Below, in pieces: positions 1 to 64,000 of a stretch of 64,000 nucleotides of DNA; position 1 is the stretch's first letter; each line of letters begins with the position of its first letter. Both the position numbers and the translations under genes were made by a program. Source of the stretch: Glycomyces amatae (GTDB lineage Bacteria > Actinomycetota > Actinomycetes > Mycobacteriales > Micromonosporaceae); assembly GCF_020991375.1 (NCBI RefSeq), contig NZ_JAJLQZ010000009.1, positions 1 to 64,000 of the forward strand, in the 5' to 3' direction. The notes beneath the pieces are model-generated. The model was not told the origin of the DNA. It saw only the letters and a list, made by a program, of their open reading frames with translations, and made no database searches.

Positions 1-213
1 GGACAGCAGCAGGTCCCGCAGCGCCGAGTAGCCGAAAGCGGAGCGGTGGAGGTTCCGTTCTTTCATCACGATGACGGCGGCGAGCACTTGGGCGTGCTGG
101 GCGTTGATCAGATCAGCGGCCGCATCGAGGGTGGCGCGCAGTTCCCGGGCTTGGGCGGCGCGGTCGGTGCCGATGAGAGAGGGAGCGTCGGGCGTAGTGG
201 TGGTGGTGTTCAT
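1..213 (-). CDS. Hypothetical protein, N-terminal fragment (possibly DUF222/HNH type)
   Basis: Only the first 71 codons are present; the gene runs off the left edge. The ATG is preceded by a GGGAGG ribosome binding site about ten bases upstream. The protein starts MNTTTTTPDAPSLIG and continues as an Ala/Leu-rich helix (ELRATLDAAADLINAQHAQ), then a segment with HRSAFGYSALRDLLLS. This resembles the N-terminus of actinobacterial DUF222 (13E12-repeat) proteins, which usually end in an HNH nuclease domain, but the diagnostic C-terminal half is outside the window. The reading frame is well supported; the family is a guess. Confidence 0.55.
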   Translation of the reverse strand, partial: MNTTTTTPDAPSLIGTDRAAQARELRATLDAAADLINAQHAQVLAAVIVMKERNLHRSAFGYSALRDLLLS

Positions 214-868
214 CGGGGGCTCGCCTCCCTTGCCGTGTCGCTGTGCTCGAATACTTGCCTGGTTGTCGGTGATGCCGTACTTCATCAATGGTGACAGGAC
301 GACTGCGGACTGTCATCGGTCGAAGGTATGAAAAACCGCCCGATCACCCCTAACTTTCGTCAGGGCCCCCTGCGACCCAACACGAACCACCACCCCCACC
401 GCACCCCCCGCACCCCGATTACCGCGGCCAGACGCCCGCCACCCCGCCCCGGGCACCCACCCACCTCTTCGTCGCCGCCCGTTCTGACCCCGACCCCCGC
501 GACCAGACGCCCACCACTCCACCCAGCCCCCAAGGGCACCCCACCGTCGCCGCCCGCTCTAACGCCGCGCCACTCCCACCTGCACCCCGAAGATCAACCA
601 GATCCGAATAGAACCTCTTCACCGCCGCCTGCTCTGACCGCGAGCACACCCATCCTGAAGTCGACGTTCCCGCCCGACGAAGACGATCCCCGCCGCCCAC
701 ACCGCACTCGCACGGCGACCCAACGCGCCACTCCGGCCAACCTCCGGACCCGCCACTCCGACCAACCTCCGGACCCGCCGCCCCGGACCCGCCATCCCAG
801 GCCCGACGACCCCGCCGCCATCCCAACTGAACCGCGTCGGGTCCAGGTGCGACGTCCAGGGAGGTCGG
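214..868. other. Gene-free C-rich stretch
   Basis: No convincing gene. From about 360 to 860 the plus strand is extremely C-rich, with runs of CCACC/CCGCC, so both strands stay open by composition alone. The conceptual proteins are Pro/Arg/His- or Gly/Arg-rich, with no domain and no credible ribosome binding site. Degenerate copies of CCGCCGCCCGYTCTGAC recur near 471, 547 and 623, and a perfect-period 25-bp duplication lies at 726-775, so part of the region grew by tandem duplication. Bases 214-316 probably carry the promoter of the leftward gene. Confidence 0.6.
726..775. repeat. 25-bp tandem duplication
   Basis: Two adjacent 25-bp units (726-750 and 751-775) differ at one position, a G/A change within the ACTCCGGCCAACCTCCGG core. 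A shortened third echo (CGGACCCGCCATCCC) follows. The repeat lies in the C-rich gene-free stretch. Confidence 0.75.
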
Positions 869-1414
869 TCAGGCGTCCCCGGCGGCCCGGTACCAGTCCG
901 CCCCGGCCTTCGCGACCGTCAGGACCCGGGTGACCGAGCCGTCCTCGTTGTCCTTGTCGCGCACGTGCTCGAAGCCGATCTTCGCCATCACCGCGAGGGA
1001 GCCCGTGTTCCCGGCCGCGACGGTCGCGTGGACCTCCTCCAGTCCGAGGCGGTCGAATCCGTAGGCGACGACCGCCTTCGCGAGTTCGGTGCCGAGTCCG
1101 CGGCCCCAGGCGTCGAACGCGAGCGCGTAGACCAGCTCGTGCCCGCCGGAGGTCTCGGTGGGCTTGATCTCGGCGTGCCCGATGTGGACGCCGTTCTCGC
1201 GGACCGCCCACACGTCGAACGCGCCCTTGTCGTAGACGTTCGAGAAGACCCGCCAGAACAGCGCCCTCACGTCCGCCTCGGGCTGGGGCCCGTCGCCGAT
1301 GTGGCGCGAGACCCGCTCGTCCATGAAGAGCGCGACGAAGTCCTCCTCGTCGGCGTGGACGTACCGCTCCAGCACGAGCCGCTCGCTGCGCAGCGTCGGT
1401 GACCCTGGTGTCAT
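869..1414 (-). CDS. GNAT-family N-acetyltransferase (RimJ/RimL-like)
   Basis: This 181-residue protein is the usual length for single-domain RimJ/RimL-type acetyltransferases, which move acetyl from acetyl-CoA to a protein N-terminus or small amine in the cytosol. The N-terminus RSERLVLERYVHADEEDF is the typical RimJ/L opening. The acetyl-CoA binding motif A is GRGLGTELAKAVV (about residues 107-119), followed by the conserved AGNTGSLAVMAKIGF segment. The ATG was chosen because it places this family N-terminus first; the frame stays open further upstream, but that part is antisense to the LacI gene. The substrate cannot be told. It lies in the same direction as the LacI gene, separated by 47 bp. 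Confidence 0.85.
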   Translation of the reverse strand: MTPGSPTLRSERLVLERYVHADEEDFVALFMDERVSRHIGDGPQPEADVRALFWRVFSNVYDKGAFDVWAVRENGVHIGHAEIKPTETSGGHELVYALAFDAWGRGLGTELAKAVVAYGFDRLGLEEVHATVAAGNTGSLAVMAKIGFEHVRDKDNEDGSVTRVLTVAKAGADWYRAAGDA

Positions 1415-1461
1415 GCCAACGGATTCTGGCAGCCGCGGCGACCGGCGACAACTGGTTTCCG

Positions 1462-2460
1462 CTACCGCAGCACCAGCGAGAACGGCACCTCGTGGTGGCC
1501 GGGCGCGGTGTCGTCCGGTTTCGCGATGATGTCGAGCACGCGGTTCGCCAGCGCCTCCCGGCCCGGCGCGACCGTGGAGAACGCCGGGATGGAGTACCGG
1601 CCGTCCGCGATGTCGTCGAAGCCCATGACGCGCACCTGGTCCGGGACGCTCAGCCCCCGCACCCCGAGCGCGTACATCGCGCCGAGCGCGAGCGAGTCGT
1701 TGAAGCACAGCAGCCCGTCGAACGCCGCCCCGGACTCGATCAGGCGCTGCGCGGCGCGCGACCCCTCCGCGCGGTTGAACTCCTGGACGTGCCCCATCAG
1801 GGCCTCGTCGAGGGCGAGGCCCGCCCGCCGCAGCGCCAGCGCGTAGCCGTCGAAGCGGTCGCGGGAGGTCTCGGTCGGCCCCTCGTCCTGGACGCCGATC
1901 GTGGCGATCCGCCTGCACCCCTGGGCGATCAGCTCGGCCGTGGCCGCCGCCGCGGCGGCGACGTTGTCGATCCCGACGTGGTGCTCCCGGTCCCCGGCGA
2001 CGCGCTCGCCGTGCTCGCCGACGAGGACGAGCGAGAGGTCGCGGCGCCGCTCGTCCACGTCCTCGGCCTCCAGGCCGAGCGGGCTCATGATCAGCCCGTC
2101 GATGGCGGGCAGGCGGACGCCGTCGAGCGCCTCCACCTCCCGCTCGCGCACCCCGCCGGTCTGCGACACGAGGACGGTGAGGTTCCGGTCGTGCGCGACG
2201 TCGACGAAGGCGGCGGCGAGCTCCGCGAAGTAGGGCTCGGCGAGGGTCGGCAGGGCCAGCGCCAGGACCCCGCTGGAGCCGCGGCGCAGCTGCCGCGCGG
2301 CCAGGTTCGGCCGGTAGCCGAGCTCGTCGATCGCCACGAGGACCTTCTCGCGGACCTCCGCGCCCACCCAGCCGGTGTTGTTCACGACGTTGGAGACGGT
2401 CTTGGGGCTGACGCCCACGCGCGCCGCGATGTCGGCGAGGGTGACACGAGTGCGCGCCAT
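1462..2460 (-). CDS. LacI-family transcriptional regulator (glycan locus A)
   Basis: A 332-residue LacI/GalR repressor. The N-terminal helix-turn-helix is TLADIAARVGVSPKTVSNVV (residues 7-26), followed by the hinge helix with NLAARQLRRG. A periplasmic-binding-protein-like effector domain fills the rest, ending with the FDDIADGRYSIPAFSTV segment typical of the family. It is divergent from the GH2 gene. A perfect 14-bp palindrome centred between the two genes and two related palindromes before the transporter operon make it the likely local repressor, relieved by an oligosaccharide or its breakdown product. The effector is not predictable from sequence. Start: ATG, with a GAAGAG-like site five bases upstream. 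Confidence 0.92.
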   Translation of the reverse strand: MARTRVTLADIAARVGVSPKTVSNVVNNTGWVGAEVREKVLVAIDELGYRPNLAARQLRRGSSGVLALALPTLAEPYFAELAAAFVDVAHDRNLTVLVSQTGGVREREVEALDGVRLPAIDGLIMSPLGLEAEDVDERRRDLSLVLVGEHGERVAGDREHHVGIDNVAAAAAATAELIAQGCRRIATIGVQDEGPTETSRDRFDGYALALRRAGLALDEALMGHVQEFNRAEGSRAAQRLIESGAAFDGLLCFNDSLALGAMYALGVRGLSVPDQVRVMGFDDIADGRYSIPAFSTVAPGREALANRVLDIIAKPDDTAPGHHEVPFSLVLR

Positions 2461-2525
2461 GGGTCTCTTCTCTGCGTGGAAGGGGCGGGATCGACGGTCT
2501 CGATCATAGCGGCCGGGGCTGATAC

Positions 2526-2539
2526 ATTCAACGTTGAAT
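2526..2539. promoter_or_regulatory. LacI operator between lacI-type gene and GH2 gene
   Basis: Perfect palindrome ATTCAACGTTGAAT in the divergent gap. Its core TTCAACGTTGAA matches the two palindromes at 4467-4509 (TTCAGCGTTGAA and TTCAACGCTGAA), so one regulator probably binds all three. It lies 26 bases before the GH2 start codon and 66 bases from the regulator start, suiting both autoregulation and repression. Confidence 0.8.
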
Positions 2540-2564
2540 TAAGCACCGTCAAGGAGTTTCGCGT

Positions 2565-4418
2565 ATGAGCACCCAGCCGACGACATTCGACATCCGGGCG
2601 AGCCGCCAGGAGGTCGCCAGGCCGCGCCCGCAGCTGCTGCGGGAGTCGTTCCTCGACCTGAGCGGCCAGTGGGGCTTCGCCCACGACGACGGCGACCGCG
2701 GCCTCGCCGAGCGGTGGTCCGACGGCCGCGCCCTGCCGCGGACGATCACCGTCCCCTTCCCCCCGGAGTCCTCCGCCTCCGGCGTCGGCGCCACCGGCTT
2801 CCACCCCGTCGTCTGGTACCGGCGCGAGCTCACCGCCGCCGACCTCGCCGCCGTCGGCCACGGGCCCGGCCGGCGCCTGCTGGTCCACTTCGGCGCCGTC
2901 GACTACCGCGCCCGCGTCTGGCTCGACGGCCGGGCCGTCGGGGAGCACGAGGGCGGGCACACGCCGTTCACCCTCGACCTCACCGACGACCTCCACGGCG
3001 AGCCCGACCGCCCGCACGTCCTGGTCGTCCGCGCCGAGGACGACCCCCGCGACGTCGCCCAGCCCCGCGGCAAGCAGGACTGGCGCGAAGCGCCGCACAG
3101 CATCTGGTACCACCGCACCACCGGCATCTGGCAGCCAGTGTGGCTCGAGTCGGTGCCCGATCTGCACGTCCGGAGCCTGCTCTGGACCTGCGACCTGACC
3201 CGCGGCACCGCCACCGCCGAAGTGGAGCTCAGCCGCCGGGCCGACGCCGCGGTGCGCGTCCGCATCGCCCACGAGGGCGCCGTCGTCGGCGAGGCCGAGG
3301 TGCGCGCCACCGGCACCCGCGCCAGCGTGACCGTGCCGCTCGCGGGGCAGGACAACGGCCAGGAGTACGAGCGGCTGCTGTGGCGGCCCGGCTCGCCGGT
3401 CCTCCTCGACGCCTGGGTCGGCGTCGAGGCCGAGGGCCGGACCGAGGACGTCGTGGCGAGCTACCTGGGCCTGCGCTCGGTCCGCGTGGACGACGGCCAG
3501 TTCCTCCTCAACGACCGCCCCGTCGTGCTCCGCTCGGTGCTCAGCCAGGGCTACTGGCCCGAGTCGCACCTCGCCGCCCCCTCGGAGCACGCGCTGCGGC
3601 GCGAGGCCGAGCTGATCGCCGAGCTCGGCTTCAACGCCGTGCGCGTCCACCAGAAGGTCGAGGACCCGCGCTTCCTGTACCACGCCGACCGGCTCGGCCT
3701 GCTGGTCTGGGGCGAGATGGCGGCGACCTACGCCTTCTCGCGCGACTCGGTCGCCCGCACCGCGGCCGAGTGGACCGAGGCGGTGCGGCGCGACGCCTCC
3801 CACCCCTCGATCGTGACCTGGGTGCCGCTGAACGAGAGCTGGGGCGTGCAGCACCTCGCGACCCGGGCGGACCAGCGCGCCTTCGCCGAGGCGCTCTACC
3901 ACCTGACCAAGGCGCTCGACCCCACCCGCCCGGTCGTCTCCAACGACGGCTGGGAGCTCGGCACCTCCGACCTGTGGACCCTGCACGACTACGAGTCCGA
4001 CGGCGGCGTGCTCGCCGCCCGCTACGACGTGCCGGTCGAGGAGCTGCGCGCGTACCTCAACGGCACCGGGCCGGTGGGCCGCCGGGTGCGCCTCGCCGGG
4101 ACGTCCGACCGCGGCGAGCCGGTCATGCTCACCGAGTTCGGCGGCGTGAAGTGGTCGAAGGGCCCCGAGGCCGAGGACGCCTGGGGCTACTCCGAGGCGG
4201 GCAGCGCCGAGGACTTCGAGCGCCGCGTCGGCGACATCCTCCGCGCGGTCCAGCGCGGGTCGATCGGCCACGGCGGCCGCCGCCACGGCCTCGCCGGCTG
4301 GTGCTGGACGCAGCTGACCGACACCCTCCAGGAGGCGAACGGCCTGCTCACCGAGGACCGCGAGCCGAAACTGCCGATCGAGCAGCTGCGGAAACTGATC
4401 CTCGGACACGCGGACTGA
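2565..4418 (+). CDS. Glycoside hydrolase family 2 protein
   Basis: A 617-residue cytosolic glycosidase with no signal peptide. The order is the GH2 pattern: a sugar-binding jelly-roll domain (about 30-190, including SGQWGF and HSIWYHRTTGIWQPVWLE), an immunoglobulin-like domain (about 195-300) and a TIM barrel (about 300-617). The acid/base is E424 in PLNESWG and the nucleophile E524 in MLTEFGG. GH2 covers beta-galactosidase, beta-glucuronidase and beta-mannosidase, among others, and the exact specificity cannot be assigned. The neighbouring importer and GH67/GH43 enzymes suggest it trims imported plant oligosaccharides. AAGGAG lies eight bases before the ATG. Confidence 0.9.
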   Translation: MSTQPTTFDIRASRQEVARPRPQLLRESFLDLSGQWGFAHDDGDRGLAERWSDGRALPRTITVPFPPESSASGVGATGFHPVVWYRRELTAADLAAVGHGPGRRLLVHFGAVDYRARVWLDGRAVGEHEGGHTPFTLDLTDDLHGEPDRPHVLVVRAEDDPRDVAQPRGKQDWREAPHSIWYHRTTGIWQPVWLESVPDLHVRSLLWTCDLTRGTATAEVELSRRADAAVRVRIAHEGAVVGEAEVRATGTRASVTVPLAGQDNGQEYERLLWRPGSPVLLDAWVGVEAEGRTEDVVASYLGLRSVRVDDGQFLLNDRPVVLRSVLSQGYWPESHLAAPSEHALRREAELIAELGFNAVRVHQKVEDPRFLYHADRLGLLVWGEMAATYAFSRDSVARTAAEWTEAVRRDASHPSIVTWVPLNESWGVQHLATRADQRAFAEALYHLTKALDPTRPVVSNDGWELGTSDLWTLHDYESDGGVLAARYDVPVEELRAYLNGTGPVGRRVRLAGTSDRGEPVMLTEFGGVKWSKGPEAEDAWGYSEAGSAEDFERRVGDILRAVQRGSIGHGGRRHGLAGWCWTQLTDTLQEANGLLTEDREPKLPIEQLRKLILGHAD

Positions 4419-4430
4419 AACCGAGCCGTT

Positions 4431-4445
4431 GCCCCTCCGAGGGGC
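4431..4445 (+). terminator. Short hairpin after GH2 gene
   Basis: GCCCCT-CCG-AGGGGC forms a six-base-pair stem 12 bases after the GH2 stop, with no T tract. It is at best a weak terminator before the transporter operators. Confidence 0.35.
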
Positions 4446-4466
4446 GTATGGTAGCGTCACGCCAAT

Positions 4467-4509
4467 AGTTCAGCGTTGAACTGGATTCGCCTTAGTTCAA
4501 CGCTGAACT
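4467..4509. promoter_or_regulatory. Paired LacI operators before ABC transporter operon
   Basis: Two 16-bp near-palindromes, AGTTCAGCGTTGAACT (4467-4482) and AGTTCAACGCTGAACT (4494-4509), are exact reverse complements of each other with centres 27 bp apart. They share the TTCAnCGnTGAA core with the operator at 2526. They sit 44-86 bp before the binding-protein start codon, where bound repressor would cover a promoter. The spacing, about 2.5 helical turns, would put two dimers on opposite faces unless they loop. Confidence 0.82.
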
Positions 4510-4552
4510 ACCCCCAGGAGGGCGGCACACCTCCGCACGATGAGGAGAATCC

Positions 4553-5845
4553 ATGCCGAAAATGAAGATCGCGGCAGCACTGGGCACCACGGCGGTGCTC
4601 GGACTGGCCGCCTGCTCGAGCGGCGGCGCGCCCCACGACGCCGCCACGACCTTCGCCCCCGACACGGAAGCGGAGATCACCTTCACCTGGTGGGGGAACG
4701 AGGAGCGCGCCGACTGGTTCGAGCAGGCCCTCGACCTGTTCAACGAGGAGTACCCCAACGTCGAGGTGGTGCGGAACTTCAACGCGTGGGGCGACTACTG
4801 GACCGCGCGCAACACCGAGGCCGCCGGCCAGGCCCTCCCCGACGTGCTCATGATGGACGCCGGCTACCTCGGCGAGTACGCGGAGAAGGGGCTCTTCCTC
4901 GACCTCGAGCCGTGGAACGGCGGCCTGCTCGACACCGAGGGGTACGCCGACACCCTGCTCGAGTCCGGCACCGTCAACGACCAGCTCGTCGGCGTCCCGA
5001 TGGGCTACAACGCCTGGTCCATGATGTACAACAAGGACCTGCTCGACGAGCTCGGCGTCCCCTACCCGACCGACGACATGACCCTCGACGAGCTCGAGGC
5101 GTACGTCCTCCAGGTCAACCAGGCCGGCGCCGCCCACGACCCCCAGATCTACGGCGCCTCGGACTACACCGGCAGCTTCCCCGGGTTCATCTACCACCGG
5201 ATGCAGCAGGACGAGCCGGTGTTCACCGAGGACGGCGGGCCCGCCTTCGAAGAGGGCGACGTCGTCGACTACCTCGACTCGGTCGCGGGCCTGCGCGACG
5301 CGGGCGACTTCTACCCCGTCGAGCGGACCGTCGCACTCGATCCGCTCGGCGGCTTCCTCGGCGGCGAGGCCGCGCTCTGGTTCAACTTCTCCACCACCGT
5401 GGCGCAGGCCATGAGCGACATCGGCACCGAGAACATCGGCATGGTCCAGGCCCCCACCGAGGACGGCACGCACGTGCTCGCCGACCACCCCAGCATGCTG
5501 CTGAGCGTCGCCGCCAACACCGACCAGCCCGACGCCTCCGCCGTCCTGGTCGACTTCCTCGCCAACTCGCCCGAGGTCAAGGCGATCTTCGGCGCGTCCC
5601 TCGGCGCGCCCCCCACCGAGGCGGGCCGCGAGGCCGTCGAGCAGTCCACCTCGGACTCCGTCGACTTCGGCTACCTCGACGCGATCGCCGACGAGATCAC
5701 CGAGCCCTACCCGCTGCTGCCCTCCGGGTACGGCTCCATCGAGGCCAAGTGGGGCGAGCTGCACGAGCAGCTGCTCTACGGCGACATCACCACCGAGCAG
5801 CTCGCGGAGGAGCTGTTCTCCGAGATGGACCTGCTCCTCGGATGA
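4553..5845 (+). CDS. Sugar ABC transporter substrate-binding lipoprotein (locus A)
   Basis: A 430-residue extracellular solute-binding protein of the carbohydrate (CUT1) group. The signal peptide ends in lipobox LAAC, with Cys21 as the lipidated residue, so the mature protein is tethered outside the membrane. The typical motifs are ITFTWWGNEERADWF near the N-terminus, LPDVLMMDAGYLGEYAEKG, and MMYNKDLLDELGV. It delivers an oligosaccharide to the two permeases that follow. It is the first gene after the paired operators, with GATGAGG as the likely ribosome binding site. The ligand is unknown, probably a xylan- or pectin-derived oligosaccharide given the GH67 and GH43 neighbours. Confidence 0.93.
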   Translation: MPKMKIAAALGTTAVLGLAACSSGGAPHDAATTFAPDTEAEITFTWWGNEERADWFEQALDLFNEEYPNVEVVRNFNAWGDYWTARNTEAAGQALPDVLMMDAGYLGEYAEKGLFLDLEPWNGGLLDTEGYADTLLESGTVNDQLVGVPMGYNAWSMMYNKDLLDELGVPYPTDDMTLDELEAYVLQVNQAGAAHDPQIYGASDYTGSFPGFIYHRMQQDEPVFTEDGGPAFEEGDVVDYLDSVAGLRDAGDFYPVERTVALDPLGGFLGGEAALWFNFSTTVAQAMSDIGTENIGMVQAPTEDGTHVLADHPSMLLSVAANTDQPDASAVLVDFLANSPEVKAIFGASLGAPPTEAGREAVEQSTSDSVDFGYLDAIADEITEPYPLLPSGYGSIEAKWGELHEQLLYGDITTEQLAEELFSEMDLLLG

Positions 5846-5913
5846 CCACCCGCGGCGGCCCGGGCCCCCGCCCGGGCCGCCCTCAACCCCTTCGGCTCAA
5901 AGGAGGTCGGCAT

Positions 5914-6858
5914 ATGGCCGGAACGACTATCGCGCGAGACCCCGTCCGCGCCCGGGCGCGGCGGCGCCGGGACCGCTCGACTCGCGCCGGGTACGCGTTC
6001 CTGTCCCCGTGGCTCATCGGGTTCTTCGGACTCACCGCCGGACCGATGATCGCGTCACTGTACCTGTCGTTCACCGACTACAACCTGTTCACGCCCCCGG
6101 TCTTCACCGGCCTCGAGAACTACCAGCGGCTCCTGACGGACTCGAACTTCCTCCAGGCCGCCAAGGTCACCGCCCTGTACGTGGTCTTCGGGACCCCCAT
6201 CAAGCTCGCGGCCGCGCTGGCGATCGCCATGCTCCTGCACAACTCCCGCCGCGGCCAGGGGTTCTACCGCTCGGCGTACTACCTGCCCTCGCTCATCGGC
6301 GGCAGCGTGTCGATCGCGATCGTCTGGAAGGCGATGTTCATCGACGAGGGCATCGTCGCCCAGGTCGGCGAGGTCTTCGGCGGCGCTCCCGCCGCCGACG
6401 GCGGCTGGGTCGGCGACCCCGGCCGCACGCTCCCGATGCTCGTCCTGCTCACCGTGTGGCAGTTCGGGGCGCCCATGGTCATCTTCCTGGCGGGCCTCAA
6501 GCAGGTGCCCACCGAGATGTACGAGGCGGCCGAAGTGGACGGCGCCGGACCGGTCCGCCGGTTCTGGAGCGTCACCGTCCCGCTGCTCTCGCCGGTGCTG
6601 TTCTTCAACCTCCTGCTGGAGACGATCCACGCGTTCCAGATCTTCAACTCCGCGTTCATCATCTCCAACGGCTCGGGCGGCCCCGCCCAGTCGACCCTGT
6701 TCTACACGCTCTACCTCTACTTCCGCGGCTTCCGGGACTTCCAGATGGGCTACGCCTCGGCGATGGCCTGGGTCCTGGTGATCGTGGTCGGGCTGGTCAG
6801 CCTCCTGCTGTTCCGCAGCTCGAAGTCGTGGGTGCACTACTCGGGAGACGACAAATGA
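5914..6858 (+). CDS. Sugar ABC transporter permease 1 (MalF-like, locus A)
   Basis: A 314-residue inner-membrane permease with about six helices. The first is SPWLIGFFGLTAGPMIASLYLS, followed by the FTGLENYQRLL segment usual in MalF/UgpA-type subunits. The EAA loop that contacts the ATPase is EAAEVDGAGPVRRFWSVTVP. The ATG was chosen for the strong AAAGGAGG site seven bases upstream; the frame is open far upstream but overlaps the binding-protein gene. It pairs with the next gene to form the channel. No ATPase gene is present in the operon. Confidence 0.93.
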   Translation: MAGTTIARDPVRARARRRRDRSTRAGYAFLSPWLIGFFGLTAGPMIASLYLSFTDYNLFTPPVFTGLENYQRLLTDSNFLQAAKVTALYVVFGTPIKLAAALAIAMLLHNSRRGQGFYRSAYYLPSLIGGSVSIAIVWKAMFIDEGIVAQVGEVFGGAPAADGGWVGDPGRTLPMLVLLTVWQFGAPMVIFLAGLKQVPTEMYEAAEVDGAGPVRRFWSVTVPLLSPVLFFNLLLETIHAFQIFNSAFIISNGSGGPAQSTLFYTLYLYFRGFRDFQMGYASAMAWVLVIVVGLVSLLLFRSSKSWVHYSGDDK

Positions 6859-7763
6859 GCATTGCGACCGCACAGCCGCAGGCCGAACGGCAGCGCCGCT
6901 CCGCCGTGCTCCGGAAGCGGGCCAGGGCGCGCCGCGCCGGCGGGTCGGTTCTGTTCCACCTCTTCTCGCTGGCCGTGCTCATCGTCATCCTCTACCCCGC
7001 GGTGTGGATGCTCATGAGCTCCTTCAAGCCCAGCAACGAGATCATCGGCTCGGTGAGCCTCGCCCCCACCGGCGGCGGGTTCCAGAACTACGCGACGGCG
7101 CTCGAGGGCATCGGCGGGATCTCGTTCTGGACCTTCGTGGTGAACTCGCTGATCCTCGCCGTCGGCTCGGTGGTCGGCATCCTGCTGTCGTGCTCGTTCG
7201 CGGCCTACGCGTTCGCGCGGGTCAGGTTCCGCGGGCGGAACCTGTTCTTCGTGTGCATGATCGCCACGATGCTCCTGCCGTTCCACGTCGTGATCATCCC
7301 GCAGTACATCGTGTTCAACAACCTCGGCATGATCAACACCTACTGGCCGCTGCTGCTGGGCAAGTTCCTGGCCACGGAGTCGTTCTTCGTGTTCCTGATG
7401 ATCCAGTTCATCCGCGGGCTGCCGCGCGAGCTGGACGAGGCGGCGGTCATCGACGGCGCCGGGCACCCGCGGATCTTCTTCTCGATCATCCTCCCGCTCA
7501 TGAAGCCCGCGCTGGTCACCAGCTCGATCTTCGCCTTCATCTGGTCGTGGAACGACTTCTTCGGGCCGCTGCTGTACCTCAAGGAGCCCGGCATGTACAC
7601 GATGCCGCTCGCCCTGCGCCTGTACGTGGACCAGACGTCGACGAGCGACTACGGCGCCCAGATGGCCATGGCCATCCTCGCCCTCCTGCCGGTCCTGCTG
7701 TTCTTCTTCGCCTTCCAGCGTCAGCTGGTCGGCGGCGTCGCGACCCAGGGGCTGAAGGGATGA
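6855..7763 (+). CDS. Sugar ABC transporter permease 2 (MalG-like, locus A)
   Basis: A 302-residue MalG-type permease that starts in an ATGA overlap with permease 1, so the two are translationally coupled. The helices include LFSLAVLIVILYPAVWMLMS near the N-terminus. The EAA loop is ELDEAAVIDGAGHPRIFFSI, followed by PALVTSSIFAFIWSWNDFFGPL, a conserved MalG-family segment. With permease 1 it forms the transmembrane pore of a CUT1 importer. The ATP-hydrolysing subunit must be supplied from elsewhere, as with MsiK in Streptomyces. Confidence 0.93.
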   Translation: MSIATAQPQAERQRRSAVLRKRARARRAGGSVLFHLFSLAVLIVILYPAVWMLMSSFKPSNEIIGSVSLAPTGGGFQNYATALEGIGGISFWTFVVNSLILAVGSVVGILLSCSFAAYAFARVRFRGRNLFFVCMIATMLLPFHVVIIPQYIVFNNLGMINTYWPLLLGKFLATESFFVFLMIQFIRGLPRELDEAAVIDGAGHPRIFFSIILPLMKPALVTSSIFAFIWSWNDFFGPLLYLKEPGMYTMPLALRLYVDQTSTSDYGAQMAMAILALLPVLLFFFAFQRQLVGGVATQGLKG

Positions 7764-8392
7764 GCGCGCACGGCGGCCCCGCCGGTCCCGGACGCGGGGA
7801 GACGCCCGAGTCCCGCGGGGCCGAACGCCTCCTCCGGTTCGGCGGCGGGTCCGTCGCCCTCTTCGGCGAGATGATCGTGGTCGGGCTCGTCGTGACCGCG
7901 CTGTCGCTGCCCCTGGTGACGGCCGTCCCCGCGATCGCCGCGGGGACCCGCCACCTGGACCGCCACCTCGCCGACCGCAGCGACGGCCTGAACGAGCTGC
8001 TGTCCTGCGCCTGGCGCGCGGTCAAGGGCGGCTGGCTCGCGGGCGCCGCCGTCGCGCTGGTGGTGGGCTTGCTCGGCCTCAACGTCGCACTCGGCGTCCA
8101 GGGCCTGGTCCCCGGCGGCACGCCGCTGGCGGTCGTCAGCGGCCTCTTCGCCGCGGTGATCGCGGTGGTCGCCGTCCGCGCGGCGTCCCTGTGGGAGCCC
8201 GGGGCCGACTGGCGCGAGCTGCTGCGCGACGCCGCCGCCCTGACCACCGTCGACCCCGTCGGCACCGCCTATGTCCTCATCGGACTCGGCGTGGGCGGCG
8301 TGGTGGCGTGGATGTTCCTGCCGCTCATCGTCATCACGCCGGGGATGCTCGCCGTCGCCATGCTCGCCGCCCGGCGCCGCGCCTACGCCTGA
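7760..8392 (+). CDS. YesL/DUF624-like membrane protein
   Basis: A 210-residue integral membrane protein with about five or six hydrophobic segments (GEMIVVGLVVTALSLPLVTAVPAIAAGTRHL, WLAGAAVALVVGLLGLNVAL and others). It begins in an ATGA overlap with permease 2, so it belongs to the operon. The length, the LSLPLVTAVPA segment and its place behind carbohydrate ABC permeases match the YesL/DUF624 family, which commonly accompanies sugar importers but has no settled function. It could stabilise the importer or act as an accessory permease subunit; that is inference. Confidence 0.75.
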   Translation: MSAHGGPAGPGRGETPESRGAERLLRFGGGSVALFGEMIVVGLVVTALSLPLVTAVPAIAAGTRHLDRHLADRSDGLNELLSCAWRAVKGGWLAGAAVALVVGLLGLNVALGVQGLVPGGTPLAVVSGLFAAVIAVVAVRAASLWEPGADWRELLRDAAALTTVDPVGTAYVLIGLGVGGVVAWMFLPLIVITPGMLAVAMLAARRRAYA

Positions 8393-8468
8393 ACCGCCGC
8401 GAACGCACCCCGGCCCGCCGACCGGCATGCGAAGGCACACCGAGCCGACCGATCCCCGACCTTCAAGA

Positions 8469-8476
8469 AAGCGCTT
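8469..8476. promoter_or_regulatory. LacI-type operator core (AAGCGCTT)
   Basis: The palindrome AAGCGCTT in the context GAAAGCGCTTAC lies 18 bases before the alpha-glucuronidase start codon. GTAAGCGCTTTC-like sites are a common LacI/GalR-family operator form. It does not resemble the TTCAnCGnTGAA operators of the same locus, so a regulator encoded outside the window is implied. Confidence 0.5.
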
Positions 8477-8494
8477 ACTCAACGGGAGTTGACA

Positions 8495-11400
8495 ATGACG
8501 TCACCACACGGACCCGGTCGGCCGCGCGTCTCGCGCCGCGGGCTGCTGCGGACCGGCACCCTGACGGCGGGGGCGGTCGCGCTCGCCGCGGCCGCCTCGC
8601 CATGGGCCGCACCGGGAACCGCACGAGCACAGGAAGTCGCGGGAGACGACGGGCCCCTGTGGCTCCGCTACCTCCGGGTCGCCGACCCCGACCGCCTCGA
8701 CCGCTACCGCGACGTCTTCAAACGCGTCGCCGTCTTCGGCACCGGCCCCCTCATCGACAACGCCGAGCACGAGGTCCGCCGCGCCCTCGCCGGCCTCACC
8801 GGCGTCGAACCGGACACCGGCTGGTCCGGCGCGCACGGCACGCTGGTGATCGGCACGATCGACTCGTCCCCGCACGTGCGCGACGCCGTCGGCGCCGCCG
8901 ACGCCGAGGCCCTCGGCACCGAGGGCTTCGCGATCCGGGTGCGGACCACCGGCCGCGGCGTCAAGCGGATCGCCGTGGCCGCCAACGAACCCGCCGGGGT
9001 CCTCTACGGCGTGTTCCACCTGATCCGCTCCCTCCAGAACGGCACCGAACCCGAGGACCTCGACGCCACCGAAGCGCCCGACGCCCCTCTGCGGATGCTG
9101 AACCACTGGGACAACCTCGACGGCTCCGTCGAGCGCGGCTACGCCGGGCGCTCGATCTTCGCGTGGGACGCACTGCCCGAGCTGACCGAGCGGATGACCG
9201 ACTACGCCCGCGCCACCGCCTCGATCGGGATCAACGCCGCCGTCCTCAACAACGTGAACGCCGACGCGGCCTTCATCGAGACGGCGATGCTCGCGAAGCT
9301 CGCCCCGCTGTGCGAACTGCTCGCCTCGTGGGGGATCAGCCCCTGGCTGTCGCTCAACTACGCCAGCCCCATGCTCCTCACCGAGGACTCGGACGACCCG
9401 ATCACCACCGCCGACCCCGAGGACCCGCGCGTCCGGCAGTGGTGGCGCGACAAGGCCGCCGAGATCGAGGAGGCCCTCCCCGACCTCGGCGGCTTCCTCG
9501 TCAAGGCCAACTCCGAAGGACAGCCCGGGCCCCTCGACTACGGGCGCACGCACGCCGACGGCGCCAACATGCTCGCCCGCGCGGTCGCCCCGCGGCTGAT
9601 CGTGTGGCGCTCCTTCGTCCACGAGGACTTCGGCGACTGGGCCGAGTACCAGTACCGCGTCTTCGCGCCCCTCGACGGCGAGTTCGACGACAACGTGATC
9701 GTGCAGACCAAGAACGGCCCCATCGACTTCCAGGTCCGCGAACCCGTCCACCCGCTCTTCGGCGAGCTCGCGGCCACCCACCAGATGGTCGAGCTCCAGA
9801 TCACCCAGGAGTACACCGGGCACGACGGCCACGCCGTCTTCCTCGCCCCCATGTGGCGCGAGGTGCTCGACTTCCCCACCGGCGGGCCCGGCACCGGTCC
9901 CACCGTCGCGGAGGTCGTCGCCGCCGGCCCCGCGGGCCTCGCGGGCGTGAGCAACTTCGGCGACGACGACAACTGGACCGGCTACCGCCTCGGCGCCGCC
10001 AACAGCTACGCCTTCGGCCGCCTCGCCTGGTCCACCGGCGCCGACCCCGCCGACCTCGCCGCCGAGTGGATCCGGATGACCTTCGGCGTCGACCGGGAGG
10101 TCGTCGACGCGGTCGCCGCGATCCTGCTCGACTCCTGGCGGACCTACGAGGACTACACCGCCCCGCTCGGCATGGGCTACCTGAGCAACCCCGGCGGCGC
10201 GCACTTCGACCCCGACCCGGTCGGCACGGTCACGCAGTCGCACCACAGCACCGGCGAGGGCACCGGCTTCGACCGCACCGTCGCCACCGGCACCGGCTTC
10301 ACCGGCCTCTACCCCGAGGCCTGGACCGAGGTCTACGAGAACCTCGAGACCGTCCCGGACGAGCTGCTGCTGTTCATGCACTGGGTCCCCTACGACCACC
10401 GCCTCAAGTCGGGGTCCACCGTCATCCAGCACGTCTACGACACGCACTTCGCCGGCGTGGAGCGGGTGCGCGAGTTCGAAGACGCCTGGCTCGCCCTCGC
10501 GGGCCGCGTCGACGAGGAGCGGCACGCCGAGATCGCCGCGGACTTCGCCGAGCAGATCGGCCACGCCACGACCTGGCGCGACGCGATCGTCGCCTTCTTC
10601 TTCGACCTCGGCCGGGTACTCGACGAGCACCGGTCCTGGACGCAGATCGCCGTGCCCGGCGAGCGGGTCCTCACCGGCGGCTGGGGCAACCGCGTCGCCG
10701 TCGAGGTCACCAACGCGAGCGGTGAGACCAGGGAACTGGAGGCCCGGCTCGCGCCCGCCGAAGGCGACTGGGGCGCCGCGGCCGCCGTCGAGATCCCCTC
10801 GCGCGAGACCGCGACCGCGCTCATCCCGGTCCAGCCGCCGCTCCAGGGCTGGGAGGGCCCCGTCGACGTCGAACTGGCGCCGGAGGGCACGGTCCTCGGC
10901 AACCGGGGCGTCCGCTTCCTCGTCGCCCCCGCCGGGCAGCGCTGCCACCTCGCCCTGGACGCGGGCACCGACGGCTCTCCGGTGCAGCCCGGCTACCGAC
11001 GGCTGGCCCCCGGCACGACCTTCTCGGACGAACGCGGCTACGGCTGGGTCGCCGGCCCGACCCCCAACGGCCGCGACCGCAACGTCCTCGAACCGCTCAC
11101 GGCCGACCTGGTCGGCCACCCGGACGCCTGCACCCTGCGCGTCACCGTCCCCTCAGGACGGCACACCGCCCAGCTCCTCATCGGCGACCGCGGCGCCCGC
11201 TGCCGCCCCTTCACCGTCGCCGCGGGCGGCACCGAGACCACCACGCCCGACCTGAACTCCGGCGTCTTCACCTGGGTCGAGGTCGAACTCGACGGCGGCG
11301 ACGCCGGGGGACCGGTGGACCTCGAGCTCACCGGCATCGACGACTGGTGGAAGCTGGCCGCGCTCGTCGTCCCCGACCCGGACGCGCCGATGCCGCCCGT

Positions 11401-12163
11401 GCGGGTCCACGCGGCGGGCGCCGAACCGATCTGGTGGACCGGCGGCTCGTACGAGGTCGCCGTCGCCGTGGCGAACGACGGCGACACTGAAGCCGAGGTC
11501 ACCGTCGACATCGCCGTCCCCGACGGCTGGCAGGCCGCCCCCGTGACCGCCGCCGTCGCCGCGGGCTCCGAACAGGACATCGCGGTCCCGGTGACCGCGG
11601 GACCCGAGCCGAGCATCGAACGGCTCGCGATCACCGTGACCGCGAACGGCACCGTCCTCGAATCCGGCAGGCTCGTCGAAGTCGTGGCCGCGCCCGACCC
11701 GGCGCGCGCCGCGCTCGCCCTCGACGCCGGGCCCGACGCCGAGGCCGTCATCCCCGGGTACCGGGCGCTCACCCCCGAGAGCGGATGGGACGCCGGCCAG
11801 GGCTACGGCTGGAGCGGCGAGCGCCCGGACGCGCGGGACCGGCGCAACACCGACCCGCTGCGCCGCGACCTCGTCGTCGCCACCAGCGAACGCGTCCTCG
11901 ACGTGGCGATCCCCGCGGGCGGGCACCGCGTCTGGATCCTCACCGGCGACCCCCTCACCGACTCGGCGGTCACCGTCGTCTCCGAGAACGGGGCGGAGCT
12001 GGGCCGCTCGGGCGCGTCCACCCTGCCGTCCCGAAAGATGACCTGGTTCTCCTTCGAGGTCGACGGCGGCGCGGACGGCCGCGTCGCGTCCTTGGCGCTC
12101 ACCGGCAGCGGCCTCAACAAGATGTGGCGCATCGCCGCACTCGCCGTCGTCGGTCCCCAGTGA
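8495..12163 (+). CDS. aguA: Alpha-glucuronidase, GH67, multidomain and Tat-exported
   Basis: A 1,222-residue enzyme, against about 700 for ordinary GH67. It removes (4-O-methyl)-glucuronic acid from xylo-oligosaccharide ends. A Tat signal (SRRGLL, hydrophobic stretch, then GTARAQ) predicts export. The GH67 region spans about residues 40-720: HWDNLDGSVERGYAG, the acid E341 in KANSEGQPGP, and the basic pair D411 (GPIDFQ) and E439 (QITQEYTG), with the 28-residue D-E spacing known for the family. After it come two related galactose-binding-like modules (about 800-970 and 1075-1222; each begins with ALDAG.. and a GYR.L segment), flanking a NEW3-like immunoglobulin domain (about 975-1065). The ATG is preferred over a TTG two codons upstream because GGGAG is six bases before the ATG but abuts the TTG. 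Confidence 0.93.
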   Translation: MTSPHGPGRPRVSRRGLLRTGTLTAGAVALAAAASPWAAPGTARAQEVAGDDGPLWLRYLRVADPDRLDRYRDVFKRVAVFGTGPLIDNAEHEVRRALAGLTGVEPDTGWSGAHGTLVIGTIDSSPHVRDAVGAADAEALGTEGFAIRVRTTGRGVKRIAVAANEPAGVLYGVFHLIRSLQNGTEPEDLDATEAPDAPLRMLNHWDNLDGSVERGYAGRSIFAWDALPELTERMTDYARATASIGINAAVLNNVNADAAFIETAMLAKLAPLCELLASWGISPWLSLNYASPMLLTEDSDDPITTADPEDPRVRQWWRDKAAEIEEALPDLGGFLVKANSEGQPGPLDYGRTHADGANMLARAVAPRLIVWRSFVHEDFGDWAEYQYRVFAPLDGEFDDNVIVQTKNGPIDFQVREPVHPLFGELAATHQMVELQITQEYTGHDGHAVFLAPMWREVLDFPTGGPGTGPTVAEVVAAGPAGLAGVSNFGDDDNWTGYRLGAANSYAFGRLAWSTGADPADLAAEWIRMTFGVDREVVDAVAAILLDSWRTYEDYTAPLGMGYLSNPGGAHFDPDPVGTVTQSHHSTGEGTGFDRTVATGTGFTGLYPEAWTEVYENLETVPDELLLFMHWVPYDHRLKSGSTVIQHVYDTHFAGVERVREFEDAWLALAGRVDEERHAEIAADFAEQIGHATTWRDAIVAFFFDLGRVLDEHRSWTQIAVPGERVLTGGWGNRVAVEVTNASGETRELEARLAPAEGDWGAAAAVEIPSRETATALIPVQPPLQGWEGPVDVELAPEGTVLGNRGVRFLVAPAGQRCHLALDAGTDGSPVQPGYRRLAPGTTFSDERGYGWVAGPTPNGRDRNVLEPLTADLVGHPDACTLRVTVPSGRHTAQLLIGDRGARCRPFTVAAGGTETTTPDLNSGVFTWVEVELDGGDAGGPVDLELTGIDDWWKLAALVVPDPDAPMPPVRVHAAGAEPIWWTGGSYEVAVAVANDGDTEAEVTVDIAVPDGWQAAPVTAAVAAGSEQDIAVPVTAGPEPSIERLAITVTANGTVLESGRLVEVVAAPDPARAALALDAGPDAEAVIPGYRALTPESGWDAGQGYGWSGERPDARDRRNTDPLRRDLVVATSERVLDVAIPAGGHRVWILTGDPLTDSAVTVVSENGAELGRSGASTLPSRKMTWFSFEVDGGADGRVASLALTGSGLNKMWRIAALAVVGPQ

Positions 12164-12186
12164 ACCCAGTGAAAGAGAGGCACCCC

Positions 12187-14460
12187 GTGCGCAGATCCAG
12201 ACTGGCGGTCGCCACCGCCGCGGTCATCGGCCTGCTGGCCGTCGGCCCCCCGGTCGCGGCCGACCCCGGCGACGAGCCGGGCACCTACGAGAACCACATC
12301 ATGGACGACCTGGCGGACGCCTTCTCGGACCCGTCGATCATCCAGGGCAAGGACGGCTACTGGTACGCCTACGCGACCCAGACCAGCCTCCGCAAGGACA
12401 ACCGCGGCGGCGACTGGGACGACCAGTACTTCATGCCGATCATGCGCTCGGCGGACCTGGTCGACTGGGAGTACGTCGGCGAGGTCTTCGACCGCGACAA
12501 CCACCCCGAGTGGCGCGACTTCGACACCACCTACTACTGGGCCCCCGACGTGCGCTACGTCGACGGCCTGTACCACCTCTACTACGCCGCCGCGGGCGGC
12601 GGCGGGCCGCGCAACCAGCTCGGCCTGGCGACCGCCCCGACCCCGGCCGGCCCCTGGACGGACCTGGGCCGCCCGGTGATCGAGGAGGACGACGGCGCCA
12701 ACCAGATCGACCCGGCCCTGTTCGTCGACGACGACGGCGCCAAGTACCTCTACTACGGCTCGTTCAAGGACGCCGGCGTGCGCGCGGTCGAGCTGAACGA
12801 CGAGGGCACCGCCCCCGTGGGCGAGTCCGTCCAGGTCGTCGGCAGCCGCCAGGGCGAGGCGCCCTACGTGGTCAAGCACGACGGCCTGTACTACCTGTTC
12901 TACTCCGGACTCGGCTGCTGCGAGCGCGAGAAGGGCGGCTACCCCGTCTTCGTCGGCCGCTCCGACAGCCCGCTGGGGCCGTTCACCGACGCGGACGGCG
13001 TCAGCCTCACCGCGGAGAACCCGGGCGGCACGATCGTCAACTCGCCCAACGGGAACCGCTGGGTCGCCTCCGGCCACTCGGCGAACGTCGTGGACCACTC
13101 GGGACAGGAGTGGATCCTCACCAACGGCTTCGACCGCTTCGAGGAGGACCTGACCTGGGGCGGGCGTCCCACCCTGATGGACCGCCTGGACTGGATCGAC
13201 GGCTGGCCCACGGTCAACGCGGGCGCCTGGTCCAGCGACGGCCCGCAGACCGCGCCGGTCGGCGCCTGGGACGCGGGCAGCCGCTTCGAGGACGGCACTG
13301 GTTTCGAGGACGGCGCCGGCGGCTTCAGCACGCCCGGACCCGGCCGCTGGAAGCGGGACCAGGACGACCTGTCCGGCGGCTTCGCGTACAACACCGCGCA
13401 CTCGCCGAACCCGTCGTTCCTGCTCCCCGACGACGCGCCCACCGGCGACGTGCGGCTGGAGTCGGACGTGCGGGTCACCGACGACCGCGGCCGGGCCGGA
13501 CTCGTCCTGGGCTACGAGGACTCCCGCAACCACGCCGTCGCCTGGATCGACGCCGACGGACTGCTCAGCGTCGAGGTGCGGCGCCACGGCCGGATCACCG
13601 ACCGCGTCCAGGCGCAGGTCCACGACGGCGCCGACCTGTCCGACTGGCACGCGCTGACCGCCGAGATCGACGCGGGCACCGCCCACGTCGAGCTCAGCGC
13701 CTCGCTGCTGGGGATGCCGCTCGCCGAACTCGACATCGCGGTGCCGGCCTCCTGGGCACCGGGCGGCGCGGCCTCCACCCGCGGCGCCGCGGCGATCGAC
13801 AACCTCGGCGTGACGGCCCTCTACGAGCCGGTCACCGAACGCGTCGCCGACCCCGCGGTCGGCGAGGAGCTCACCGGGTACGGCGAGGAGTTCGACGACG
13901 CCGACCTCGCCGACTGGAACTGGTTCGGCACGCCCGACGGGCGAGTGGAGGACGGCGCCTACGTGTGGCCGACCCAGGACGCGGACCTCAGCGGCAACGG
14001 GGCCATGGCCTCCGCGCTCCTGCGCGACGCGCCCGAGGGCACCTACACGGTGGAGACGAAGCTCCACCTGCCGATCTCCGAGGACCCGGCCACGGACGAG
14101 TCCCAGCGCCCGCAGGCGGGCCTGGTCGCGTTCCAGAGCCCGGAGAGCTCGATCCACCTCGCCTCGGTGAAGAACGGCCCGTCCGGGCAGGTGCTGCTGT
14201 GGATCGGCCGCGACCGCAACCCGTGGCCCGAGATGCAGGTGGGCGTCGCGGCCGACGAGCTGTGGCTGCGCCTGCGGCACACCGTCGACCCGGACACCGG
14301 CGAGCACCTGTTCCAGGCCGCCACGAGCCGGGACGGCGAGCACTACACCTGGGGCGGCGTCTGGCACCTGCCGGAAGGCGCCGAACCGCAGATCGGCCTG
14401 GTCTCGATGGCGGGCGAGGGACTGACCGCCACCTTCGACTACGTCCGCTTCTACAAGTGA
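12187..14460 (+). CDS. Secreted GH43-family glycosidase with C-terminal beta-sandwich domains
   Basis: A 757-residue secreted enzyme. The GTG start follows AGAGAGG by six bases and gives a signal peptide (RRSRLAVATAAVIGLLAVGPPVAA). The five-bladed propeller of GH43 occupies about residues 40-400 with all three carboxylates: base D48 (AFSDPSII), pKa modulator D175 (NQIDPALF) and acid E224 (RQGEAPYVV). A middle sandwich domain (about 410-550) and a C-terminal concanavalin-like domain (about 560-757, opening with GYGEEFDDADLADWNWF) follow. Family members cleave arabinofuranose or xylose linkages, and the choice is not resolvable here. It lies 23 bp after the GH67 gene and was probably co-transcribed with it. 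Confidence 0.9.
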   Translation: MRRSRLAVATAAVIGLLAVGPPVAADPGDEPGTYENHIMDDLADAFSDPSIIQGKDGYWYAYATQTSLRKDNRGGDWDDQYFMPIMRSADLVDWEYVGEVFDRDNHPEWRDFDTTYYWAPDVRYVDGLYHLYYAAAGGGGPRNQLGLATAPTPAGPWTDLGRPVIEEDDGANQIDPALFVDDDGAKYLYYGSFKDAGVRAVELNDEGTAPVGESVQVVGSRQGEAPYVVKHDGLYYLFYSGLGCCEREKGGYPVFVGRSDSPLGPFTDADGVSLTAENPGGTIVNSPNGNRWVASGHSANVVDHSGQEWILTNGFDRFEEDLTWGGRPTLMDRLDWIDGWPTVNAGAWSSDGPQTAPVGAWDAGSRFEDGTGFEDGAGGFSTPGPGRWKRDQDDLSGGFAYNTAHSPNPSFLLPDDAPTGDVRLESDVRVTDDRGRAGLVLGYEDSRNHAVAWIDADGLLSVEVRRHGRITDRVQAQVHDGADLSDWHALTAEIDAGTAHVELSASLLGMPLAELDIAVPASWAPGGAASTRGAAAIDNLGVTALYEPVTERVADPAVGEELTGYGEEFDDADLADWNWFGTPDGRVEDGAYVWPTQDADLSGNGAMASALLRDAPEGTYTVETKLHLPISEDPATDESQRPQAGLVAFQSPESSIHLASVKNGPSGQVLLWIGRDRNPWPEMQVGVAADELWLRLRHTVDPDTGEHLFQAATSRDGEHYTWGGVWHLPEGAEPQIGLVSMAGEGLTATFDYVRFYK

Positions 14461-14556
14461 CACCACGCCGGGGCGGGAGACCTTCCGCCCCGGCGCCACC
14501 GGGCGCGGCGACGGCCTCCGGGTACCCTGGACCACCCGTCACCCCAGGAGGCTCAC

Positions 14557-15090
14557 GTGGCCCTTCCCGCCCCTCTGACCGCCAGCGCATCGCTCGTACT
14601 GGCGCTCCTGGTCCTGTCCGCCTGCTCGGACGACTGGATCTGCAGCGACACCACCGCTGAACGCGGCAAGGCCGCCTCGACGGTCGAAGTCGAGAGCGTC
14701 TGGGGCGACACCGGCGTGACCGCCGCGATCACGGAGTGGCGGCTGGAGCCGCACCCGCAGACCCCCGACGAAGGCGACCAGGTGTTCTTCGACTACCGGC
14801 TCGTCTCCGAGGACCGCGACCCGTGGAACATCGAACTGGACGTGTGCGCGGTGGACGCGGACCGCGTGGCCCTCGCCTGCACGACCATCGACTCCGGCAT
14901 GGCGTGGGGGCAGGACGACGGCGCGCTGACCGGCGACGGCTGGTTCGCCGTCGAGCACCCCGAGCGGGTCGACGCGGTGCTGCTGGTCCCGAACGACCAG
15001 TCCGAGCAGCGGCACGACTGCGACGACGACCTCAAGGACGGCGGTGGCCCCCACCCGCCCGAACCCGTGTCGCCCGGAGACCGACTCTAG
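14557..15090 (+). CDS. Hypothetical lipoprotein
   Basis: A 177-residue protein of unknown function. The GTG start is six bases after AGGAG. A short hydrophobic signal ends in lipobox LSAC, with Cys23 probably lipidated. The mature part is acidic, with cysteines in DDWICSD, LDVCAVD, LACTTID and HDCDDD that could form disulfides, and a Pro-rich tail. No family was recognised. It is not obviously linked to the glycan locus, which ends 96 bp upstream. Confidence 0.8.
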   Translation: MALPAPLTASASLVLALLVLSACSDDWICSDTTAERGKAASTVEVESVWGDTGVTAAITEWRLEPHPQTPDEGDQVFFDYRLVSEDRDPWNIELDVCAVDADRVALACTTIDSGMAWGQDDGALTGDGWFAVEHPERVDAVLLVPNDQSEQRHDCDDDLKDGGGPHPPEPVSPGDRL

Positions 15091-15148
15091 GCCGGTGCCG
15101 TCGGACCGGGGCGCTATCGTCAGGCCGCAACGGTTGAGAGGAGACCCG

Positions 15149-15766
15149 ATGGGCGCGAAGGCCGGACTCGTCCACCTCGGCGAAGGCCTTCCCTCCGCGG
15201 CGCTGCGGGCGGCCCTCCGGCCCGACCTGGAACGGTCGGCCGAGCTGGCCGCAACGGTGCTCGGCGGACCGGTCGGCGCCGACGGCACCCGCGTCCTCAC
15301 CGAAGAGGGCGTGTGGCCCGAGCGGGGCACGATCTGCGTCGCGGCGTGGGAGGCGTCCGCCCTGATCGGATACCGGGAGATCGGCCCCGACCGCCCGAGC
15401 GAGATCGGTGCCTGGATCAAGGCGGTGTCGCCGACCGGAAGCGCGCACGGCGTCTTCATGCACAGCGCGGTCGACTACGGCGCGTTCGCGGTCTGGGAGG
15501 GCGGCGAGCTCCGGCGCTCGATCAGCCTCGCCGCCGACGCCGGGACCATGGAGGACACGGGGGACCGGTACCCCTTCGAGGCGCCGTTCTGGACCGGGGC
15601 CCGCGGCCTCGCCCACGCCCCCGACTACCCGCTGCCGTTCCACCCGCTCGACCTCGCGGAAGAGGCGCTCCTGGCGTTCTTCGGATTCGGCATCGAGCGA
15701 TCGCCCTCCACGTTCACCATTGACGCCGACACGATCGAGCTCCCCGCCTTCCGCTTGAAAGAGTGA
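15149..15766 (+). CDS. DUF6928-family protein
   Basis: A 205-residue protein that begins MGAKAGLVHLGEGLP and ends with a PFHPLDLAEEALLAFFGFGIE block and an ELPAFRLKE tail. These segments, together with the central MHSAVDYGAFAVWEGGELRRSISL, correspond to the DUF6928 family as I recall it. The family is widespread in actinomycetes and has no known activity. There is no signal peptide or membrane helix, so it is probably cytosolic. GAGAGGAG precedes the ATG by six bases. Confidence 0.8.
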   Translation: MGAKAGLVHLGEGLPSAALRAALRPDLERSAELAATVLGGPVGADGTRVLTEEGVWPERGTICVAAWEASALIGYREIGPDRPSEIGAWIKAVSPTGSAHGVFMHSAVDYGAFAVWEGGELRRSISLAADAGTMEDTGDRYPFEAPFWTGARGLAHAPDYPLPFHPLDLAEEALLAFFGFGIERSPSTFTIDADTIELPAFRLKE

Positions 15767-15954
15767 GCCCGACCGGAGCGGCATCTCCGCGGTATCGGTG
15801 CGTCCGCGTCTGCGCGCCAAAGCCTTTCGAGCCGACGCGGGCTTTTCGGCGAGAAGCCGCGGGCCTCCGGCGGTTCGGGGACGGCCCGCGGCGGCACCGG
15901 TAGACTGGCCCCGGATTCGGCGGGGGCGTCCCGTCGGCGGAGTGGGGGAGAGCC

Positions 15955-16938
15955 ATGGAGCAGCGCGTATTCGGCAGGAGTGGCCGGCGGGTGTCGGTGG
16001 TCGGGCTGGGCACCTGGCAGCTCGGCGCCGACTGGGGCGAGGTCGAGGAGTCCGACGCCCTCGCCGTGCTGGAGGCCGCCCTCGACGCCGGGGTGACCTT
16101 CTTCGACACCGCGGACGTGTACGGCGACGGCCGCTCCGAGCAGCTCATCGGCCGCTTCCTGCGCGAGCACGCCGACGCCGACGTGCTCGTGGCCACCAAG
16201 ATGGGCCGCCGCGTCGACCAGGACCCGGCGCTGTACACCCTTGAGAACTTCCGCGCCTGGACCGACCGCTCCCGCGCGAACCTCGGCGTCGACCGGCTCG
16301 ACCTGGTCCAGCTCCACTGCCCGCCCACCCCCGTCTACTCCTCGGACGCCGTCTTCGACGCCCTCGACACCCTCGTGGAGGAGGACCGGATCGCCGCTTA
16401 CGGCGTGAGCGTCGAGACCTGCGACGAGGCCCTGACCGCGATCGCCCGCCCCGGCACCGCCAGCGTGCAGATCATCCTGAACCCGTTCCGGCTCAAGCCG
16501 CTCGAGCAGGTCCTGCCCGCCGCCGCCGAGGCCGGGGTCGGCGTCATCGCCCGCGTCCCCCTCGCCAGCGGCCTCCTCTCGGGCAAGTACACGAAGGACA
16601 CCGTCTTCGCCGCCGACGACCACCGCGCCTTCAACCGGCACGGCGAGGCCTTCGACCAGGGCGAGACGTTCTCCGGCGTCGACTACGCCACGGGCGTCGA
16701 GGCGGCCGTCGAGTTCGCGGGCCTGGCGCCCGAGGGCGCGACCCCCGCGCAGACCGCGCTGCGCTGGATCCTCCAGCAGCCCGGCGTCTCCACCGTGATC
16801 CCCGGCGCCCGCAATCCTGAGCAGGCCCGCGCCAACGCCGCGGCCGCCGACCTCGCGCCCCTGCCCGAGGCCGCCCTGGGCGCCGTGCGCGACCTCTACG
16901 ACCGCCGGATCCGCGAGCAGGTCCACCACCGCTGGTGA
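15955..16938 (+). CDS. Aldo/keto reductase
   Basis: A 327-residue NADPH-dependent oxidoreductase of the (beta/alpha)8 aldo/keto reductase superfamily, acting in the cytosol on carbonyl substrates. The catalytic tetrad is visible: Asp and Tyr in FFDTADVYGDGRSEQ (about residues 49-63), Lys in VATKMG and His in LVQLHCPP. The cofactor end is VSTVIPGARNPEQARANAAA. Resemblance is closest to the YajO/general stress 69-like branch, so the physiological substrate is unknown. The 188-bp upstream gap has a TAGACT -10-like box at 15901. Transcription ends at a very strong hairpin shared with the convergent gene. Confidence 0.92.
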   Translation: MEQRVFGRSGRRVSVVGLGTWQLGADWGEVEESDALAVLEAALDAGVTFFDTADVYGDGRSEQLIGRFLREHADADVLVATKMGRRVDQDPALYTLENFRAWTDRSRANLGVDRLDLVQLHCPPTPVYSSDAVFDALDTLVEEDRIAAYGVSVETCDEALTAIARPGTASVQIILNPFRLKPLEQVLPAAAEAGVGVIARVPLASGLLSGKYTKDTVFAADDHRAFNRHGEAFDQGETFSGVDYATGVEAAVEFAGLAPEGATPAQTALRWILQQPGVSTVIPGARNPEQARANAAAADLAPLPEAALGAVRDLYDRRIREQVHHRW

Positions 16939-16944
16939 GCCGAG

Positions 16945-16998
16945 CCTGAAACGCCGGTGCCTCACCGCGAATCCGCGGTGAGGCACCGGCGTTTCAGG
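16945..16998. terminator. Bidirectional terminator with 25-bp perfect stem
   Basis: Positions 16945-16969 and 16974-16998 are perfect reverse complements around a four-base AATC loop. The stem starts seven bases after the aldo/keto reductase stop and contains the TGA stop codon of the convergent erythromycin-esterase-like gene (16994-16996). The arms end in GAAA/TTTC, giving a short U run in both directions. Confidence 0.88.
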
Positions 16999-18040
16999 TC
17001 GCGCTCTCGTTGAGGTGCAGGACCGCGTCGGCGCCCTCCAGCGTCTCCCGGTCCAGCGGGAAGCGGCCCTCGCCCTTGAACTCGTCGGCGGCCGTCAGGC
17101 CCCAGGCCTCGCCCGCGCCGGGCGCGGTGCCGCCGAGGACGCAGACGTACCGCTCCCGCAGTAGCGCGGCCACGACCGCGCCGGCCCCGTTCCAGGCGAG
17201 GTCCATGCCCGCCATGGACATGCGGCTCCGGTTCCGCTGCAAGTGGACGTTGTGCCCGCAGACCATGGTCGGGCCCCGGCGGGCCTCCAGGTCGCGGACG
17301 TCGAGCAGGTTCCGTGCCATGATCGCGTCCCGCACGGCCGACAGCCGCGACCACCGGTCGCCCTCGTCGGTCCGGACCGCCGCCTGCCGGTGGTAGCGCA
17401 GCAGGTCCAGCGCCGTGGCGACGTGCACCCTGGCCCGGTCCCAGTCGGCGCGCGAGGCGGCCGCGATCAGCCGGGGCGCCTCGGCGTAGAGCGCGGTGAG
17501 CATGTCGTCGGCGATCGCCCGCAGCCGCCGGGCCTCGTCGGTGTCGCCGGGCGACCGGTCCGGGTCGGTGACCGCCTCCATGCCGCCCCACCGGTCGTCG
17601 TCGCCGACGAGCGGCGCCAGGTCCAGGTCGAGTCCGAGGCGGTCGCGCCCGAACTCCAGGTACCGCCGGGGGCTCTCCGCGGTGAACTCGAACGGCGCGT
17701 CCATGCCGTGGAACGCCAACCGCTCCTCGGGCGCCCGCCGCTCGTTGTACTCCCGCATCCAGGCGACCAGCCGCCGGTTGGCGTCGTGGGCGCCGAACCC
17801 GTGCGAGAACCCCTCCGCGAGCACGGCCTCGAAGTCGCCCTCTCCTTCCCGGACGTAGTCGTCGACGGCGAACGCGGCCACCCGGTCGGTCTCGAGCGCG
17901 ATCGACCGGAAGCCGCGCTCGACCAGCCGCGCGAACAGCTCGTTGCGGATCAGCCCGTAGGCCGGCTCCCGGTGGTCCGGCTCGCCGAACCCCAGCAGGT
18001 CGCACGAGTCGTTGACGAATTCGCAGATGTCCTGAGTCAT
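16994..18040 (-). CDS. Erythromycin esterase-like family protein
   Basis: A 348-residue protein related to erythromycin esterases and succinoglycan biosynthesis proteins (EreA-like fold). Conserved elements are LLGFGEPDHREPAYGLIRNELFARL with the family Glu and His, FRSIALETDR, GFSHGFGAHDANRRLVAWM, and the C-terminal GPTMVCGHNVHLQRNRS, where the His residues lie in the metal or active-site region. Some relatives hydrolyse macrolide lactones; most have no known substrate. A GAGG site precedes the chosen ATG closely; an in-frame ATG four codons upstream has none. It is divergent from a double-HTH MerR regulator, which may sense the compound it degrades. Confidence 0.85.
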   Translation of the reverse strand: MTQDICEFVNDSCDLLGFGEPDHREPAYGLIRNELFARLVERGFRSIALETDRVAAFAVDDYVREGEGDFEAVLAEGFSHGFGAHDANRRLVAWMREYNERRAPEERLAFHGMDAPFEFTAESPRRYLEFGRDRLGLDLDLAPLVGDDDRWGGMEAVTDPDRSPGDTDEARRLRAIADDMLTALYAEAPRLIAAASRADWDRARVHVATALDLLRYHRQAAVRTDEGDRWSRLSAVRDAIMARNLLDVRDLEARRGPTMVCGHNVHLQRNRSRMSMAGMDLAWNGAGAVVAALLRERYVCVLGGTAPGAGEAWGLTAADEFKGEGRFPLDRETLEGADAVLHLNESAT

Positions 18041-18106
18041 GGCCTCAAACATATCGTTGAAACAGCGGTTGAACTTCGCCTCGGCCCCGGCCTCGGAGCC
18101 GTCCGG

Positions 18107-18112
18107 TAAAGT
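18107..18112 (+). promoter_or_regulatory. -10 box of a probably leaderless MerR-type gene
   Basis: TAAAGT lies nine bases before the ATG, with no ribosome binding site between. A transcript starting seven bases after the box would begin at or within two bases of the start codon. Repeated GTTGAA half-sites in the same 81-bp gap (about 18055 and 18069) could be operator elements. Confidence 0.45.
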
Positions 18113-18121
18113 CTCAAACCG

Positions 18122-18829
18122 ATGACGAACCTGCGGCCTTCCGACCTCGCGCGGGAGCACGGCCTGTCGACCCAGACGGTGCGCAACTACGAGCGCGACG
18201 GGTGCCTCCCGCCCGCCGGGCGCACCCCCGGCGGCCACCGGGCCTACACCGAGGTCCACGCGGCGGCCCTCCGCGCCTTCCTCGCGCTGACCAGGGCCTA
18301 CGGGCACGCGACCGCCGCCGAGGTCATGCACGCGCTGCACGACGGGAAGCTCGACGACGCCCTGATGGTCGTCGACCGCGGCCACGAGCAGCTCCTGCGC
18401 GACCGGACCACCCTCGACGCCGTGCGGGCGGCGGTCACGGGCCTGACGGCCGAGCCCGCGAGCGACTTGCGCCCCTTCACCATCGGCGAGGTCGCGTACC
18501 GGCTCCGCGTGACCCCGGCGACGCTGCGCAACTGGGAGGGCGCCGGGATACTCGCCCCCGCCAGGGACCGGGCCGGGTACCGCCGCTTCGACGCCGAGGA
18601 CGTCCGCGACGCCGAGCTCGCCCACCTGCTGCGGCGCGGCGGCTACCCGCTGGACCACATCGCGACCGTGGTCCAGCAGGTCCGGACGGCGGGCGGCGCC
18701 GAGGCGCTGTCCGAGGCCCTGGAGGACTGGCGCCGCAGGCTGACCGGCCAGGGCCTCGCCATGCTCGAGGCCGCCGCGCACCTCAGCCGCTACCTGGACG
18801 CCGGCCCGCCGCGCTCCGGCGGCCGCTGA
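18122..18829 (+). CDS. MerR-family regulator with two HTH domains (TioE-like)
   Basis: A 235-residue protein containing two MerR-type winged-helix DNA-binding domains: LRPSDLAREHGLSTQTVRNYERDG (about 4-27) with GGHRAYTEV, and FTIGEVAYRLRVTPATLRNWEGAG (about 120-143) with AGYRRFDAEDV. This layout matches TioE-family regulators, known in actinomycetes near antibiotic or detoxification genes. It faces the erythromycin-esterase-like gene across 81 bp, which suggests that it controls that gene and itself. The start has no ribosome binding site, and a leaderless transcript is likely. Confidence 0.88.
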   Translation: MTNLRPSDLAREHGLSTQTVRNYERDGCLPPAGRTPGGHRAYTEVHAAALRAFLALTRAYGHATAAEVMHALHDGKLDDALMVVDRGHEQLLRDRTTLDAVRAAVTGLTAEPASDLRPFTIGEVAYRLRVTPATLRNWEGAGILAPARDRAGYRRFDAEDVRDAELAHLLRRGGYPLDHIATVVQQVRTAGGAEALSEALEDWRRRLTGQGLAMLEAAAHLSRYLDAGPPRSGGR

Positions 18830-18847
18830 CCTCCGGCGCGGCCCGGT

Positions 18848-19963
18848 TCACGCCGCGGCCGGGACCTGCCGCTGCCCCGGTCCGGTGTAGGCGCTCAGCG
18901 GGCGGATCAGGGCGTTCGCGGCGAGCTGCTCGATGACGTGCGCCGACCAGCCGGTGATGCGGGACATGACGAACAGCGGCGTGAACATCGGGATGTCGAA
19001 GCCCATGAGGTGGTAGGCGGGCCCGGCCGGGAAGTCCAGGTTCGGGTGGAGCCCCTTGGCCTCCAGCATCGCCGCCTCGAGCTCCTCGTACATCGCGACC
19101 CACCTGCCGCCGTCGACCCGCTCGGCCATGGCCGTGAACGCGGCCTTCATGGTCGGCACCCGCGAGTCCGCGCCCTTGTAGACCCGGTGCCCGAACCCCA
19201 TGACCTTCTCCTTGGCCGCCAACCGGTCCCGGAGCCAGTCCCGGGCGAGGGCCGGGTCGCCGATCTCGAGCATCATGCGCATGACGGCCTCGTTCGCGCC
19301 GCCGTGCAGGGGCCCCTTGAGCGCGCCGATCGCGGCGGTCACGGCCGAGTAGATGTCCGACAGCGTGGACGCGACCACGCGCGCGGTGAACGTGGAGGCG
19401 TTGAAGCTGTGCTCGGCGTACAGGATCATCGAGATCTCGAAGCAGCGCAGCACCTCCGGCGCGGGCACCTCTCCGAAGCACATGTGGAAGAAGTTCTGGG
19501 TGAAGCCCAGCCCCGCGTCCGGCGGGATGCGGTCCAGGCCCCTGCGGCGCCGGTGGCCGTGGGCGATCACCGTGGGCAGCTTGGCGAACATCGCCTCGGC
19601 CTTGGCCCGGTTGGCGGCCGGGCTGTTGTCGTCCTCTGCCGGGTCCTCCGCGCCGAGGCAGCTGACGGCGGTGCGCAGCAGGTCCATCGGGTGGCAGTTG
19701 TCCGGGACGCGGTCGATCACGCCGATGGTCGAGCGGGTCACCTCCCGCTGCGCCCGCTCGCGCTCGGTGAAACGCCGCAGCGCGGCCCCGTCGGGCAGCT
19801 CGCCGTACCAGATGAGGTGCGCGACCTCCTCGAAGCTCCGCGACGCCGCGAGCTGCTGCACGGGGTAGCCGCGGTAGGTCAGCGAGTTGGTCTCGGGCAC
19901 GACCTCGGAGATCGCGGTGGTGTCCGCGACCACCCCGGCCAGGCCCTTGCGGATGTCGCTCAT
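18848..19963 (-). CDS. prpC: 2-methylcitrate synthase
   Basis: A 371-residue citrate-synthase-fold enzyme that condenses propionyl-CoA with oxaloacetate to 2-methylcitrate. Catalytic residues are visible: His in LYAEHSFNAST, His in KVMGFGHRVYKG and Asp in LHPNLDFPAGPAYHLMGF. The GPLHGGANEAVMRMM segment binds the substrates. Its place as the third gene after prpD and prpB, with a four-base ATGA overlap with prpB, supports methylcitrate rather than citrate synthase. It is expected to be induced with the operon on propionate or odd-chain fatty acids. Confidence 0.95.
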   Translation of the reverse strand: MSDIRKGLAGVVADTTAISEVVPETNSLTYRGYPVQQLAASRSFEEVAHLIWYGELPDGAALRRFTERERAQREVTRSTIGVIDRVPDNCHPMDLLRTAVSCLGAEDPAEDDNSPAANRAKAEAMFAKLPTVIAHGHRRRRGLDRIPPDAGLGFTQNFFHMCFGEVPAPEVLRCFEISMILYAEHSFNASTFTARVVASTLSDIYSAVTAAIGALKGPLHGGANEAVMRMMLEIGDPALARDWLRDRLAAKEKVMGFGHRVYKGADSRVPTMKAAFTAMAERVDGGRWVAMYEELEAAMLEAKGLHPNLDFPAGPAYHLMGFDIPMFTPLFVMSRITGWSAHVIEQLAANALIRPLSAYTGPGQRQVPAAA

Positions 19964-20865
19964 GCGTCCCTCCCCGGGATCTGAAAATCGAACAGCTCCT
20001 GGTCGAACGCCGCGTAGGAGGCGTAGTCGACCAGCTCGTACAGGCGCGCCCGGGTCTGCATCCGGTCCACCACGGACGCCTGCGTGCCTTCGGCGTTCAG
20101 CGTCTCCAGCAGGGTCTCGACCGCGCCCATCGCGGCGCGGAGGCTGCTCACCGGCCAGATGACGGCGTTGTAGCCGAGCTCCTGCAACCGCTCGGCGCCG
20201 AGCAGCGGCGAGGCCCCGAACTCGGTCATGTTCGCCAGCAGCGGCACGTCGACCGCCGCGCGGAACGCGGCGAACTCGGCCTCGTCGCGCATCGCCTCGG
20301 GGAACACCATGTCCGCCCCGGCGTCCACATAGGCCTTCGCCCGGTCGATGGCGGCGTCCAGGCCCTCGACGGCGCGGGCGTCGGTGCGGGCGCAGACCAC
20401 GAAGTCGGGGTCGGTGCGGGCCCGCACCGCCGCGGCCACGCGGCGGACCATCTGCTCGACCGGGACGACCTGCTTGCCGTCGAGGTGGCCGCAGCGCTTG
20501 GGGTTCACCTGGTCCTCCAGGTGCAGCCCGGCGAGCCCGGCGTCCTCGAACGCGCCGACCGAGCGCGCCACGTTGGACACCTCGCCGAAGCCGGTGTCGG
20601 CGTCGACGAGCGTCGGCAGGTCCGTGGCGCGCGCGATCTGCCCGCCCCGCCCGGCCACCTCCGTCAGCGTCGTCAGTCCGATGTCGGGCAGGGCGAGGTC
20701 GGCCGCGAGCGCGGCCCCGGAGGCGTAGACGCCGTCGAAGCCGTGGTCGGCGACGGCCCGCGCGGCCAGCGGCGAGAACGCCCCGGGCAGGCGCTGGATC
20801 CGCCCCGAGGCCAGGCCCTCGCGCAGTCGGCGGCGCTTGTCGGCGGGCGTGGTGCGCTGCGTCAT
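19960..20865 (-). CDS. prpB: 2-methylisocitrate lyase
   Basis: A 301-residue member of the isocitrate lyase/PEP mutase superfamily that splits 2-methylisocitrate into pyruvate and succinate, the last step of the cycle. The signature KRCGH loop is in HLEDQVNPKRCGHLDGK, with the Cys as general acid/base. Metal ligands lie in LPTLVDADTGFGE, and the substrate-loop residues SGAALAADLALPDIGLTT are also present. Both ends overlap neighbours by four bases (prpD stop and prpC start), which indicates translational coupling. Confidence 0.96.
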   Translation of the reverse strand: MTQRTTPADKRRRLREGLASGRIQRLPGAFSPLAARAVADHGFDGVYASGAALAADLALPDIGLTTLTEVAGRGGQIARATDLPTLVDADTGFGEVSNVARSVGAFEDAGLAGLHLEDQVNPKRCGHLDGKQVVPVEQMVRRVAAAVRARTDPDFVVCARTDARAVEGLDAAIDRAKAYVDAGADMVFPEAMRDEAEFAAFRAAVDVPLLANMTEFGASPLLGAERLQELGYNAVIWPVSSLRAAMGAVETLLETLNAEGTQASVVDRMQTRARLYELVDYASYAAFDQELFDFQIPGRDA

Positions 20866-22361
20866 CAGAAGAGTCCTCCGCGGTTCGGTTCGGTGAGCGC
20901 CGGGGCCGAGAGGTTCAACTGCCGGACCTCCTCGGCGTCGAGCCGGTCGAGGCGGCGGGCCAGGTCCAGGAACCGGTCCTGCTCGGCCGCGTCGACCACG
21001 CCTTCGGCGAGTCGGCGGAACTTCGCGATGTACTGCTCGCGCCCGAAGGGCCTCGCGCCCCTGGGGTGCGCGTCGGCCACGGCGATCTCGTCCTCGATCC
21101 GCGAGCCGTCCTCGAGCGTCACCGTCACCCGGCCCCCGAAGGCCCGCTCATCCGGGTCGGGGTCGTGGTACCGGGCCGTCCACTCCGGATCCTCGACCGT
21201 GCGGACCTTGCGCCACAGGCGCACGGTCGACTCCCGGTGCGCCCGTTCAGGAGTGTAGGACCGCTCGTGGTGCCAGTCCCGGTCCTCCAGGGCCACCGCG
21301 AAGATGTAGAGGATCGAGTGGTCCAGGGTCTCGCGGCTGGCGTCCGGGTCGGTCTTCTGCGGGTCGTTCGCGCCCGTTCCGATCACGTGGTGCGTGTGGT
21401 GGCTCGTGCGGATCACGACCTCCGCGACGCGCGAGAGGTCCCCGATCCGGGGCGCGAGGCGCCGCGCCAGGTCGATGAGCGCCTGGCTCTGGTACTCCGC
21501 CGAGTGCTCCTTGGTGTACGTGTCCAGGATGGCGCGCTTGGGCTCCCCGGCCTCGGGCAGCGGCACCTCGTACCGGGCCCCGGGCCCGCCGAGCAGCCGC
21601 GCGATCACGCCGTCCTCGCCCTCGTAGACCGGCGAGGGCGCGCCCTCGCCGCGCATGGCCCGGTCGACCGCCTCGACCGCGAGCTTCCCGGCGAACGCGG
21701 GGGCGTACGCCTTCCACGACGAGATCGCGCCCTTGCGGCTCTGCCTCGTGGTCGTCGTGGTGTGCAGCGCCTGGCCCACCGCCTGGTACACCGTCTCGGC
21801 GTCCAGGCCCAGCAGCGTCCCGATCCCGGCCGCCGCCGAGGGCCCCAGGTGCGCGATGTGGTCGATCCGGTGCTCGTGCAGGCAGATCCCGCGCACCAGG
21901 TCCACCTGGACCTCGTACCCGGTCGCGATGCCGCGCACCAGCGCCCGCCCGTCCAGGCCCCGGTGCTGGGCCACCGCCAGGACCGGCGGGATGTTGTCGC
22001 CGGGGTGCGAGTAGTCGGCGGCCAGGAACGTGTCGTGGAAGTCGAGCTCGCGCACGGCGACCCCGTTCGCCCACGCCGCCCACTCGGGGGAGACCCGCGG
22101 CGCGGGCCCGAGGCCGAACACGCCCGCGCCGGGCCGGTACGGGTGGGCCAGCGCCTGCGCCCGGGCGTTCACCACGGGGGAGCGGGCCAGCGACGCGGCC
22201 GCGACCGCCGCGTTGTCGATGACCCGGTTCCCGATCATCTCGGCGACCTCGGGCTCGACCTCCACGGGGTCGGCCGCGACCCGCGCGATCCTCCAGGCGA
22301 GCTGCTCCTCGCGGGGCAGCTCCTCCGCGGAGGCGTACGTCCGGACCACATGTGTCTGCAA
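20865..22361 (-). CDS. prpD: 2-methylcitrate dehydratase
   Basis: A 498-residue MmgE/PrpD-fold enzyme that dehydrates 2-methylcitrate to 2-methyl-cis-aconitate without an iron-sulfur cluster. Family segments include [22 protein letters not shown] near the active site, [43 protein letters not shown] and VYEGEDGVI. The start is a TTG placed six bases after GAGGAG, giving [20 protein letters not shown], which matches how PrpD proteins begin; a GTG four codons later is the alternative. It is the first gene of the operon, directly downstream of the control element shared with the regulator. Confidence 0.95.
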
Positions 22362-22421
22362 CTGGATCTCCTCGCCCTGCGGCCACCGCCGCGTTCCGTT
22401 CCTCTGCCCGAAGGGTAGGTT

Positions 22422-22510
22422 CACAGTATGCACAGATCCGAATCCCCTTGAAACAGCTGTAAATGTGGTTTCTTGTGGAATTTTTCGGCCGCAGTTGTGA
22501 ATCTTGTGAA
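22422..22510. promoter_or_regulatory. Control element A: prpD promoter and PrpR/RamB-type operators
   Basis: The divergent gap holds, on the prpD strand, a CATACT -10-like box (22425-22430) with TTCAAG 16 bases upstream. Farther upstream is a 20-base block (22463-22482) holding the TTC-N5-GAA imperfect palindrome TTCTTGTGGAA, and then two TTGTGAA repeats nine bases apart (22495 and 22504) next to the regulator's ribosome binding site. Every element recurs with the same order and spacing at 25582-25669. The layout fits activation of prpD and feedback on the regulator gene. Confidence 0.8.
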
Positions 22511-22521
22511 AGGGCGTGGTC

Positions 22522-23943
22522 ATGGCGTTGAAGAAGGCGAAGGTCGGGCTGCGGCTGCGCCGCTTCCGCGAGGAGCAGGGCCTCACCCAGGCCGCGCTGG
22601 CCTCGGCGCTGGGCATCTCGACCAGCTACGTCAACCAGATGGAGTCGAACCAGCGGCCCATCACCGGCCCGGTCCTGCTGCGCCTCGCCGAGGTCTACGA
22701 CGTGGACGTGCAGCGCTTCTCCGCCGCCGAGAGCGACCGGCTGGCCGCGCAGCTGCGCGACGCCCTCGCCGACACCGCCCACGCCGAGCAGGTCCCGCCC
22801 TCCGAGACCCGCCAGCTCGCCGAGGGCGCCCCCGAACTCGCGCGCTACGTCGTGGACCTGCACCGCCGCTACCGGCACGCCCTGGAGCGCAACGCCGCCA
22901 TGAGCGCCGAACTCGACGCCGGGGCCTCGCCCACGGCCTACGAGGAGGTGCGGGACCTGTTCTACGCCAAGCGCAACTACATCCCCGAACTGGACGAGGC
23001 CGCCGAGCGGCTCTGCGCCGAGGCCGGCCTCCACCCCGATCCCGTCGGCGGCCTGACGCGGCTGCTGCGCGAGCGCCACGGCACCGCCGTCGCCGACCTC
23101 GACCCGGCCGAGCAGGCCCGCACGAAGCGCCGCTTCGACCCCGAGACCCGGGTCCTGCGCCTCTCCGCGCTCCTGAACCCCGCCCAGCGCGCGTTCCAGC
23201 TCGCGACCCACCTGGCCCTGACCGGGTTCGCCGACCTCATCGAACCGCAGGTCGCCGCCGCGGACCTGTCAGGGGACGAGGCGCGGGCCCTGGCGCGGGT
23301 GGGCCTCGCCAACTACTTCGCCGGGGCCCTGATCCTGCCCTACGGCGCCTTCCACAGGGCCGCCGAGGAACTGCGCTACGACATCGACCTGCTCCAGCGC
23401 CGCTTCCACGTCGGCTACGAGACCGTCGCCCACCGCCTGAGCACGCTCCAGCGGCCCGGCGCGCGGGGCGTGCCGTTCTTCTTCGTCCGCGTCGACCGGG
23501 CCGGGAACATCTCGAAGCGCCAGTCCGCCACCGACTTCCACTTCTCGCGCGTCGGCGGCACCTGCCCCCTGTGGAACGTCTACGAGGCGTTCTCCCAGCC
23601 CGGCGCGGTCCGCACGCAGCTGGCCCAGATGCCGGACGGGCGCGCCTACCTGTGGGTCGCGCGCACCGTCACCAGCAGCTACGGCGGCTTCGGGACGCCC
23701 ACCAAGACCTTCGCGGTGGGCCTGGGCTGCGACCTCCACCACGCCCACCGCCTGGTCTACGCCGACGGCCTCGACCTGGCGAACCCCGCCGCCCGCACCC
23801 CGATCGGGCCCGGGTGCAAGGTGTGCGACCGGGACGGCTGCCCGCAGCGGGCCTTCCCGGCCATCGGCAAGCCGCTGGAGGCGACCGGCCACCGCAGCCG
23901 GTTCACCCCCTACCCCTCGACCACCGAGCCCGACCGGGACTGA
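22522..23943 (+). CDS. prpR: PrpR/RamB-like short-chain fatty acid regulator
   Basis: A 473-residue transcription factor. The N-terminal XRE helix-turn-helix ([24 protein letters not shown], about 10-33) is followed by an IrrE/ImmA-like middle domain in which the peptidase HExxH is not retained (FQLATHLAL at the equivalent place). The C-terminal DUF2083-type domain carries the Cys set GTCP, GLGC and [10 protein letters not shown]; in Mycobacterium tuberculosis PrpR the equivalent region binds an Fe-S cluster and acyl-CoA. It is divergent from prpDBC and so is probably its propionyl-CoA-responsive activator. The ATG lies eight bases after GAAAGGG; a GTG two codons earlier is too close to it. 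Confidence 0.9.
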
Positions 23944-23949
23944 GCCCGG

Positions 23950-25152
23950 TCAGCCCCCCATCGCCTCGCGCAGGATCGCGACGCCGCGGTCGATCTCGTC
24001 GGGCTCGACCACCAGCGGCGGTGCGATGCGGACGGTCCGGTGGTGGGTCTCCTTGCACAGCAGGCCGTTGCGGGCCGCGCGCTCGCAGACCTCGCGGGCG
24101 GTCGGGCCGCCGTCGGCGAGGTCCACGCCCGCCCACAGGCCGCACACCCGCACCGCGTCCACGCGGCTCGGGTCGAGCCCGGCGAGCGCGGCCTCGAGGT
24201 GCTTGCCGAGGTCCTGGGCGCGCGCCTGCCACTCGCCGGTGGCGAGCATGGCGACGACCTCGGTCCCGACCGCGGCGGCGAGCGGGTTGCCGCCGAACGT
24301 GGACCCGTGGGTGCCGGGCGTGAAGACGTCCATGACCTCGCGGTCGGCCGCGACCGCCGAGACCGGCACGATGCCGCCGCCGAGGGCCTTGCCCAGCAGG
24401 TACACGTCGGGGACCACGCCCTCCCGGTCGCATGCGAAGGTGCGCCCGGTGCGGGCCAGGCCCGACTGGATCTCGTCGGCGATCATCAGCACGCCGTTCC
24501 GGTCGCAGGCCTCGCGGACCGCGCGCAGGTAGCCGGCCGGCGGGATCAGGACGCCCGCCTCGCCCTGCACCGGCTCGACGAGGACGGCGACCGTGTCGGG
24601 CCCGATCGCGGCGGTGAGCGCGTCGGCGTCGCCGTAGGGCACCGAGTCGAACCCGGGCGCGAAGGGCCCGAACCCCTCTCGCGCCGACGGGTCGGAGGAG
24701 AAGCCCACGATGGTGGTGGTCCGTCCGTGGAAGTTCCCGTCGAACACGACGATCCGCGCCCGGTCCGCCGCGACGCCCTTGCGCTCGTACCCCCATTTGC
24801 GGGCGGCCTTGATCGCGGTCTCGACCGCTTCGGCGCCGGTGTTCATCGGCAGGACGGCGTCCTTGCCGCACAGCTCGGCGAGCCCGGACAGGAACGGCCC
24901 CAGCGCGTCGGTGTGGAAGGCCCGCGAGGCGAGGGTGAGCCGGTCGAGCTGGGCCTTCGCGGCCCCGACCAGCCGCGGGTGCCGGTGCCCGAAGTTGACC
25001 GCCGAGTACGCGGCGAGCCAGTCGAGGTAGCGGTTCCCCTCGGTGTCGGTGACCCACGCGCCCTCGCCTTCGGCGAGCACCACCGGCAGCGGGTGGTAGT
25101 TGTGCGCGCCGTATCGCTCCTCGAGCGCGGTCAGGTCGCTGGATCGGTTCAT
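23950..25152 (-). CDS. rocD: Ornithine--oxo-acid aminotransferase
   Basis: A 400-residue class III PLP-dependent transaminase that converts ornithine and 2-oxoglutarate to glutamate semialdehyde and glutamate in arginine and ornithine breakdown. The RocD hallmarks are RYLDWLAAYSAVNFGHRHP, LPMNTGAEAVETAIKAARKWGYE, the NFHGRTTTIVGFSSDP block, the PLP-binding Lys in YLLGKALGGGIVP, and GTHGSTFGGNPLA. It begins with a four-base overlap with the thioesterase gene, so the two form an operon. No other arginine-catabolic gene is nearby, and the link to the propionate cluster is unexplained. Confidence 0.92.
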   Translation of the reverse strand: MNRSSDLTALEERYGAHNYHPLPVVLAEGEGAWVTDTEGNRYLDWLAAYSAVNFGHRHPRLVGAAKAQLDRLTLASRAFHTDALGPFLSGLAELCGKDAVLPMNTGAEAVETAIKAARKWGYERKGVAADRARIVVFDGNFHGRTTTIVGFSSDPSAREGFGPFAPGFDSVPYGDADALTAAIGPDTVAVLVEPVQGEAGVLIPPAGYLRAVREACDRNGVLMIADEIQSGLARTGRTFACDREGVVPDVYLLGKALGGGIVPVSAVAADREVMDVFTPGTHGSTFGGNPLAAAVGTEVVAMLATGEWQARAQDLGKHLEAALAGLDPSRVDAVRVCGLWAGVDLADGGPTAREVCERAARNGLLCKETHHRTVRIAPPLVVEPDEIDRGVAILREAMGG

Positions 25153-25547
25153 GGGTGCCCTTTCGGTGTGCTGGTCGGTCGGGCCGGGCCCCAGCCCGGC
25201 GGGGGCTCGGCGGCGACCATGTGGAAGGTGCCGCGCACGGCTTCGCGGCGCTCGCCGCTCGGGAGGTCCTCGGCGACCACGACGACCGAGACGGTCATCG
25301 AGCGGCGGCCGCGCCGCTCGACCACGGCGGTGGCCTCGACGAGGTCGCCGGGCCGGATCGGCTGGGAGAAGGCGATGCCGTCGGCGCCCGCGCAGACGAC
25401 GTCGGTGCGGGCCTCGCGGCTCGCGGCCACGAACGCGGCCCGGTCCATCAGCGCCATGGCGGCCCCGCCGAACAGGGTGCCGCGGTGGTTGAGCTGCTCG
25501 GGGAACACGACGTCGGCGATCGTCGGGCCCGGTGCCGGTGTCGTCAT
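25149..25547 (-). CDS. Acyl-CoA thioesterase (hotdog fold)
   Basis: A 132-residue single-hotdog enzyme expected to hydrolyse acyl-CoA to free acid and CoA. PEQLNHRGTLFGGAAMALMDRAAFVAA matches the YciA/BFIT-type catalytic motif (N-H-x-G-T-x-F-G-G...D). The RPGDLVEATAVVERRGRRSM strand segment also fits. The Pro-rich C-terminal tail overlaps the rocD start. It is transcribed from control element B, a near-copy of the prpD control region, so a role in relieving propionyl- or short acyl-CoA build-up is a reasonable inference. GAGGAGG precedes the start. Confidence 0.88.
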   Translation of the reverse strand: MTTPAPGPTIADVVFPEQLNHRGTLFGGAAMALMDRAAFVAASREARTDVVCAGADGIAFSQPIRPGDLVEATAVVERRGRRSMTVSVVVVAEDLPSGERREAVRGTFHMVAAEPPPGWGPARPTSTPKGHP

Positions 25548-25560
25548 CGCGGTCGCCTCC

Positions 25561-26694
25561 TCATGGTCGCGGAACGTGATCCACAGTATGCGCAGCGCGG
25601 TTCCCGTTGGAACCGTTGCGGATGTGGTTTCTTGTGGAATTCTCCGGCCGGTGTTGTGAACGTTGTGAAGCCTCGGGGTGCAGCAGCGCGGCGGTGAGCG
25701 GCGCGGAGGAGTCGGCGGACAGGCCCGGCGGCGCCCACGGCGCCCCCGCCTCGACCAGCATGGACCCGACGGCGGCGATCATGGCGCCGTTGTCGGTGCA
25801 CAGCCGCGGCGCCGGGACGCGCAGCGCGATGCCGCGCTCGGCGCACCGCTCCTCGGCGAGCTCGCGCAGCCGCCCGTTCGCGGCCACGCCCCCGGCGATG
25901 ACGAGCGTGTCCACCCCGTGGTCGGCGCAGGCCGCGACCGCCTTGGCGGTGAGCACGTCGCACACGGCCTCCTGGAACGACGCGGCGATGTCCGCCACCG
26001 GCAGCGGCCCCTCGGCCGCCTCGACCCAGCGCGCCACCGCGGACTTCAACCCCGAGAAGGAGAACCCGTACTGCCCGACGGCGGCACGCGGGAACCGGAT
26101 CGCATCCGGGTCGCCGCCGAGGGCCGCCCTCGCGAGCGCGGGCCCGCCCGGATACCCCAGCCCCAGCAGCCGGGCGACCTTGTCGAAGGCCTCCCCGGCC
26201 GCGTCGTCGGCGGTGTCGCCCAGGTGCTCGATCGGGTCCCGGGCCAGGTCCCCGAGCATGAGCAGCGAGGTGTGCCCGCCCGAGACGACCAGGCCGACGC
26301 TCCGCTCGGGCAGCGGCCCGTGCTCGAGCGTGTCGGCGGCGACGTGCCCGGCGAGGTGGTGCACGCCGATCAGCGGCGCGCCCAGGGCGAGCGCGTACGC
26401 CTTCGCGGCGGCGATCCCCACCGTGAGCGCGGTCGCCAGGCCGGGCCCGGCGGTCACCGCGACCGCGTCCACGTCGCCCTTCCCCAGCCCGGCGCGCTCC
26501 AGCGCGGTCCGCACGGCCGGGACCATCGACTCCAGGTGCGCGCGGGCCGCGACCTCGGGCACGATCCCGCCGAACCGCGCGTGCCGGTCCATGCTCGTGG
26601 CCGTGCACTCGCCCAGCAGCCTTCCGTCCGCGACGAGCCCGACGCCGGTCTCGTCGCACGAGGACTCGATCCCGAGGACCACCGCGCCGCTCAT
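25561..26694 (-). CDS. tsaD: tRNA N6-threonylcarbamoyladenosine transferase TsaD with extended C-terminus
   Basis: A 377-residue ASKHA-fold protein that transfers threonylcarbamoyl to A37 of ANN-decoding tRNAs with TsaB/E partners. Seen are [13 protein letters not shown], the metal-ligand histidines in [52 protein letters not shown] and the metal Asp in [11 protein letters not shown]. The ATG with AAAGGGGG upstream gives the canonical start. The last 35 or so residues (from about [16 protein letters not shown]) exceed the normal family end and are encoded by the control element of the next operon. No tsaB, tsaE or groES is beside it, so this may be the only copy or a paralogue. Confidence 0.92.
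25582..25669. promoter_or_regulatory. Control element B: thioesterase-rocD promoter, near-copy of the prpD control region
   Basis: Repeats element A in order and spacing: CACAGTATGC (reverse CATACT -10 box), a TTCCAA -35-like box 16 bases further up, the identical 20-base block at 25622-25641, CGGCCG, and two TTGTGAA repeats nine bases apart (25654 and 25663). It faces the thioesterase gene 35 bp away and lies within the 3' end of tsaD. The PrpR-like regulator probably binds both copies. Confidence 0.8.
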
Positions 26695-26799
26695 GCGGAC
26701 GCCCCCTTTAGGCCCGCCCGCGCCCTGCCGGCACTCCGCGTCTCCGCCTCCACTGGCCCGTCCTCTCGCCCCGCCGGTCACTGCGCACCGATCCTACTA

Positions 26800-26816
26800 T
26801 TGCAACCGTGTTGCAA
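26800..26816. promoter_or_regulatory. Candidate Nur (nickel regulator) box
   Basis: TTGCAA-CCGTG-TTGCAA fits the Streptomyces Nur consensus TTGCAA-N5-TTGCAA exactly. It sits in a perfect palindrome with nine-base arms (26798-26818). It lies between tsaD and the divergent CopD-like gene, 101 bp before the latter's start codon. Confidence 0.55.
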
Positions 26817-26882
26817 TAAGGGACGGGAGCGGCGAGCGGCGCCGCTCACCTCGGCACGGAGGAACTCCGTGCTCCATAAATA

Positions 26883-26910
26883 TTGATTCATATAGATTCT
26901 TTGAGATAAT
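26883..26910 (+). promoter_or_regulatory. Promoter of the CopD-like gene, leaderless
   Basis: TTGATT (26883-26888) and GATAAT (26905-26910) are 16 bases apart in a locally AT-rich patch. Seven bases after the -10 box is the GTG start itself, so the mRNA should begin at the start codon. A hairpin with eight-base arms (26854-26872) lies just upstream of the promoter. Confidence 0.7.
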
Positions 26911-26916
26911 GGGAGC

Positions 26917-28020
26917 GTGACCACCTCTTCCCGCCCGCGCCTCTCGGCCCTGGCGGCGCTGGCCGCCCTCGCTCTGCTGCTCGCCCCCGCCGCGCCCGCG
27001 CACGCGGCCCTGATCCCCACCGGCCACCAGGCGCTCGCCGAGGCCTCCGGCGCCGACGCGGCGCCGCACGCCCCCTGGCCCGCGATGGCCGCCGCCGCCC
27101 TCCACTACACCGGGCTGCTCCTGTTCACCGGCCTCCTGTGCTTCAAGGCCGCCATCGCCCGCGGCGACTGGCCGCCGCGCCCGCGCCACCGGCTCCTGCG
27201 CGCCTCGGGCGCCGCCGCGATCGCCGCGGCCGCCCTCGCCGTCCCCCTCGGCGCCCTCGACGCCGCCGGGCTCGCGCCGACCCGGATCGCGGACACCGCG
27301 GCCTGGCGCGACCTCGTCCGGCCCGAACCGGTCCTCGTCGCCGCCCTCACGGTCCTCGGCGTCACCGCCGCCTACTGGTGCTTCACCCGCACCGCCGCCC
27401 GCTGGTTCCGCCCGGCCGCCCTCGCCTCCGCCTCGCTCGCCCTCGCGGCGCCGGTCCTCACCGGGCACACGCGCTCCTTCGAACCCGGCTGGCTCATGGC
27501 CGCCGCCGACCTGGTCCACCTGCTCGCAGGCGCGGTCTGGGTCGGCGGCCTCGCCGGGCTCCTCGTCCTGCTCCGCGCGGCGCACGCCGAGCGCCCCGCC
27601 GTCGACGCCGCCACCGCCGCCCGGGTCGTCGCGCGGTTCTCCTCCTGGGCCGGGGCGACCGTGGCCGCCCTCGGCGCGAGCGGCCTCGTCATGGCCCTGG
27701 TGATCCACCGCTCCTGGTCCGGCCTCCTCGGCTCCGACCACGGCGTCGCGCTCCTGGCGAAGCTCGACCTCGTCGCCGTCGCCCTGGCGCTGGCGGCGTG
27801 GAACCGGTACCTGCTGGTGCCCGCCGTCCGCCGGAGCCCGGGGGAGCGGGCGGGCCTGCGCCGCCTGCGCCGCGTCCTCCTCGCCGAGGCCGCCGCGGTC
27901 GCCCTCGCCGCGGCCGTGACGGGGGCCCTGGTCAACCTCAGCCCCGCCGCACCCGCGTCCATCGGCGACCACACCTCGATCGAGCACCACATGGCAACCG
28001 CGCCAGCGCATGTCGACTGA
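26917..28020 (+). CDS. CopD-domain membrane protein
   Basis: A 367-residue membrane protein. An N-terminal signal sequence (LAALAALALLLAPAAPAHA) precedes about eight hydrophobic helices. The second half contains the CopD-type block ADLVHLLAGAVWVGGLAGLLVLL with its conserved His and Trp, and a VARFSSWAGATVAALGASGLVMAL helix. CopD proteins are linked to copper uptake or resistance, but the metal is unproven here and a Nur-like box upstream hints at nickel. The GTG start coincides with the predicted transcription start, and the GGGAG next to it is too close to serve as a ribosome site. The tail has several His residues (SIEHHMATAPAH). Confidence 0.82.
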   Translation: MTTSSRPRLSALAALAALALLLAPAAPAHAALIPTGHQALAEASGADAAPHAPWPAMAAAALHYTGLLLFTGLLCFKAAIARGDWPPRPRHRLLRASGAAAIAAAALAVPLGALDAAGLAPTRIADTAAWRDLVRPEPVLVAALTVLGVTAAYWCFTRTAARWFRPAALASASLALAAPVLTGHTRSFEPGWLMAAADLVHLLAGAVWVGGLAGLLVLLRAAHAERPAVDAATAARVVARFSSWAGATVAALGASGLVMALVIHRSWSGLLGSDHGVALLAKLDLVAVALALAAWNRYLLVPAVRRSPGERAGLRRLRRVLLAEAAAVALAAAVTGALVNLSPAAPASIGDHTSIEHHMATAPAHVD

Positions 28021-28057
28021 GATGGAACCGCGGCCGCGGCCTCGGTACGATGTGGCC

Positions 28058-28600
28058 ATGACCACCGATCGGGCCGAACTGCTCAACGTCCTGCGCATCG
28101 CGACGCACCGCCTGGTCGTCGCGGTCGAGCGCATGTCCGAAGCGGAGGCCGCCGAGCCCTCGCTCCTGCCCGGCTGGACGCGCGGCCACGTCGTCACCCA
28201 CGTCGCCAGGAACGCCGACGCCCTGCGCAACCTCCTCGCCTGGGCGCGCACCGGCGTCGAGACCCCCGCCTACCGGCGGCAGTCGCAGCGCGACGCCGAC
28301 ATCGAGGAGGGCGCCGGCCGCTCGGTCGACGACCTGCGCGACGACGTCGCCGAGACCGGCGAGGCCTTCGCCGCCGAGGCCGAGATGCTGACCGACGCCG
28401 CCTGGCAGCAGGAGGTGCGCGTCCTCGACGGCCCCCTGTTCCGCGCCGCCCTGATCCTGCCGCGCCGCCTCACCGAGGTCGAACTGCACCACACCGACCT
28501 CGGCCTCGGCTACAAGGCCGCCGACTGGACCCCGCGGTTCGCCGCGCTGCGCCTGCCCGACCCGATGGCCTCCTGGCGCGAGGAGCGCAAGGCCTGGTGA
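28058..28600 (+). CDS. Mycothiol-dependent maleylpyruvate isomerase-like protein (DinB superfamily)
   Basis: A 180-residue protein of the DinB/MMPI N-terminal fold, a four-helix bundle with a metal site. Family features are RMSEAEAAEPSLLPGWTRGHVVTHVARNADALRNLL with the metal His, the QRDADIEEGAGRSVDDL segment, and VELHHTDLGLGY with further His ligands. Members isomerise maleylpyruvate or act as mycothiol-dependent transferases; the substrate is unknown. TACGAT (28046-28051) ends seven bases before the ATG and there is no ribosome binding site, so a leaderless mRNA is likely. Confidence 0.87.
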   Translation: MTTDRAELLNVLRIATHRLVVAVERMSEAEAAEPSLLPGWTRGHVVTHVARNADALRNLLAWARTGVETPAYRRQSQRDADIEEGAGRSVDDLRDDVAETGEAFAAEAEMLTDAAWQQEVRVLDGPLFRAALILPRRLTEVELHHTDLGLGYKAADWTPRFAALRLPDPMASWREERKAW

Positions 28601-28602
28601 AC

Positions 28603-28639
28603 GCGGACGGCCCCGGCCGTGGAGGCCGGGACCGTCCGC
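28603..28639. terminator. Bidirectional terminator hairpin
   Basis: GCGGACGG (28603) pairs with CCGTCCGC (28632) and CCCGGCC (28612) with GGCCGGG (28624), with one C/A mismatch and a five-base loop. It lies between the convergent MMPI-like and GNAT genes, two bases after the first stop. Confidence 0.75.
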
Positions 28640-28645
28640 CGCCGT

Positions 28646-29209
28646 TCAGCGCGCCGGGTGGCGCCACATCGGGTACAGCGCCGGGCCGTCCTTCTCGAGG
28701 TGGAACGGCCGCGCGTGGGTCCGGTACCCCAGGGTCCCGTAGAGCGCGGCGGTCTCGGGCGACACGGCCTCCAGGTACGCCGAGGTCCCCTCGCGGTCGA
28801 GCTCCGCGTGGACCTCGTTCAGCATCGCCGTCGCCAGGCCCCGGCCGCGCCGGTCCTCCCGGACCCCGACCAGCGCCACGTACACGTGCGGCTCCGACGG
28901 GTGGTGGTGCTCCATGAGCTTGTCGAGGTGGGCGAAGCGCTCGATGTGCGCGCCGCAGGCGGCGCGCAGCCGCTCGTCGTAGTCGGGGATCGGCGCGGGC
29001 GGCGTCGTGTGGTCGAACCAGACCACCGCCCCGTCGAGGTCGCCCGCGGTGGCGATCCCGCCGTGCGCCAGGGCGTGCTCGGCCAGGATCGTGAACTGCC
29101 CCAGGATCGCCTTGCGGCGCTCGTCGACGTCGGCCACGAGCCACTTCGCGCTCGGCAGGTCCAGGAACGCCTCGGTCAGGAGGCCTGCGACCTTCGCGCT
29201 ATCGACCAC
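28646..29209 (-). CDS. GNAT-family N-acetyltransferase
   Basis: A 187-residue acetyltransferase. The acetyl-CoA motif is VGVREDRRGRGLATAMLNEVHAELD (about 122-146), followed by AYLEAVSPETAALYGTLGYRTHARPFHLEKDGP, the usual Y-x-x-x-G-F-type end of these small-molecule or protein N-acetyltransferases. The N-terminal part, LLTEAFLDLPSAKWLVAD, recalls the branch annotated with puromycin-type acetyltransferases, but no resistance role can be claimed. The GTG start overlaps the stop of the APC permease by 11 bases, so it is co-transcribed. Confidence 0.88.
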   Translation of the reverse strand: MVDSAKVAGLLTEAFLDLPSAKWLVADVDERRKAILGQFTILAEHALAHGGIATAGDLDGAVVWFDHTTPPAPIPDYDERLRAACGAHIERFAHLDKLMEHHHPSEPHVYVALVGVREDRRGRGLATAMLNEVHAELDREGTSAYLEAVSPETAALYGTLGYRTHARPFHLEKDGPALYPMWRHPAR

Positions 29210-30704
29210 GGGCCACCTCCGGGGAGGCCTCGACGCCCCCGGTGCTCTGGACGAGGGTCGCCTTGGCGCCGTAGCCGATCCCCGCGTACACCTCGGGCCT
29301 GGCGCGCTTGAGGTACGCGGCCCAGCCCGCGCCCAGGAGCGCGAGCGCCGCGAACAGGATCGGCACCAGGCGCGGCAGCAGCGAGCCCTTCTCGACGCCC
29401 AGGAGCGTGTGGAAGTGGATGACCGACAGGTACAGCACGCCCGCGAGCGCGACGCACGCCAGGACCGGGGCGACCCTCGTGTGCCACGTCGACTCCCCGC
29501 GCTGGTCGCGCCAGAAGTAGACGGCCACGGCCACCGCGCACGCGGTGATGAGCGCGAGCAGGCCGATGCCGGCCGCGGTGCCCAGGTAGAAGAACAGGTG
29601 CGTCAGCGGGTCGAGGCCGAGCACGGCCCACAGCGCGATCACGATGCCGCCCACGGCGGTCTGCGTCAGCGAGGCCGCGACCGGGGCGCAGGCGCGCACC
29701 GAGGTGCGCCCGAGCCGCGCGGTGACGACCTGCTCGCGCCCGAGGGCGAACAGGTAGCGGGCCGTGGTGTTGTGGAAGGAGAGCGCGGCGGCGGTGACCG
29801 AGGTCAGCAGCAGCACCTCGCCGATGGTGACCCACGCGCCGCCGAGCTGGTCGCCCGCCAGGGCGAACATGAGCCCGGAGGGGTCGGCCGAGGCGGCGGC
29901 GACCACGTCGTCCTCGCCCACGGCGGTGATGATCGACCACGACGCGGTGATGTAGATGAACGCCAGGATGCCGACGGTGGCGATGGTGGCCCGGGCGACG
30001 GTGCGGCGCCGGTCGCGCGCCTCCTCGCCGTACACCGTGGGCGACTCGAAGCCGATGAAGCCGACGACCGCGAGCGCCAGCACGGCGCCCGCCGCCTCGC
30101 CGCCGAAGGACCCGGGCGACAGGGGGGCGAGCGAGAGGCCGTCGGCCGCGTTCATGAAGTTGGAGGCGCTGAACAGCAGGATCACCGCGATCTCGACCAT
30201 GAGGAGCACGGCGAGCACCTTCGCGTTGATGTCCACCGCGCGCGTGCCCAGCAGTCCGATCAGGAGCCAGGCGACCAGCGCGGCGGCCCACCACGGCACG
30301 GTGAGGCCGATGCGGTCCATGACGCCCTCGGCGGTGACGCCGAGCAGGCCGTACAGGCAGGCCTGCATGGCGCAGTACGAGGTCGCCGCGACCCAGGCCG
30401 CCGCGACGCCGGGGATGCGGCCCAGGCCCCGGGCGATGAACGCGTACATCGCGCCCGCGTTGGTGATGTGCCGGGACATGGTCGTGTAGCCCACGCTGAA
30501 CAGCCACAGGCAGGCGGCGATCACGATGTAGCCCAGGGGGATGCCGATCTGGCCGGCGACGGCGAACATGACCACGACGCCGCCGGCGATGACCGTGAGC
30601 GGGGTGGCGGCGGTGAGCGAGAAGTGGAGCAGGCTGAAGGTGCCGAGCTTGTCGTGGGCCAGGGTCGACCTGACCGCGCTGGGCGGGGCTGACGGGGTGG
30701 ACAT
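29199..30704 (-). CDS. APC-family amino acid/polyamine permease
   Basis: A 501-residue secondary transporter with about 12 to 14 helices. The APC signature is in the first helix (LLHFSLTAATPLTVIAGGVVVMF) and in TMSRHITNAGAMYAFIARGLGRIPGVAAAWV. The conserved FIGFESPTVYGEEARDRRRTVARATIATV segment follows helix 5. It imports or exchanges an amino acid or amine across the inner membrane; the substrate is unknown. AAGGAG lies about 11 bases before the ATG. It precedes the GNAT gene in one transcript, which could couple uptake with N-acetylation of the amine. Confidence 0.9.
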   Translation of the reverse strand: MSTPSAPPSAVRSTLAHDKLGTFSLLHFSLTAATPLTVIAGGVVVMFAVAGQIGIPLGYIVIAACLWLFSVGYTTMSRHITNAGAMYAFIARGLGRIPGVAAAWVAATSYCAMQACLYGLLGVTAEGVMDRIGLTVPWWAAALVAWLLIGLLGTRAVDINAKVLAVLLMVEIAVILLFSASNFMNAADGLSLAPLSPGSFGGEAAGAVLALAVVGFIGFESPTVYGEEARDRRRTVARATIATVGILAFIYITASWSIITAVGEDDVVAAASADPSGLMFALAGDQLGGAWVTIGEVLLLTSVTAAALSFHNTTARYLFALGREQVVTARLGRTSVRACAPVAASLTQTAVGGIVIALWAVLGLDPLTHLFFYLGTAAGIGLLALITACAVAVAVYFWRDQRGESTWHTRVAPVLACVALAGVLYLSVIHFHTLLGVEKGSLLPRLVPILFAALALLGAGWAAYLKRARPEVYAGIGYGAKATLVQSTGGVEASPEVARGR

Positions 30705-30736
30705 GGAGGTGGTCGCTCCTTAAGGGATGAAGGGAC

Positions 30737-31408
30737 TCAGAGGTTGCCGGTGATGGCGGTGGCCGCCACCGCGGCGGCGAGGTGCCCGTGCAGGGCTTGC
30801 AGGGGCGCGGGGAGGGAGCGCGTGTGCGACCGGGCGTAGTCGCGCGCGCCGTAGGGGGTCTGGGAGTACAGGGACCTGGACAGCCCGACGGCTTCGGTGA
30901 GCGCGACGAGGAACGCGTCGGGCAGCGGCATGCGCTGTTCCATCGAGGTCAGGTGCCGGCGGATGCGGGCCAAGGGCGCCTGGGCGATGAAGGCGTCGAC
31001 CGGCTCGTAGGAGACCTGGGACGCCTTGCGCCAGCGGGATCGCCGCTCGGTGCGGTGCATCAGCCCGGTCGTGACCATGTGGTCGGCGGTCTTGGAGTAC
31101 AGGTCGGAGACGGCGAGGAACTCGAGCCACTCGGGCACGGGGAGCGGCTCGGGTTCGGCGCGCACGAGCTCGGTCAGCCACAGCCCCAGGGAGTCCGCGG
31201 GCGGTGCGACGCCGATGTCGCGGGGCGCGAGCCGGGACCCGTCCTCGGGCCGGACCGCGACGTGGCCGGAGAGCACGAGCTCGGCGACGAGCGCCGCGCC
31301 GATGCCGAGCTCGGCCACCCGCGGCGCTACGGCGGGTTTGTAGAAGTCGTGGTGTGAGGTGATCAGCAGCGCGTCGTAGACGAGTCTGGGGGTGGGTGCG
31401 TCGGGCAC
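30737..31408 (-). CDS. GPP34 (GOLPH3-like) family protein
   Basis: A 223-residue, mainly helical cytosolic protein with the actinobacterial GPP34 layout: RLVYDALLITSHHDFYKPAVAPRVAELGIGAALVAELVLSGHVAV, then a central VPEWLEFLAVSDLYSKTADHMVTTGLMHR and a C-terminal PLPDAFLVALTEAVGLSRSLY. Eukaryotic GOLPH3 binds phosphoinositide at the Golgi; the bacterial role is unknown. The GTG start follows AAGGA by nine bases. It is followed after 32 bp by the APC permease and may be in its operon. Confidence 0.78.
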   Translation of the reverse strand: MPDAPTPRLVYDALLITSHHDFYKPAVAPRVAELGIGAALVAELVLSGHVAVRPEDGSRLAPRDIGVAPPADSLGLWLTELVRAEPEPLPVPEWLEFLAVSDLYSKTADHMVTTGLMHRTERRSRWRKASQVSYEPVDAFIAQAPLARIRRHLTSMEQRMPLPDAFLVALTEAVGLSRSLYSQTPYGARDYARSHTRSLPAPLQALHGHLAAAVAATAITGNL

Positions 31409-31484
31409 CGGGGGTAGTCCTTCCTATACAGGGCGATTCATCCGAGAACCATACCGTTGCCCTATCCACCACTCCATATCGGTA

Positions 31485-31501
31485 TTGCAGATGATTTGCA
31501 A
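31485..31501. promoter_or_regulatory. Second candidate Nur-like box
   Basis: TTGCAG-ATGAT-TTGCAA differs from the Nur consensus TTGCAA-N5-TTGCAA at one position. It lies in the 249-bp gap between the GPP34-like gene (leftward) and the dehalogenase-like gene (rightward), nearer to the former. The rest of the gap shows no other feature. Confidence 0.45.
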
Positions 31502-31657
31502 TGATCGCTGCCGGGGTGCGTCCGGTGCCCGAAAGTCCTGCGTGCCATGGGTGAACGCCCGCTCACATTGCGTCGGGCGGGCGGTGTGGCGGGCCGTGCG
31601 CTCGGAATTCGCCCGTACCCGTGTCGCCCCGCAGTGATCTTGGGGAAGAATGCATAC

Positions 31658-32521
31658 ATGTTCGAAGGATTCACCGAATGGGACATCGAGGTGTCCCCTG
31701 GGATCACGCTCCACGGCCGCTCCGGCGGCTCGGGTCCCGCTTTGGTGCTGCTGCACGGGCATCCGCGCACGCACGCGACCTGGCACCGCGTCGCGCCCGT
31801 CCTCGCCGCGCAGGGCCGCACGATCGTCTGCCCCGATCTGCGCGGCTACGGCCGCTCCAGCAAGCCCGAACCCGACGCCGAGCACCGCGTGTACGCCGAC
31901 CGCGCCATGGCCGGCGACGTCGTCGAGCTCATGGCCGCCCTCGGGCACCGCGAGTTCGCCGTCGTCGGCCACGACCGCGGCGCCTACGTCGCCTACCGCA
32001 CCGCGCTCGACCACCCCGACCGCGTGAGCGCCCTCGCCGTGTGCGACGGCGTCCCGATCCTCGAGGCCCTGGAGCGCGCCGACGCCCGCTTCGCCGCCAA
32101 GTGGTGGCACTGGTTCTTCTACGGCTCCTCGCCGCACGCCGAGCGCGTCATCACCGCCGACCCGCTGGCCTGGTACCGGCCGGACGTCGTCTCCATGGGC
32201 GGGGCCAACTACAAGGACATGGTCGAGGCCGTGACCGACCCGCTCACGGTGCGCGCCATGCTGGAGGACTACCGCGCCGGGCTCACCGTCGACCGCGCGA
32301 ACGACGAGGCCGACCGCGAGGCGGGGCGCCGCATCCAGGCCCCCGTGCTCGTCATGTGGTCCTGGCGCGACGACATGGGGGAGCTGTACGTCGACCCGGC
32401 CGCGATCTGGGAGCCCTGGTGCGAGCAGCCGGTGCGCCAGGCGGTCGTCCAGTCCGGGCACCACATGGCCGAGGAGGCCCCCGACCAGGTCGCCGAGTTC
32501 CTCGCCGACTTCCTGATCTGA
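31658..32521 (+). CDS. Alpha/beta hydrolase, haloacetate dehalogenase-like
   Basis: A 287-residue alpha/beta hydrolase. The oxyanion segment is LLHGHPRTHATWHRVAPVL; the nucleophile is the Asp of VVGHDRGAYVAY, as in fluoroacetate dehalogenases and epoxide hydrolases, rather than Ser. The catalytic His is in VVQSGHHMAEEAPDQV, and the cap holds WWHWFFYGSSPHAE, typical of haloacetate dehalogenase-like members with halide-binding His/Trp/Tyr. It therefore probably hydrolyses a carbon-halogen or related ester bond; the physiological substrate is unproven. GGGGAAG precedes the ATG by nine bases. Confidence 0.88.
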   Translation: MFEGFTEWDIEVSPGITLHGRSGGSGPALVLLHGHPRTHATWHRVAPVLAAQGRTIVCPDLRGYGRSSKPEPDAEHRVYADRAMAGDVVELMAALGHREFAVVGHDRGAYVAYRTALDHPDRVSALAVCDGVPILEALERADARFAAKWWHWFFYGSSPHAERVITADPLAWYRPDVVSMGGANYKDMVEAVTDPLTVRAMLEDYRAGLTVDRANDEADREAGRRIQAPVLVMWSWRDDMGELYVDPAAIWEPWCEQPVRQAVVQSGHHMAEEAPDQVAEFLADFLI

Positions 32522-32544
32522 GGCCGCCGATCCGTTGCGCCGCC

Positions 32545-32952
32545 TCAGGTCCAGCGGACGGCCACGGTCGAGGCGATCGCGGCGACGGCCCAGACCAGCG
32601 GGCCGGAGAGTCCTCCGATGAGGTCGACGTGTCCGGGCAGCACCATCACGGCCACGAAGGCGGCGTCGACGAGGCCGAGGACGACGAGGTTGAGCCAGTA
32701 GCCGAAGCGGTCGTTGACGCGGTTGAGGAACCAGCCGACCGCGATGGCCTGAGCGCCGAAGACGGCGGCGCAGATGAAGAACATCAAGCTCTCGGCCTCC
32801 AGCTCGCCGGCGGCGCCCTCGGCGATCTTGGGGACCGCCATGGCGGTCCCCAGCCCCAGGTGGAGCAGCCCCCACAGGACATAAGCGGCGGCACCGACCC
32901 GAGCTGAAAGGGAGTGCCGGCGGACGGGCGTGGCTTGCGCAGTATGATTCAC
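32545..32952 (-). CDS. Small four-helix membrane protein
   Basis: A 135-residue protein with four predicted membrane helices (VGAAAYVLWGLLHLGLGTAMAV, LMFFICAAVFGAQAIAVGWFL, YWLNLVVLGLVDAAFVAVMVL, LVWAVAAIASTVAVRW). No family was named with certainty. It is divergent from a MarR gene whose twin palindromic operators overlap its promoter and start codon, so it is almost certainly that regulator's target. The GTG start lies eight bases downstream of a TATCTT box on this strand, and no ribosome site is present, indicating a leaderless mRNA. Confidence 0.8.
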   Translation of the reverse strand: MNHTAQATPVRRHSLSARVGAAAYVLWGLLHLGLGTAMAVPKIAEGAAGELEAESLMFFICAAVFGAQAIAVGWFLNRVNDRFGYWLNLVVLGLVDAAFVAVMVLPGHVDLIGGLSGPLVWAVAAIASTVAVRWT

Positions 32953-32976
32953 GACGTGAAAGATACACGACGTGTA
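32948..32976. promoter_or_regulatory. Twin MarR operators over two divergent leaderless promoters
   Basis: TTCACGACGTGAA (32948-32960) and TACACGACGTGTA (32964-32976) are both palindromes with central CACGACGTG, centres 16 bp apart. A TATGAT box (32943-32948) serves the MarR gene and a TATCTT box (32960-32965, reverse) serves the membrane-protein gene. Bound repressor would block both. Confidence 0.8.
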
Positions 32977-33453
32977 CTACCGCTGGAGGCCGCTCGTCCC
33001 GAGGACGCGATCGCCGCCGCGCTGTCGGCCACCCGCCTGCTCCACTCGGCGACCGAGGCGCTCTTCGACGCCGCGGCCGAGCGCTACGGCATCAACCGGA
33101 ACGACCTGCGCTGCCTGGAGATCCTCGAGCGGGAGGGGCCGCTGCGGCCCGGTCGGCTGGCCCAGGCCAGCGGCCTGAGCCCGGCGGCCATCACCAAGGT
33201 GCTCGACCGGCTCGAACAGGCCGGCTACATCACGCGCTCGGGCGAGGAGACGGATCGGCGGACCCGGCAGGTGCGGACCTCCGACCGTCACGTCCGCGTC
33301 CGCCGCGACACCTGGCGGCCGGTGGTCGCCGCCGCGACGGACGCCTTGGCCCCGCTGAGCGAGCAGCAGCTCCAGGTGCTCACCGCCGCCCTCACCGACC
33401 TCGCCGAGGCCAACCGCCGGAGCGCCCGGCACCTGAGGGCGGACGCCGGGTAG
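32956..33453 (+). CDS. MarR-family transcriptional regulator
   Basis: A winged-helix regulator of about 165 residues. The recognition region is RPGRLAQASGLSPAAITKVLDRLEQAGYITRSGEETDRRTRQVR, with the MarR wing D-x-R-x-x-x-V. GTG 32956 is chosen because TATGAT ends eight bases earlier and there is no ribosome binding site; an ATG four codons upstream would lie inside the -10 box. It probably represses itself and the divergent membrane protein through the twin palindromes that overlap its own first codons. The inducing ligand is unknown. Confidence 0.86.
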   Translation: MKDTRRVLPLEAARPEDAIAAALSATRLLHSATEALFDAAAERYGINRNDLRCLEILEREGPLRPGRLAQASGLSPAAITKVLDRLEQAGYITRSGEETDRRTRQVRTSDRHVRVRRDTWRPVVAAATDALAPLSEQQLQVLTAALTDLAEANRRSARHLRADAG

Positions 33454-33562
33454 GCCTCGGAGCCTCCTCGAAGGGCGCCGCGTCCATGCGCCGGGACTTC
33501 ACCGTCCTTGCCACTGCCGTCGTACGCCGCCGCGCTGATCGCTCTGGTCGCCTGGACACGAG

Positions 33563-34207
33563 TCACTCTGGGCCGTCGACGGCGTCGAGATGGCGGGTGT
33601 CGCCGAGGCGGATGACGCGGCGGCTGCGGTAGAAGTCGTCCTCGTGCAGCGTGGTGATGCTGCCGGAGCGGGCCTGGAACAGCACGTAGCCGAGTGAGTC
33701 GATCGGCATCTTGATCCAGGACGCGACGACGAACGTCAGGGCGAATCCGTGTGTGACGATGATCTGGTGCTCGCACCGACGCCGGAGGATCTCGTCCATG
33801 GCCTCGTCGATGCGCTGCGCGAGCGAAATATTGGATTCGGCGCCGGGGACTCCCTGATCATGGTCCATCCGGTCCCCGACCGCCGGCGGCGGGATGAACC
33901 GCTCGTCCAGCCACGCCTGCGGCCGCCCTTCCGCCTCGCCGAAGGACTTCTCCCGCAGCCGCCGATCCAGGATCGGTGCGACGCCGAACCGTTCGGCGAT
34001 CGCCTCGGCCGTCTGACCGGTGCGCCGCAGGTCCGAGGAGAACAGCTCCACCTCGGCGTCCGCGGGGATCATCGCTCGCAGCGCCCGACCGATCGAGCGG
34101 GCCGCGCGGATGCCCGTGGGCGTGAGCTCGGAGTCGTGCCATCCACCGACCACCCCCTCGACGTGATGCGTCGCTTCAGGATGGGTGACGACGTGAACTG
34201 TGCGCAC
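33563..34207 (-). CDS. Histidine phosphatase superfamily protein with variant catalytic motif
   Basis: A 214-residue protein of the phosphoglycerate-mutase-like histidine phosphatase fold. The usual R-H-G of the phosphohistidine loop is replaced by T-H-P (VVTHPEATHH). The second Arg (SSDLRRTGQTAEAI), the catalytic Glu region (LREKSFGEAEGRPQ) and the second His (IIVTHGFALTFV) are retained. The replaced first Arg would weaken phosphate binding, so activity is uncertain, although I recall the HPEATHH form as conserved in a group of actinobacterial homologues. The GTG start is followed by a normal family N-terminus. Confidence 0.85.
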   Translation of the reverse strand: MRTVHVVTHPEATHHVEGVVGGWHDSELTPTGIRAARSIGRALRAMIPADAEVELFSSDLRRTGQTAEAIAERFGVAPILDRRLREKSFGEAEGRPQAWLDERFIPPPAVGDRMDHDQGVPGAESNISLAQRIDEAMDEILRRRCEHQIIVTHGFALTFVVASWIKMPIDSLGYVLFQARSGSITTLHEDDFYRSRRVIRLGDTRHLDAVDGPE

Positions 34208-34283
34208 CGGAACCGGCCTTTCTCCTCGACGGGCCCGCCCGACACTAGAGCATCCGTGACCGCCCGGTCCGGCCGCTCGGGGC

Positions 34284-35546
34284 TCACAGCGCGGTCGGGA
34301 CCCTCGTGGTCACCAGGCCCACGTCGCCGAGGAACCGCTCCAGGGCGATCGTGGCGATGCCGGTCGCGACCGAGTTGCCGCGCACGGTGGACACCTCGAT
34401 CGCCAGGCCCGCCGCCGCGTCCCCGGGGGACTCCTCGCCCACCCGGCGCCGCACGTCCGGCACGAGGTGGCCGCCCAGGGCCCACGCCGTCCAGCCGGTC
34501 AGCGTGATCATCTCGGGGTTGACGATGGCCACGAGGTCGGCGATCGCCGACCCGAGGTAGCGCGCGGTGCGTTCGATCGTCTCGGTCACGGCCGGGTCGG
34601 GCGAGGGCGGCTCCAGCGCCGCGGCCAGCGCCCCGATGAACTCGCGCTGCGTGGTCCCGGCGGCGAGCGGATGCCCGGGGTCGATCTCGGCGAGCGTCTG
34701 CCGGATGCCCTCCGCGCCGACGTACGCCTCGACGCACCCCCTCCGCCCGCAACGGCACCGGCGCCCCTCGAAGGCGAGGAGGCTGTGGCCCCACTCGCCC
34801 GCGAAGTTCGTGGCCCCGCGCAGGATCGTCCCTTCGAGGACGATCCCCGCGCCCACGCCCGTGCCGAGGTTGACCGTGATCATGCTGGCGTGCCGCCGCC
34901 CCTCCCCGAACCACAGCTCCGCCGTGGCGATCGCCTTGAGCGGGTTGTCGACGACGATCGGCAGGCCGAGGCGCTCGCGCAGCCGGTCGACGTGCGACCA
35001 GGCCGCGTCCGGCGCCGCCGCCCCGCCCCAGCCCGCCATCCCGCCGGGCAGCGAGATGCCCACGCCGAGCACGTCCTCCCGGGAGGCGCCCGCGCGCCCG
35101 GCCGCGCCCGTCCCCGGCGCACTGCTTTCCAGGGCACTGTTCTCCAACGCGCGGTCGAGCACGCCGACGATGTGGTCGACCACCCGGTCGGCGTCGTCGT
35201 GCTCGTCGGTGGCGACCTCGGCGGAGGCCAGCTCGTCGAGCGCCGCGTCGAACACGGTCGCCCTGACGTAGGTCTCCGCGACGTCGACGCCGACGATCCG
35301 CCCCCGGTCCCCGTTGAGCCGCAGCGTGGTCGTGGGCCGCCCGACGCGGCCGCCGGTCCGCCGGGCCTCGGTCGCGAGCCCCCCTTCGAGGAGGTCGCTC
35401 ACCACGGTGGCGACCGTGGCGCTGCTCAGGCCCGTGGTGCCGACCAGGTCGTTCCGGCTCGCCTCGCCCGCCAGCAGCAGCGCGTGCAGGACGTCGAGTC
35501 GCGATTCGCTGCGGATGTCACGTGAGGTGCGCCGGGTGACGGCCAT
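34284..35546 (-). CDS. ROK-family transcriptional regulator (glycan locus B)
   Basis: A 420-residue NagC/Mlc-like regulator. The winged helix is at about residues 18-80 (SRNDLVGTTGLSSATVATVVSDLLEGGL, GRVGRPTTTLRLN). The ROK sugar-kinase-like domain follows, with VNLGTGVGAGIVLEG, the FAGEWGH motif and the zinc-binding CRCGRRGCVEAYVG. It is the last gene of the minus-strand operon of binding protein, permeases and GH35, 18 bp after the GH35 stop. It is therefore likely to respond to a galactose- or glucose-type sugar produced by that pathway and to feed back on the operon promoter upstream of 41348. Confidence 0.92.
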   Translation of the reverse strand: MAVTRRTSRDIRSESRLDVLHALLLAGEASRNDLVGTTGLSSATVATVVSDLLEGGLATEARRTGGRVGRPTTTLRLNGDRGRIVGVDVAETYVRATVFDAALDELASAEVATDEHDDADRVVDHIVGVLDRALENSALESSAPGTGAAGRAGASREDVLGVGISLPGGMAGWGGAAAPDAAWSHVDRLRERLGLPIVVDNPLKAIATAELWFGEGRRHASMITVNLGTGVGAGIVLEGTILRGATNFAGEWGHSLLAFEGRRCRCGRRGCVEAYVGAEGIRQTLAEIDPGHPLAAGTTQREFIGALAAALEPPSPDPAVTETIERTARYLGSAIADLVAIVNPEMITLTGWTAWALGGHLVPDVRRRVGEESPGDAAAGLAIEVSTVRGNSVATGIATIALERFLGDVGLVTTRVPTAL

Positions 35547-35564
35547 GTCGGCTCCAGGTTCGAT

Positions 35565-38165
35565 CTATTCGGGGGCGGGTGCGGCGGTCACGCGCTCCAG
35601 GCGCGGCCGACCGTCTCCAATGGTCCCTCGGACGAGCAGGCGCACGCCACCCGCGTTCCACGCGCCCGGCAGCCAGAGCCGGCCCGGGTCCCCGCCGGTG
35701 AACCGCGGCCGGTTCGCGTCCTCCAGCCAGACGCGGCCCAGCAGCTCCCCGTGCGCGAACGCGCTGACGCGCACCCGACCGCCCTCGAACCGCAGCGAGC
35801 GCCCGCCCGGGGGCACCGGCACGTCGAGCCAGACCTCTTCGCCCGCATCGAGTTCGAGCGGCAGCTCGACCTCCTCGCCCCGGCACTCCCGCCCGGCGAG
35901 TCCGATGAGGGCGGTGTCGGGCTGCGGCTCGACCCGCCAGTCCCGCACGGCCTCGAGGCGCAGCAGCGTCGCGGCCCCGCCCGAACCGGGCCAGTGCGGC
36001 GCGGTGACGGCCACCTCCCGGCCCTCGCCGGGGGCCAGGTGCACCCACGGGTCGTCCGGGCCGACGACGCGGACGTCGCCGTCGACCGCGACCTCGCACG
36101 GCCGCTCCAGCCCGTCCAGGTGCAGCGCGTGGTGGCCCGTCCCGTCCACCGGCAGGGAGCGCCGGTAGGTCGCGGGCCTGCCGATCCGGGTGCTGCTCCA
36201 CCCGCCGAGGGTGCGCAGCGGCGCCGGGTCCCCGGCCCACTGCTCCCCGCCGTCGACGGTCCACAGCGCGGTGACGTCCTCGCATCCGGCCACCGACCAG
36301 ACGCGGCCGAGGCCGCGCAGCGACCCGATCGCCAGGCCCGGCAGGCGCGGGTCGTCGAAGTTCGCGTGGCCCCAGGTCTCGACCACGGCCTCGAACCGCT
36401 CGGCGCCCGCGACCGGCACGCGCACGGTGGCGCCGAACCGGGCGAACACCGCCGCGGCCCGGCCGTCGAGCGCGACGTCGACGATGTCGCCCGCGCCCTC
36501 GACCAGCAGCTCCTCCGCACCCGCGACCGACGCTTCGTAGTGCGTGCGCCCACGCAGGACCCCCACGGCCTCGGAGGCCGGCGGCAGCCCGTGCGCCTCC
36601 GTCTCGCCCGAGCGCGTCTCCAGGTCGAGGCGGACCGCCCTCGTGAGCGCCTCCGGCTCACCGGTGACGGCGCCGGGCGCGACCGGCCCGTCCGGGCCGT
36701 GCACGTCCTCCGGGTGGCGGACCACGACCTCCCACCGGTCCCCGCGGCTCTCCACCACGCGCCTTGCGGGCGCACCGGGTTCCGGCGCGTCCAGTTCGGC
36801 GACCGCCACGCCGCCCGCGCCTTCGAGCGCGACCGTGCTCGGCCCGCGAGCCGCGAACTCGAGTCCCGCCGGGCCCGCGCCGACCAGGTCGGCCGAGGCC
36901 AGCCGCAGCGTCCCCGGCAGGCCGAACCGCTCCAGCGGCAGGTCCCGCACCAGCAGCAGGCACGAGGACGGCGGCAGGGCGATCCTCAAGTCCCGCAAGC
37001 CGTCCCGGCCCTTGACGACGGCCGTCCCGGCCTCGTCGCCCAGGTTCGGCACGCCCGTGACCGTCCCGCCGCCGTCGAGCACCAGCTTCGACGTGGAGGC
37101 CGCGGTCGGCACCGTCGCCTCCGCGACGTCGTCCGCCTCCACCGCGGAGGCCCGCGCCAGGGCCGGGCCGAGCGTCCGCGTGAACGCGGTCAGGACGCGC
37201 GCCTCGGCGGTCTCCGCCCGCGCCTCGCCCACCGGCGACAGGTACCCGCCGAAGTCGTAGTCGTGGGTCATGAACCCGCCCGGGTCGCCCCAGTTCCCGA
37301 CTGACGGCGTGTACCCGAGGTCGAAGCCCGAGGCCTGGAGGTACGGCGCCAGCAGGGTCGCGCCGCTGACGAGCAGGCGCCGCAGCGTGGCGTGGCGCCG
37401 GTTGGTCTCGGTGACCAGCAGCGGCAGGCCCCGATCGGCCGCAAGGCCGGCGTAGCGGCGCACCTCGGGCTCGATGAACGCGGACCGGTCGTCCGGGTAG
37501 AAGTTGAACGCGGGGCAGACCCCCTCGACGCCGCCGGTCGCGCCGACCAGGTCGCCCTGGCCGGCGCACGCGATGAGCGGCACCTCGACGCCGTGCCCGA
37601 CCGCCATGTCCCGCAGGGCGCTCATGTACGCGTGCCGGTCGCGGGTGTCGAAGAAGTCGAGCTCGTTCTCCAGCTGCACCGCCACGACGCTCCCGCCGCG
37701 GCCCCACTGGCGCTCCGCGAGGATCGGCATGGCCCGGTCGAACCAGGCCCGCACGTGGCCGAGGAAGCGCGGCTCGGCCTGGCGCAGCCCGGTCCCGGCC
37801 TCCAGGCCGAGCCAGGCGGGCAGGGCCCCGCCGTCCCATTCGGAGCAGATGTAGGGGCCGGGCCGGGCGACGACCGCCAGGCCGGCCTCGTGCGCGAGGT
37901 CGAGGAACGCCCCCACGTCGCGCCGCCCCTCGAAGTCCCACACGCCCGGCGCGGTCTCGTGGAAGTTCCACGGCAGGTAGACGTCGATCGCGTGGTACCC
38001 GGTCGCGCGGACCTGCGCGAGCCGGGCCTCCCAGACCTCCCGCGGCAGGCGGAAGTAGAACAGGGAGGCGCACAGCAGGGCCTCCTCGCGTCCGTCGATC
38101 ACGAGCCCGGTGGGGCCGAGCTTCACAGTGCCCTTCACGGCGGCCGCTGTGGACAGGTCGCTCAC
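35565..38165 (-). CDS. Beta-galactosidase, GH35
   Basis: An 866-residue glycoside hydrolase with no signal peptide, thus cytosolic. The TIM barrel fills about residues 20-330: HAIDVYLPWNFHETAPGVWDFEG, VARPGPYICSEWDGGALPAWL, acid/base E168 in AVQLENELD and nucleophile E253 in LLVTETN. Beta-sandwich domains follow (about 350-866), including jelly rolls near WGHANFDDPRLPGL and in the C-terminal third. It removes terminal beta-galactose from imported oligosaccharides. The GTG start directly abuts the stop of the preceding permease gene, so translation is coupled. At 866 residues it is longer than bacterial GH35 minimal forms but within the family range. Confidence 0.92.
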   Translation of the reverse strand: MSDLSTAAAVKGTVKLGPTGLVIDGREEALLCASLFYFRLPREVWEARLAQVRATGYHAIDVYLPWNFHETAPGVWDFEGRRDVGAFLDLAHEAGLAVVARPGPYICSEWDGGALPAWLGLEAGTGLRQAEPRFLGHVRAWFDRAMPILAERQWGRGGSVVAVQLENELDFFDTRDRHAYMSALRDMAVGHGVEVPLIACAGQGDLVGATGGVEGVCPAFNFYPDDRSAFIEPEVRRYAGLAADRGLPLLVTETNRRHATLRRLLVSGATLLAPYLQASGFDLGYTPSVGNWGDPGGFMTHDYDFGGYLSPVGEARAETAEARVLTAFTRTLGPALARASAVEADDVAEATVPTAASTSKLVLDGGGTVTGVPNLGDEAGTAVVKGRDGLRDLRIALPPSSCLLLVRDLPLERFGLPGTLRLASADLVGAGPAGLEFAARGPSTVALEGAGGVAVAELDAPEPGAPARRVVESRGDRWEVVVRHPEDVHGPDGPVAPGAVTGEPEALTRAVRLDLETRSGETEAHGLPPASEAVGVLRGRTHYEASVAGAEELLVEGAGDIVDVALDGRAAAVFARFGATVRVPVAGAERFEAVVETWGHANFDDPRLPGLAIGSLRGLGRVWSVAGCEDVTALWTVDGGEQWAGDPAPLRTLGGWSSTRIGRPATYRRSLPVDGTGHHALHLDGLERPCEVAVDGDVRVVGPDDPWVHLAPGEGREVAVTAPHWPGSGGAATLLRLEAVRDWRVEPQPDTALIGLAGRECRGEEVELPLELDAGEEVWLDVPVPPGGRSLRFEGGRVRVSAFAHGELLGRVWLEDANRPRFTGGDPGRLWLPGAWNAGGVRLLVRGTIGDGRPRLERVTAAPAPE

Positions 38166-39095
38166 TTACTTCACTCCCGCACTTCCGCCTTGGAGGTTCA
38201 TCTCGTAGAGGTACTTCTGGCCGAGGTAGTAGATCGCGATCATCGGCAGCGTCAGGATGATCGAGCCGACCATCACCAGGTTCCACGGCGGCAGCTGCAT
38301 CGCGTTGCTGGTGCTCGTCATGTACTGGAGGCCGAGCGCGAGCGGCATCGACTCCTCGGAGTTGAGGTAGATGAGCGGGCCCATGAAGTCGCCCCACGCG
38401 AACGTGAGCGTGAAGATCGCGATCGCGGTGAGGATCGGCCACATCATCGGCAGGATGATCCGGCGGTAGACGCCGAAGTAGCCGAGCCCGTCCATCTGCG
38501 CCGCCTCGTCCAGCTCCCCGGAGATCCGGGAGACGAACTGCCGCACCAGGAACACGTTGAACGCGTTGGTGAAGAAGTTCGGGATGATCAGCGGCAGGTA
38601 GGTGTTCACCCAGCCGAGCTCCTTGAACAGCAGGAACTGCGGGATCATCGTGATCTGCGCGGGGATCATCATCGTGGCGAGCACGATGATGAACATGACG
38701 CCCTTGCCCGGGGCCCGCAGCCGCGCGAACGCGTAGCCCACGAGCGAGGACGAGAGCACCTGGCCCACCGCCGACAGGGTCGCGATGAGGACCGAGTTGA
38801 GGACGAAGCGGCCCACGGGCAGCCCCGTCGCGGTGAACACGGCCGTGAAGTTCGACCACTCGAACTCGGTGGGGAGGACCGTGAACGCGTTCTGCGCGCT
38901 GGTCTGGTCGCTCGCCAGCGAGATCGAGATCATGAGCACGAACGGCACGAAGAACAGCGCCGAGACCACGAGCAGCACCGCGTAGGTGGCGGGCGAGGCC
39001 TTGAACACCGAGAGCGTGCGCTTGCCGGGGTCGCCCTCGGCCCTGCGGCCCCCGGGGCCGGCCGCCTGCTCGGGAGCGGGTGTGGCGACGGCCAT
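38166..39095 (-). CDS. Sugar ABC transporter permease 2 (MalG-like, locus B)
   Basis: A 309-residue MalG-type permease with about six helices (YAVLLVVSALFFVPFVLMISIS first). The EAA loop is ELDEAAQMDGLGYFGVYRRIILP, followed by AIFTLTFAWGDFMGPLIYL. The ATG overlaps the stop of permease 1 in an ATGA, and the frame extends upstream only as an antisense-like reading through that gene. It forms the channel of a CUT1 importer with the next gene upstream. Confidence 0.93.
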   Translation of the reverse strand: MAVATPAPEQAAGPGGRRAEGDPGKRTLSVFKASPATYAVLLVVSALFFVPFVLMISISLASDQTSAQNAFTVLPTEFEWSNFTAVFTATGLPVGRFVLNSVLIATLSAVGQVLSSSLVGYAFARLRAPGKGVMFIIVLATMMIPAQITMIPQFLLFKELGWVNTYLPLIIPNFFTNAFNVFLVRQFVSRISGELDEAAQMDGLGYFGVYRRIILPMMWPILTAIAIFTLTFAWGDFMGPLIYLNSEESMPLALGLQYMTSTSNAMQLPPWNLVMVGSIILTLPMIAIYYLGQKYLYEMNLQGGSAGVK

Positions 39096-40066
39096 CAGCG
39101 CACCTCCGTCTCGTAGAAGACCCATTTGCGGGCCGTGCGGAACGCGATCAGGGTGAACACCAGGATCACGATGAAGAGCAGCCAGGCGACCGCCGAGGCG
39201 TAACCGAAGTGGTAGAAGGAGAACGCCTCCTGGAACAGGAGGGTCACCATCATCTGGCTGGCGTTGTCCGGCCCGCCGACGTTGCCGCCGGGCGCGAGGA
39301 TGTAGACCTGCGAGAAGATCTGGAACGCCCCGATGAGCCCCATGATGAGGTTGAAGAAGATCACGGGGGTGATCTGCGGGAACGTGACCGCCCAGAACTG
39401 GCGCCAGGGGCTGGCGCCGTCGATCTCGGCGGCCTCGTAGAGCTCGCGCGGGATGCCGTTCATCGCCGAGAGCAGCAGCACCGTCGCGCCGCCCGCGCCC
39501 CACACGGACAGGATGATCAGGGCCGGTTTGATCCACGTGGCGCTCAGGAGCCACTCGGGCCCGTCGATCCCGACCCAGCCGAGCAGGTCGTTGAGCGGGC
39601 CGGACGGGGCGAGGACCATCTTGAAGACCATCGCCGTCGCCACGAGCGGGACGAGCGTGGGCAGGTAGATGAACGTGCGGAACAGCTTGCGCCCCTTCAC
39701 CTGCTTGTTGAGCAGGTTGGCGAGCCACACGCCGATGACCAGGCCGAGCGGGACCGAGATCGCCGCGAAGTAGAAGGTGTTCCAGAGCGCCTTCCAGAAG
39801 ACCGGGTCCTCGGTGAGCGCCTTCGCGTAGTTCTCCAGGCCGACCCATTCGGGCGGCGTGAACGAGTCCCACTCCGTCAGCGAGATGTAGACGGAGGCGA
39901 TCATGGGCCCGAGGAGGAACCCGACGAACCCGATCAGCCACGGCGAGATGAAGAGCCAGAAGTAGAGGGCCTCCTTCCTGCGGCGCGGGGACATCTTGGT
40001 GCGGCGCCTCCCGGCGCGGCGCGCGGGGCGCGCCGCACCGGGGGCTTCGTCGACGGTGGTCGTCAT
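39095..40066 (-). CDS. Sugar ABC transporter permease 1 (MalF-like, locus B)
   Basis: A 323-residue permease. A basic N-terminal tail (RPARRAGRRRTKMSPRRRKE) leads into the first helix (FISPWLIGFVGFLLGPMIASVYISLT), followed by the WVGLENYAKAL segment of MalF/UgpA-type subunits. The EAA loop is ELYEAAEIDGASPWRQFWAVTFP. It is located 10 bp after the binding-protein gene and overlaps permease 2. No ATPase gene is associated. Confidence 0.93.
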   Translation of the reverse strand: MTTTVDEAPGAARPARRAGRRRTKMSPRRRKEALYFWLFISPWLIGFVGFLLGPMIASVYISLTEWDSFTPPEWVGLENYAKALTEDPVFWKALWNTFYFAAISVPLGLVIGVWLANLLNKQVKGRKLFRTFIYLPTLVPLVATAMVFKMVLAPSGPLNDLLGWVGIDGPEWLLSATWIKPALIILSVWGAGGATVLLLSAMNGIPRELYEAAEIDGASPWRQFWAVTFPQITPVIFFNLIMGLIGAFQIFSQVYILAPGGNVGGPDNASQMMVTLLFQEAFSFYHFGYASAVAWLLFIVILVFTLIAFRTARKWVFYETEVR

Positions 40067-40076
40067 CGGGGCCGCC

Positions 40077-41348
40077 CTACTCGATGATCGACTCGAGCTG
40101 CGTCTGGACCTTGTCGAGCTCGGTCTGGGCGTCGCCGCCCTCGTTCCAGAACGTGCCGAGGTTGTCGTCGAAGGCGGCCATCATCTCGTTCCACTCGGGA
40201 ATGAAGGGGGCGCGGAGGATGAAGTCGGCCGACTCGCCGAACGCGCCCATGTTCAGGTCCTCGGGGGCCCACTCGGGGTGCAGGAACGCGTCGGACTGCT
40301 GCACTTCGAGGTTGGCCGGGACGTCCAGGGCGTTGTCGATGAGGACCTGCTGCGCCTCGACGTCGGTGAGGAGCTCGATCGCCTCGAAGGCCTTGTCCGG
40401 GTTCTCGCTGTCGCGGGTGATCGCCAGGCCCGAGCCGAAGCCGGACACGGCCTGCTGCTCGCCCTGCCACATCGGGGCGATGCCCCAGTCGAAGTCGGCC
40501 TCGGCGAGGCCGATGATGCCCCAGAACCCGGTGGTGTTCATGGCGACGGTCTGCGCGGCGAACGCCTGGTCGCCGCCGACGTCGGGGCCCATGTCCGCGT
40601 ACTCGGCGGGGGTGGGCACGACGTGGTCGACGTGCGCCAGGTCGTTGGCCCACTGGAGGGCCTCGGCGACCTCGGGGGAGTTGGCGGTCGGCCGGCCGGA
40701 GTCGTCGATGATCTGCCCGCCGTTCTGGTACGCGAAGCTCCACCACTGCGCCCACCAGCCGGCGCCGCCGTAGCCCCACTGCTCGCCGGGGACCGTCAGC
40801 TGCTCCATGGCGGCGTGAGCGTCCTCCTGGGTCCACTCGGCGGTGGGGTACTCGATGCCGGCGGCGTCGAACAGGTCCTTGTTGTAGAAGACGACCATCG
40901 CGCCCGAGCGGTCGGGGATCGCGTAGGTCTCGCCCTCGTAGGCGTAGAGGTCGGCCACGGGGCCGAAGCGCTGCTCCATGTCCAGGCCGGAGGAGTCGAT
41001 GTGCTCGCCGAGCGGCAGGAGCTGGCTCTTGGACGAGTAGGAGTTGACGTTCTCGGCGACCTGCATGATGTCGGGGCCGTCGCCGCCGGCGATCATCGTC
41101 TGGACCTTCTGCGCGTACTGGTCCGAGGGGATGAGCTGGAGTTCGATCTCGATGTCGGGGTTCTCGGCCTCGATGAGGTCGATGCGCTGCTGGTACGTCT
41201 CCTTCTCGGCGTCGCCGCCCCAGACCACCATCGAGAGGGCGCCGTCGTCGCCGCCTCCGCCGGAGCCGCAGGCCGTCAGGCCCGCCGCTCCGATCAGTGC
41301 CGTCGCCGCGATGCCGGCCCGAGTGTGCCAGCGAACCTTGTCCACCAT
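40077..41348 (-). CDS. Sugar ABC transporter substrate-binding lipoprotein (locus B)
   Basis: A 423-residue extracellular solute-binding protein. The signal peptide ends in lipobox LTAC with Cys27 lipidated, then a GSGGGG linker. The motifs are LSMVVWGGDAEKETYQQRIDLIEAENPDIEIEL, GDGPDIMQVAENV and VVFYNKDLFDAAGIEYP. It captures an oligosaccharide for the two downstream permeases; the GH35 enzyme suggests a beta-galactoside. GGAGGCGG precedes the ATG. The 5' leader contains a nine-base-pair hairpin, and a site resembling the locus C operators lies further upstream. Confidence 0.93.
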   Translation of the reverse strand: MVDKVRWHTRAGIAATALIGAAGLTACGSGGGGDDGALSMVVWGGDAEKETYQQRIDLIEAENPDIEIELQLIPSDQYAQKVQTMIAGGDGPDIMQVAENVNSYSSKSQLLPLGEHIDSSGLDMEQRFGPVADLYAYEGETYAIPDRSGAMVVFYNKDLFDAAGIEYPTAEWTQEDAHAAMEQLTVPGEQWGYGGAGWWAQWWSFAYQNGGQIIDDSGRPTANSPEVAEALQWANDLAHVDHVVPTPAEYADMGPDVGGDQAFAAQTVAMNTTGFWGIIGLAEADFDWGIAPMWQGEQQAVSGFGSGLAITRDSENPDKAFEAIELLTDVEAQQVLIDNALDVPANLEVQQSDAFLHPEWAPEDLNMGAFGESADFILRAPFIPEWNEMMAAFDDNLGTFWNEGGDAQTELDKVQTQLESIIE

Positions 41349-41379
41349 GTCTTCCGCCTCCTTGCGGTCGGGGGTTGGA

Positions 41380-41400
41380 CGCCGACGCGGAGCGTCGGCG
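41380..41400 (-). promoter_or_regulatory. Leader hairpin before locus B binding-protein gene
   Basis: CGCCGACGC (41380-41388) pairs with GCGTCGGCG (41392-41400) around a three-base loop. It lies 32 bases upstream of the start codon, within the expected 5' leader. It could protect or attenuate the mRNA. No T tract follows. Confidence 0.45.
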
Positions 41401-41456
41401 GTGAGTTAAGACACCGATAAATCTAACCAACAGAAAAAGTGCGGTACAGATGTGAC

Positions 41457-41470
41457 CGATAACGATTTCA
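41457..41470. promoter_or_regulatory. LacI-type operator before locus B, matching locus C sites
   Basis: CGATAACGATTTCA shares 13 identical bases (GATAACGATTTCA) with the operator at 54455-54468 in the galactosidase locus. It lies about 110 bp upstream of the binding-protein start codon in a 236-bp gap that also contains AT-rich promoter-like sequence (TTGGTT, TAGATT on the minus strand). Confidence 0.55.
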
Positions 41471-41584
41471 TAATGCTTGACCCCGCTGACATGGGACGAA
41501 ACCGCGCACTCGGGCACAGTCTCCCCCTGGCGGGCCGCGTCCCGACCGCCGCGTCACTGGGGCGGGAGTGAATGATGGGGCCCC

Positions 41585-42343
41585 ATGAGCGAACTCCCCT
41601 CCGACCCCGCCGCCTGGGCCGCCCTCGCGCTGGCCGCCGCGCTCGTCGGGTTCTCCAAGACCGGCATCAACGGCACCGCTTCGCTCTCCATCCTGCTGTT
41701 CGCGACCGTGCTCCCCGCCAAGGAGTCCACCGGCGCCCTCCTGCCGGTGCTCGTCATCGGCGACCTGTTCGCGATCCGCTTCTACTCGCGCCACGTCGCC
41801 TGGCCGGTCCTCGCCCGGCTCGCCCCCTGGGTCGTGATCGGCGTCGGGGCCGGGGCGGTCGCCCTCTGGTACGCCGACGACGCCCTCATGCGCGTCGTCA
41901 TCGGCGCCGTCCTCCTCGCCATGCTCGCCCTCCAGGTCTGGTCGAGGCTGCGGCCCCGGCCCGACGAGGCCGCGCCGCCCCGCGGCCTCGCCCGCCGGAG
42001 CGCGGCGGCCGGGACCGGCGTCGCGGCGGGCGCGGCCACGATGCTCGCCAACGCGGCCGGGCCGGTCATGGTCCTCTACCTGATGCTCTCGGGCTTCCCG
42101 AAGCTGCGGTTCCTCGGCACGATGGCCTGGTTCTTCTTCGCCGTCAACCTCTTCAAGGTCCCCGTCAGCGCCGGCCTCGGCCTCATCACCTGGACCACGA
42201 TGCTCACGGCCCTGATCCTGGTGCCCGCCGTCGCGCTCGGCGCCTTCACCGGCCGGGCGGTCGTGCACCGCGTCGACCAGAAGCAGTTCGAGATCGCTAC
42301 GCTCGCCCTCTCGGCGGTCGGCGCCGCCCTGCTCATCATCTGA
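41585..42343 (+). CDS. TSUP-family (TauE/SafE) anion transporter
   Basis: A 252-residue membrane protein with about eight helices in two repeated halves, each with the family's glycine-rich stretches (LVGFSKTGINGTASLSILLFATVLP; TMLANAAGPVMVLYLMLSGFPKLRFLGTMAWFF). TSUP proteins move sulfite, sulfonates or other organic anions across the inner membrane; the substrate here is unknown. It is 16 bp before the nucleotidyltransferase gene and probably co-transcribed. The start context contains the palindrome GGGGCCCC. Confidence 0.9.
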   Translation: MSELPSDPAAWAALALAAALVGFSKTGINGTASLSILLFATVLPAKESTGALLPVLVIGDLFAIRFYSRHVAWPVLARLAPWVVIGVGAGAVALWYADDALMRVVIGAVLLAMLALQVWSRLRPRPDEAAPPRGLARRSAAAGTGVAAGAATMLANAAGPVMVLYLMLSGFPKLRFLGTMAWFFFAVNLFKVPVSAGLGLITWTTMLTALILVPAVALGAFTGRAVVHRVDQKQFEIATLALSAVGAALLII

Positions 42344-42359
42344 CCCGGAGGACGCGCAC

Positions 42360-43139
42360 ATGCACCGCACCGGCGAGACCGGGCCCTGGGCCCTGGTCGC
42401 GGCCCTGAACGCCTGGGCCCTGGACACCGACTGGGTCGACTGGGTCGAGATCGGCGGCTCCCTCGGCCGCGGCGCCGGCGACGAGCTCTCCGACGTCGAC
42501 GCCGGGATCGGCGTCCGCGGCCTCGCCGACCGCCCCGGCCGCGTCGACGAGGCCCTCGACGCCGCGCGCGGCCTCGCGCCCCTCGCCGCCGCCCTCGTCC
42601 AGCAGTGGGACGGCGGCGCCGCCCACCTCCTCTGCGCCTACCGCGACGGCCGCCAGCTCTCGCTCGTCGTCCTCGACGAGGCCGTCCGCACCGGCCTGCC
42701 CCCGCAGGCGATCGCCGCCGTCGACAAGTCCGGCCGCCTCGCCCGCGCCCTCGACCGGGACCGCTGGGACCCCGACGAGGCCGCCGTCCGCGAATGGGCC
42801 TTCCTGGCCTGGATCGCGATCGGCGACGCTGCTCGCCACCGGCTCCGCGACCACCCCTGGCGCGCACTGGCATCGCTCACCGAGGCCCGCGACCGGCTCT
42901 GGCGGCTCCACGCGCACGCCCTCGGCCTGGTCTACCCCGAGTTCGGCGCCGTCACCGTCGAGAACGCCGAAGCCGAACCGCCGCAGGGCATCGAGCGCAC
43001 CCACCCCCGCGACCTGAGCCCCGGCGAGCTGCGCCGCGCGCTCGCGGCCACCGGCGGCCTCCTCGCCCCGTACACCTCGGGGGACCTGCGCGACCTCGCC
43101 GACACGGTCGAGCACCGCGTGGCCCTCCTGTCCGAATAG
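42360..43139 (+). CDS. Nucleotidyltransferase-fold protein (aminoglycoside adenylyltransferase-like)
   Basis: A 259-residue protein with the polymerase-beta-like nucleotidyltransferase motif GGSLGRGAGDELSDVDAGI (about residues 33-51): the GGS helix and the two Asp residues (DVD) that bind metal and ATP. A third acidic strand (QLSLVVLDE) fits. The helical C-terminal half (FLAWIAIGDAARHRLRDHPWRALASLTEARDRLW) resembles the substrate-binding domain of aminoglycoside or lincosamide nucleotidyltransferases, but such proteins are frequent without any resistance role. GGAGG lies eight bases before the ATG. Confidence 0.82.
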   Translation: MHRTGETGPWALVAALNAWALDTDWVDWVEIGGSLGRGAGDELSDVDAGIGVRGLADRPGRVDEALDAARGLAPLAAALVQQWDGGAAHLLCAYRDGRQLSLVVLDEAVRTGLPPQAIAAVDKSGRLARALDRDRWDPDEAAVREWAFLAWIAIGDAARHRLRDHPWRALASLTEARDRLWRLHAHALGLVYPEFGAVTVENAEAEPPQGIERTHPRDLSPGELRRALAATGGLLAPYTSGDLRDLADTVEHRVALLSE

Positions 43140-43236
43140 GTCCCCGGCTCTCAGCAAGCGGTCAGTCGCCTCCCAGGTCCGGCACACCGAAGGCCACGTA
43201 GGCTCGAACGCGACATATCGAACCGAGGGGGCCTGA

Positions 43237-43827
43237 ATCCGCAAGCCGCGCAACCGCACCGTCGTCGGACTGCTCCGCGCGGCCGCTGCGCCGGCCTTCG
43301 GCCTCCTCTCGTGGACGGCGGCGCACGAGCTCGCCGCCTGGATCATCGACTGCACCCACGCGGGCGCCGGCCACCGGTCCTGGTCCCACCACGCCTCCTC
43401 GGCCGCGGTGGCCCTCGGCTGCCTCGGCGCGGGCGCCCTCCTGGCGCTGCTGTCGGCCCCCGCCGCCCCCGACCGCTCCCGGCGGCCCGTCCCCTTCGCG
43501 GCGGTCCGCTCCTCGGCCCTGCTCGTGACCGGCGGCTTCGTCGGCGCCGACATCGCCGGGCGGGCCCTGGCGGGGGACTCCACGGCCCCCTCCCTGCTGG
43601 TCCTCCTGATCGGACTCGGCGTCTACCTGCTCATCGGCGCCGCGGCCTCCGCGCTGTGGCACTGCTGGGCGGGCGCCATCCCCTGGGCCCTCCGGCCCCT
43701 CGTGGAGGTCCGGCGGCCCGGTCCGCCGCGCCGGAACGCCATGGCGGCGGCCCGCTGGGACCGCCCCCGGCCCCGCCACTGGGCCCGCGCCTTCGCCGGG
43801 CGCGCGCCACCTCGCGCCGCAGCCTGA
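43237..43827 (+). CDS. Membrane protein, probably initiating at ATC
   Basis: The first canonical start in this frame is GTG 43408, but coding-like sequence extends 57 codons upstream to an ATC placed five bases after a GAGGGGG site and immediately after a TGA. The added part forms a good first helix (VVGLLRAAAAPAFGLLSWTAAHELAAWII) and the expected third-position GC bias. The rest gives helices AAVALGCLGAGALLALLSA, SALLVTGGFVGADIAG and LLVLLIGLGVYLLIGAAASALWHCW, and a basic tail. No family was recognised. Either ATC initiates, as in bacterial infC-type genes, or an original ATG has changed. Length is 196 residues from ATC or 139 from GTG. Confidence 0.6.
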   Translation: MRKPRNRTVVGLLRAAAAPAFGLLSWTAAHELAAWIIDCTHAGAGHRSWSHHASSAAVALGCLGAGALLALLSAPAAPDRSRRPVPFAAVRSSALLVTGGFVGADIAGRALAGDSTAPSLLVLLIGLGVYLLIGAAASALWHCWAGAIPWALRPLVEVRRPGPPRRNAMAAARWDRPRPRHWARAFAGRAPPRAAA

Positions 43828-43925
43828 CCGACCCCGCTTCCCCTGACGGCGCCGCGACGCGCCGACGACCCGTCCCGCAGCGCCGGACGGCGGTCCCTTC
43901 TCCGACCCATCCCGGGAGACCTGCT

Positions 43926-44513
43926 GTGTCCACTCCGCGAATCGAAACGCTCCTGCACGACCCCGAACGACAGTCCGCATACGAGCGGTGGGGCGCGTGC
44001 GGCCGCCCCGTCCTGCTCCTCAACCGCCCCGAGCACGACCGGTCGGCCTGGTGGCCCGTCGCCGCCCGCCTCGGCGACGACCACGCCGTCATGGTCCTCG
44101 ACCTGCCGCGCGGCCACTCGCCCGCGGCGCTCGCCGAGGACCTCGCCCACATGGTGCTCCAGCTGGGCACGCGCGCCCCCGTCCTGGTCGGCTGCGCCTC
44201 GGCGGCCCTCGTCGCCTCGGTCTTCGCCGCCAGGTACCTCGCGCACGCGGTCGTCAACGTCGAGCAGCGCCTCGACGGCGCCTCCGACGACCCCGGCCTG
44301 GCGCAGGCCCTGCGCGAGGTCGCCGAGGCCCGCAGGCCGATCGCGTGCCGGTACCTGTCGGTGTTCGCGGACGAGCCCGAACCGGGCTACGCCGCGTGGC
44401 TCGGGGCGCGCGTCCCGGGAGCCCGCTGCCGCGTCTACGGCACGCCGGGGGAGCTGCCGCACCTGGCCGCCCCCGCCCGCTTCGCCGCCGACGTCCGCGC
44501 CCTGGCCGCCTGA
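43926..44513 (+). CDS. Alpha/beta-hydrolase-fold protein lacking the nucleophile
   Basis: A 195-residue protein. The start is GTG, seven bases after GGGAG. The fold elements of an alpha/beta hydrolase are present: RPVLLLNRPEHDRSAWWPVAARL, VMVLDLPRGHSPAALAEDLAHMV, and the strand-turn-helix LVGCASAALVASVFAARYL. At the nucleophile elbow, where G-H-S-x-G is expected, the sequence is G-C-A-S-A, so the Ser is Ala. The C-terminal Pro-His (GELPHLAAPARFAADVRAL) remains. It may bind a ligand without hydrolysing it, or act as a pseudoenzyme; that is inference. It is smaller than a normal 250-300-residue hydrolase, with no clear cap domain. Confidence 0.75.
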   Translation: MSTPRIETLLHDPERQSAYERWGACGRPVLLLNRPEHDRSAWWPVAARLGDDHAVMVLDLPRGHSPAALAEDLAHMVLQLGTRAPVLVGCASAALVASVFAARYLAHAVVNVEQRLDGASDDPGLAQALREVAEARRPIACRYLSVFADEPEPGYAAWLGARVPGARCRVYGTPGELPHLAAPARFAADVRALAA

Positions 44514-44619
44514 GGCGCCGAAAACCGGCGCGGGGCTGTCGCACCCCCGAGGTAGGCTCGACGACGAAAGGTGCATAACCGACAGTCAACTCAGGACCTC
44601 TCCCTCATCGGGTGATGCG

Positions 44620-47469
44620 TTGGACTCACAAGCCCCCAAGACGCTGGCGGTCCGGGTGCTCGGTTCCCTGGACGTCCGCCTCGGCGGACGCCCGGCGGCG
44701 CCGACCGCCCGGCGCCTGCGGTCCCTGCTCGTCGTGCTGGCCATGGCCGGCGGCGAGCCCGTCCCGGTCGAACGCCTGGCCGCCGTCCTGTTCGGCGACG
44801 ACCCGCCGGCCAACCCCAGGCGCAGCGTCCAGACCTACGTGGCCCGCCTCCGGGCGGCGCTCGGCGACCGCCTCGTGCGCACCTCCCCGGCCGGAGTGCG
44901 GCTCCGGGTCGGGCCCGGCGACGTGGACGCCCTCGAGTTCGAGCGGCTGCTCGACCTGAGCGCCCGGGCCGCCGACGCCGCCGCCGAACGCGACCTCCTG
45001 GGCCGGGCGCTCGCGCTGTGGCGCGGCGACCCCATGGAGGACGTCTCCTGCGAATGGCTCGAGCGCTTCGAGGCCCCGCGGCTGCTGGAGCGGTACCTGT
45101 CCGCCGTCGAGCGCCGGGTCGACCTCGACCTCCTGCTCGGGCGGCACCGGGACCTCGCGGCCGAGCTGCACCGGCTCACGGCCGCTCACCCGCTCCGGGA
45201 ACCGCTGCTGGCCCGCCTGCTGGTGGTCCTCCAGCGCCTCGGCCGCCCCGCCGAGGCGCTGGAGCGGTACGAGTCGATCAGGAGGCGGCTCGCCGAGGAG
45301 CTCGGCACCGACCCCGGCCCCGAACTCCGGCGCGTCCACGCCGACCTCCTGGCCGGCCGCGCCCCGGCGGCGGCGCCCCCGCGGCCCCCGACCGCCTCCG
45401 CCGCTCCCGCCGTGGTGCCCAGGCAGCTGCCGCCGGCGATCGGCGACTTCATCGGCCGCGCCGGACCCCTCGCGGAACTGGACCGCCTCCTGGCCGAGCG
45501 CGGCGACCCGGTTCCCGGGGCGGTGGCCGTCGGCGCGATCGGCGGCATGGCCGGCATCGGGAAGACGACGCTGGCGGTCCACTGGGCGCACCGGGTCGCC
45601 GACCGCTTCCCCGACGGGCACCTGTACGTCAACCTGCGCGGCTTCGACCTGGCCGGGCGGCCGCTGCGGCCCGAGGAGGCGATCGGCCGGTTCCTGGAGG
45701 CGCTCGGCGTCCCGCCCGAGCGGATGCCCTCGGAGCTGGACGCGCTGGTGGGCCTCTACCGCAGCCGGACCGCCGGCAAGCGGCTGCTCGTCCTGCTGGA
45801 CAACGCGTCCGGGGCGGACCAGGCGCGCCCGCTGCTGCCGTCCGGTAGCGGCAGCCTGGTGCTCGTCACCAGCCGCGACCGGCTCTCGGGCCTGGTCGCC
45901 ATCGAGCACGCGCACCCGATCGGCCTCCCCCTGCTCACCGACGAGGAGGCGCAGCGGTTCCTCACCCGCAGGCTCGGCCGCGGGCGCATCGCCGCGGAGC
46001 CGGAGGCCGCGCGGGCCGTCGTCGACTCGTGCGCCCGGCTGCCGCTGGCGCTGGCCATCACCACCGCCAACGCGGCCACCAGCCCCGGCCTGTCGCTGGC
46101 CGTCCTGGCCGCCGAGCTCGGCGACGCGGCCACCAGCCTCGACTCGCTGGCGGGCGACGACGCGGCCGCCGACCTCCGCGCGGTGTTCTCCTGGTCCTAC
46201 CGGGCCCTCGCCGAGGGCCCGGCCCGGCTGTTCCGGCTCCTGGGCCTGCACCACGGACCGGACGTCTCGGCGGCCGCCGCCGCGAGCCTGGCGGCCGTCG
46301 CGCCCGGGCGGGCCCGCCGGACCCTGGCGGAGCTGGCCCGCGCCCATCTGGTGTCGGAGGCCGCCCCCGGGCGCTACGCGCTGCACGACCTGCTGCGCGC
46401 CTACGCGGTCGAGCTCGCCGAGGCCGTCGACGCCCCGGAGGACCGGCGCGCGGCGGTGCGGCGGTTGCTCGACCACTACGTCCACACCGGACACGCCGCG
46501 AACCTCCTGGTGTACCCCGGCACCCCCGAGATGGCGATCCCGCTGGGCGACCCCGCTCCGGGGGCCGCCGTCGAGGCCTTCGCCGACCGCGACGCGGCGA
46601 TGGCCTGGTTCGAGGCCGAGCACGCCGCCATGACCGCCGCCGGCCTCCGCGTCGCCGGCGACTTCGACGCCCATGTCTGGCAGCTGGTGTGGACGCTCCA
46701 CCACTTCTCCTCGCTGCGCGGCCGCATGACCGAGCTGGTCGAGCTCCAGCGCATCGCCCTGAACGCGGCGCGGCGGCTGGGCGACGCGGCCGCGCAGGCC
46801 CACTCGCACCGCGTGCTGGCCTGGGCCAGCACCCGGCTCGGGCGCCTCGCCGACAGCCGCGCGCAACTGGCGCGGGCCCTGGAGCTGTCCGAGCGGGCGG
46901 GCGACGCGGCGGGGCAGGCGGCCGCGTACCGCAACCTGAGCCACCTCGCGCAGCGGAACGGCGACTCCGCCGAGGCGCTCGGCCACTCCCGCCGGGCGCT
47001 GGAGCTGTACCGGGAGGCGGGCGACCGCGCCGGGGAGGCCCGCGCCCTCAACTCGATCGGCTGGTACCACGCCCAACTCGGCCAGTACGCGAAGGGGCGC
47101 CGCCACTGCGACCGGGCGCTGGCCCTGTGCCTGGAGCTCGGCTACGCCTCCCTCGCGGCCAACGTCTGGGACAGCCTCGGCTACATCCACCACGGGCTCG
47201 GCGACCGCGACCGGGCGCTCGCCTGCTACGGGCGCGCCCGCGACCAGTACCGGGAGCTGGGCAACCGCTTCTTCGAGGCCGAGACGCTCGCCCACCTGGG
47301 CGACCTCCACCGCTCCGCCGGGGACGACGACGCCGCCCGCGAGGCGTGGCGCGAGGCGCTGGGCCTCCTCACCGAACTCGAGTACGCCGACGCCGACCAG
47401 GTCCGCAGCAGGCTCGCCGAGCTGGACGCTCCCGCCGGGGCGGCCGCGCGCGATCCGCGGCGGCGCTGA
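44620..47469 (+). CDS. SARP/AfsR-type regulator (BTAD, NB-ARC, TPR)
   Basis: A 949-residue regulator. The N-terminal OmpR-type winged helix (about 8-100, RLRSLLVVLAMAGGEPVPVERLAAVLF) and the BTAD domain (about 100-245, ending LGTDPGPELRRVHADLLAG) define the SARP family. The NB-ARC ATPase (about 285-620) has the P-loop GMAGIGKTTLAV, a Walker B region KRLLVLLDNA and LPLALAIT. C-terminal TPR repeats (about 700-935, such as HCDRALALCLELGYASLAANVWDSLGYIHHGLG) complete the AfsR layout. Such proteins activate secondary metabolism or differentiation, but no biosynthetic cluster is adjacent. The TTG start follows GGGTGA by four bases; a TAGGCT -10-like box is near 44552. Confidence 0.9.
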   Translation: MDSQAPKTLAVRVLGSLDVRLGGRPAAPTARRLRSLLVVLAMAGGEPVPVERLAAVLFGDDPPANPRRSVQTYVARLRAALGDRLVRTSPAGVRLRVGPGDVDALEFERLLDLSARAADAAAERDLLGRALALWRGDPMEDVSCEWLERFEAPRLLERYLSAVERRVDLDLLLGRHRDLAAELHRLTAAHPLREPLLARLLVVLQRLGRPAEALERYESIRRRLAEELGTDPGPELRRVHADLLAGRAPAAAPPRPPTASAAPAVVPRQLPPAIGDFIGRAGPLAELDRLLAERGDPVPGAVAVGAIGGMAGIGKTTLAVHWAHRVADRFPDGHLYVNLRGFDLAGRPLRPEEAIGRFLEALGVPPERMPSELDALVGLYRSRTAGKRLLVLLDNASGADQARPLLPSGSGSLVLVTSRDRLSGLVAIEHAHPIGLPLLTDEEAQRFLTRRLGRGRIAAEPEAARAVVDSCARLPLALAITTANAATSPGLSLAVLAAELGDAATSLDSLAGDDAAADLRAVFSWSYRALAEGPARLFRLLGLHHGPDVSAAAAASLAAVAPGRARRTLAELARAHLVSEAAPGRYALHDLLRAYAVELAEAVDAPEDRRAAVRRLLDHYVHTGHAANLLVYPGTPEMAIPLGDPAPGAAVEAFADRDAAMAWFEAEHAAMTAAGLRVAGDFDAHVWQLVWTLHHFSSLRGRMTELVELQRIALNAARRLGDAAAQAHSHRVLAWASTRLGRLADSRAQLARALELSERAGDAAGQAAAYRNLSHLAQRNGDSAEALGHSRRALELYREAGDRAGEARALNSIGWYHAQLGQYAKGRRHCDRALALCLELGYASLAANVWDSLGYIHHGLGDRDRALACYGRARDQYRELGNRFFEAETLAHLGDLHRSAGDDDAAREAWREALGLLTELEYADADQVRSRLAELDAPAGAAARDPRRR

Positions 47470-47509
47470 AGCCGCCCGGGAGCCCCGGTCGGCCCACCGC
47501 GGACGAGGA

Positions 47510-47539
47510 CCGGCCGCACCGCCGCGGCGGTGCGGCCGG
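47510..47539. terminator. Bidirectional terminator palindrome
   Basis: A perfect contiguous 30-base palindrome with 15-base arms and no spacer, lying between the convergent SARP-type regulator (stop 41 bases upstream) and the secreted-protein gene (stop 13 bases downstream). There is no U tract, but the length suggests a strong stem. Confidence 0.75.
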
Positions 47540-47551
47540 AACCGTCGGCGA

Positions 47552-48190
47552 TCAGGTGATGTCGAACGGAGCGGAGTCGATGTCGCAGACCGCCTGCGGC
47601 GAGCCGACGCCGGTGCATCCCTCGGGCAGGTAGGTCCAGACCCAGATCATGCTCGGGTCGGTGGAGACCAGGTTGACCACCGACTGGCTGTTGATGTAGA
47701 AGGAGTCCGGCCCGGTGAGGGTGACTTCGCCGCCGCTGACGGCGGGCGGGAAGACCAGCGAGCAGCACCAGGCGAAGTCGGCCTGGGCCCCGGTGTGCAG
47801 GGTCAGGCCGCCCGGGGAGTCGTGCAGGCTCCCCAGGAGCGAACCGGCCATGTCGGGGCCGATCTGGCTGCATTCGAACGTCGCGGCGTAGTCCATCCAC
47901 GCCTCGGGGTAGAAGCCGCCGACCTCGACGGTCCAGCCCCACAGGCATTCGAAGGCGTCCGGCGGCTGCTGCCGCTGCTCCAGGGCGACCTCGTACTCGT
48001 CCAGCGGGGCCGCGGCGAAGCCGTCGACCGCGGGCAGCTCCACCGTCTCGGTCTGCGGCGCGGTGTCCGCGGCGGTGTCTGCGGCGGGGCCGGGCGGCGC
48101 GGCCGAGGCCGCGCCGGGCGCCGTGAGCGCCAGCGCCGCGGCGAAGGCCGCCGCGGTGACGGCGAGCAGGCGCCGTGTGAGTGTCCTCAT
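47552..48190 (-). CDS. Secreted hypothetical protein
   Basis: A 212-residue protein with a clear signal peptide (MRTLTRRLLAVTAAAFAAALALTAPGAASAA) and a Pro/Ala-rich linker. The mature domain has about six Cys (FECLWGW, ATFECSQIG, FAWCCSLVF, PEGCTG, AVCDID), probably disulfide-bonded, and a beta-rich pattern. No family was recognised. The ATG follows AAGGGA by six bases; the frame is open 21 codons further upstream, but without a ribosome site. The gene is isolated between a terminator and an oxidoreductase gene in the same direction. Confidence 0.82.
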   Translation of the reverse strand: MRTLTRRLLAVTAAAFAAALALTAPGAASAAPPGPAADTAADTAPQTETVELPAVDGFAAAPLDEYEVALEQRQQPPDAFECLWGWTVEVGGFYPEAWMDYAATFECSQIGPDMAGSLLGSLHDSPGGLTLHTGAQADFAWCCSLVFPPAVSGGEVTLTGPDSFYINSQSVVNLVSTDPSMIWVWTYLPEGCTGVGSPQAVCDIDSAPFDIT

Positions 48191-48323
48191 GGGTTCCCTT
48201 TCTGATGCCGCCGCGCGGGGCGCGGCGGATTCGGTGCGGTTGGTGCGACCCATGGAACCGGCGGCCTGCTTCGGATCTGCTTCACATGCGCGTCTGCCGA
48301 CGTAGCGGGGGCGCGCGCCCCCG

Positions 48324-49256
48324 CTACGGCACGAGCACGGTCTTCCCCGCCAGCGTCCCCGCGGCGAACCGGTCGTGCACGGCCTTCGCCTCGGCCAGCG
48401 GCAGCCGCTCGGCCACGTCCACCGTGAGCTCCCCGGCGTCGACGAGTGCGACGAGCTCCGCGAGCTGCCCGGCGTCGCCGCGCATGGACATCATCTCGGT
48501 CCGCACGCCGCGGCCGGCCCCCTCCGGGGCGGGCACGGTGGCGCTGACGAGCACGCCGCCCTCCGCCACCAGTTCCGCCATCCGCGCGACCTCTTCGGGG
48601 GCGGTGCGCACCAGGTGGAACACCGCGTCGAACCGCTGCCCCGCGAGCGCCTCGGCGACGGGCCCGGCGGTGTAGTCGACGATCCGGTCCGCGCCCGCGG
48701 CCTTGACGCGGTCGAGGCTGCGGGCGCTGGCGGTCGCGGTGACCTCGGCGCCGGCCCGCTTGGCGAGCTGCACGGCGATCCTGCCGACCCCGCCCCCGGC
48801 GCCGTTGACCAGCAGGCGCTGGCCCGATCGCAGCTTCGCGTGCTCGTACAGCCCCTGCCAGGCGGTCAGCCCGACGCCGGGCAGCGCCGAGGCGTCGGCG
48901 AGCGGGACGGTCCGGGGCGCGGCGGCCAGGGCGTCGGCGGGGACGGCGATGTACTCGGCGGCCGCGCCCGGCGCGTTGATGGCCAGGGACGCGACCACCG
49001 CGTCCCCGACGCTCCAGCCGGTCACGCCCTCGCCGGTCTCGGCGACGGTGCCGGAGGCGTCCATGCCCGGGGTGTGCGGGAACTCCACGGGGGCGAACTG
49101 GTGGAAGCCGCCCGCTCGGATCATGGCGTCGACGGGGTTGAACGCGGCGCCCGCGACCTTCAGGACCACGTGGCCCGGCGCCGCCGTCGGACGCTCCGCC
49201 TCCTCGACCCGGAGGACGTCGCTGTCGCCGTAGGCGTGGTATCGCACTGCTTTCAT
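48324..49256 (-). CDS. Zinc-independent MDR oxidoreductase (quinone oxidoreductase-like)
   Basis: A 310-residue medium-chain dehydrogenase/reductase of the quinone oxidoreductase type. The catalytic domain contains GAAFNPVDAMIRAGGF and FPHTPGMDASGTVAETGEGV; the cofactor-binding Rossmann motif is LLVNGAGGGVGRIAVQLAK. Structural and catalytic zinc ligands are absent, as expected for this branch, which reduces quinones or enones with NADPH. The ATG follows AAGGAG by seven bases. A divergent MarR gene and three palindromes in the 133-bp gap indicate repression by that MarR protein until an electrophile or quinone is sensed. Confidence 0.9.
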   Translation of the reverse strand: MKAVRYHAYGDSDVLRVEEAERPTAAPGHVVLKVAGAAFNPVDAMIRAGGFHQFAPVEFPHTPGMDASGTVAETGEGVTGWSVGDAVVASLAINAPGAAAEYIAVPADALAAAPRTVPLADASALPGVGLTAWQGLYEHAKLRSGQRLLVNGAGGGVGRIAVQLAKRAGAEVTATASARSLDRVKAAGADRIVDYTAGPVAEALAGQRFDAVFHLVRTAPEEVARMAELVAEGGVLVSATVPAPEGAGRGVRTEMMSMRGDAGQLAELVALVDAGELTVDVAERLPLAEAKAVHDRFAAGTLAGKTVLVP

Positions 49257-49275
49257 GATGGCTCCTTCGAGAATT

Positions 49276-49375
49276 TGCTTCGAATTCGAAGCATGATCTC
49301 GAGTGTAAAGTGCTTTGAATTCGAAGCAAGCAATCGCTGCGGTGACGCTCCGCACATTGCTTCGAATCCGAAGCA
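49276..49375. promoter_or_regulatory. Three MarR operators (TGCTTCGAATTCGAAGCA type)
   Basis: A perfect 18-bp palindrome TGCTTCGAATTCGAAGCA lies at 49276-49293, and single-mismatch copies lie at 49311-49328 and 49358-49375. Centres are 35 and 47 bp apart. The outer sites flank the two start codons of the oxidoreductase and MarR genes, and the middle one lies between the divergent promoters, so one MarR protein can repress both. Confidence 0.88.
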
Positions 49376-49389
49376 GGTACGGTCGGGGG

Positions 49390-49911
49390 ATGACCGAGCC
49401 CGATCACGACCCAGGACCCGGGCTCGCGCCCGAGCAGGTGGCGACCTACTTCGCCCTCACGGAGGCCGCGGGCGCCCTCCAGCACCACGTCGAGCAGCAC
49501 CTGCGCGCCGAGATCGGCCTGAGCGCGATCCAGTTCCGCATCCTGGCGACCCTCGCGGAGGCCGGCGGGCGGCTGACCATGACCGAACTCGCGGACGGCG
49601 TGGTCTACAGCCGCAGCGGCCTCACCTACCAGGCCGGACTGCTGGAGAAGGCCGGGCTGGTCACCCGCTGCCCGAGCCCCGACGACGAGCGCTCGACCCT
49701 GCTCGCCCTCACCGACGAAGGGCTCGCCCGCGTCGAGCAGGCCATGCCGGGCCACGTGGCGGTCGTCAAGCGCCTGCTGTTCGACCCGCTGTCCGAGGCG
49801 GACCTGGCCGCCCTCGGCGACATCATGGCCCGCGCGCGCGACCACATGCGCGCCCAGCCGCCCCGCTCCGCGGCCCCGCGCAAGCGCCGCCCGGCCTCAG
49901 AACCCGAGTGA
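49390..49911 (+). CDS. MarR-family transcriptional regulator
   Basis: A 173-residue MarR protein. The winged helix is LSAIQFRILATLAEAGGRLTMTELADGVVYSRSGLTYQAGLLEKAGLVTRCPSPDDERSTLLALTDEG (about 45-112), with the D-D-x-R wing. The flanking helices (VATYFALTEAAGALQHHVEQHL and the C-terminal MARARDHM) provide dimerisation. The start codon is 14 bases after the third palindromic operator, with GGGGG close by. It is predicted to repress itself and the divergent oxidoreductase gene. Confidence 0.92.
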   Translation: MTEPDHDPGPGLAPEQVATYFALTEAAGALQHHVEQHLRAEIGLSAIQFRILATLAEAGGRLTMTELADGVVYSRSGLTYQAGLLEKAGLVTRCPSPDDERSTLLALTDEGLARVEQAMPGHVAVVKRLLFDPLSEADLAALGDIMARARDHMRAQPPRSAAPRKRRPASEPE

Positions 49912-49945
49912 GGGCCGGTGTCGGCGCGCCGACACCGGCCCTCAC
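49908..49945. terminator. Bidirectional terminator, 19-bp arms
   Basis: A perfect 38-base palindrome centred between 49926 and 49927. It includes the TGA stop codon of the MarR gene (49909-49911) and ends eight bases before the stop of the convergent MFS gene. Confidence 0.8.
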
Positions 49946-49953
49946 CGCACCCG

Positions 49954-51171
49954 TCAGGAACCGGTCCCCAGCCCGGGCCGCTCGGCCGGGAAGGCGTGCG
50001 AGCGGGCGGCGACCACCACGACCACCACCGGCGCCATGAGCGCGACCACGCCCCACGGGAAGGACCCCGGGCCGAGCGCGCCCAGCATGACCCCGCCGAC
50101 CGCGCCGCCCGCCGCCATCGACGAGTTCCAGGTCGTCACCAGCAGCGCCTGCGCCCGGTCGCCGCCCGCGTCCGTGACCGCCGTCTGGAGCAGCGTGGTC
50201 ACCCCGCCCCAGCCCAGCCCCCACAGGACGACCGCCGGGTACAGCGTGAGCGGGTCGTCCGCCAGCACCGTGAGCATCCCGGCCGCCGCCAGGAACAGGA
50301 CCGAGCTGACGATCGTCAGCAGCCGCAGCCGCCGGTCCACCAGCGCCCCGGTGACGACGATGCTCGCCACCGACGCGATGCCGAAGACCAGCAGCACCGA
50401 CTCGCGCCGCGCGTCCATCCCGTTGGCGTCCAGGAAGGCCGCGATGTAGGTGTAGAGGATGTTGTGGGCCAGCACGTAGGCCGCCACGGTGAACAGCACC
50501 GCGGCCACGCCGGGGAGCCTGAGCGCCCCCAGGACCGGCTCCCGCCCGTCCCGCGCCCGGCCGGGGAACTCGGGCACCGACGCGCGGATCCAGACCGCCA
50601 GCAGCGCCGAGACGGCCGCCACCAGGCCGAAGGTCATGCGCCAGCCGACCAGCCCGCCGAGGAGCGTCCCCAGGGGGATGCCCAGCGACAGCGCCAGCGG
50701 CACGCCCGCCATCGTCAGCGCGATGGCGCGTCCCTGGAGGCGCGCCGGCGCGAGCCTGCGGGCGTAGCCCACCAGCTCGGCCCACACGACCGCGGCCGCG
50801 ACGCCGGCGACGAGCCGCAGGCCCATCGTCAGGAGGTACGAGGAGGAGACCGCGGTGACCAGGTTGGCGACGGCGAACGCGGCCACCGCGGTCAGGAGCA
50901 GGCGCCTGCGGGGCCAGGCGGCGGTGGCCGCCGCGACCGGGATGGCCGAGAGGCCCGTGGCGAGGGCGTAGACGGTGAGGGTCTGCCCGGCGGCCGACTC
51001 GCCCACCGACAGCCCGGCGGCCATCTCGGGCAGGACCCCCGCGGGCAGCGCCTCGGTGAGGATCGCCAGGAACGCCGCCGTCGTCAGGGCCAGCAGCGGC
51101 CAGATCGGGAGCCGGTCGCGTTCGGGGGCGTCCGCGGGATCGGGAATACGATGGGTACTGATCGTCGTCAT
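49954..51171 (-). CDS. MFS transporter (drug:H+ antiporter-like)
   Basis: A 405-residue major facilitator with 12 predicted helices. Helix 1 and loop are LALTTAAFLAILTEALPAGVLPEMAAGLSVGESAAGQTLTVYALATGLSAIP, the pattern of AraJ/PbuE-type efflux permeases (E-x-L-P-x-G-L-L-P). The motif C-like segment in helix 5 (GVPLALSLGIPLGTLLGGLVGWR) also marks an antiporter. It probably exports small molecules or drugs. A MerR regulator is divergent, with a dyad between them, so the transporter is likely induced by its substrate. Confidence 0.9.
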   Translation of the reverse strand: MTTISTHRIPDPADAPERDRLPIWPLLALTTAAFLAILTEALPAGVLPEMAAGLSVGESAAGQTLTVYALATGLSAIPVAAATAAWPRRRLLLTAVAAFAVANLVTAVSSSYLLTMGLRLVAGVAAAVVWAELVGYARRLAPARLQGRAIALTMAGVPLALSLGIPLGTLLGGLVGWRMTFGLVAAVSALLAVWIRASVPEFPGRARDGREPVLGALRLPGVAAVLFTVAAYVLAHNILYTYIAAFLDANGMDARRESVLLVFGIASVASIVVTGALVDRRLRLLTIVSSVLFLAAAGMLTVLADDPLTLYPAVVLWGLGWGGVTTLLQTAVTDAGGDRAQALLVTTWNSSMAAGGAVGGVMLGALGPGSFPWGVVALMAPVVVVVVAARSHAFPAERPGLGTGS

Positions 51172-51185
51172 GTTCAGTACCTTCC

Positions 51186-51209
51186 GACCCTCACATAGAT
51201 GTGAAGGTC
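51186..51209. promoter_or_regulatory. MerR dyad between MFS and merR-type genes
   Basis: GACCCTCACAT and ATGTGAAGGTC form 11-base arms around a two-base AG centre, with one mismatch. It lies 15 bp from the MFS start codon and 28 bp from the regulator start, as expected for a MerR-type operator serving both genes. TTGACC on the MFS strand could be the -35 box. Confidence 0.7.
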
Positions 51210-51236
51210 AAGTCGCCGTCGAATGAGGTGTGACAC

Positions 51237-51623
51237 ATGCGGATCGGTGCGTTGTCGGAGCGGACGGGGATCCCCCGGCGGATGCTGCGCTACTACGAGG
51301 AGACGGGCATGCTCGTCCCGGGCCGGTGCGGGAACGGGTACCGGGACTACGAGGAGCGGAGCGTCGACCGCGCGCTCCAGATCCGGGGCCTGCTGGAGGC
51401 GGGGGTGCCGACGCGGGTCATCAGGCAGGTGCTCCCGTGCCTCAAGCTCCAGGGGGCCATCCACGACTTCGACGCGACGCCGGAGACGCTGGACCTCCTG
51501 GAGCGCGAGCGCGACAGCATGTCGGACCGGATCGAGCACCTCTCGCGCAGCCGCGACGCGATCTCGCGGTACATCGACACGGTCCGCGGCGCGCGGTCGC
51601 CGGAGCGCCGGGTGGCCGCCTGA
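51237..51623 (+). CDS. MerR-family transcriptional regulator
   Basis: A 128-residue MerR regulator: helix-turn-helix RIGALSERTGIPRRMLRYYEETGML (2-26), wing GNGYRDYEERSVDRALQIRGLLEAGV, and a dimerisation helix ending near the C-terminus. There is no large effector domain, so ligand binding would involve the short tail. The divergent MFS gene and shared dyad indicate control of efflux. The start is preceded by GAGGTGTGA, and an in-frame alternative is not evident. Confidence 0.92.
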   Translation: MRIGALSERTGIPRRMLRYYEETGMLVPGRCGNGYRDYEERSVDRALQIRGLLEAGVPTRVIRQVLPCLKLQGAIHDFDATPETLDLLERERDSMSDRIEHLSRSRDAISRYIDTVRGARSPERRVAA

Positions 51624-51630
51624 ACGCGCG

Positions 51631-51665
51631 GACGGACCCCGCGCGCCATGCGCGCGGGGCCCGTC
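51631..51665. terminator. Bidirectional terminator hairpin
   Basis: Arms 51631-51646 and 51650-51665 pair over 15 of 16 positions (one A/C mismatch) around a CAT loop. It lies between the convergent MerR gene and the secreted hydrolase gene. Confidence 0.78.
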
Positions 51666-51679
51666 TCACCTTGCGGCGC

Positions 51680-54388
51680 TTACCGTCCCGACAGCCGTTC
51701 CGTCACCGGGTCGCCGAGGAGCCTCGGCGACACCACGATCCGGTCGATGTTCGGCGCCCACGCCTCCGCGTTGCCCAGCCGCAGCGGCTCGTCCGCGGTG
51801 GACAGCGTCACGGCGATGCTCCGCTGGAAGAAGCTGTCCCACGAGTACGTGTACCGGAAGTAGGCGTGCCCGACCTCCGTGCCGCCTTCGTGGACCTGGA
51901 GCTTCCGGTCGACCACCTGCGGGTTGTAGTCGTGGTCGCCCGAGAGCTCGGCGTTGGCGTAGTGGACGGTGACGTCGTACTCGCCCGCCTCGGCGAAGCC
52001 GTCGCGGGGGAGCTCGATCGCGTTCGCCGCGCCGTTGCCGATCCAGCCCACGAAGGCGCCGCCGGAGGCGTTGGTGCCGGTGTCCTCCGCGAGCGTGGTC
52101 GCCTCGGCCGCGCCGTGGAGCACGGCGTCCTCGGCCTCGATCGACACGGCGGCCTCGTCGGCCTCCCTGGCGCGCACTGTGGTCAGCGACTCCACGACCG
52201 CGCCCTCGGGGGAGCGGACCTCGATCTCGTTGATCCCCTCGACCAGGTGGACCCTGGCCGTGGACTGCCACGTGCCCTTGCGGTCCGCTTCGAGCCGGGC
52301 GGTCGGGACGCCGTTGACGCTCAGCTCGACCGCGGAGTCCCCGGCGGACGCCCAGTTCACGACCAGGTCGTGGTAGCCGGTCTCGATCGCGGTGGCGTAC
52401 AGGTCGGCCCGGGCCCCGCCCTGGAGCTCGGCGCCGCCGCGCAGCGGCGAGCCGTTCGCCCAGTCGAGCGCGGCGCCCTCGGCGAGGCGGAACGTCGAGG
52501 CCGGGTACGCCGTGGGCTCGCCCTCGTCCACGGACGTCAGCGAGACCTTGTCGAGCGTGACGTCCGAGTTCGGCAGTACCGCGGTACCGTCCTCACTGGT
52601 CCTGATCGACAGGGTGCGGCTCCCCGCGGCCAGCTCCACCAGGACCTCGGCGCTGCCGCGGTACTGCCATTTGCTGGTCGCGTTGAGCCCGAGGTCGGCC
52701 GCGTACTGGATCGTCCCGGCCGCCTCGCCGTCCACGAAGAGCGCGTGGCGCCCGGGCACGCCCGGCGCCCCGCCGATGACCTGGAGCCGGTAGGTCCCGT
52801 CGCGCGGCACCTCCACGGTCCAGTCGGCCTTCGAGCCGACCTGGTTGAACGAGCCCACGTCCTGCCCGCCGGAGGCGAGGAACTGCCAGCCGCCGCCGCC
52901 CTTCGGGTCGTGCGAGTACACCGTCGCGTCCTGGAGGTCCATCGCCTCGGCCTCGATCGCGGCCGTCCACGCCTGCGCCCGCGCCCCGGCCTCGACGTCG
53001 CGGGACTGGGTCGGCGTGATGACGATCTGGTAGGCCGCGTACCGGTCGTAGGTGGGGACGTCCAGCGACAGCGCCCCGCCCTTGACCTTGAGCCCGTCGT
53101 AGGCGGCGACGACGCGCGGCGTGTACGCCAGGCCCTCGGCGCCGGTGAGCGCGTTCTCGCGGATCTCGACGTCGACCTTGTTCCCGAACAGGGACTTGTC
53201 GAGTCCGCTCAGGTCCAGCGTCACGTCGTTGTCGGTCCCGCCCCACAGGACGGTGGCGCGCCGGTTCTCCTCGTCGATCGCGCCGATGCCCTGCAGAGTG
53301 TCCACGGTGTCGGGGTTCGGCGGGGTCACCGCCACCGTGGTGGACCCGGCGAGGTCGCCGTACCACTTGAACATCCACCATCCGGCGTTCGCGCCGCCCG
53401 GCCGGGCGCTGTTGTCGGAGAGGTTGCCCGCGTAGTTCCAGTAGGCGGTCTGGGCGTCCACCTTGGTGTCCTCGAACATCGAGAGCCACTGCACGAGCTG
53501 CCCGGGCACGCCCATGTCGCGGAGCATCCCGTACTCGGTGATGTTGACCGGGACGGGGTCGAGCCCGAGCTCCCGTTCGAGCGCGCGGTAGTCGGCGAAG
53601 TTCCGCCGGTAGTGCGCGAGGTTGTCGATGCCCAGCTCGTGCCAGACGAAGATGTCCGGCAGTGAGCCGTGCTCCTTGGCGAAGGCGAGGATGTCGGCGC
53701 TGCGCTCGGGCTGCCAGCGGGTGTCGCCGGGGCCGGCGATGCGGGCGTGCCCGAGGCCGTGGCGCTCCCAGACCTCCTGGATCTTCTCGTAGACGGCCTG
53801 CCAGTCGCCGAGGAACTGGTCCTTCTGGTTCGCCCAGTCGGGGTACCAGTTGCCGCCGTCGGGCTCGTTGAACGGGAGGAAGACGTAGTCCTGCGGGCGG
53901 TCGGAGTCGGTCGCGACGGCCTCGGTCACGAACTCGACGACCTCGAGGAAGTCCCAGACGCCGTTGGGCTCCTCGGTGTAGGTGCCGTCCTCCGGGTTGT
54001 AGGTGCGGTCGTCACCGGGCCGCCGCCCGCCGTTGTAGGGCCACTCGGGGTAGTAGTCCTGCATGTAGATGTACATGTCCTCGCCGTGCTTGGCGAAGAA
54101 GCCGTCCTCGATCTTGATCGCGTCGCCCGAGGGGTGCTGGGTCCCGTAGGGCGCCTTCTGGGACGAGTTGGTGATGTGGGCGCCGTTGATCAGCGCCTGG
54201 GTGGGCGCGCCTTCGTCGCCGAAGCCGTAGAGCGTGCCGGTCGCGCCGCCGCGGAACTCGCCGGTGCGCTCGCCGAAGTCGACGGCGAGCACTTCGGTGG
54301 CGGCGGACGCCGGTGCGCCCCCCAGCCCGGTGACGGCGGTGGCCGCGACCGCCGCCGCGGTGGCAGTGGTCATCAGTCTCCTCTTCAT
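51680..54388 (-). CDS. Secreted clan GH-A glycoside hydrolase with CBM modules
   Basis: A 902-residue secreted enzyme with signal peptide MKRRLMTTATAAAVAATAVTGLGGAPASA. The N-terminal TIM barrel (about 35-390) shows clan GH-A residues: acid/base E175 in FLPFNEPDGG and nucleophile E285 in VNITEYGML. A beta-sandwich (about 400-490) follows. A CBM6/CBM35-like module (about 495-640, IEAEAMDLQDATVYSHDP), a bridging beta domain, and a second CBM35-like module (about 770-902, SIEAEDAVLHGAAEA) complete it. A GH39- or GH30-related family is possible; the specificity is not recognised. ATG 54388 has GGAGAG upstream, while an ATG five codons earlier has no site. It is divergent from the galactosidase operon and shares its operators. 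Confidence 0.86.
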   Translation of the reverse strand: MKRRLMTTATAAAVAATAVTGLGGAPASAATEVLAVDFGERTGEFRGGATGTLYGFGDEGAPTQALINGAHITNSSQKAPYGTQHPSGDAIKIEDGFFAKHGEDMYIYMQDYYPEWPYNGGRRPGDDRTYNPEDGTYTEEPNGVWDFLEVVEFVTEAVATDSDRPQDYVFLPFNEPDGGNWYPDWANQKDQFLGDWQAVYEKIQEVWERHGLGHARIAGPGDTRWQPERSADILAFAKEHGSLPDIFVWHELGIDNLAHYRRNFADYRALERELGLDPVPVNITEYGMLRDMGVPGQLVQWLSMFEDTKVDAQTAYWNYAGNLSDNSARPGGANAGWWMFKWYGDLAGSTTVAVTPPNPDTVDTLQGIGAIDEENRRATVLWGGTDNDVTLDLSGLDKSLFGNKVDVEIRENALTGAEGLAYTPRVVAAYDGLKVKGGALSLDVPTYDRYAAYQIVITPTQSRDVEAGARAQAWTAAIEAEAMDLQDATVYSHDPKGGGGWQFLASGGQDVGSFNQVGSKADWTVEVPRDGTYRLQVIGGAPGVPGRHALFVDGEAAGTIQYAADLGLNATSKWQYRGSAEVLVELAAGSRTLSIRTSEDGTAVLPNSDVTLDKVSLTSVDEGEPTAYPASTFRLAEGAALDWANGSPLRGGAELQGGARADLYATAIETGYHDLVVNWASAGDSAVELSVNGVPTARLEADRKGTWQSTARVHLVEGINEIEVRSPEGAVVESLTTVRAREADEAAVSIEAEDAVLHGAAEATTLAEDTGTNASGGAFVGWIGNGAANAIELPRDGFAEAGEYDVTVHYANAELSGDHDYNPQVVDRKLQVHEGGTEVGHAYFRYTYSWDSFFQRSIAVTLSTADEPLRLGNAEAWAPNIDRIVVSPRLLGDPVTERLSGR

Positions 54389-54454
54389 TGAGTCTCTCCT
54401 CATCGAGACGCGGGGGGTCGGAGGCCCTCGATACGGCTTGAACGTACCGGGATT

Positions 54455-54525
54455 TGATAACGATTTCAAGACTAAACTTGAAATCGATTTCAGATTTGGC
54501 TACGGTTTCCCTGAAATCGCTACCA
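54455..54525. promoter_or_regulatory. LacI operator cluster of glycan locus C
   Basis: A perfect palindrome TGAAATCGATTTCA is at 54479-54492. A two-mismatch copy TGATAACGATTTCA is at 54455-54468, 24 bp away, and a half-conserved copy TGAAATCGCTACCA is at 54512-54525. They fill the gap between the divergent secreted hydrolase and GH36 genes and are presumably bound by the LacI protein encoded at the end of the galactosidase operon. Confidence 0.82.
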
Positions 54526-54584
54526 GACGAACCGGCTGGCAGCGGCGACCGCAAACACCGGAGCAGTACCGCCGAAGGGGTGTC

Positions 54585-56705
54585 GTGACCGAACAGTTGT
54601 CTTGGGGCAGTGCCGAATTCGAGCTCGGATTCGAGTGGGGCGCCGACGCTCCGGTGAGCGTCGCGCGCCTGGCGCGCGGCCGCCGCGGCCACCCCGTCCA
54701 CCGCGTCCCGGCCGTCGAGGTCCTGACGGCCGACCAGGGCCACCTCCCCTCCTCCGACCGCCTCGCGCACACCGAGCTCGGCTCCCGGCTGCGGTACGTC
54801 TCCCACGAGGCCGCCGAGCACGGGGACCGCCGCACCCTCGTGATCCGCCAGGCCGCCGACGGCGTGGAGGCCGACCTCCTCCTCGAGGTCCTCGACCGCG
54901 CCCCCGCGGCCGTCCGCGCCCGCGTCGAGGTCCGCGCCACCGACCGCACCCTGGTCCTGCGCGCCGTCGCCTCCCTCTCCCTCGGCTTCACCGCCGACGA
55001 CACCGCCCCCGGCAGTGCCTCCTCCGGCAGCGCCGCCGCCGACCACCTCGCCGGCTGGGACCGCGTCTGGGGCACGAGCGACTGGCTCGGCGAAGGCCGC
55101 TGGACCCGCGAGGCCCTGCGCGGCATCGACTTCCCGCGCCTGGCCTCCGAACTCACCGCCCAGAACCCCCGCGGCGCCTGGACCCGCACCTCCGACGGCA
55201 CCTGGTCCACCGGCCGCCACCTCCCGACCGGCGCCGTCGTCTCCCCGGACCTCGCCCTCGCCTTCCAGATCGAGCACAACGGCCCCTGGCGCTGGGAGCT
55301 CGGCGAGGACGTCGGCGGCGGCTACCTCGCCCTCTCCGGCCCCACCGACGCCGACGCGGCCTGGACCAGGGTCCTGCGCCCCGGGCAGTCCTTCACCACC
55401 GTCCCCGCGACCGTCGCCGCCGGAGCCGACTTCGAGGACGCCCTCGCCGCCCTCACCGACTTCCGCCGCGCCGCCCGCCGCCCCCACCCCGACAACGCCG
55501 CCATGCCCGTGGTCTTCAACGACTACATGAACACCCTCGACGGCGACCCCACCACCGCGAAGCTCCTCCCGCTCATCGGCGCCGCGGCCGAAGTCGGCGC
55601 CGAGATCTTCTGCATCGACGCGGGCTGGTACGACGACAGCGGCGACTGGTGGCCCACCGTGGGGGAGTGGCGCCCCTCCACCACCCGCTTCCCCGGCGGC
55701 CTCGGCGAAGTCGTCGACGCGATCCGCGACGCCGGGATGATCCCCGGCCTCTGGCTCGAACCCGAGGTCATCGGCGTCCGCAGCCCCATGGCCGACGCCC
55801 TCCCCCCGGAAGCCTTCCTCCAGCGGCACGGCCAGCGCCTCGTCGAGCACCACCGCCACCACCTCGACCTGCGCCACCCCGCCGCCGTCGCGCACCTCGA
55901 CGGCGTGGTCGACCGCCTCGTGAGCGACTTCGGCATCGGCTTCTTCAAGTTCGACTACAACATCGACCCCGGCCCCGGCACCGACCTCGACGCCGACTCG
56001 GTCGGCGACGGCCTCCTGGACCACAACCGCGCCCACCTCGCCTGGATCGACCGCCTCCTCGACCGCCACCCCGGCCTCGTGGTCGAGAACTGCTCCTCCG
56101 GCGCCATGCGCATGGACTTCGCGATCCTCTCGCGCCTGGCCATGCAGTCCACCTCCGACCAGCAGGACTTCACCAAGTTCCCGCCCATCGCCGCCGCCGC
56201 CCCGATCTCCCTGCTCCCCGAGCAGGCCGCCAACTGGGCCTACCCGCAGCCGGGCATGAACGACGAGGAGGCCGCGTTCTGCCTCGTCACCGGCCTCCTC
56301 GGCCGCTACTACGTCTCCGGCCACCTCAACGAGATGACCGAGGCCCAGCGCGCCACGGTCGCCGAGGCCGTCGCCGCCGCCAAGACCCTCCGCGCCACCG
56401 TCGCCGCGGGCCGCGCCCACTGGCCCGCCGGCCTCCCCGGCTGGACCGACCCCTGGACCGCCCTCGCCCTGCGCACCGACGGCGAAGAGCACGTCTCGGT
56501 CTGGCGCCGCGGCGGCCCCGACCGCACCGAACTGCGCTTCCCCCACCTCGCCGGCAGCGAGGTCGCCGTCGACACGGTCTTCCCCACCGGCCTGCCCGAG
56601 TGGAAGACCGCCTGGGACCGGGCCACCGGCACCCTCACCGTCCACGCGGGCGACGCCCTCGCCGCCCGCACCCTGCGCCTCACCGTCCGATCCTCGAAGA
56701 ACTAG
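54585..56705 (+). CDS. Alpha-galactosidase, GH36
   Basis: A 706-residue glycosidase with no signal peptide. The N-terminal beta-supersandwich (about 1-290) leads into the barrel: VVFNDYMNTLDGDPTTAKLLPLI, EIFCIDAGWYDD, GLWLEPEVIG, nucleophile D457 in FFKFDYN, ENCSSGAMRMD, and acid/base D525 in QSTSDQQDF. It removes terminal alpha-galactose from imported raffinose-family, galactomannan or similar oligosaccharides. The GTG start follows GAAGGGG by four bases; the frame is open far upstream but passes through the operator region and the divergent gene. It is the first gene of the operon with the importer and LacI regulator. Confidence 0.92.
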   Translation: MTEQLSWGSAEFELGFEWGADAPVSVARLARGRRGHPVHRVPAVEVLTADQGHLPSSDRLAHTELGSRLRYVSHEAAEHGDRRTLVIRQAADGVEADLLLEVLDRAPAAVRARVEVRATDRTLVLRAVASLSLGFTADDTAPGSASSGSAAADHLAGWDRVWGTSDWLGEGRWTREALRGIDFPRLASELTAQNPRGAWTRTSDGTWSTGRHLPTGAVVSPDLALAFQIEHNGPWRWELGEDVGGGYLALSGPTDADAAWTRVLRPGQSFTTVPATVAAGADFEDALAALTDFRRAARRPHPDNAAMPVVFNDYMNTLDGDPTTAKLLPLIGAAAEVGAEIFCIDAGWYDDSGDWWPTVGEWRPSTTRFPGGLGEVVDAIRDAGMIPGLWLEPEVIGVRSPMADALPPEAFLQRHGQRLVEHHRHHLDLRHPAAVAHLDGVVDRLVSDFGIGFFKFDYNIDPGPGTDLDADSVGDGLLDHNRAHLAWIDRLLDRHPGLVVENCSSGAMRMDFAILSRLAMQSTSDQQDFTKFPPIAAAAPISLLPEQAANWAYPQPGMNDEEAAFCLVTGLLGRYYVSGHLNEMTEAQRATVAEAVAAAKTLRATVAAGRAHWPAGLPGWTDPWTALALRTDGEEHVSVWRRGGPDRTELRFPHLAGSEVAVDTVFPTGLPEWKTAWDRATGTLTVHAGDALAARTLRLTVRSSKN

Positions 56706-56715
56706 GAGCCGTTCA

Positions 56716-58029
56716 ATGAAGAAGCCGTTCCGCTACGCGCCGGCGCTCGTCGCCGCCGCAGCCCTGACCCTCACCGCGTGCTCCGACCCCGGGGCCGGGA
56801 CCGGCGACACCGGGCCCGTCGACTGGCCCGCCCAGGACGCCGACCTCTCCGGCACCACCCTCACCGTCTGGGCCGCCCAGAACTCGAACACCGTGCCCGA
56901 CAGCGTGATCGCGGGCTTCGAGGAGCTCACCGGCGCCGAGGTCGAGGTCGTCACCATCCCCGACCCCTACGAGCAGGGCGTCCAGACCAAGGTCGCCACC
57001 GGCGACATGCCCGACCTCGCCTTCTGGCAGCCCACCGCCTCCCAGCTGACCGCCCTGAATGCGAAGCAGCACCTCCAGCCCCTCGACGACGCCCCCTGGC
57101 TCGACGCCTACAAGCCCGAGCTGCGCGACATCACCGGCATCCTGGACGGCACCCGCTACGCCGCGCTCATCACCACCCCCGCCGTCGAGGGCGTCTACTA
57201 CAACAAGGAGGTGTTCGCGGCCAACGGGATCACCGAGACCCCCGCCGACTGGGACGCCTTCCTCCAGACCGCCCGCGACCTCGAGGGCGCCGGCGTCACC
57301 CCCTTCCACGAGATGGCCGCCGACCGCTGGGGCACCCAGTGGTGGGTCCAGGTCCAGCTCGCCGACGCCGCCGCCGACGGCCTGTGGGACCGCGTGAACA
57401 CCCGCGAGGAGCTGTTCACCGACCCGACCATCCAGGGCGCCATCGACACCTACCAGGGCCTGATCGAGGAGGGCCTGTTCAACGAGGACATCAAGACCGC
57501 CACCTTCGAGGACCAGGGCGCGGCCCTGCTCGCGGGCGACGCGGCGATGGTCGTCCAGGTCAACTCCTTCTTCGGCCAGCTCCAGTCGCTCGCCGAGACC
57601 GAGGAGCTGAACCGGAAGATCGGCTTCTTCCCGATCTCCCCGTCCGGCAACACCGGCACCTTCATCCCCGACCAGTCGAACGCCCTGGTGGCCTTCAAGA
57701 CCGGCGACGCCGACCGCGAGTCCGCGGCCCGCCAGCTCCTGTCCTACTGGATGGGCGACGGCTACGAGGGCTTCGTGAACGCCCAGTCCACCGTCTCGCT
57801 CCAGTCCGATGTGGAGACCCCCGCGGACGTCCCCGAGGCGCTCCTGTCGGTCAGCGACTCGCTCGGCACCGCCGTCGGCTCCATGCAGGCCTCCGCGATC
57901 GCCAACCCGGACCTGTACCTCTACCTGGCCGACATGATCCAGGGCACCAAGACCCCCGCCGAGGTCGCCGAGGCGACCCAGGCCCAGTTCGACGAGCTGG
58001 CCAAGGCCCAAGGCGCCGAGGGCTTCTGA
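56716..58029 (+). CDS. Sugar ABC transporter substrate-binding lipoprotein (locus C)
   Basis: A 437-residue extracellular solute-binding protein. The signal ends in lipobox LTAC with Cys22 lipidated. The motifs are LTVWAAQNSNTVPDSVIAGFEELTGAEVEVV, GDMPDLAFWQPTASQ, GVYYNKEVFAANGI and DAAMVVQVNSFFG. It supplies an alpha-galactoside-type oligosaccharide, as inferred from the GH36 partner, to the two permeases. It lies 10 bp after the GH36 gene with AGGAGCC before the ATG. A strong hairpin follows its stop codon. Confidence 0.93.
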   Translation: MKKPFRYAPALVAAAALTLTACSDPGAGTGDTGPVDWPAQDADLSGTTLTVWAAQNSNTVPDSVIAGFEELTGAEVEVVTIPDPYEQGVQTKVATGDMPDLAFWQPTASQLTALNAKQHLQPLDDAPWLDAYKPELRDITGILDGTRYAALITTPAVEGVYYNKEVFAANGITETPADWDAFLQTARDLEGAGVTPFHEMAADRWGTQWWVQVQLADAAADGLWDRVNTREELFTDPTIQGAIDTYQGLIEEGLFNEDIKTATFEDQGAALLAGDAAMVVQVNSFFGQLQSLAETEELNRKIGFFPISPSGNTGTFIPDQSNALVAFKTGDADRESAARQLLSYWMGDGYEGFVNAQSTVSLQSDVETPADVPEALLSVSDSLGTAVGSMQASAIANPDLYLYLADMIQGTKTPAEVAEATQAQFDELAKAQGAEGF

Positions 58030-58037
58030 CGCGCGAC

Positions 58038-58066
58038 GCGGGGGCGCGGCGCAGCCGCGCCCCCGC
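58038..58066 (+). terminator. Intra-operon hairpin after binding-protein gene
   Basis: A 13-base-pair stem (58038-58050 with 58054-58066) around a GCA loop, eight bases after the binding-protein stop and before the permease genes. Such hairpins stabilise the upstream mRNA or reduce readthrough, so that binding protein outnumbers permease. Partial termination is possible. Confidence 0.7.
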
Positions 58067-58109
58067 GACCCTCCCGTCCCCGCCACTGGAAAGGTCAAGG
58101 CCCGCAACC

Positions 58110-59009
58110 GTGTCAACGAACCTCACGCTCGCGAAGGCGCGCCCCCGGCAGCAGGACCACCCGCTGTGGTTCCTCGTCCCGGCGCTCGTGGTGCTGGTCG
58201 TGTTCTTCTTCGTCCCGACCCTGTTCAACTTCGTCTACGCGTTCACCGACTGGTCGAGCTTCAAGAGCGCCATCAACTTCGCCGGGATCGACAACTTCAC
58301 CTCGCTGTTCTCCAACGGCACGCTCCTCAACTCCCTCAAGGTCACCCTCGTCTACGCCGTGCTCGTGGCCCTCTTCCAGAACGCCTTCGGCCTCGGCCTC
58401 GCGCTGCTGCTGGAGCGCGACACGCGCGTCAACCGCGCCGTCCGCGTCGCGTTCTTCATCCCCGTGATCATGTCCGCCCTCGCGGTGGGCTACATCTTCC
58501 AGGCGCTCCTCAAGCCCGACGGCGCCCTCAACGGCATCCTCGGCGCCCTCACCGGCGCCGACGTCGCGATCCCTTGGCTCGGCGACACCACCTGGACGAT
58601 CGTGGTCGTCGCGGTCGTCCACGCCTGGAAGTGGATGGGCCTGTCGATGCTCATCTACCTCGCGGGGCTCAAGACGATCAACGAGGACGTGCTCGAAGCG
58701 GCCCGCCTCGACGGCGCGAACCGCTGGACCATGTTCCGCGCCATCCGCTTCCCGCTCCTGGCGCCCGCGGTGACCTTCAACGTCGCGACCGCGCTGCTCG
58801 GTTCGATGAACGGCTTCGACATCGTCCAGGCCACCACCGAGGGCGGCCCCGGCGGCACCACCGAGCTGCTGAACATCTTCATCTTCCGGACCTTCGGGCA
58901 GGGCCTGTTCGCCCAGGCCACGACCATGAGCCTGGTGCTGTTCCTGCTCGTCACCATCCTGGCCTTCCCCGTGATCCGCTTCCTGCGCAAGCGAGAGGAC
59001 GTCCTGTGA
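58110..59009 (+). CDS. Sugar ABC transporter permease 1 (MalF-like, locus C)
   Basis: A 299-residue permease with about six helices, opening with LWFLVPALVVLVVFFFVPTLFNFVYAFTDWSSFK. The EAA loop is DVLEAARLDGANRWTMFRAIRFPLLAPAV. The GTG start is chosen to give a normal family N-terminus; CAAGG lies nine bases upstream. The frame is open much further upstream but overlaps the binding-protein gene. It ends in a four-base overlap with permease 2. Confidence 0.92.
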   Translation: MSTNLTLAKARPRQQDHPLWFLVPALVVLVVFFFVPTLFNFVYAFTDWSSFKSAINFAGIDNFTSLFSNGTLLNSLKVTLVYAVLVALFQNAFGLGLALLLERDTRVNRAVRVAFFIPVIMSALAVGYIFQALLKPDGALNGILGALTGADVAIPWLGDTTWTIVVVAVVHAWKWMGLSMLIYLAGLKTINEDVLEAARLDGANRWTMFRAIRFPLLAPAVTFNVATALLGSMNGFDIVQATTEGGPGGTTELLNIFIFRTFGQGLFAQATTMSLVLFLLVTILAFPVIRFLRKREDVL

Positions 59010-59887
59010 GCACCACCGCCACCGGTACCGCCGCGCCGCGGCGGACGGCCCCCGCCCGGCGCGCCCCGCGCCGTCGCCGCCTCCCGCTCCAGCCGATCGC
59101 CGCGATCCTGGTCGCCGCCCTCGTGCTCGGCGTCCCCTTCTGGCTGGTCGTCGCGACCGCCTCCAAGGACCAGGCCGAGGCGCTCAACCCGAACCTCGAA
59201 GCGCCCTCGGAATGGCGGCTGCTCGACAACTTCGCCGCGGTCTTCAGCGACGGGCGCATGATGTCGGCCTTCTTCGGGAGCCTCCTGGTGATGGTCCCGG
59301 CCGTGGTCGGCGTGCTCGTCCTCGGCTCGATGGCCGCCTGGATCCTCGGCCGCCGCGGCGGGCGGCTCAGCGCCGCCGTCTACGCGCTCGCCATCTCCGG
59401 CATCGTGCTGCCGCCCGCGGTGGTCACGATCGTGCTCCTGCTGCGCCAGCTCGGCCTGGCCGGGACCGCGCTCGGCATGGTCGGCGTCTACATGGGCATG
59501 TACCTGTCCACGGTGGTCTTCTTCGTGACGGGCTTCGTGCGGACCATCCCGCACGAGCTCGAAGAGGCCGCCCGTGTCGACGGCGCCGGGCCGGTGCGCG
59601 TGTTCGTCCGCGTCATCCTGCCGCTGCTGAAGCCGGTGCTCGCCACCGCGACCATCCTGATCTGCCTCTACATCTGGAACGACGTGTTCTACGCGCTGTT
59701 CGTGATCGGCGGCCGCATCGACACGCTGCCGCTGAACCTGTACCAGGTCGCCAGCGCGGGCCTCTATCTCCAGAACTGGCACCTGATCTTCGCCTATATC
59801 ATCCTCATGAGCCTGCCGCTGCTGATCACGTTCGTGGTCGCCCAGCGCAGGATCATCTCCGGCATCACAAGCGGAGCGGTGAAATGA
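59006..59887 (+). CDS. Sugar ABC transporter permease 2 (MalG-like, locus C)
   Basis: A 293-residue MalG-type permease that starts in a GTGA overlap with permease 1. Helix 1 is LQPIAAILVAALVLGVPFWLVVATASKD; the EAA loop is ELEEAARVDGAGPVRVFVRVILPLLKPVL, then TILICLYIWNDVFYAL. Its last codons (SGAVK, stop) are the first copy of a 29-bp tandem repeat whose stop overlaps the start of a ten-codon reading frame. The pattern continues to the LacI gene. Confidence 0.92.
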   Translation: MSTTATGTAAPRRTAPARRAPRRRRLPLQPIAAILVAALVLGVPFWLVVATASKDQAEALNPNLEAPSEWRLLDNFAAVFSDGRMMSAFFGSLLVMVPAVVGVLVLGSMAAWILGRRGGRLSAAVYALAISGIVLPPAVVTIVLLLRQLGLAGTALGMVGVYMGMYLSTVVFFVTGFVRTIPHELEEAARVDGAGPVRVFVRVILPLLKPVLATATILICLYIWNDVFYALFVIGGRIDTLPLNLYQVASAGLYLQNWHLIFAYIILMSLPLLITFVVAQRRIISGITSGAVK

Positions 59888-59968
59888 GCTCGAGTACGAG
59901 CGGAGCGGTGAAATGAGTTCCGGCACGAGCGGAGCGGTGAAGTGAGCGCCCGCGGAGCGGCGGAGTGA
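59870..59968 (+). repeat. 29-bp tandem repeat forming stop-start-coupled mini reading frames
   Basis: Three 29-bp units (59870, 59899, 59928) plus a partial fourth. Each holds AGCGGAGCGGTGAA and an overlapping stop-start. The permease stop TGA (59885) overlaps ATG 59884, which reads MSSSTSGAVK and stops at 59916. That stop overlaps ATG 59913 (MSSGTSGAVK, stop 59945), then GTG 59942 (MSARGAAE, stop 59968), then GTG 59965, the LacI start. The period of 29 is not a multiple of three, so each copy switches frame. Confidence 0.88.
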
Positions 59969-61005
59969 GCACCAGGAAGGCGGTGGGCAGGGTGAACGAG
60001 CGCCGGAGGAACCCGACGATCTCCGACGTCGCGCAGCGCGCGGGAGTCTCGGTCCCGACCGTGTCCCGCGTCCTGACCGGCGCGGCCCGCGTGAGCCCGG
60101 CGAAGCGCGAGCTGGTCGAGGCCGCGATCGCCGAACTCGACTTCCGGCCCAGCGCCGCCGCCCGCGTGCTCGTCTCCCGCAGGTCGCAGACCATCGCCGT
60201 GATCGCCGGGAACACCTCCCGGTACGGCTACGCGGAGACCATCCGCGGCATCGAGATCGCCGCCCGCGCCGGGGGCTACACGGTCATGATCACCGTGGTC
60301 GAGAGCGCCGACGAGGACGAGGTGGACCGCGCGATCGCGGCGACGCTGACGCAGGCGCTGGCCGGGGTGGTGGTCCTCAAGTTCGACCCGCCCGGCGTGG
60401 CGGCCCTGCGCAAGATCCCGGCGAACCTGCCGGTCGTGGCGCTGTCGGGCACGCGCGAGCCCGGCGTGCGGCAGGCGGTCCTGGACGAGGCCGCCGCCGC
60501 CGAGGAGCTGACGCGGTACCTGCTCGACCTGGGGCACGAGACCGTCCACCACGTGCGGGTCCCGCCCTCGCGGCGCGTGGACGGCCGCACCACGGGCTGG
60601 AAGCGCGCGCTGACCGGCGCGAACGCCCCGGTGCCGCCGGTGCGCGACGCGACCTGGGACCCCCGGAGCGGCGTGGCGATCGGTCGCGAGTTCGCCGCGG
60701 ACCCGGAGGTCACGGCGGTGTTCTGCGGGAACGACGAGATCGCGATGGGCGTCATGCGGGGCATCGCGGAGGCGGGCCTGCGCGTGCCGGAGGACGTCTC
60801 GGTGGCGGGCTTCGACGACCATCCGCTGGCGGGGCTCTGGTCGCCGCCGCTGACCACCGTGAAGCAGGACTTCGCCGGGCTCGGCGGCCGCGGATTCCAA
60901 CTGCTGCTCCAGGCGATCGACGGCAACGGCGACCGCCGGTTCTCCTCGGAGCGGCCGGGCCTGGTCCTGCGCGAGAGCACCGCGGAGCCGAAGCCGCGCG
61001 GCTGA
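59965..61005 (+). CDS. LacI-family transcriptional regulator (glycan locus C)
   Basis: A 346-residue repressor. The helix-turn-helix is TISDVAQRAGVSVPTVSRVL (about residues 18-37) with the hinge LDFRPSAAARVLVSRRSQ. The effector domain includes VFCGNDEIAMGVMRGIAEAGLRVPEDVSVAGFDDHPLAGLWSPPLTTV. It is the last gene of the operon, started at a GTG that overlaps the stop of the last mini reading frame; GTG 59992 is an alternative start just before the HTH. It is the likely reader of the TGAAATCGATTTCA operators at 54455-54525 and perhaps of the site at 41457. Confidence 0.93.
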   Translation: MSTRKAVGRVNERRRNPTISDVAQRAGVSVPTVSRVLTGAARVSPAKRELVEAAIAELDFRPSAAARVLVSRRSQTIAVIAGNTSRYGYAETIRGIEIAARAGGYTVMITVVESADEDEVDRAIAATLTQALAGVVVLKFDPPGVAALRKIPANLPVVALSGTREPGVRQAVLDEAAAAEELTRYLLDLGHETVHHVRVPPSRRVDGRTTGWKRALTGANAPVPPVRDATWDPRSGVAIGREFAADPEVTAVFCGNDEIAMGVMRGIAEAGLRVPEDVSVAGFDDHPLAGLWSPPLTTVKQDFAGLGGRGFQLLLQAIDGNGDRRFSSERPGLVLRESTAEPKPRG

Positions 61006-61103
61006 GGGCGGCCGAGAGGCCGATCGCCGTGCGCACCGGGAGGGGTCCCGCGCCGAAGGGCCGACACTGGTCGCGACGCAGTCGGCCGAGAACGGAGGCC
61101 CCC

Positions 61104-61763
61104 ATGCTTACTGCCGCAACGGCCGCCCGCGCGGCGCTCCTGGCGATCGCCGCGATCCCGCTCGTGGCCGGGTGCGCGTCGGAGGAACGGACCGCGTGCG
61201 ACGATCCGGGAACCACGTATGCGCAGGTCATCTATTTCGAGAGCGCGGACGGGTCGTGGGACGAGACGACGGTGTTCCTGGTGTGCACGCCTGACCGGAC
61301 CGTCGGGATCGTGGACGAGAACGCCCAGGACTACACGTCGCTGGAGGACTTCCAGATCAACAACGAGCTGTTCGAGGAGGGCGATCAGATGATCGTCACC
61401 GAGGACTTCCCGGCGATCGACGCCGAAGCCGAGTTCAAGACGGTCCCCGCCCGCATCGACGATCCGGCGGTCATGTGGTGGACCATCGGCGGCGCCGCCG
61501 CGGCCGTGATCGCGGCGGGGCTGCTGGTCTGGCTGTGGCTCCGCAAGCGGCGCAAGGCGATCCGCGAAGGCGAGGAGCAGGCCGAAGCGCTCCGCGCCGA
61601 GCGGGATCGGTCGGAGGCGCACGGCGCCGACGAGGAGGACGCGCCCGGACGGTCTGCTGGCCGCGGCGCCGCATCCGAACCCAGCGCAGACCGGGACGCC
61701 GATCCGACAGCCGAGTCCGACGCCGTAGAGCGCGGCGCCCGCGCGCCACGCGACGACGCATGA
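61104..61763 (+). CDS. Predicted lipoprotein with a second membrane helix and acidic tail
   Basis: A 219-residue protein of unknown function. ATG follows GGAGG by six bases. The lipobox LVAGC puts the lipidated residue at Cys24. A small extracytoplasmic domain (about 25-125) has two Cys (TACDD, FLVCTP). A second hydrophobic helix follows (VMWWTIGGAAAAVIAAGLLVWLWL, about 127-150), then a cytosolic Lys/Arg-rich stretch (RKRRKAIREGEEQ) and a long acidic, disordered tail. Lipid anchor plus transmembrane helix is an odd combination, and the lipobox could simply be part of a signal anchor. Confidence 0.78.
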   Translation: MLTAATAARAALLAIAAIPLVAGCASEERTACDDPGTTYAQVIYFESADGSWDETTVFLVCTPDRTVGIVDENAQDYTSLEDFQINNELFEEGDQMIVTEDFPAIDAEAEFKTVPARIDDPAVMWWTIGGAAAAVIAAGLLVWLWLRKRRKAIREGEEQAEALRAERDRSEAHGADEEDAPGRSAGRGAASEPSADRDADPTAESDAVERGARAPRDDA

Positions 61764-62123
61764 CGCTGCGTGTCGACGGGAGCGTCTAGGGGCAACGCCG
61801 TTCGATCGGGGAGTCGGTCTTCGGTCGGTGCGCAGCCCGCTCGGTGACGGAAGAGCAGCGGACCGGAGGCGGATGCGTCGCCGGGGCCGGGCCGGTCCTC
61901 GGCGGTGCGGGTGGAGGGCCGGTCCCGGGCGGGCCGCCGGAGCCGGGTCGGCCCACGAGTCCAGCCCGCCGCCCGCCCCGACATCGCCGCCCTCAGCCCG
62001 ACAGCCCGGCCCCGCACGCCCCGCCCCGCCCCGCCCCGCCCCGCACCCGCCCTCGCCTCGCCGCCGTCCTGACCGCTGCCCCACGCCACCGGCGACTCGC
62101 CGCCTCTCCGCCTGAAGCAGGCC
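61764..62123. other. Gene-free stretch with C-rich segment
   Basis: 360 bases with no supportable gene between the lipoprotein and the convergent glycosyltransferase. The second half is very C-rich and includes a simple GCCCC repeat at 62018-62044. No strong hairpin or promoter was seen. Confidence 0.55.
62018..62044. repeat. Pentanucleotide repeat (GCCCC)n
   Basis: About five and a half uninterrupted copies of GCCCC. It is a low-complexity tract in intergenic DNA and a possible slippage site. Confidence 0.75.
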
Positions 62124-63353
62124 CTACCCGGCTCCGCCGACGAGCAGTTCAGCGGCCACGAGCGCGCCGTCCTTCACCGTCATCGCGGCCACCTCCGCCG
62201 CCCGCTCCCTGACCGCCGGGTCCAGGGCCTTCGCGAACGCCGCCGTCAGCGATCCCACTGTGGGCACCGGGCCCTCGTGCGCCGCGCCGATGCCCAGCTC
62301 GGCCACCCGGCCCGCGAAGTACGGCTGGTCCACGATCTGCGGCACCACCACCTGCGGCACGCCCGCCATGGTCGCCGTCGTCGTCGTGCCCGCCCCGCCG
62401 TGGTGCAGCACCGCGGCCGACCGCCGGAACAGCCGCTGCTGGTTCACCTCGCCCACCGTGAAGCAGTCGTCCCCGCCGTCGACCGCGTCCAGCCCGGCCC
62501 AGCCGCTGCCCAGGACGATGCGCCGCCCGTGCGCCCGCGCCGCCTCGACGGCCGCCCGCGCGGCCTCCTGCGGGTTCATCAGCGGGATGCTCCCGAACCC
62601 GGCGTACACCGGCGCCTCGCCCGCGTCCAGGAACGCCTCCAGGTCCGCCGGGAGCGGCCGCTCGTCCGGCAGGATCCACGCGCCGGTCTGGACCACGTCG
62701 CGCTCCTCCGGGTCCCAGGGGCTCAGGACCGGGTCGGTCGCGAGCCACGGCCGGGGCGTGTGGACCTGGTCGCGGACGTTGTCCACCGGCGCCAGGCCGA
62801 TCGACTCGCGGTAGGCGTTGACCGCGGGCCCGAACAGGTCGTTCTTGACCAGCACGTCGTGGTCCCACAGCTTCCGGTTGTCCGTCACCCCCTCCGGGAG
62901 CGGCCAGCCAGGCATCGGGTGCGGCGGGTGCAGGGACGAGGGCAGCGTGGTCGGCTGGAGGAACGCGGTCACGAACCGGAGGCCCTGGCGCTCGGCCACC
63001 GCCTGCGCGGCGGCGATGCTCGGGAACAGCCCGGTCGCGACGATCGCGTCCGCGCCCTTCGCGGCCTCGGCGAGCGGCCCGGCGGAGGTCGCGATCACCT
63101 CGTCCACGTGCCCGCGCAGGTCCGCGGCCGTGCGCGGGGCCTTCTGCTTCGTCCGCAGCTCCCGCACGAGCGCCCGGACCTCGCCCCCGACGGGCAGGTG
63201 CGGCACGCCGACCCCGTCCAGCAGGTCGGCGAACTCGCGGTCCGGCGGCACGAGCACCACCGCCTCCGCGCCGAGCGACTGCAACTGCACCGCGAGCGCC
63301 GCGAGCGGTTCGACGTCGCCGCGCGATCCGCGGCTCGACAGCAATACGCGCAT
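62124..63353 (-). CDS. Glycosyltransferase, GT1 (UGT/GtfB-like)
   Basis: A 409-residue GT-B-fold glycosyltransferase that transfers a sugar from a nucleotide donor to a small acceptor in the cytosol. The N-terminus MRVLLSSRGSRGDVEPLAALAVQLQSLGAEAVVLVPP is the acceptor-domain opening of the vancomycin GtfB/sterol glucosyltransferase group. The donor-domain signature is FRRSAAVLHHGGAGTTTTATMAGVPQVVVPQIVDQPYFAGRV (about 320-361). Many relatives decorate or inactivate macrolides and other natural products; the acceptor is unknown. GGGAG precedes the ATG by seven bases. Confidence 0.92.
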   Translation of the reverse strand: MRVLLSSRGSRGDVEPLAALAVQLQSLGAEAVVLVPPDREFADLLDGVGVPHLPVGGEVRALVRELRTKQKAPRTAADLRGHVDEVIATSAGPLAEAAKGADAIVATGLFPSIAAAQAVAERQGLRFVTAFLQPTTLPSSLHPPHPMPGWPLPEGVTDNRKLWDHDVLVKNDLFGPAVNAYRESIGLAPVDNVRDQVHTPRPWLATDPVLSPWDPEERDVVQTGAWILPDERPLPADLEAFLDAGEAPVYAGFGSIPLMNPQEAARAAVEAARAHGRRIVLGSGWAGLDAVDGGDDCFTVGEVNQQRLFRRSAAVLHHGGAGTTTTATMAGVPQVVVPQIVDQPYFAGRVAELGIGAAHEGPVPTVGSLTAAFAKALDPAVRERAAEVAAMTVKDGALVAAELLVGGAG

Positions 63354-63688
63354 TACCGGTCTCCCGTCCTCGAAGTTTCTGTCTCGGTCGGCTATTGTGC
63401 ACCAGGTCAGAGGGGGTGTCGGCCACCCGGTGGCACCCCTTTCCCCGCGCCGCGATATAAATGATGAAAGGGGCGAGGGAATCACGCCCCCTTTTTCATG
63501 CCCTCTCCCGGCCGCACGCGCGCCTTTCCGAGCACGCCCGCCCCGCCCTTGCGAGGAAAGTTCGCGAACCCGGTGCGAAGCTCCCCGCGACTGGCACCCT
63601 GAAGGAGGACGGCGACCGCCGGATCCTCCGGCGCCGCCGCCCCGGGCGCAGCGAACCGCCTGCGCCCGCGCCTCGGGGAGGGGTCGCC
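63354..63688. other. Divergent intergenic region
   Basis: 335 bases between the leftward glycosyltransferase and the rightward truncated gene. It contains the hairpin GCCACC-CGGTGGC near 63422, a short AT-rich patch (GATATAAATGATG) at 63454-63466 and the terminator-like hairpin at 63464-63499. No reading frame is credible. Confidence 0.6.
63464..63499. terminator. Intrinsic terminator-like hairpin with U tract
   Basis: GGGGCG (63470-63475) pairs with CGCCCC (63485-63490) and is extended by ATGAAA/TTTCAT, with five T residues right after the stem on the plus strand and TTTCAT on the minus strand. It is the only classic U-tract terminator in the window, yet no gene ends here on either strand. 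Confidence 0.6.
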
Positions 63689-64000
63689 ATGGCAGCGCGA
63701 TCAGGACCGGACCACCGCCGGAGGACCGGCGGGCACGCGCGCGCCGTCCTCGACCGGGCGCGCGCCCTCTCCCGCGGCGCCGCGGACCTGCCCGCCGCGA
63801 CCGAGCGGCTCCAGGACTCGATCCGGACCCAAGTCGCCGCCCTCGAACGCCGCCTGGTCCAGGACCGGCTCGCCGAGACGCCCGCCGAGGAGCTGCGCAA
63901 GCTCGCCCCGGACCTGCGCCTCGGCGGCCTCCTGGACGCCGGGTTCGGCACGGTCGCCGAGATCCGCGCCGCCCCCGTCCACCGCCTGCGGGCCCTGCCC
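63689..64000 (+). CDS. N-terminal fragment of an unknown protein (helix-hairpin-helix-like)
   Basis: The first 104 codons of a gene running off the right edge. The ATG is preceded by GGGGAGGGG six bases upstream. The predicted protein is helical and Arg-rich: ARAVLDRARALSRGAADLPAATERLQDSI, then LVQDRLAETPAEELRKLAP, then LGGLLDAGFGTVAEIRAAPVHRLRALP. The last segment looks like the start of a helix-hairpin-helix DNA-binding element (expected to continue with a GVG turn), as found at the front of some actinobacterial helicases. The family is uncertain because the diagnostic part is missing. Confidence 0.65.
   Translation, partial: MAARSGPDHRRRTGGHARAVLDRARALSRGAADLPAATERLQDSIRTQVAALERRLVQDRLAETPAEELRKLAPDLRLGGLLDAGFGTVAEIRAAPVHRLRALP

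Follow-up and report, generated by a model that had tools for sequence, protein, structure and literature searches.

A 64,000-nucleotide stretch of the Glycomyces amatae genome (here called the window) contains two copies of a short element, which we term copy A and copy B. The element likely serves the methylcitrate (prp) operon as promoter and operator and is recognized by an MccR/PrpR-type regulator; copy B most likely lets the propionyl-CoA signal that governs prp also govern an acyl-CoA thioesterase gene and rocD. In this soil actinomycete, the element is probably the switch for propionate breakdown, and its second copy, together with the thioesterase gene, came to lie in front of rocD, which previously lacked such a switch.

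Two copies of one element

The segments 22422-22510 and 25582-25669 are 79% identical (MAFFT, BLAST), with E = 1e-13 in a whole-genome search, and BLAST of the element against the 6.17 Mb genome gave no third match at E <= 10. The 88-bp duplicated control region proposed in the initial annotation is thereby borne out as the sole pair in the genome. Its view that the similarity exceeds a chance match also holds, given the E value within the organism's own genome and the conservation across 16 genomes described below. Both copies contain CACAGTATGC, a 20-base block without any difference between them (ATGTGGTTTCTTGTGGAATT), and a pair of TTGTGAA repeats at a nine-base interval. The annotation had stressed these details and, in addition, TTC-N5-GAA and CGGCCG, which relatives do not conserve: two of them (G017 and G034) have a disrupted TTC-N5-GAA palindrome, which was rejected as an operator, and CGGCCG sits in a variable stretch and was rejected as a shared motif.

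The distal box of the element starts at 22420 in copy A and 25580 in copy B, and the TTGTGAA pair ends at 22510 and 25669, giving box-to-pair spacings of 75 and 74, respectively. Across the whole genome, TTGTGAA-N2-TTGTGAA occurs without mismatch in copies A and B only; two mismatches admit six other sites, against one for the reversed pattern. The sequence TGTGGTTTCTTGTGGAA is likewise found exactly only in the two copies, and three mismatches add two other sites (control, one).

The regulator and the prp operon

Copy A (22420..22510, + strand), a predicted bipartite MccR operator and divergent promoter region, lies between prpDBC and a regulator gene. The latter (22522..23943, + strand) encodes an MccR/PrpR-type member of the ScfR family with an HTH, a Peptidase_M78-like domain, and a ScfRs C-terminal domain (PF01381, PF06114, and PF09856, all above cut-off). 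It carries a C-X2-C-X4-C iron-sulfur motif and a cysteine in its GAF-like part; in an alignment to 6cyy, its CKVCDRDGC and GGTCPLW match CKICNRTSC and GGSCPLW, so that the motif is assigned by sequence and the cluster is predicted. On the opposite strand lie prpD (2-methylcitrate dehydratase, 20865..22361, its TTG start placed by the spacing to GAGGAG), prpB (methylisocitrate lyase, 19960..20865), and prpC (2-methylcitrate synthase, 18848..19963). This prpD-prpB-prpC series is divergent from the regulator gene here, as it is at all of the 15 further loci of the genus that were inspected.

In an unrooted regulator tree, the Glycomyces protein falls on the MccR/PrpR side of a branch with support 100/100 that separates 21 from 11 rows, the RamB-like label of the 11 resting on 10 of them showing no prpD alongside. 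The initial annotation had placed a PrpR/RamB-type regulator between the copies. The PrpR/MccR part of that assignment stands, and RamB was rejected, with 578 bits for NF038139 (cut-off 700) and a position across the branch from the 11 RamB-like rows.

Conservation across the genus

Element A is present in 16 of the 22 Glycomyces genomes, exactly those that encode the regulator (E <= 1e-90) and prpD (E <= 1e-100), and in each it is flanked by the regulator gene on one side and by prpD (or thioesterase-prpD) on the other. Alignment of the same intergenic regions in relatives, the check suggested at the outset, found it in 16/16 genus loci with both genes. Because all these loci carry the element, the analysis supports its behaving as a regulator site. 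A strict regular-expression scan found the proximal pair in 10/20 Glycomyces copies and 46/78 other regions, the misses being single mismatches, and was replaced by scoring with a 21-position template.

Predicted architecture of the operator

The element resembles a bipartite operator, composed of tandem boxes where the regulator gene starts and, at a distance of 75 bp, an inverted box that covers the presumed prp -10. In copy A, the distal box TTCACAGTATGCACA (22420..22434, + strand), read on the - strand, carries the presumed prpD -10 CATACT (22431-22426), assigned solely by its conservation; a sigma-70 consensus scan of 22300-25800 gave no promoter match. The middle block (22463..22482, + strand), as seen in the sequence and alignment, contains two TGTGG boxes 10 bp apart; the corresponding position of the proteobacterial consensus is occupied by a TTGCGAA box. 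The proximal tandem boxes (22495..22510, + strand) run into the presumed ribosome-binding site of the regulator gene. Copy B (25580..25669, + strand), predicted to be the same operator/promoter, is located upstream of thioesterase-rocD on the - strand. Its proximal boxes TTGTGAACGTTGTGAA (25654..25669, + strand) are intact though no regulator gene follows, and it has lost the AAGG and ATG of copy A, which served that gene.

The duplication and its anatomy, its conservation in relatives, the history of the insertion, and the kinship of the regulator can be read from the sequences; for binding, the ligand, the direction of control, the start of transcription, and bridging by a tetramer, we infer a model. 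In it, the regulator would sit at copy A on the tandem boxes and on the middle block some 50-90 bp ahead of the presumed prp start, and would also touch the inverted box that covers the prp -10 at a distance of seven helical turns. Bound to an acyl-CoA, presumably propionyl-CoA, it would turn on prpDBC, and it probably limits itself, because the tandem boxes run into its own ribosome-binding site. Copy B would be the same unit together with the thioesterase gene, elsewhere the first gene behind the element. Inserted after tsaD2 and immediately ahead of the ribosome-binding site that belongs to rocD, it would most likely place thioesterase and rocD under the propionyl-CoA signal.

The same layout in other phyla

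With TTGCRAA in place of TTGTGAA, the layout recurs upstream of 64/71 proteobacterial regulator genes (at a score of at least 18 of 21, reached by 0 letter shuffles), in loci that come from the best 80 of 534 relatives and are not independent species samples, and with template letters picked after part of the scored sequences had been viewed, so that the shuffle control measures chance, not choice. Nine of the 80 loci were Glycomyces already in the genus set and were left out, and L116 and L117 are also outside the proteobacterial count. Among 20 actinobacterial regions hand-picked from the regulator-match list, the layout is present upstream of 7/8 regulator genes adjacent to prpD versus 0/12 not beside it; the regulator gene of L246 is adjacent to prpD but did not score for the layout. 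Two further regulator genes (L082 and L083) are beside prpD, yet lack the distal box, and the L082 protein groups with the RamB-like rows of the tree. The near kin L080 and L117 have no clear proximal pair. The single best distal box lies at 72-76 bp in 58/72 regions, compared with 14/1440 shuffles at 72-78.

TT-type proximal boxes are combined with AA-type distal boxes in 18/18 regions and in 0/60 others; the HTH comparison excluded six rows with boxes of mixed type. In the Glycomyces clade, every box has changed in concert with the rest, so that one protein probably reads all of them. A quite plausible competing view, if somewhat short of probable, is that the distal box is the prp -10 and no regulator site, the fixed 75 bp being plain activator-to-promoter spacing without bridging or looping. 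The box does overlap the presumed -10, 75 bp suits an upstream activator site, and the excerpted account of Mycobacterium tuberculosis PrpR gives a footprint of 25 bp only (PMC3420887); the joint letter change of distal and proximal half-sites would be unexpected of a mere -10, although it represents a single evolutionary shift. The widest form of the bipartite-operator reading, which we advance tentatively and regard as rather unlikely in its full extent, is that MccR/PrpR governs the methylcitrate cycle in two phyla through a bipartite operator, with both parts on one face of the DNA at a distance of seven helical turns and a tetramer of the regulator bridging them. The entire operator of six boxes would have been rewritten along with the reading helix in Glycomyces and its closest kin (TTGCGAA to TTGTGAA), and this portable switch with its thioesterase would have been pasted before rocD, wiring ornithine breakdown to propionyl-CoA.

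Relation to known systems

According to the excerpted account, M. tuberculosis PrpR protects TTTGCAAA-N-TTTGCgAA, with a period of 9, and activates prpDC (PMC3420887). As far as the excerpts go, the two systems share the divergent arrangement of regulator and prp genes (PMC3420887, PMC6765138), two 8-bp boxes one base apart with period 9, and a ScfRs-domain protein with an iron-sulfur C-X2-C-X4-C motif, CKVCDRDGC in Glycomyces. The Glycomyces tandem boxes have the geometry of the family, TTTGC(A/G)AA one base apart, but the clade's letters are TTTGTGAA rather than the TTTGCAAA of M. tuberculosis. Furthermore, the annotated gap in M. tuberculosis measures only 20 bp and could not accommodate a distal box at 75 bp, and the excerpted accounts mention no second copy with thioesterase-rocD.

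Proteobacterial mccR-thioesterase-prp loci (Paracoccus Pden_1349/1350, as excerpted in PMC10370305; L118-L187) likewise have the thioesterase gene adjoining the regulator gene and the same bipartite operator, mostly with 73-75 bp spacing, but differ in their TTGCRAA boxes and in distant prpB and prpC (about 40-50% identity). RamB (acetate) and PccR (propionyl-CoA carboxylase) belong to the ScfR family like the Glycomyces regulator, but the actinobacterial regulators without adjacent prpD, which lack the layout, lie on the other side of the tree. The excerpted source calls two-box operators common in the ScfR family and places class 2 RamB boxes 18 bp apart (PMC10370305). Literature on MccR, methylcitrate and thioesterase, and on methylcitrate in Glycomyces, yielded no description of the element, and titles and abstract openings on methylcitrate, propionyl-CoA, and rocD named no joint regulon. 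The locus exposes a long-range, fixed-spacing predicted operator, in comparison with the one 25-bp footprint in the excerpted account of M. tuberculosis PrpR, the best-studied prp member, and the recoding of operator and regulator opens the way to direct tests of how ScfR-family proteins recognize DNA.

Probable capture of rocD by copy B

The first gene after copy B encodes a hot-dog acyl-CoA thioesterase (25149..25547, - strand), whose reading frame is intact and whose stop overlaps the rocD start (ATGA). The rocD gene (ornithine aminotransferase, 23950..25152, - strand), the putative captured gene, scores 472.5 bits with the equivalog TIGR01885 (cut-off 378.4) and, below cut-off, 534.7 of 656 with a second equivalog model, NF003145. 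Upstream of copy B is tsaD2 (25561..26694, - strand), a second TsaD paralog, whose final ~37 codons are formed by the inserted copy B together with its margins. Two relatives (G004 and G017) have tsaD2-rocD junctions without the element, and three others (G012, G005, and G016) have tsaD2 remnants ahead of rocD. Copy B and the thioesterase gene were inserted as a cassette between tsaD2 and rocD, and relatives still have the junction of these two genes without the element. The locus would be a natural case of a complete promoter travelling with a gene as one cassette and capturing the adjacent gene; the earlier state, the later state, and worn forms all survive in relatives.

The thioesterase (E <= 1e-20) is found in 5/22 Glycomyces genomes, each time directly downstream of an element copy, with a worn copy in G013, and is the first gene after element A in three. 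It adjoins the regulator gene in 42/69 proteobacterial loci and in 19/26 with a close prpD (loci from the best 80 of 534 relatives). As it is a regular methylcitrate-operon gene, its control would be ordinary, and rocD would be the sole new partner, gained by promoter capture. The regulon initially proposed to join the methylcitrate cycle to thioesterase and ornithine aminotransferase is retained insofar as copy B is correctly placed to drive thioesterase-rocD, and revised in that the thioesterase is no new partner; a joint prp-thioesterase-rocD regulon is what we infer.

Copy B could instead be a relic, an accidentally copied promoter-thioesterase cassette outside MccR control that gives rocD weak constitutive transcription or none. 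We consider this unlikely, even though B is worn in three sister genomes, G019, G013, and G006 (19, 18, and 14 of 21), where the thioesterase gene behind it is gone or broken, and conservation among B copies is barely above the element average, with modest constraint on its columns across species (permutation p = 0.04). In the window, B keeps 39/44 A-invariant columns and 21/21 template positions at 74-bp spacing, with the thioesterase frame intact; it is also common to lineages separated in the regulator/prpD tree and is therefore old or has moved. In G019 and G013, rocD follows B without an intact thioesterase gene, yet B retains its scores of 19 and 18. A mobile or repetitive (MITE/REP-like) element that landed twice is very improbable: G013 does have a relocated thioesterase gene with a further element copy elsewhere (template score 17), but the G. 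amatae genome holds two copies only, no inverted repeat of at least 12 bases was found in 25500-25760, and position and phasing are the same in 16 genomes and other phyla.

The genes tsaD2, thioesterase, and rocD are co-oriented, and rocD transcription could start upstream of B. Settled membership of rocD in a prp operon elsewhere was rejected: in G021, rocD follows the prpC stop at a distance of ~50 bp, but the intervening stretch carries an inverted repeat, CGGCACCG/CGGTGCCG, which could be a transcription stop. Finally, rocD has the regulator gene or prp genes as neighbours in 5 of the 11 genomes having both, and shared ancestry may lie behind most of these five neighbourhoods.

Two copies of one control element

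The divergent gap between prpD and an ScfR-family regulator gene (22522-23943, + strand) contains copy A of the element (22420-22510), next to prpC, prpB and prpD (18848-22361, - strand, in rising coordinates). Copy B (25580-25669) occupies the gap upstream of a hot-dog thioesterase gene and lies inside the last ~37 codons of a tsaD paralog; rocD, the thioesterase gene and this paralog, in rising coordinates, span 23950-26694 on the - strand. The copies share 79% identity and are the only two found in a search of the whole genome (6.17 Mb, 68 contigs), which bears out, well beyond chance, the duplicated control region proposed in the initial annotation. The window also contains an erythromycin-esterase-like frame (16997-18829, - strand) and, beside it, a frame whose start resembles MerR (18122-18829), both labeled from their translations.

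Conservation of copy A and its bipartite layout

Comparison of the same intergenic region in related genomes, the check proposed in the initial annotation, showed that copy A is kept between regulator and prpD in 16 of 22 Glycomyces genomes (E 2e-52 to 4e-11), the identical set that carries the regulator (E <= 1e-90) and prpD (E <= 1e-100). At these limits, all three are absent from the remaining six genomes, where the best DNA match has an E of 2.8. Aligned with one another, the 16 A copies have four invariant parts, TTCACAGT-TG-ACA, a GAA/CTG stretch, GTGG-TTCTTGTG-AA and TGTG-A..TGTGAAAG, with fixed spacing except in G006, which is one base short. CGGCCG and the exact TTC-N5-GAA, earlier listed as shared details, are not conserved among these copies.

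Related regulator genes of other genera and phyla supplied upstream regions, which were scored against a 21-position template (two TTG[CT][AG]AA boxes 2 bases apart and T[CT][CT][AG]CA[AG] 72-78 bp away; threshold at least 18). Of the 71 proteobacterial regions, which come from 69 loci, 64 reach the threshold, and no letter shuffle does. Among the actinobacterial regions, those adjacent to prpD reach it in 7 of 8 cases; none of the 12 that lack prpD within the 2.2 kb fetched does so, and one of them scores 17. When the distal box was allowed anywhere, 72 of 78 regions had a proximal pair, and in 58 of these the distal box falls uniquely at 72-76 bp, versus 14 of 1440 shuffles at 72-78; the rest comprise 7 ties and 7 regions with the box elsewhere. 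Two loci of near kin (L080, L117) have no clear proximal pair, and two others (L082, L083) lie beside prpD, yet lack the distal box.

The regulator and recoding of the boxes

The regulator contains HTH, Peptidase_M78-like and ScfRs domains, and its residues 67-468 can be aligned to the M. tuberculosis PrpR structure, the C-X2-C-X4-C motif among them. In a 32-row tree, it groups with actinobacterial prpD-adjacent and proteobacterial regulators, and a 100/100 branch divides off 11 other rows. Ten of these, which showed no adjacent prpD, are labeled RamB-like here; the eleventh (L082) is an exception in that it adjoins prpD. Against the RamB model it scores 578 bits, below the cut-off of 700. The protein is an MccR/PrpR regulator; of the original PrpR/RamB-type assignment, the first half stands and the second falls.

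The Glycomyces clade, made up of the 16 genus members plus G034 and a MAG, has TTGT-type letters in both proximal boxes and A-type letters in the two distal half-sites. This combination of TT proximal with AA distal occurs in 18 of 18 clade members versus 0 of 60 others, in a comparison whose thresholds were passed by 62 of 74 non-genus regions, and represents a single evolutionary shift. Since several half-sites moved together, the pattern favors their recognition by a single protein. HTH residues 7, 15 and 42 distinguish the TTGT type from the other box type without overlap (18 versus 61 rows); judged by the HTH fold, SYVNQME, directly before residue 42, is the presumed recognition helix.

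Proposed control of the prp operon

Excerpts of two studies describe M. tuberculosis PrpR as a propionate-responsive prpDC activator with a 25-bp footprint on two boxes of period 9 (PMC3420887) and as a tetramer with a CoA pocket and a [4Fe4S] cluster (PMC6765138). By analogy, the Glycomyces regulator most likely occupies the tandem boxes together with the middle block, at 50-90 bp upstream of where prp is presumed to start, and, when loaded with propionyl-CoA, most likely switches the operon on. A regulator bound at the proximal boxes, which adjoin the ribosome-binding site of its own gene, would reduce its own expression. The constant distance of 75 bp to the box over the -10, or 7.1 turns at 10.5 bp, suggests that a tetramer may hold both ends, perhaps causing silencing without ligand. 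The comparisons establish the element's anatomy, conservation and history and the regulator's kinship; binding, ligand, sign of control, bridging and co-induction are inferred. As far as the regulator and the thioesterase are concerned, the system is of a known type, in which MccR/PrpR controls methylcitrate genes. What our searches of open-licence papers indicate to be new is the conserved 75-bp bipartite layout in two phyla, the coordinated change of the boxes within the Glycomyces clade, and rocD's capture by a promoter-thioesterase cassette.

Insertion of copy B and the thioesterase before rocD

Close thioesterase orthologs (E <= 1e-20) are present in 5 of 22 Glycomyces genomes. The gene is the first after copy A, ahead of prpD, in G004, G017 and G020; it stands at another place behind a worn element copy in G013, and behind copy B in the window genome. 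Among proteobacterial loci, a divergent thioesterase of 31-61% identity lies <=800 bp from the regulator in 42 of 69, including 19 of the 26 loci whose prpD is at least 60% identical, and an excerpt on Paracoccus lists an acyl-CoA thioesterase next to a putative mccR (PMC10370305). Given this position after copy A in relatives and frequency beside proteobacterial regulators, the thioesterase is a common methylcitrate-operon member. It left its operon and took along a duplicate of the promoter found there.

The target site can be traced in relatives. Thirteen of the 22 genomes carry rocD (E <= 1e-120), and six carry the paralog tsaD2, always adjoining rocD; all 22 have another tsaD elsewhere. 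The window's tsaD2 (25561-26694) shares 61% identity with the second TsaD encoded in this genome (G000:C1:33510-34514). In G004 and G017, the element is absent, the common tsaD2 core stops 14 bases short of rocD, the protein ends 5 residues past that core, and the stop codon of tsaD2 shares bases with the start codon of rocD. In the window, the C-terminal ~37 tsaD2 codons (25561-25675) fall in the inserted element and its edges. Element and thioesterase occupy exactly the tsaD2-rocD junction, ahead of rocD's own GAAAGGG ribosome-binding site, with the thioesterase stop overlapping the rocD start. G012, G005 and G016 retain tsaD2 remnants ahead of rocD, where the element was sought and not found.

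Three further genomes carry copy B. G019 (G. dulcitolivorans) has kept the element without the thioesterase, and tsaD2, element and rocD form a 797-codon uninterrupted open frame (L040 3790-6114), a possible natural fusion. G006 has a partial element and a thioesterase shrunk by a large internal deletion. In G013, the element ahead of rocD is worn, and another copy, accompanied by a thioesterase whose frame is intact, stands behind an APH-like gene. An APH-type phosphotransferase-like gene, labeled from reading, adjoins remnants of the tsaD2/thioesterase/rocD island at L041 5310-6206, L221 3585-4427 and L040 2828-3673. These loci belong to G013, G010 and G019, respectively, and the pattern hints that the island was duplicated and then reciprocally lost. 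In the regulator/prpD tree, the window genome groups with G011, and G019, G006 and G013 fall in another group; because copy B carriers are thus separated, either the insertion came before the two groups parted or the island moved from one lineage to another, and the tsaD2 and rocD trees do not decide between the two.

Copy B has all operator parts and lacks only the AAGG and ATG that served the regulator gene, as expected if it was kept for thioesterase-rocD control. It is worn in the three genomes that have lost the thioesterase behind it or have a broken one (template 19, 18 and 14 of 21 in G019, G013 and G006), although the first two still pass the threshold. Across all four B copies, 23 of 44 A-invariant columns are identical (p = 0.04), which puts the constraint only slightly higher than the average for the element. 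A sigma-70 scan of 22300-25800 gave no consensus promoter. If thioesterase and rocD are co-induced, one thought is that a rocD response to propionyl-CoA would supply glutamate and 2-oxoglutarate at times when the citric acid cycle is slowed by metabolites of the methylcitrate pathway. In G021 (G. salinus), rocD lies ~50 bp after prpC, across a gap with a perfect 8-bp inverted repeat (L096 10622-10700), a separate rocD/prp adjacency.
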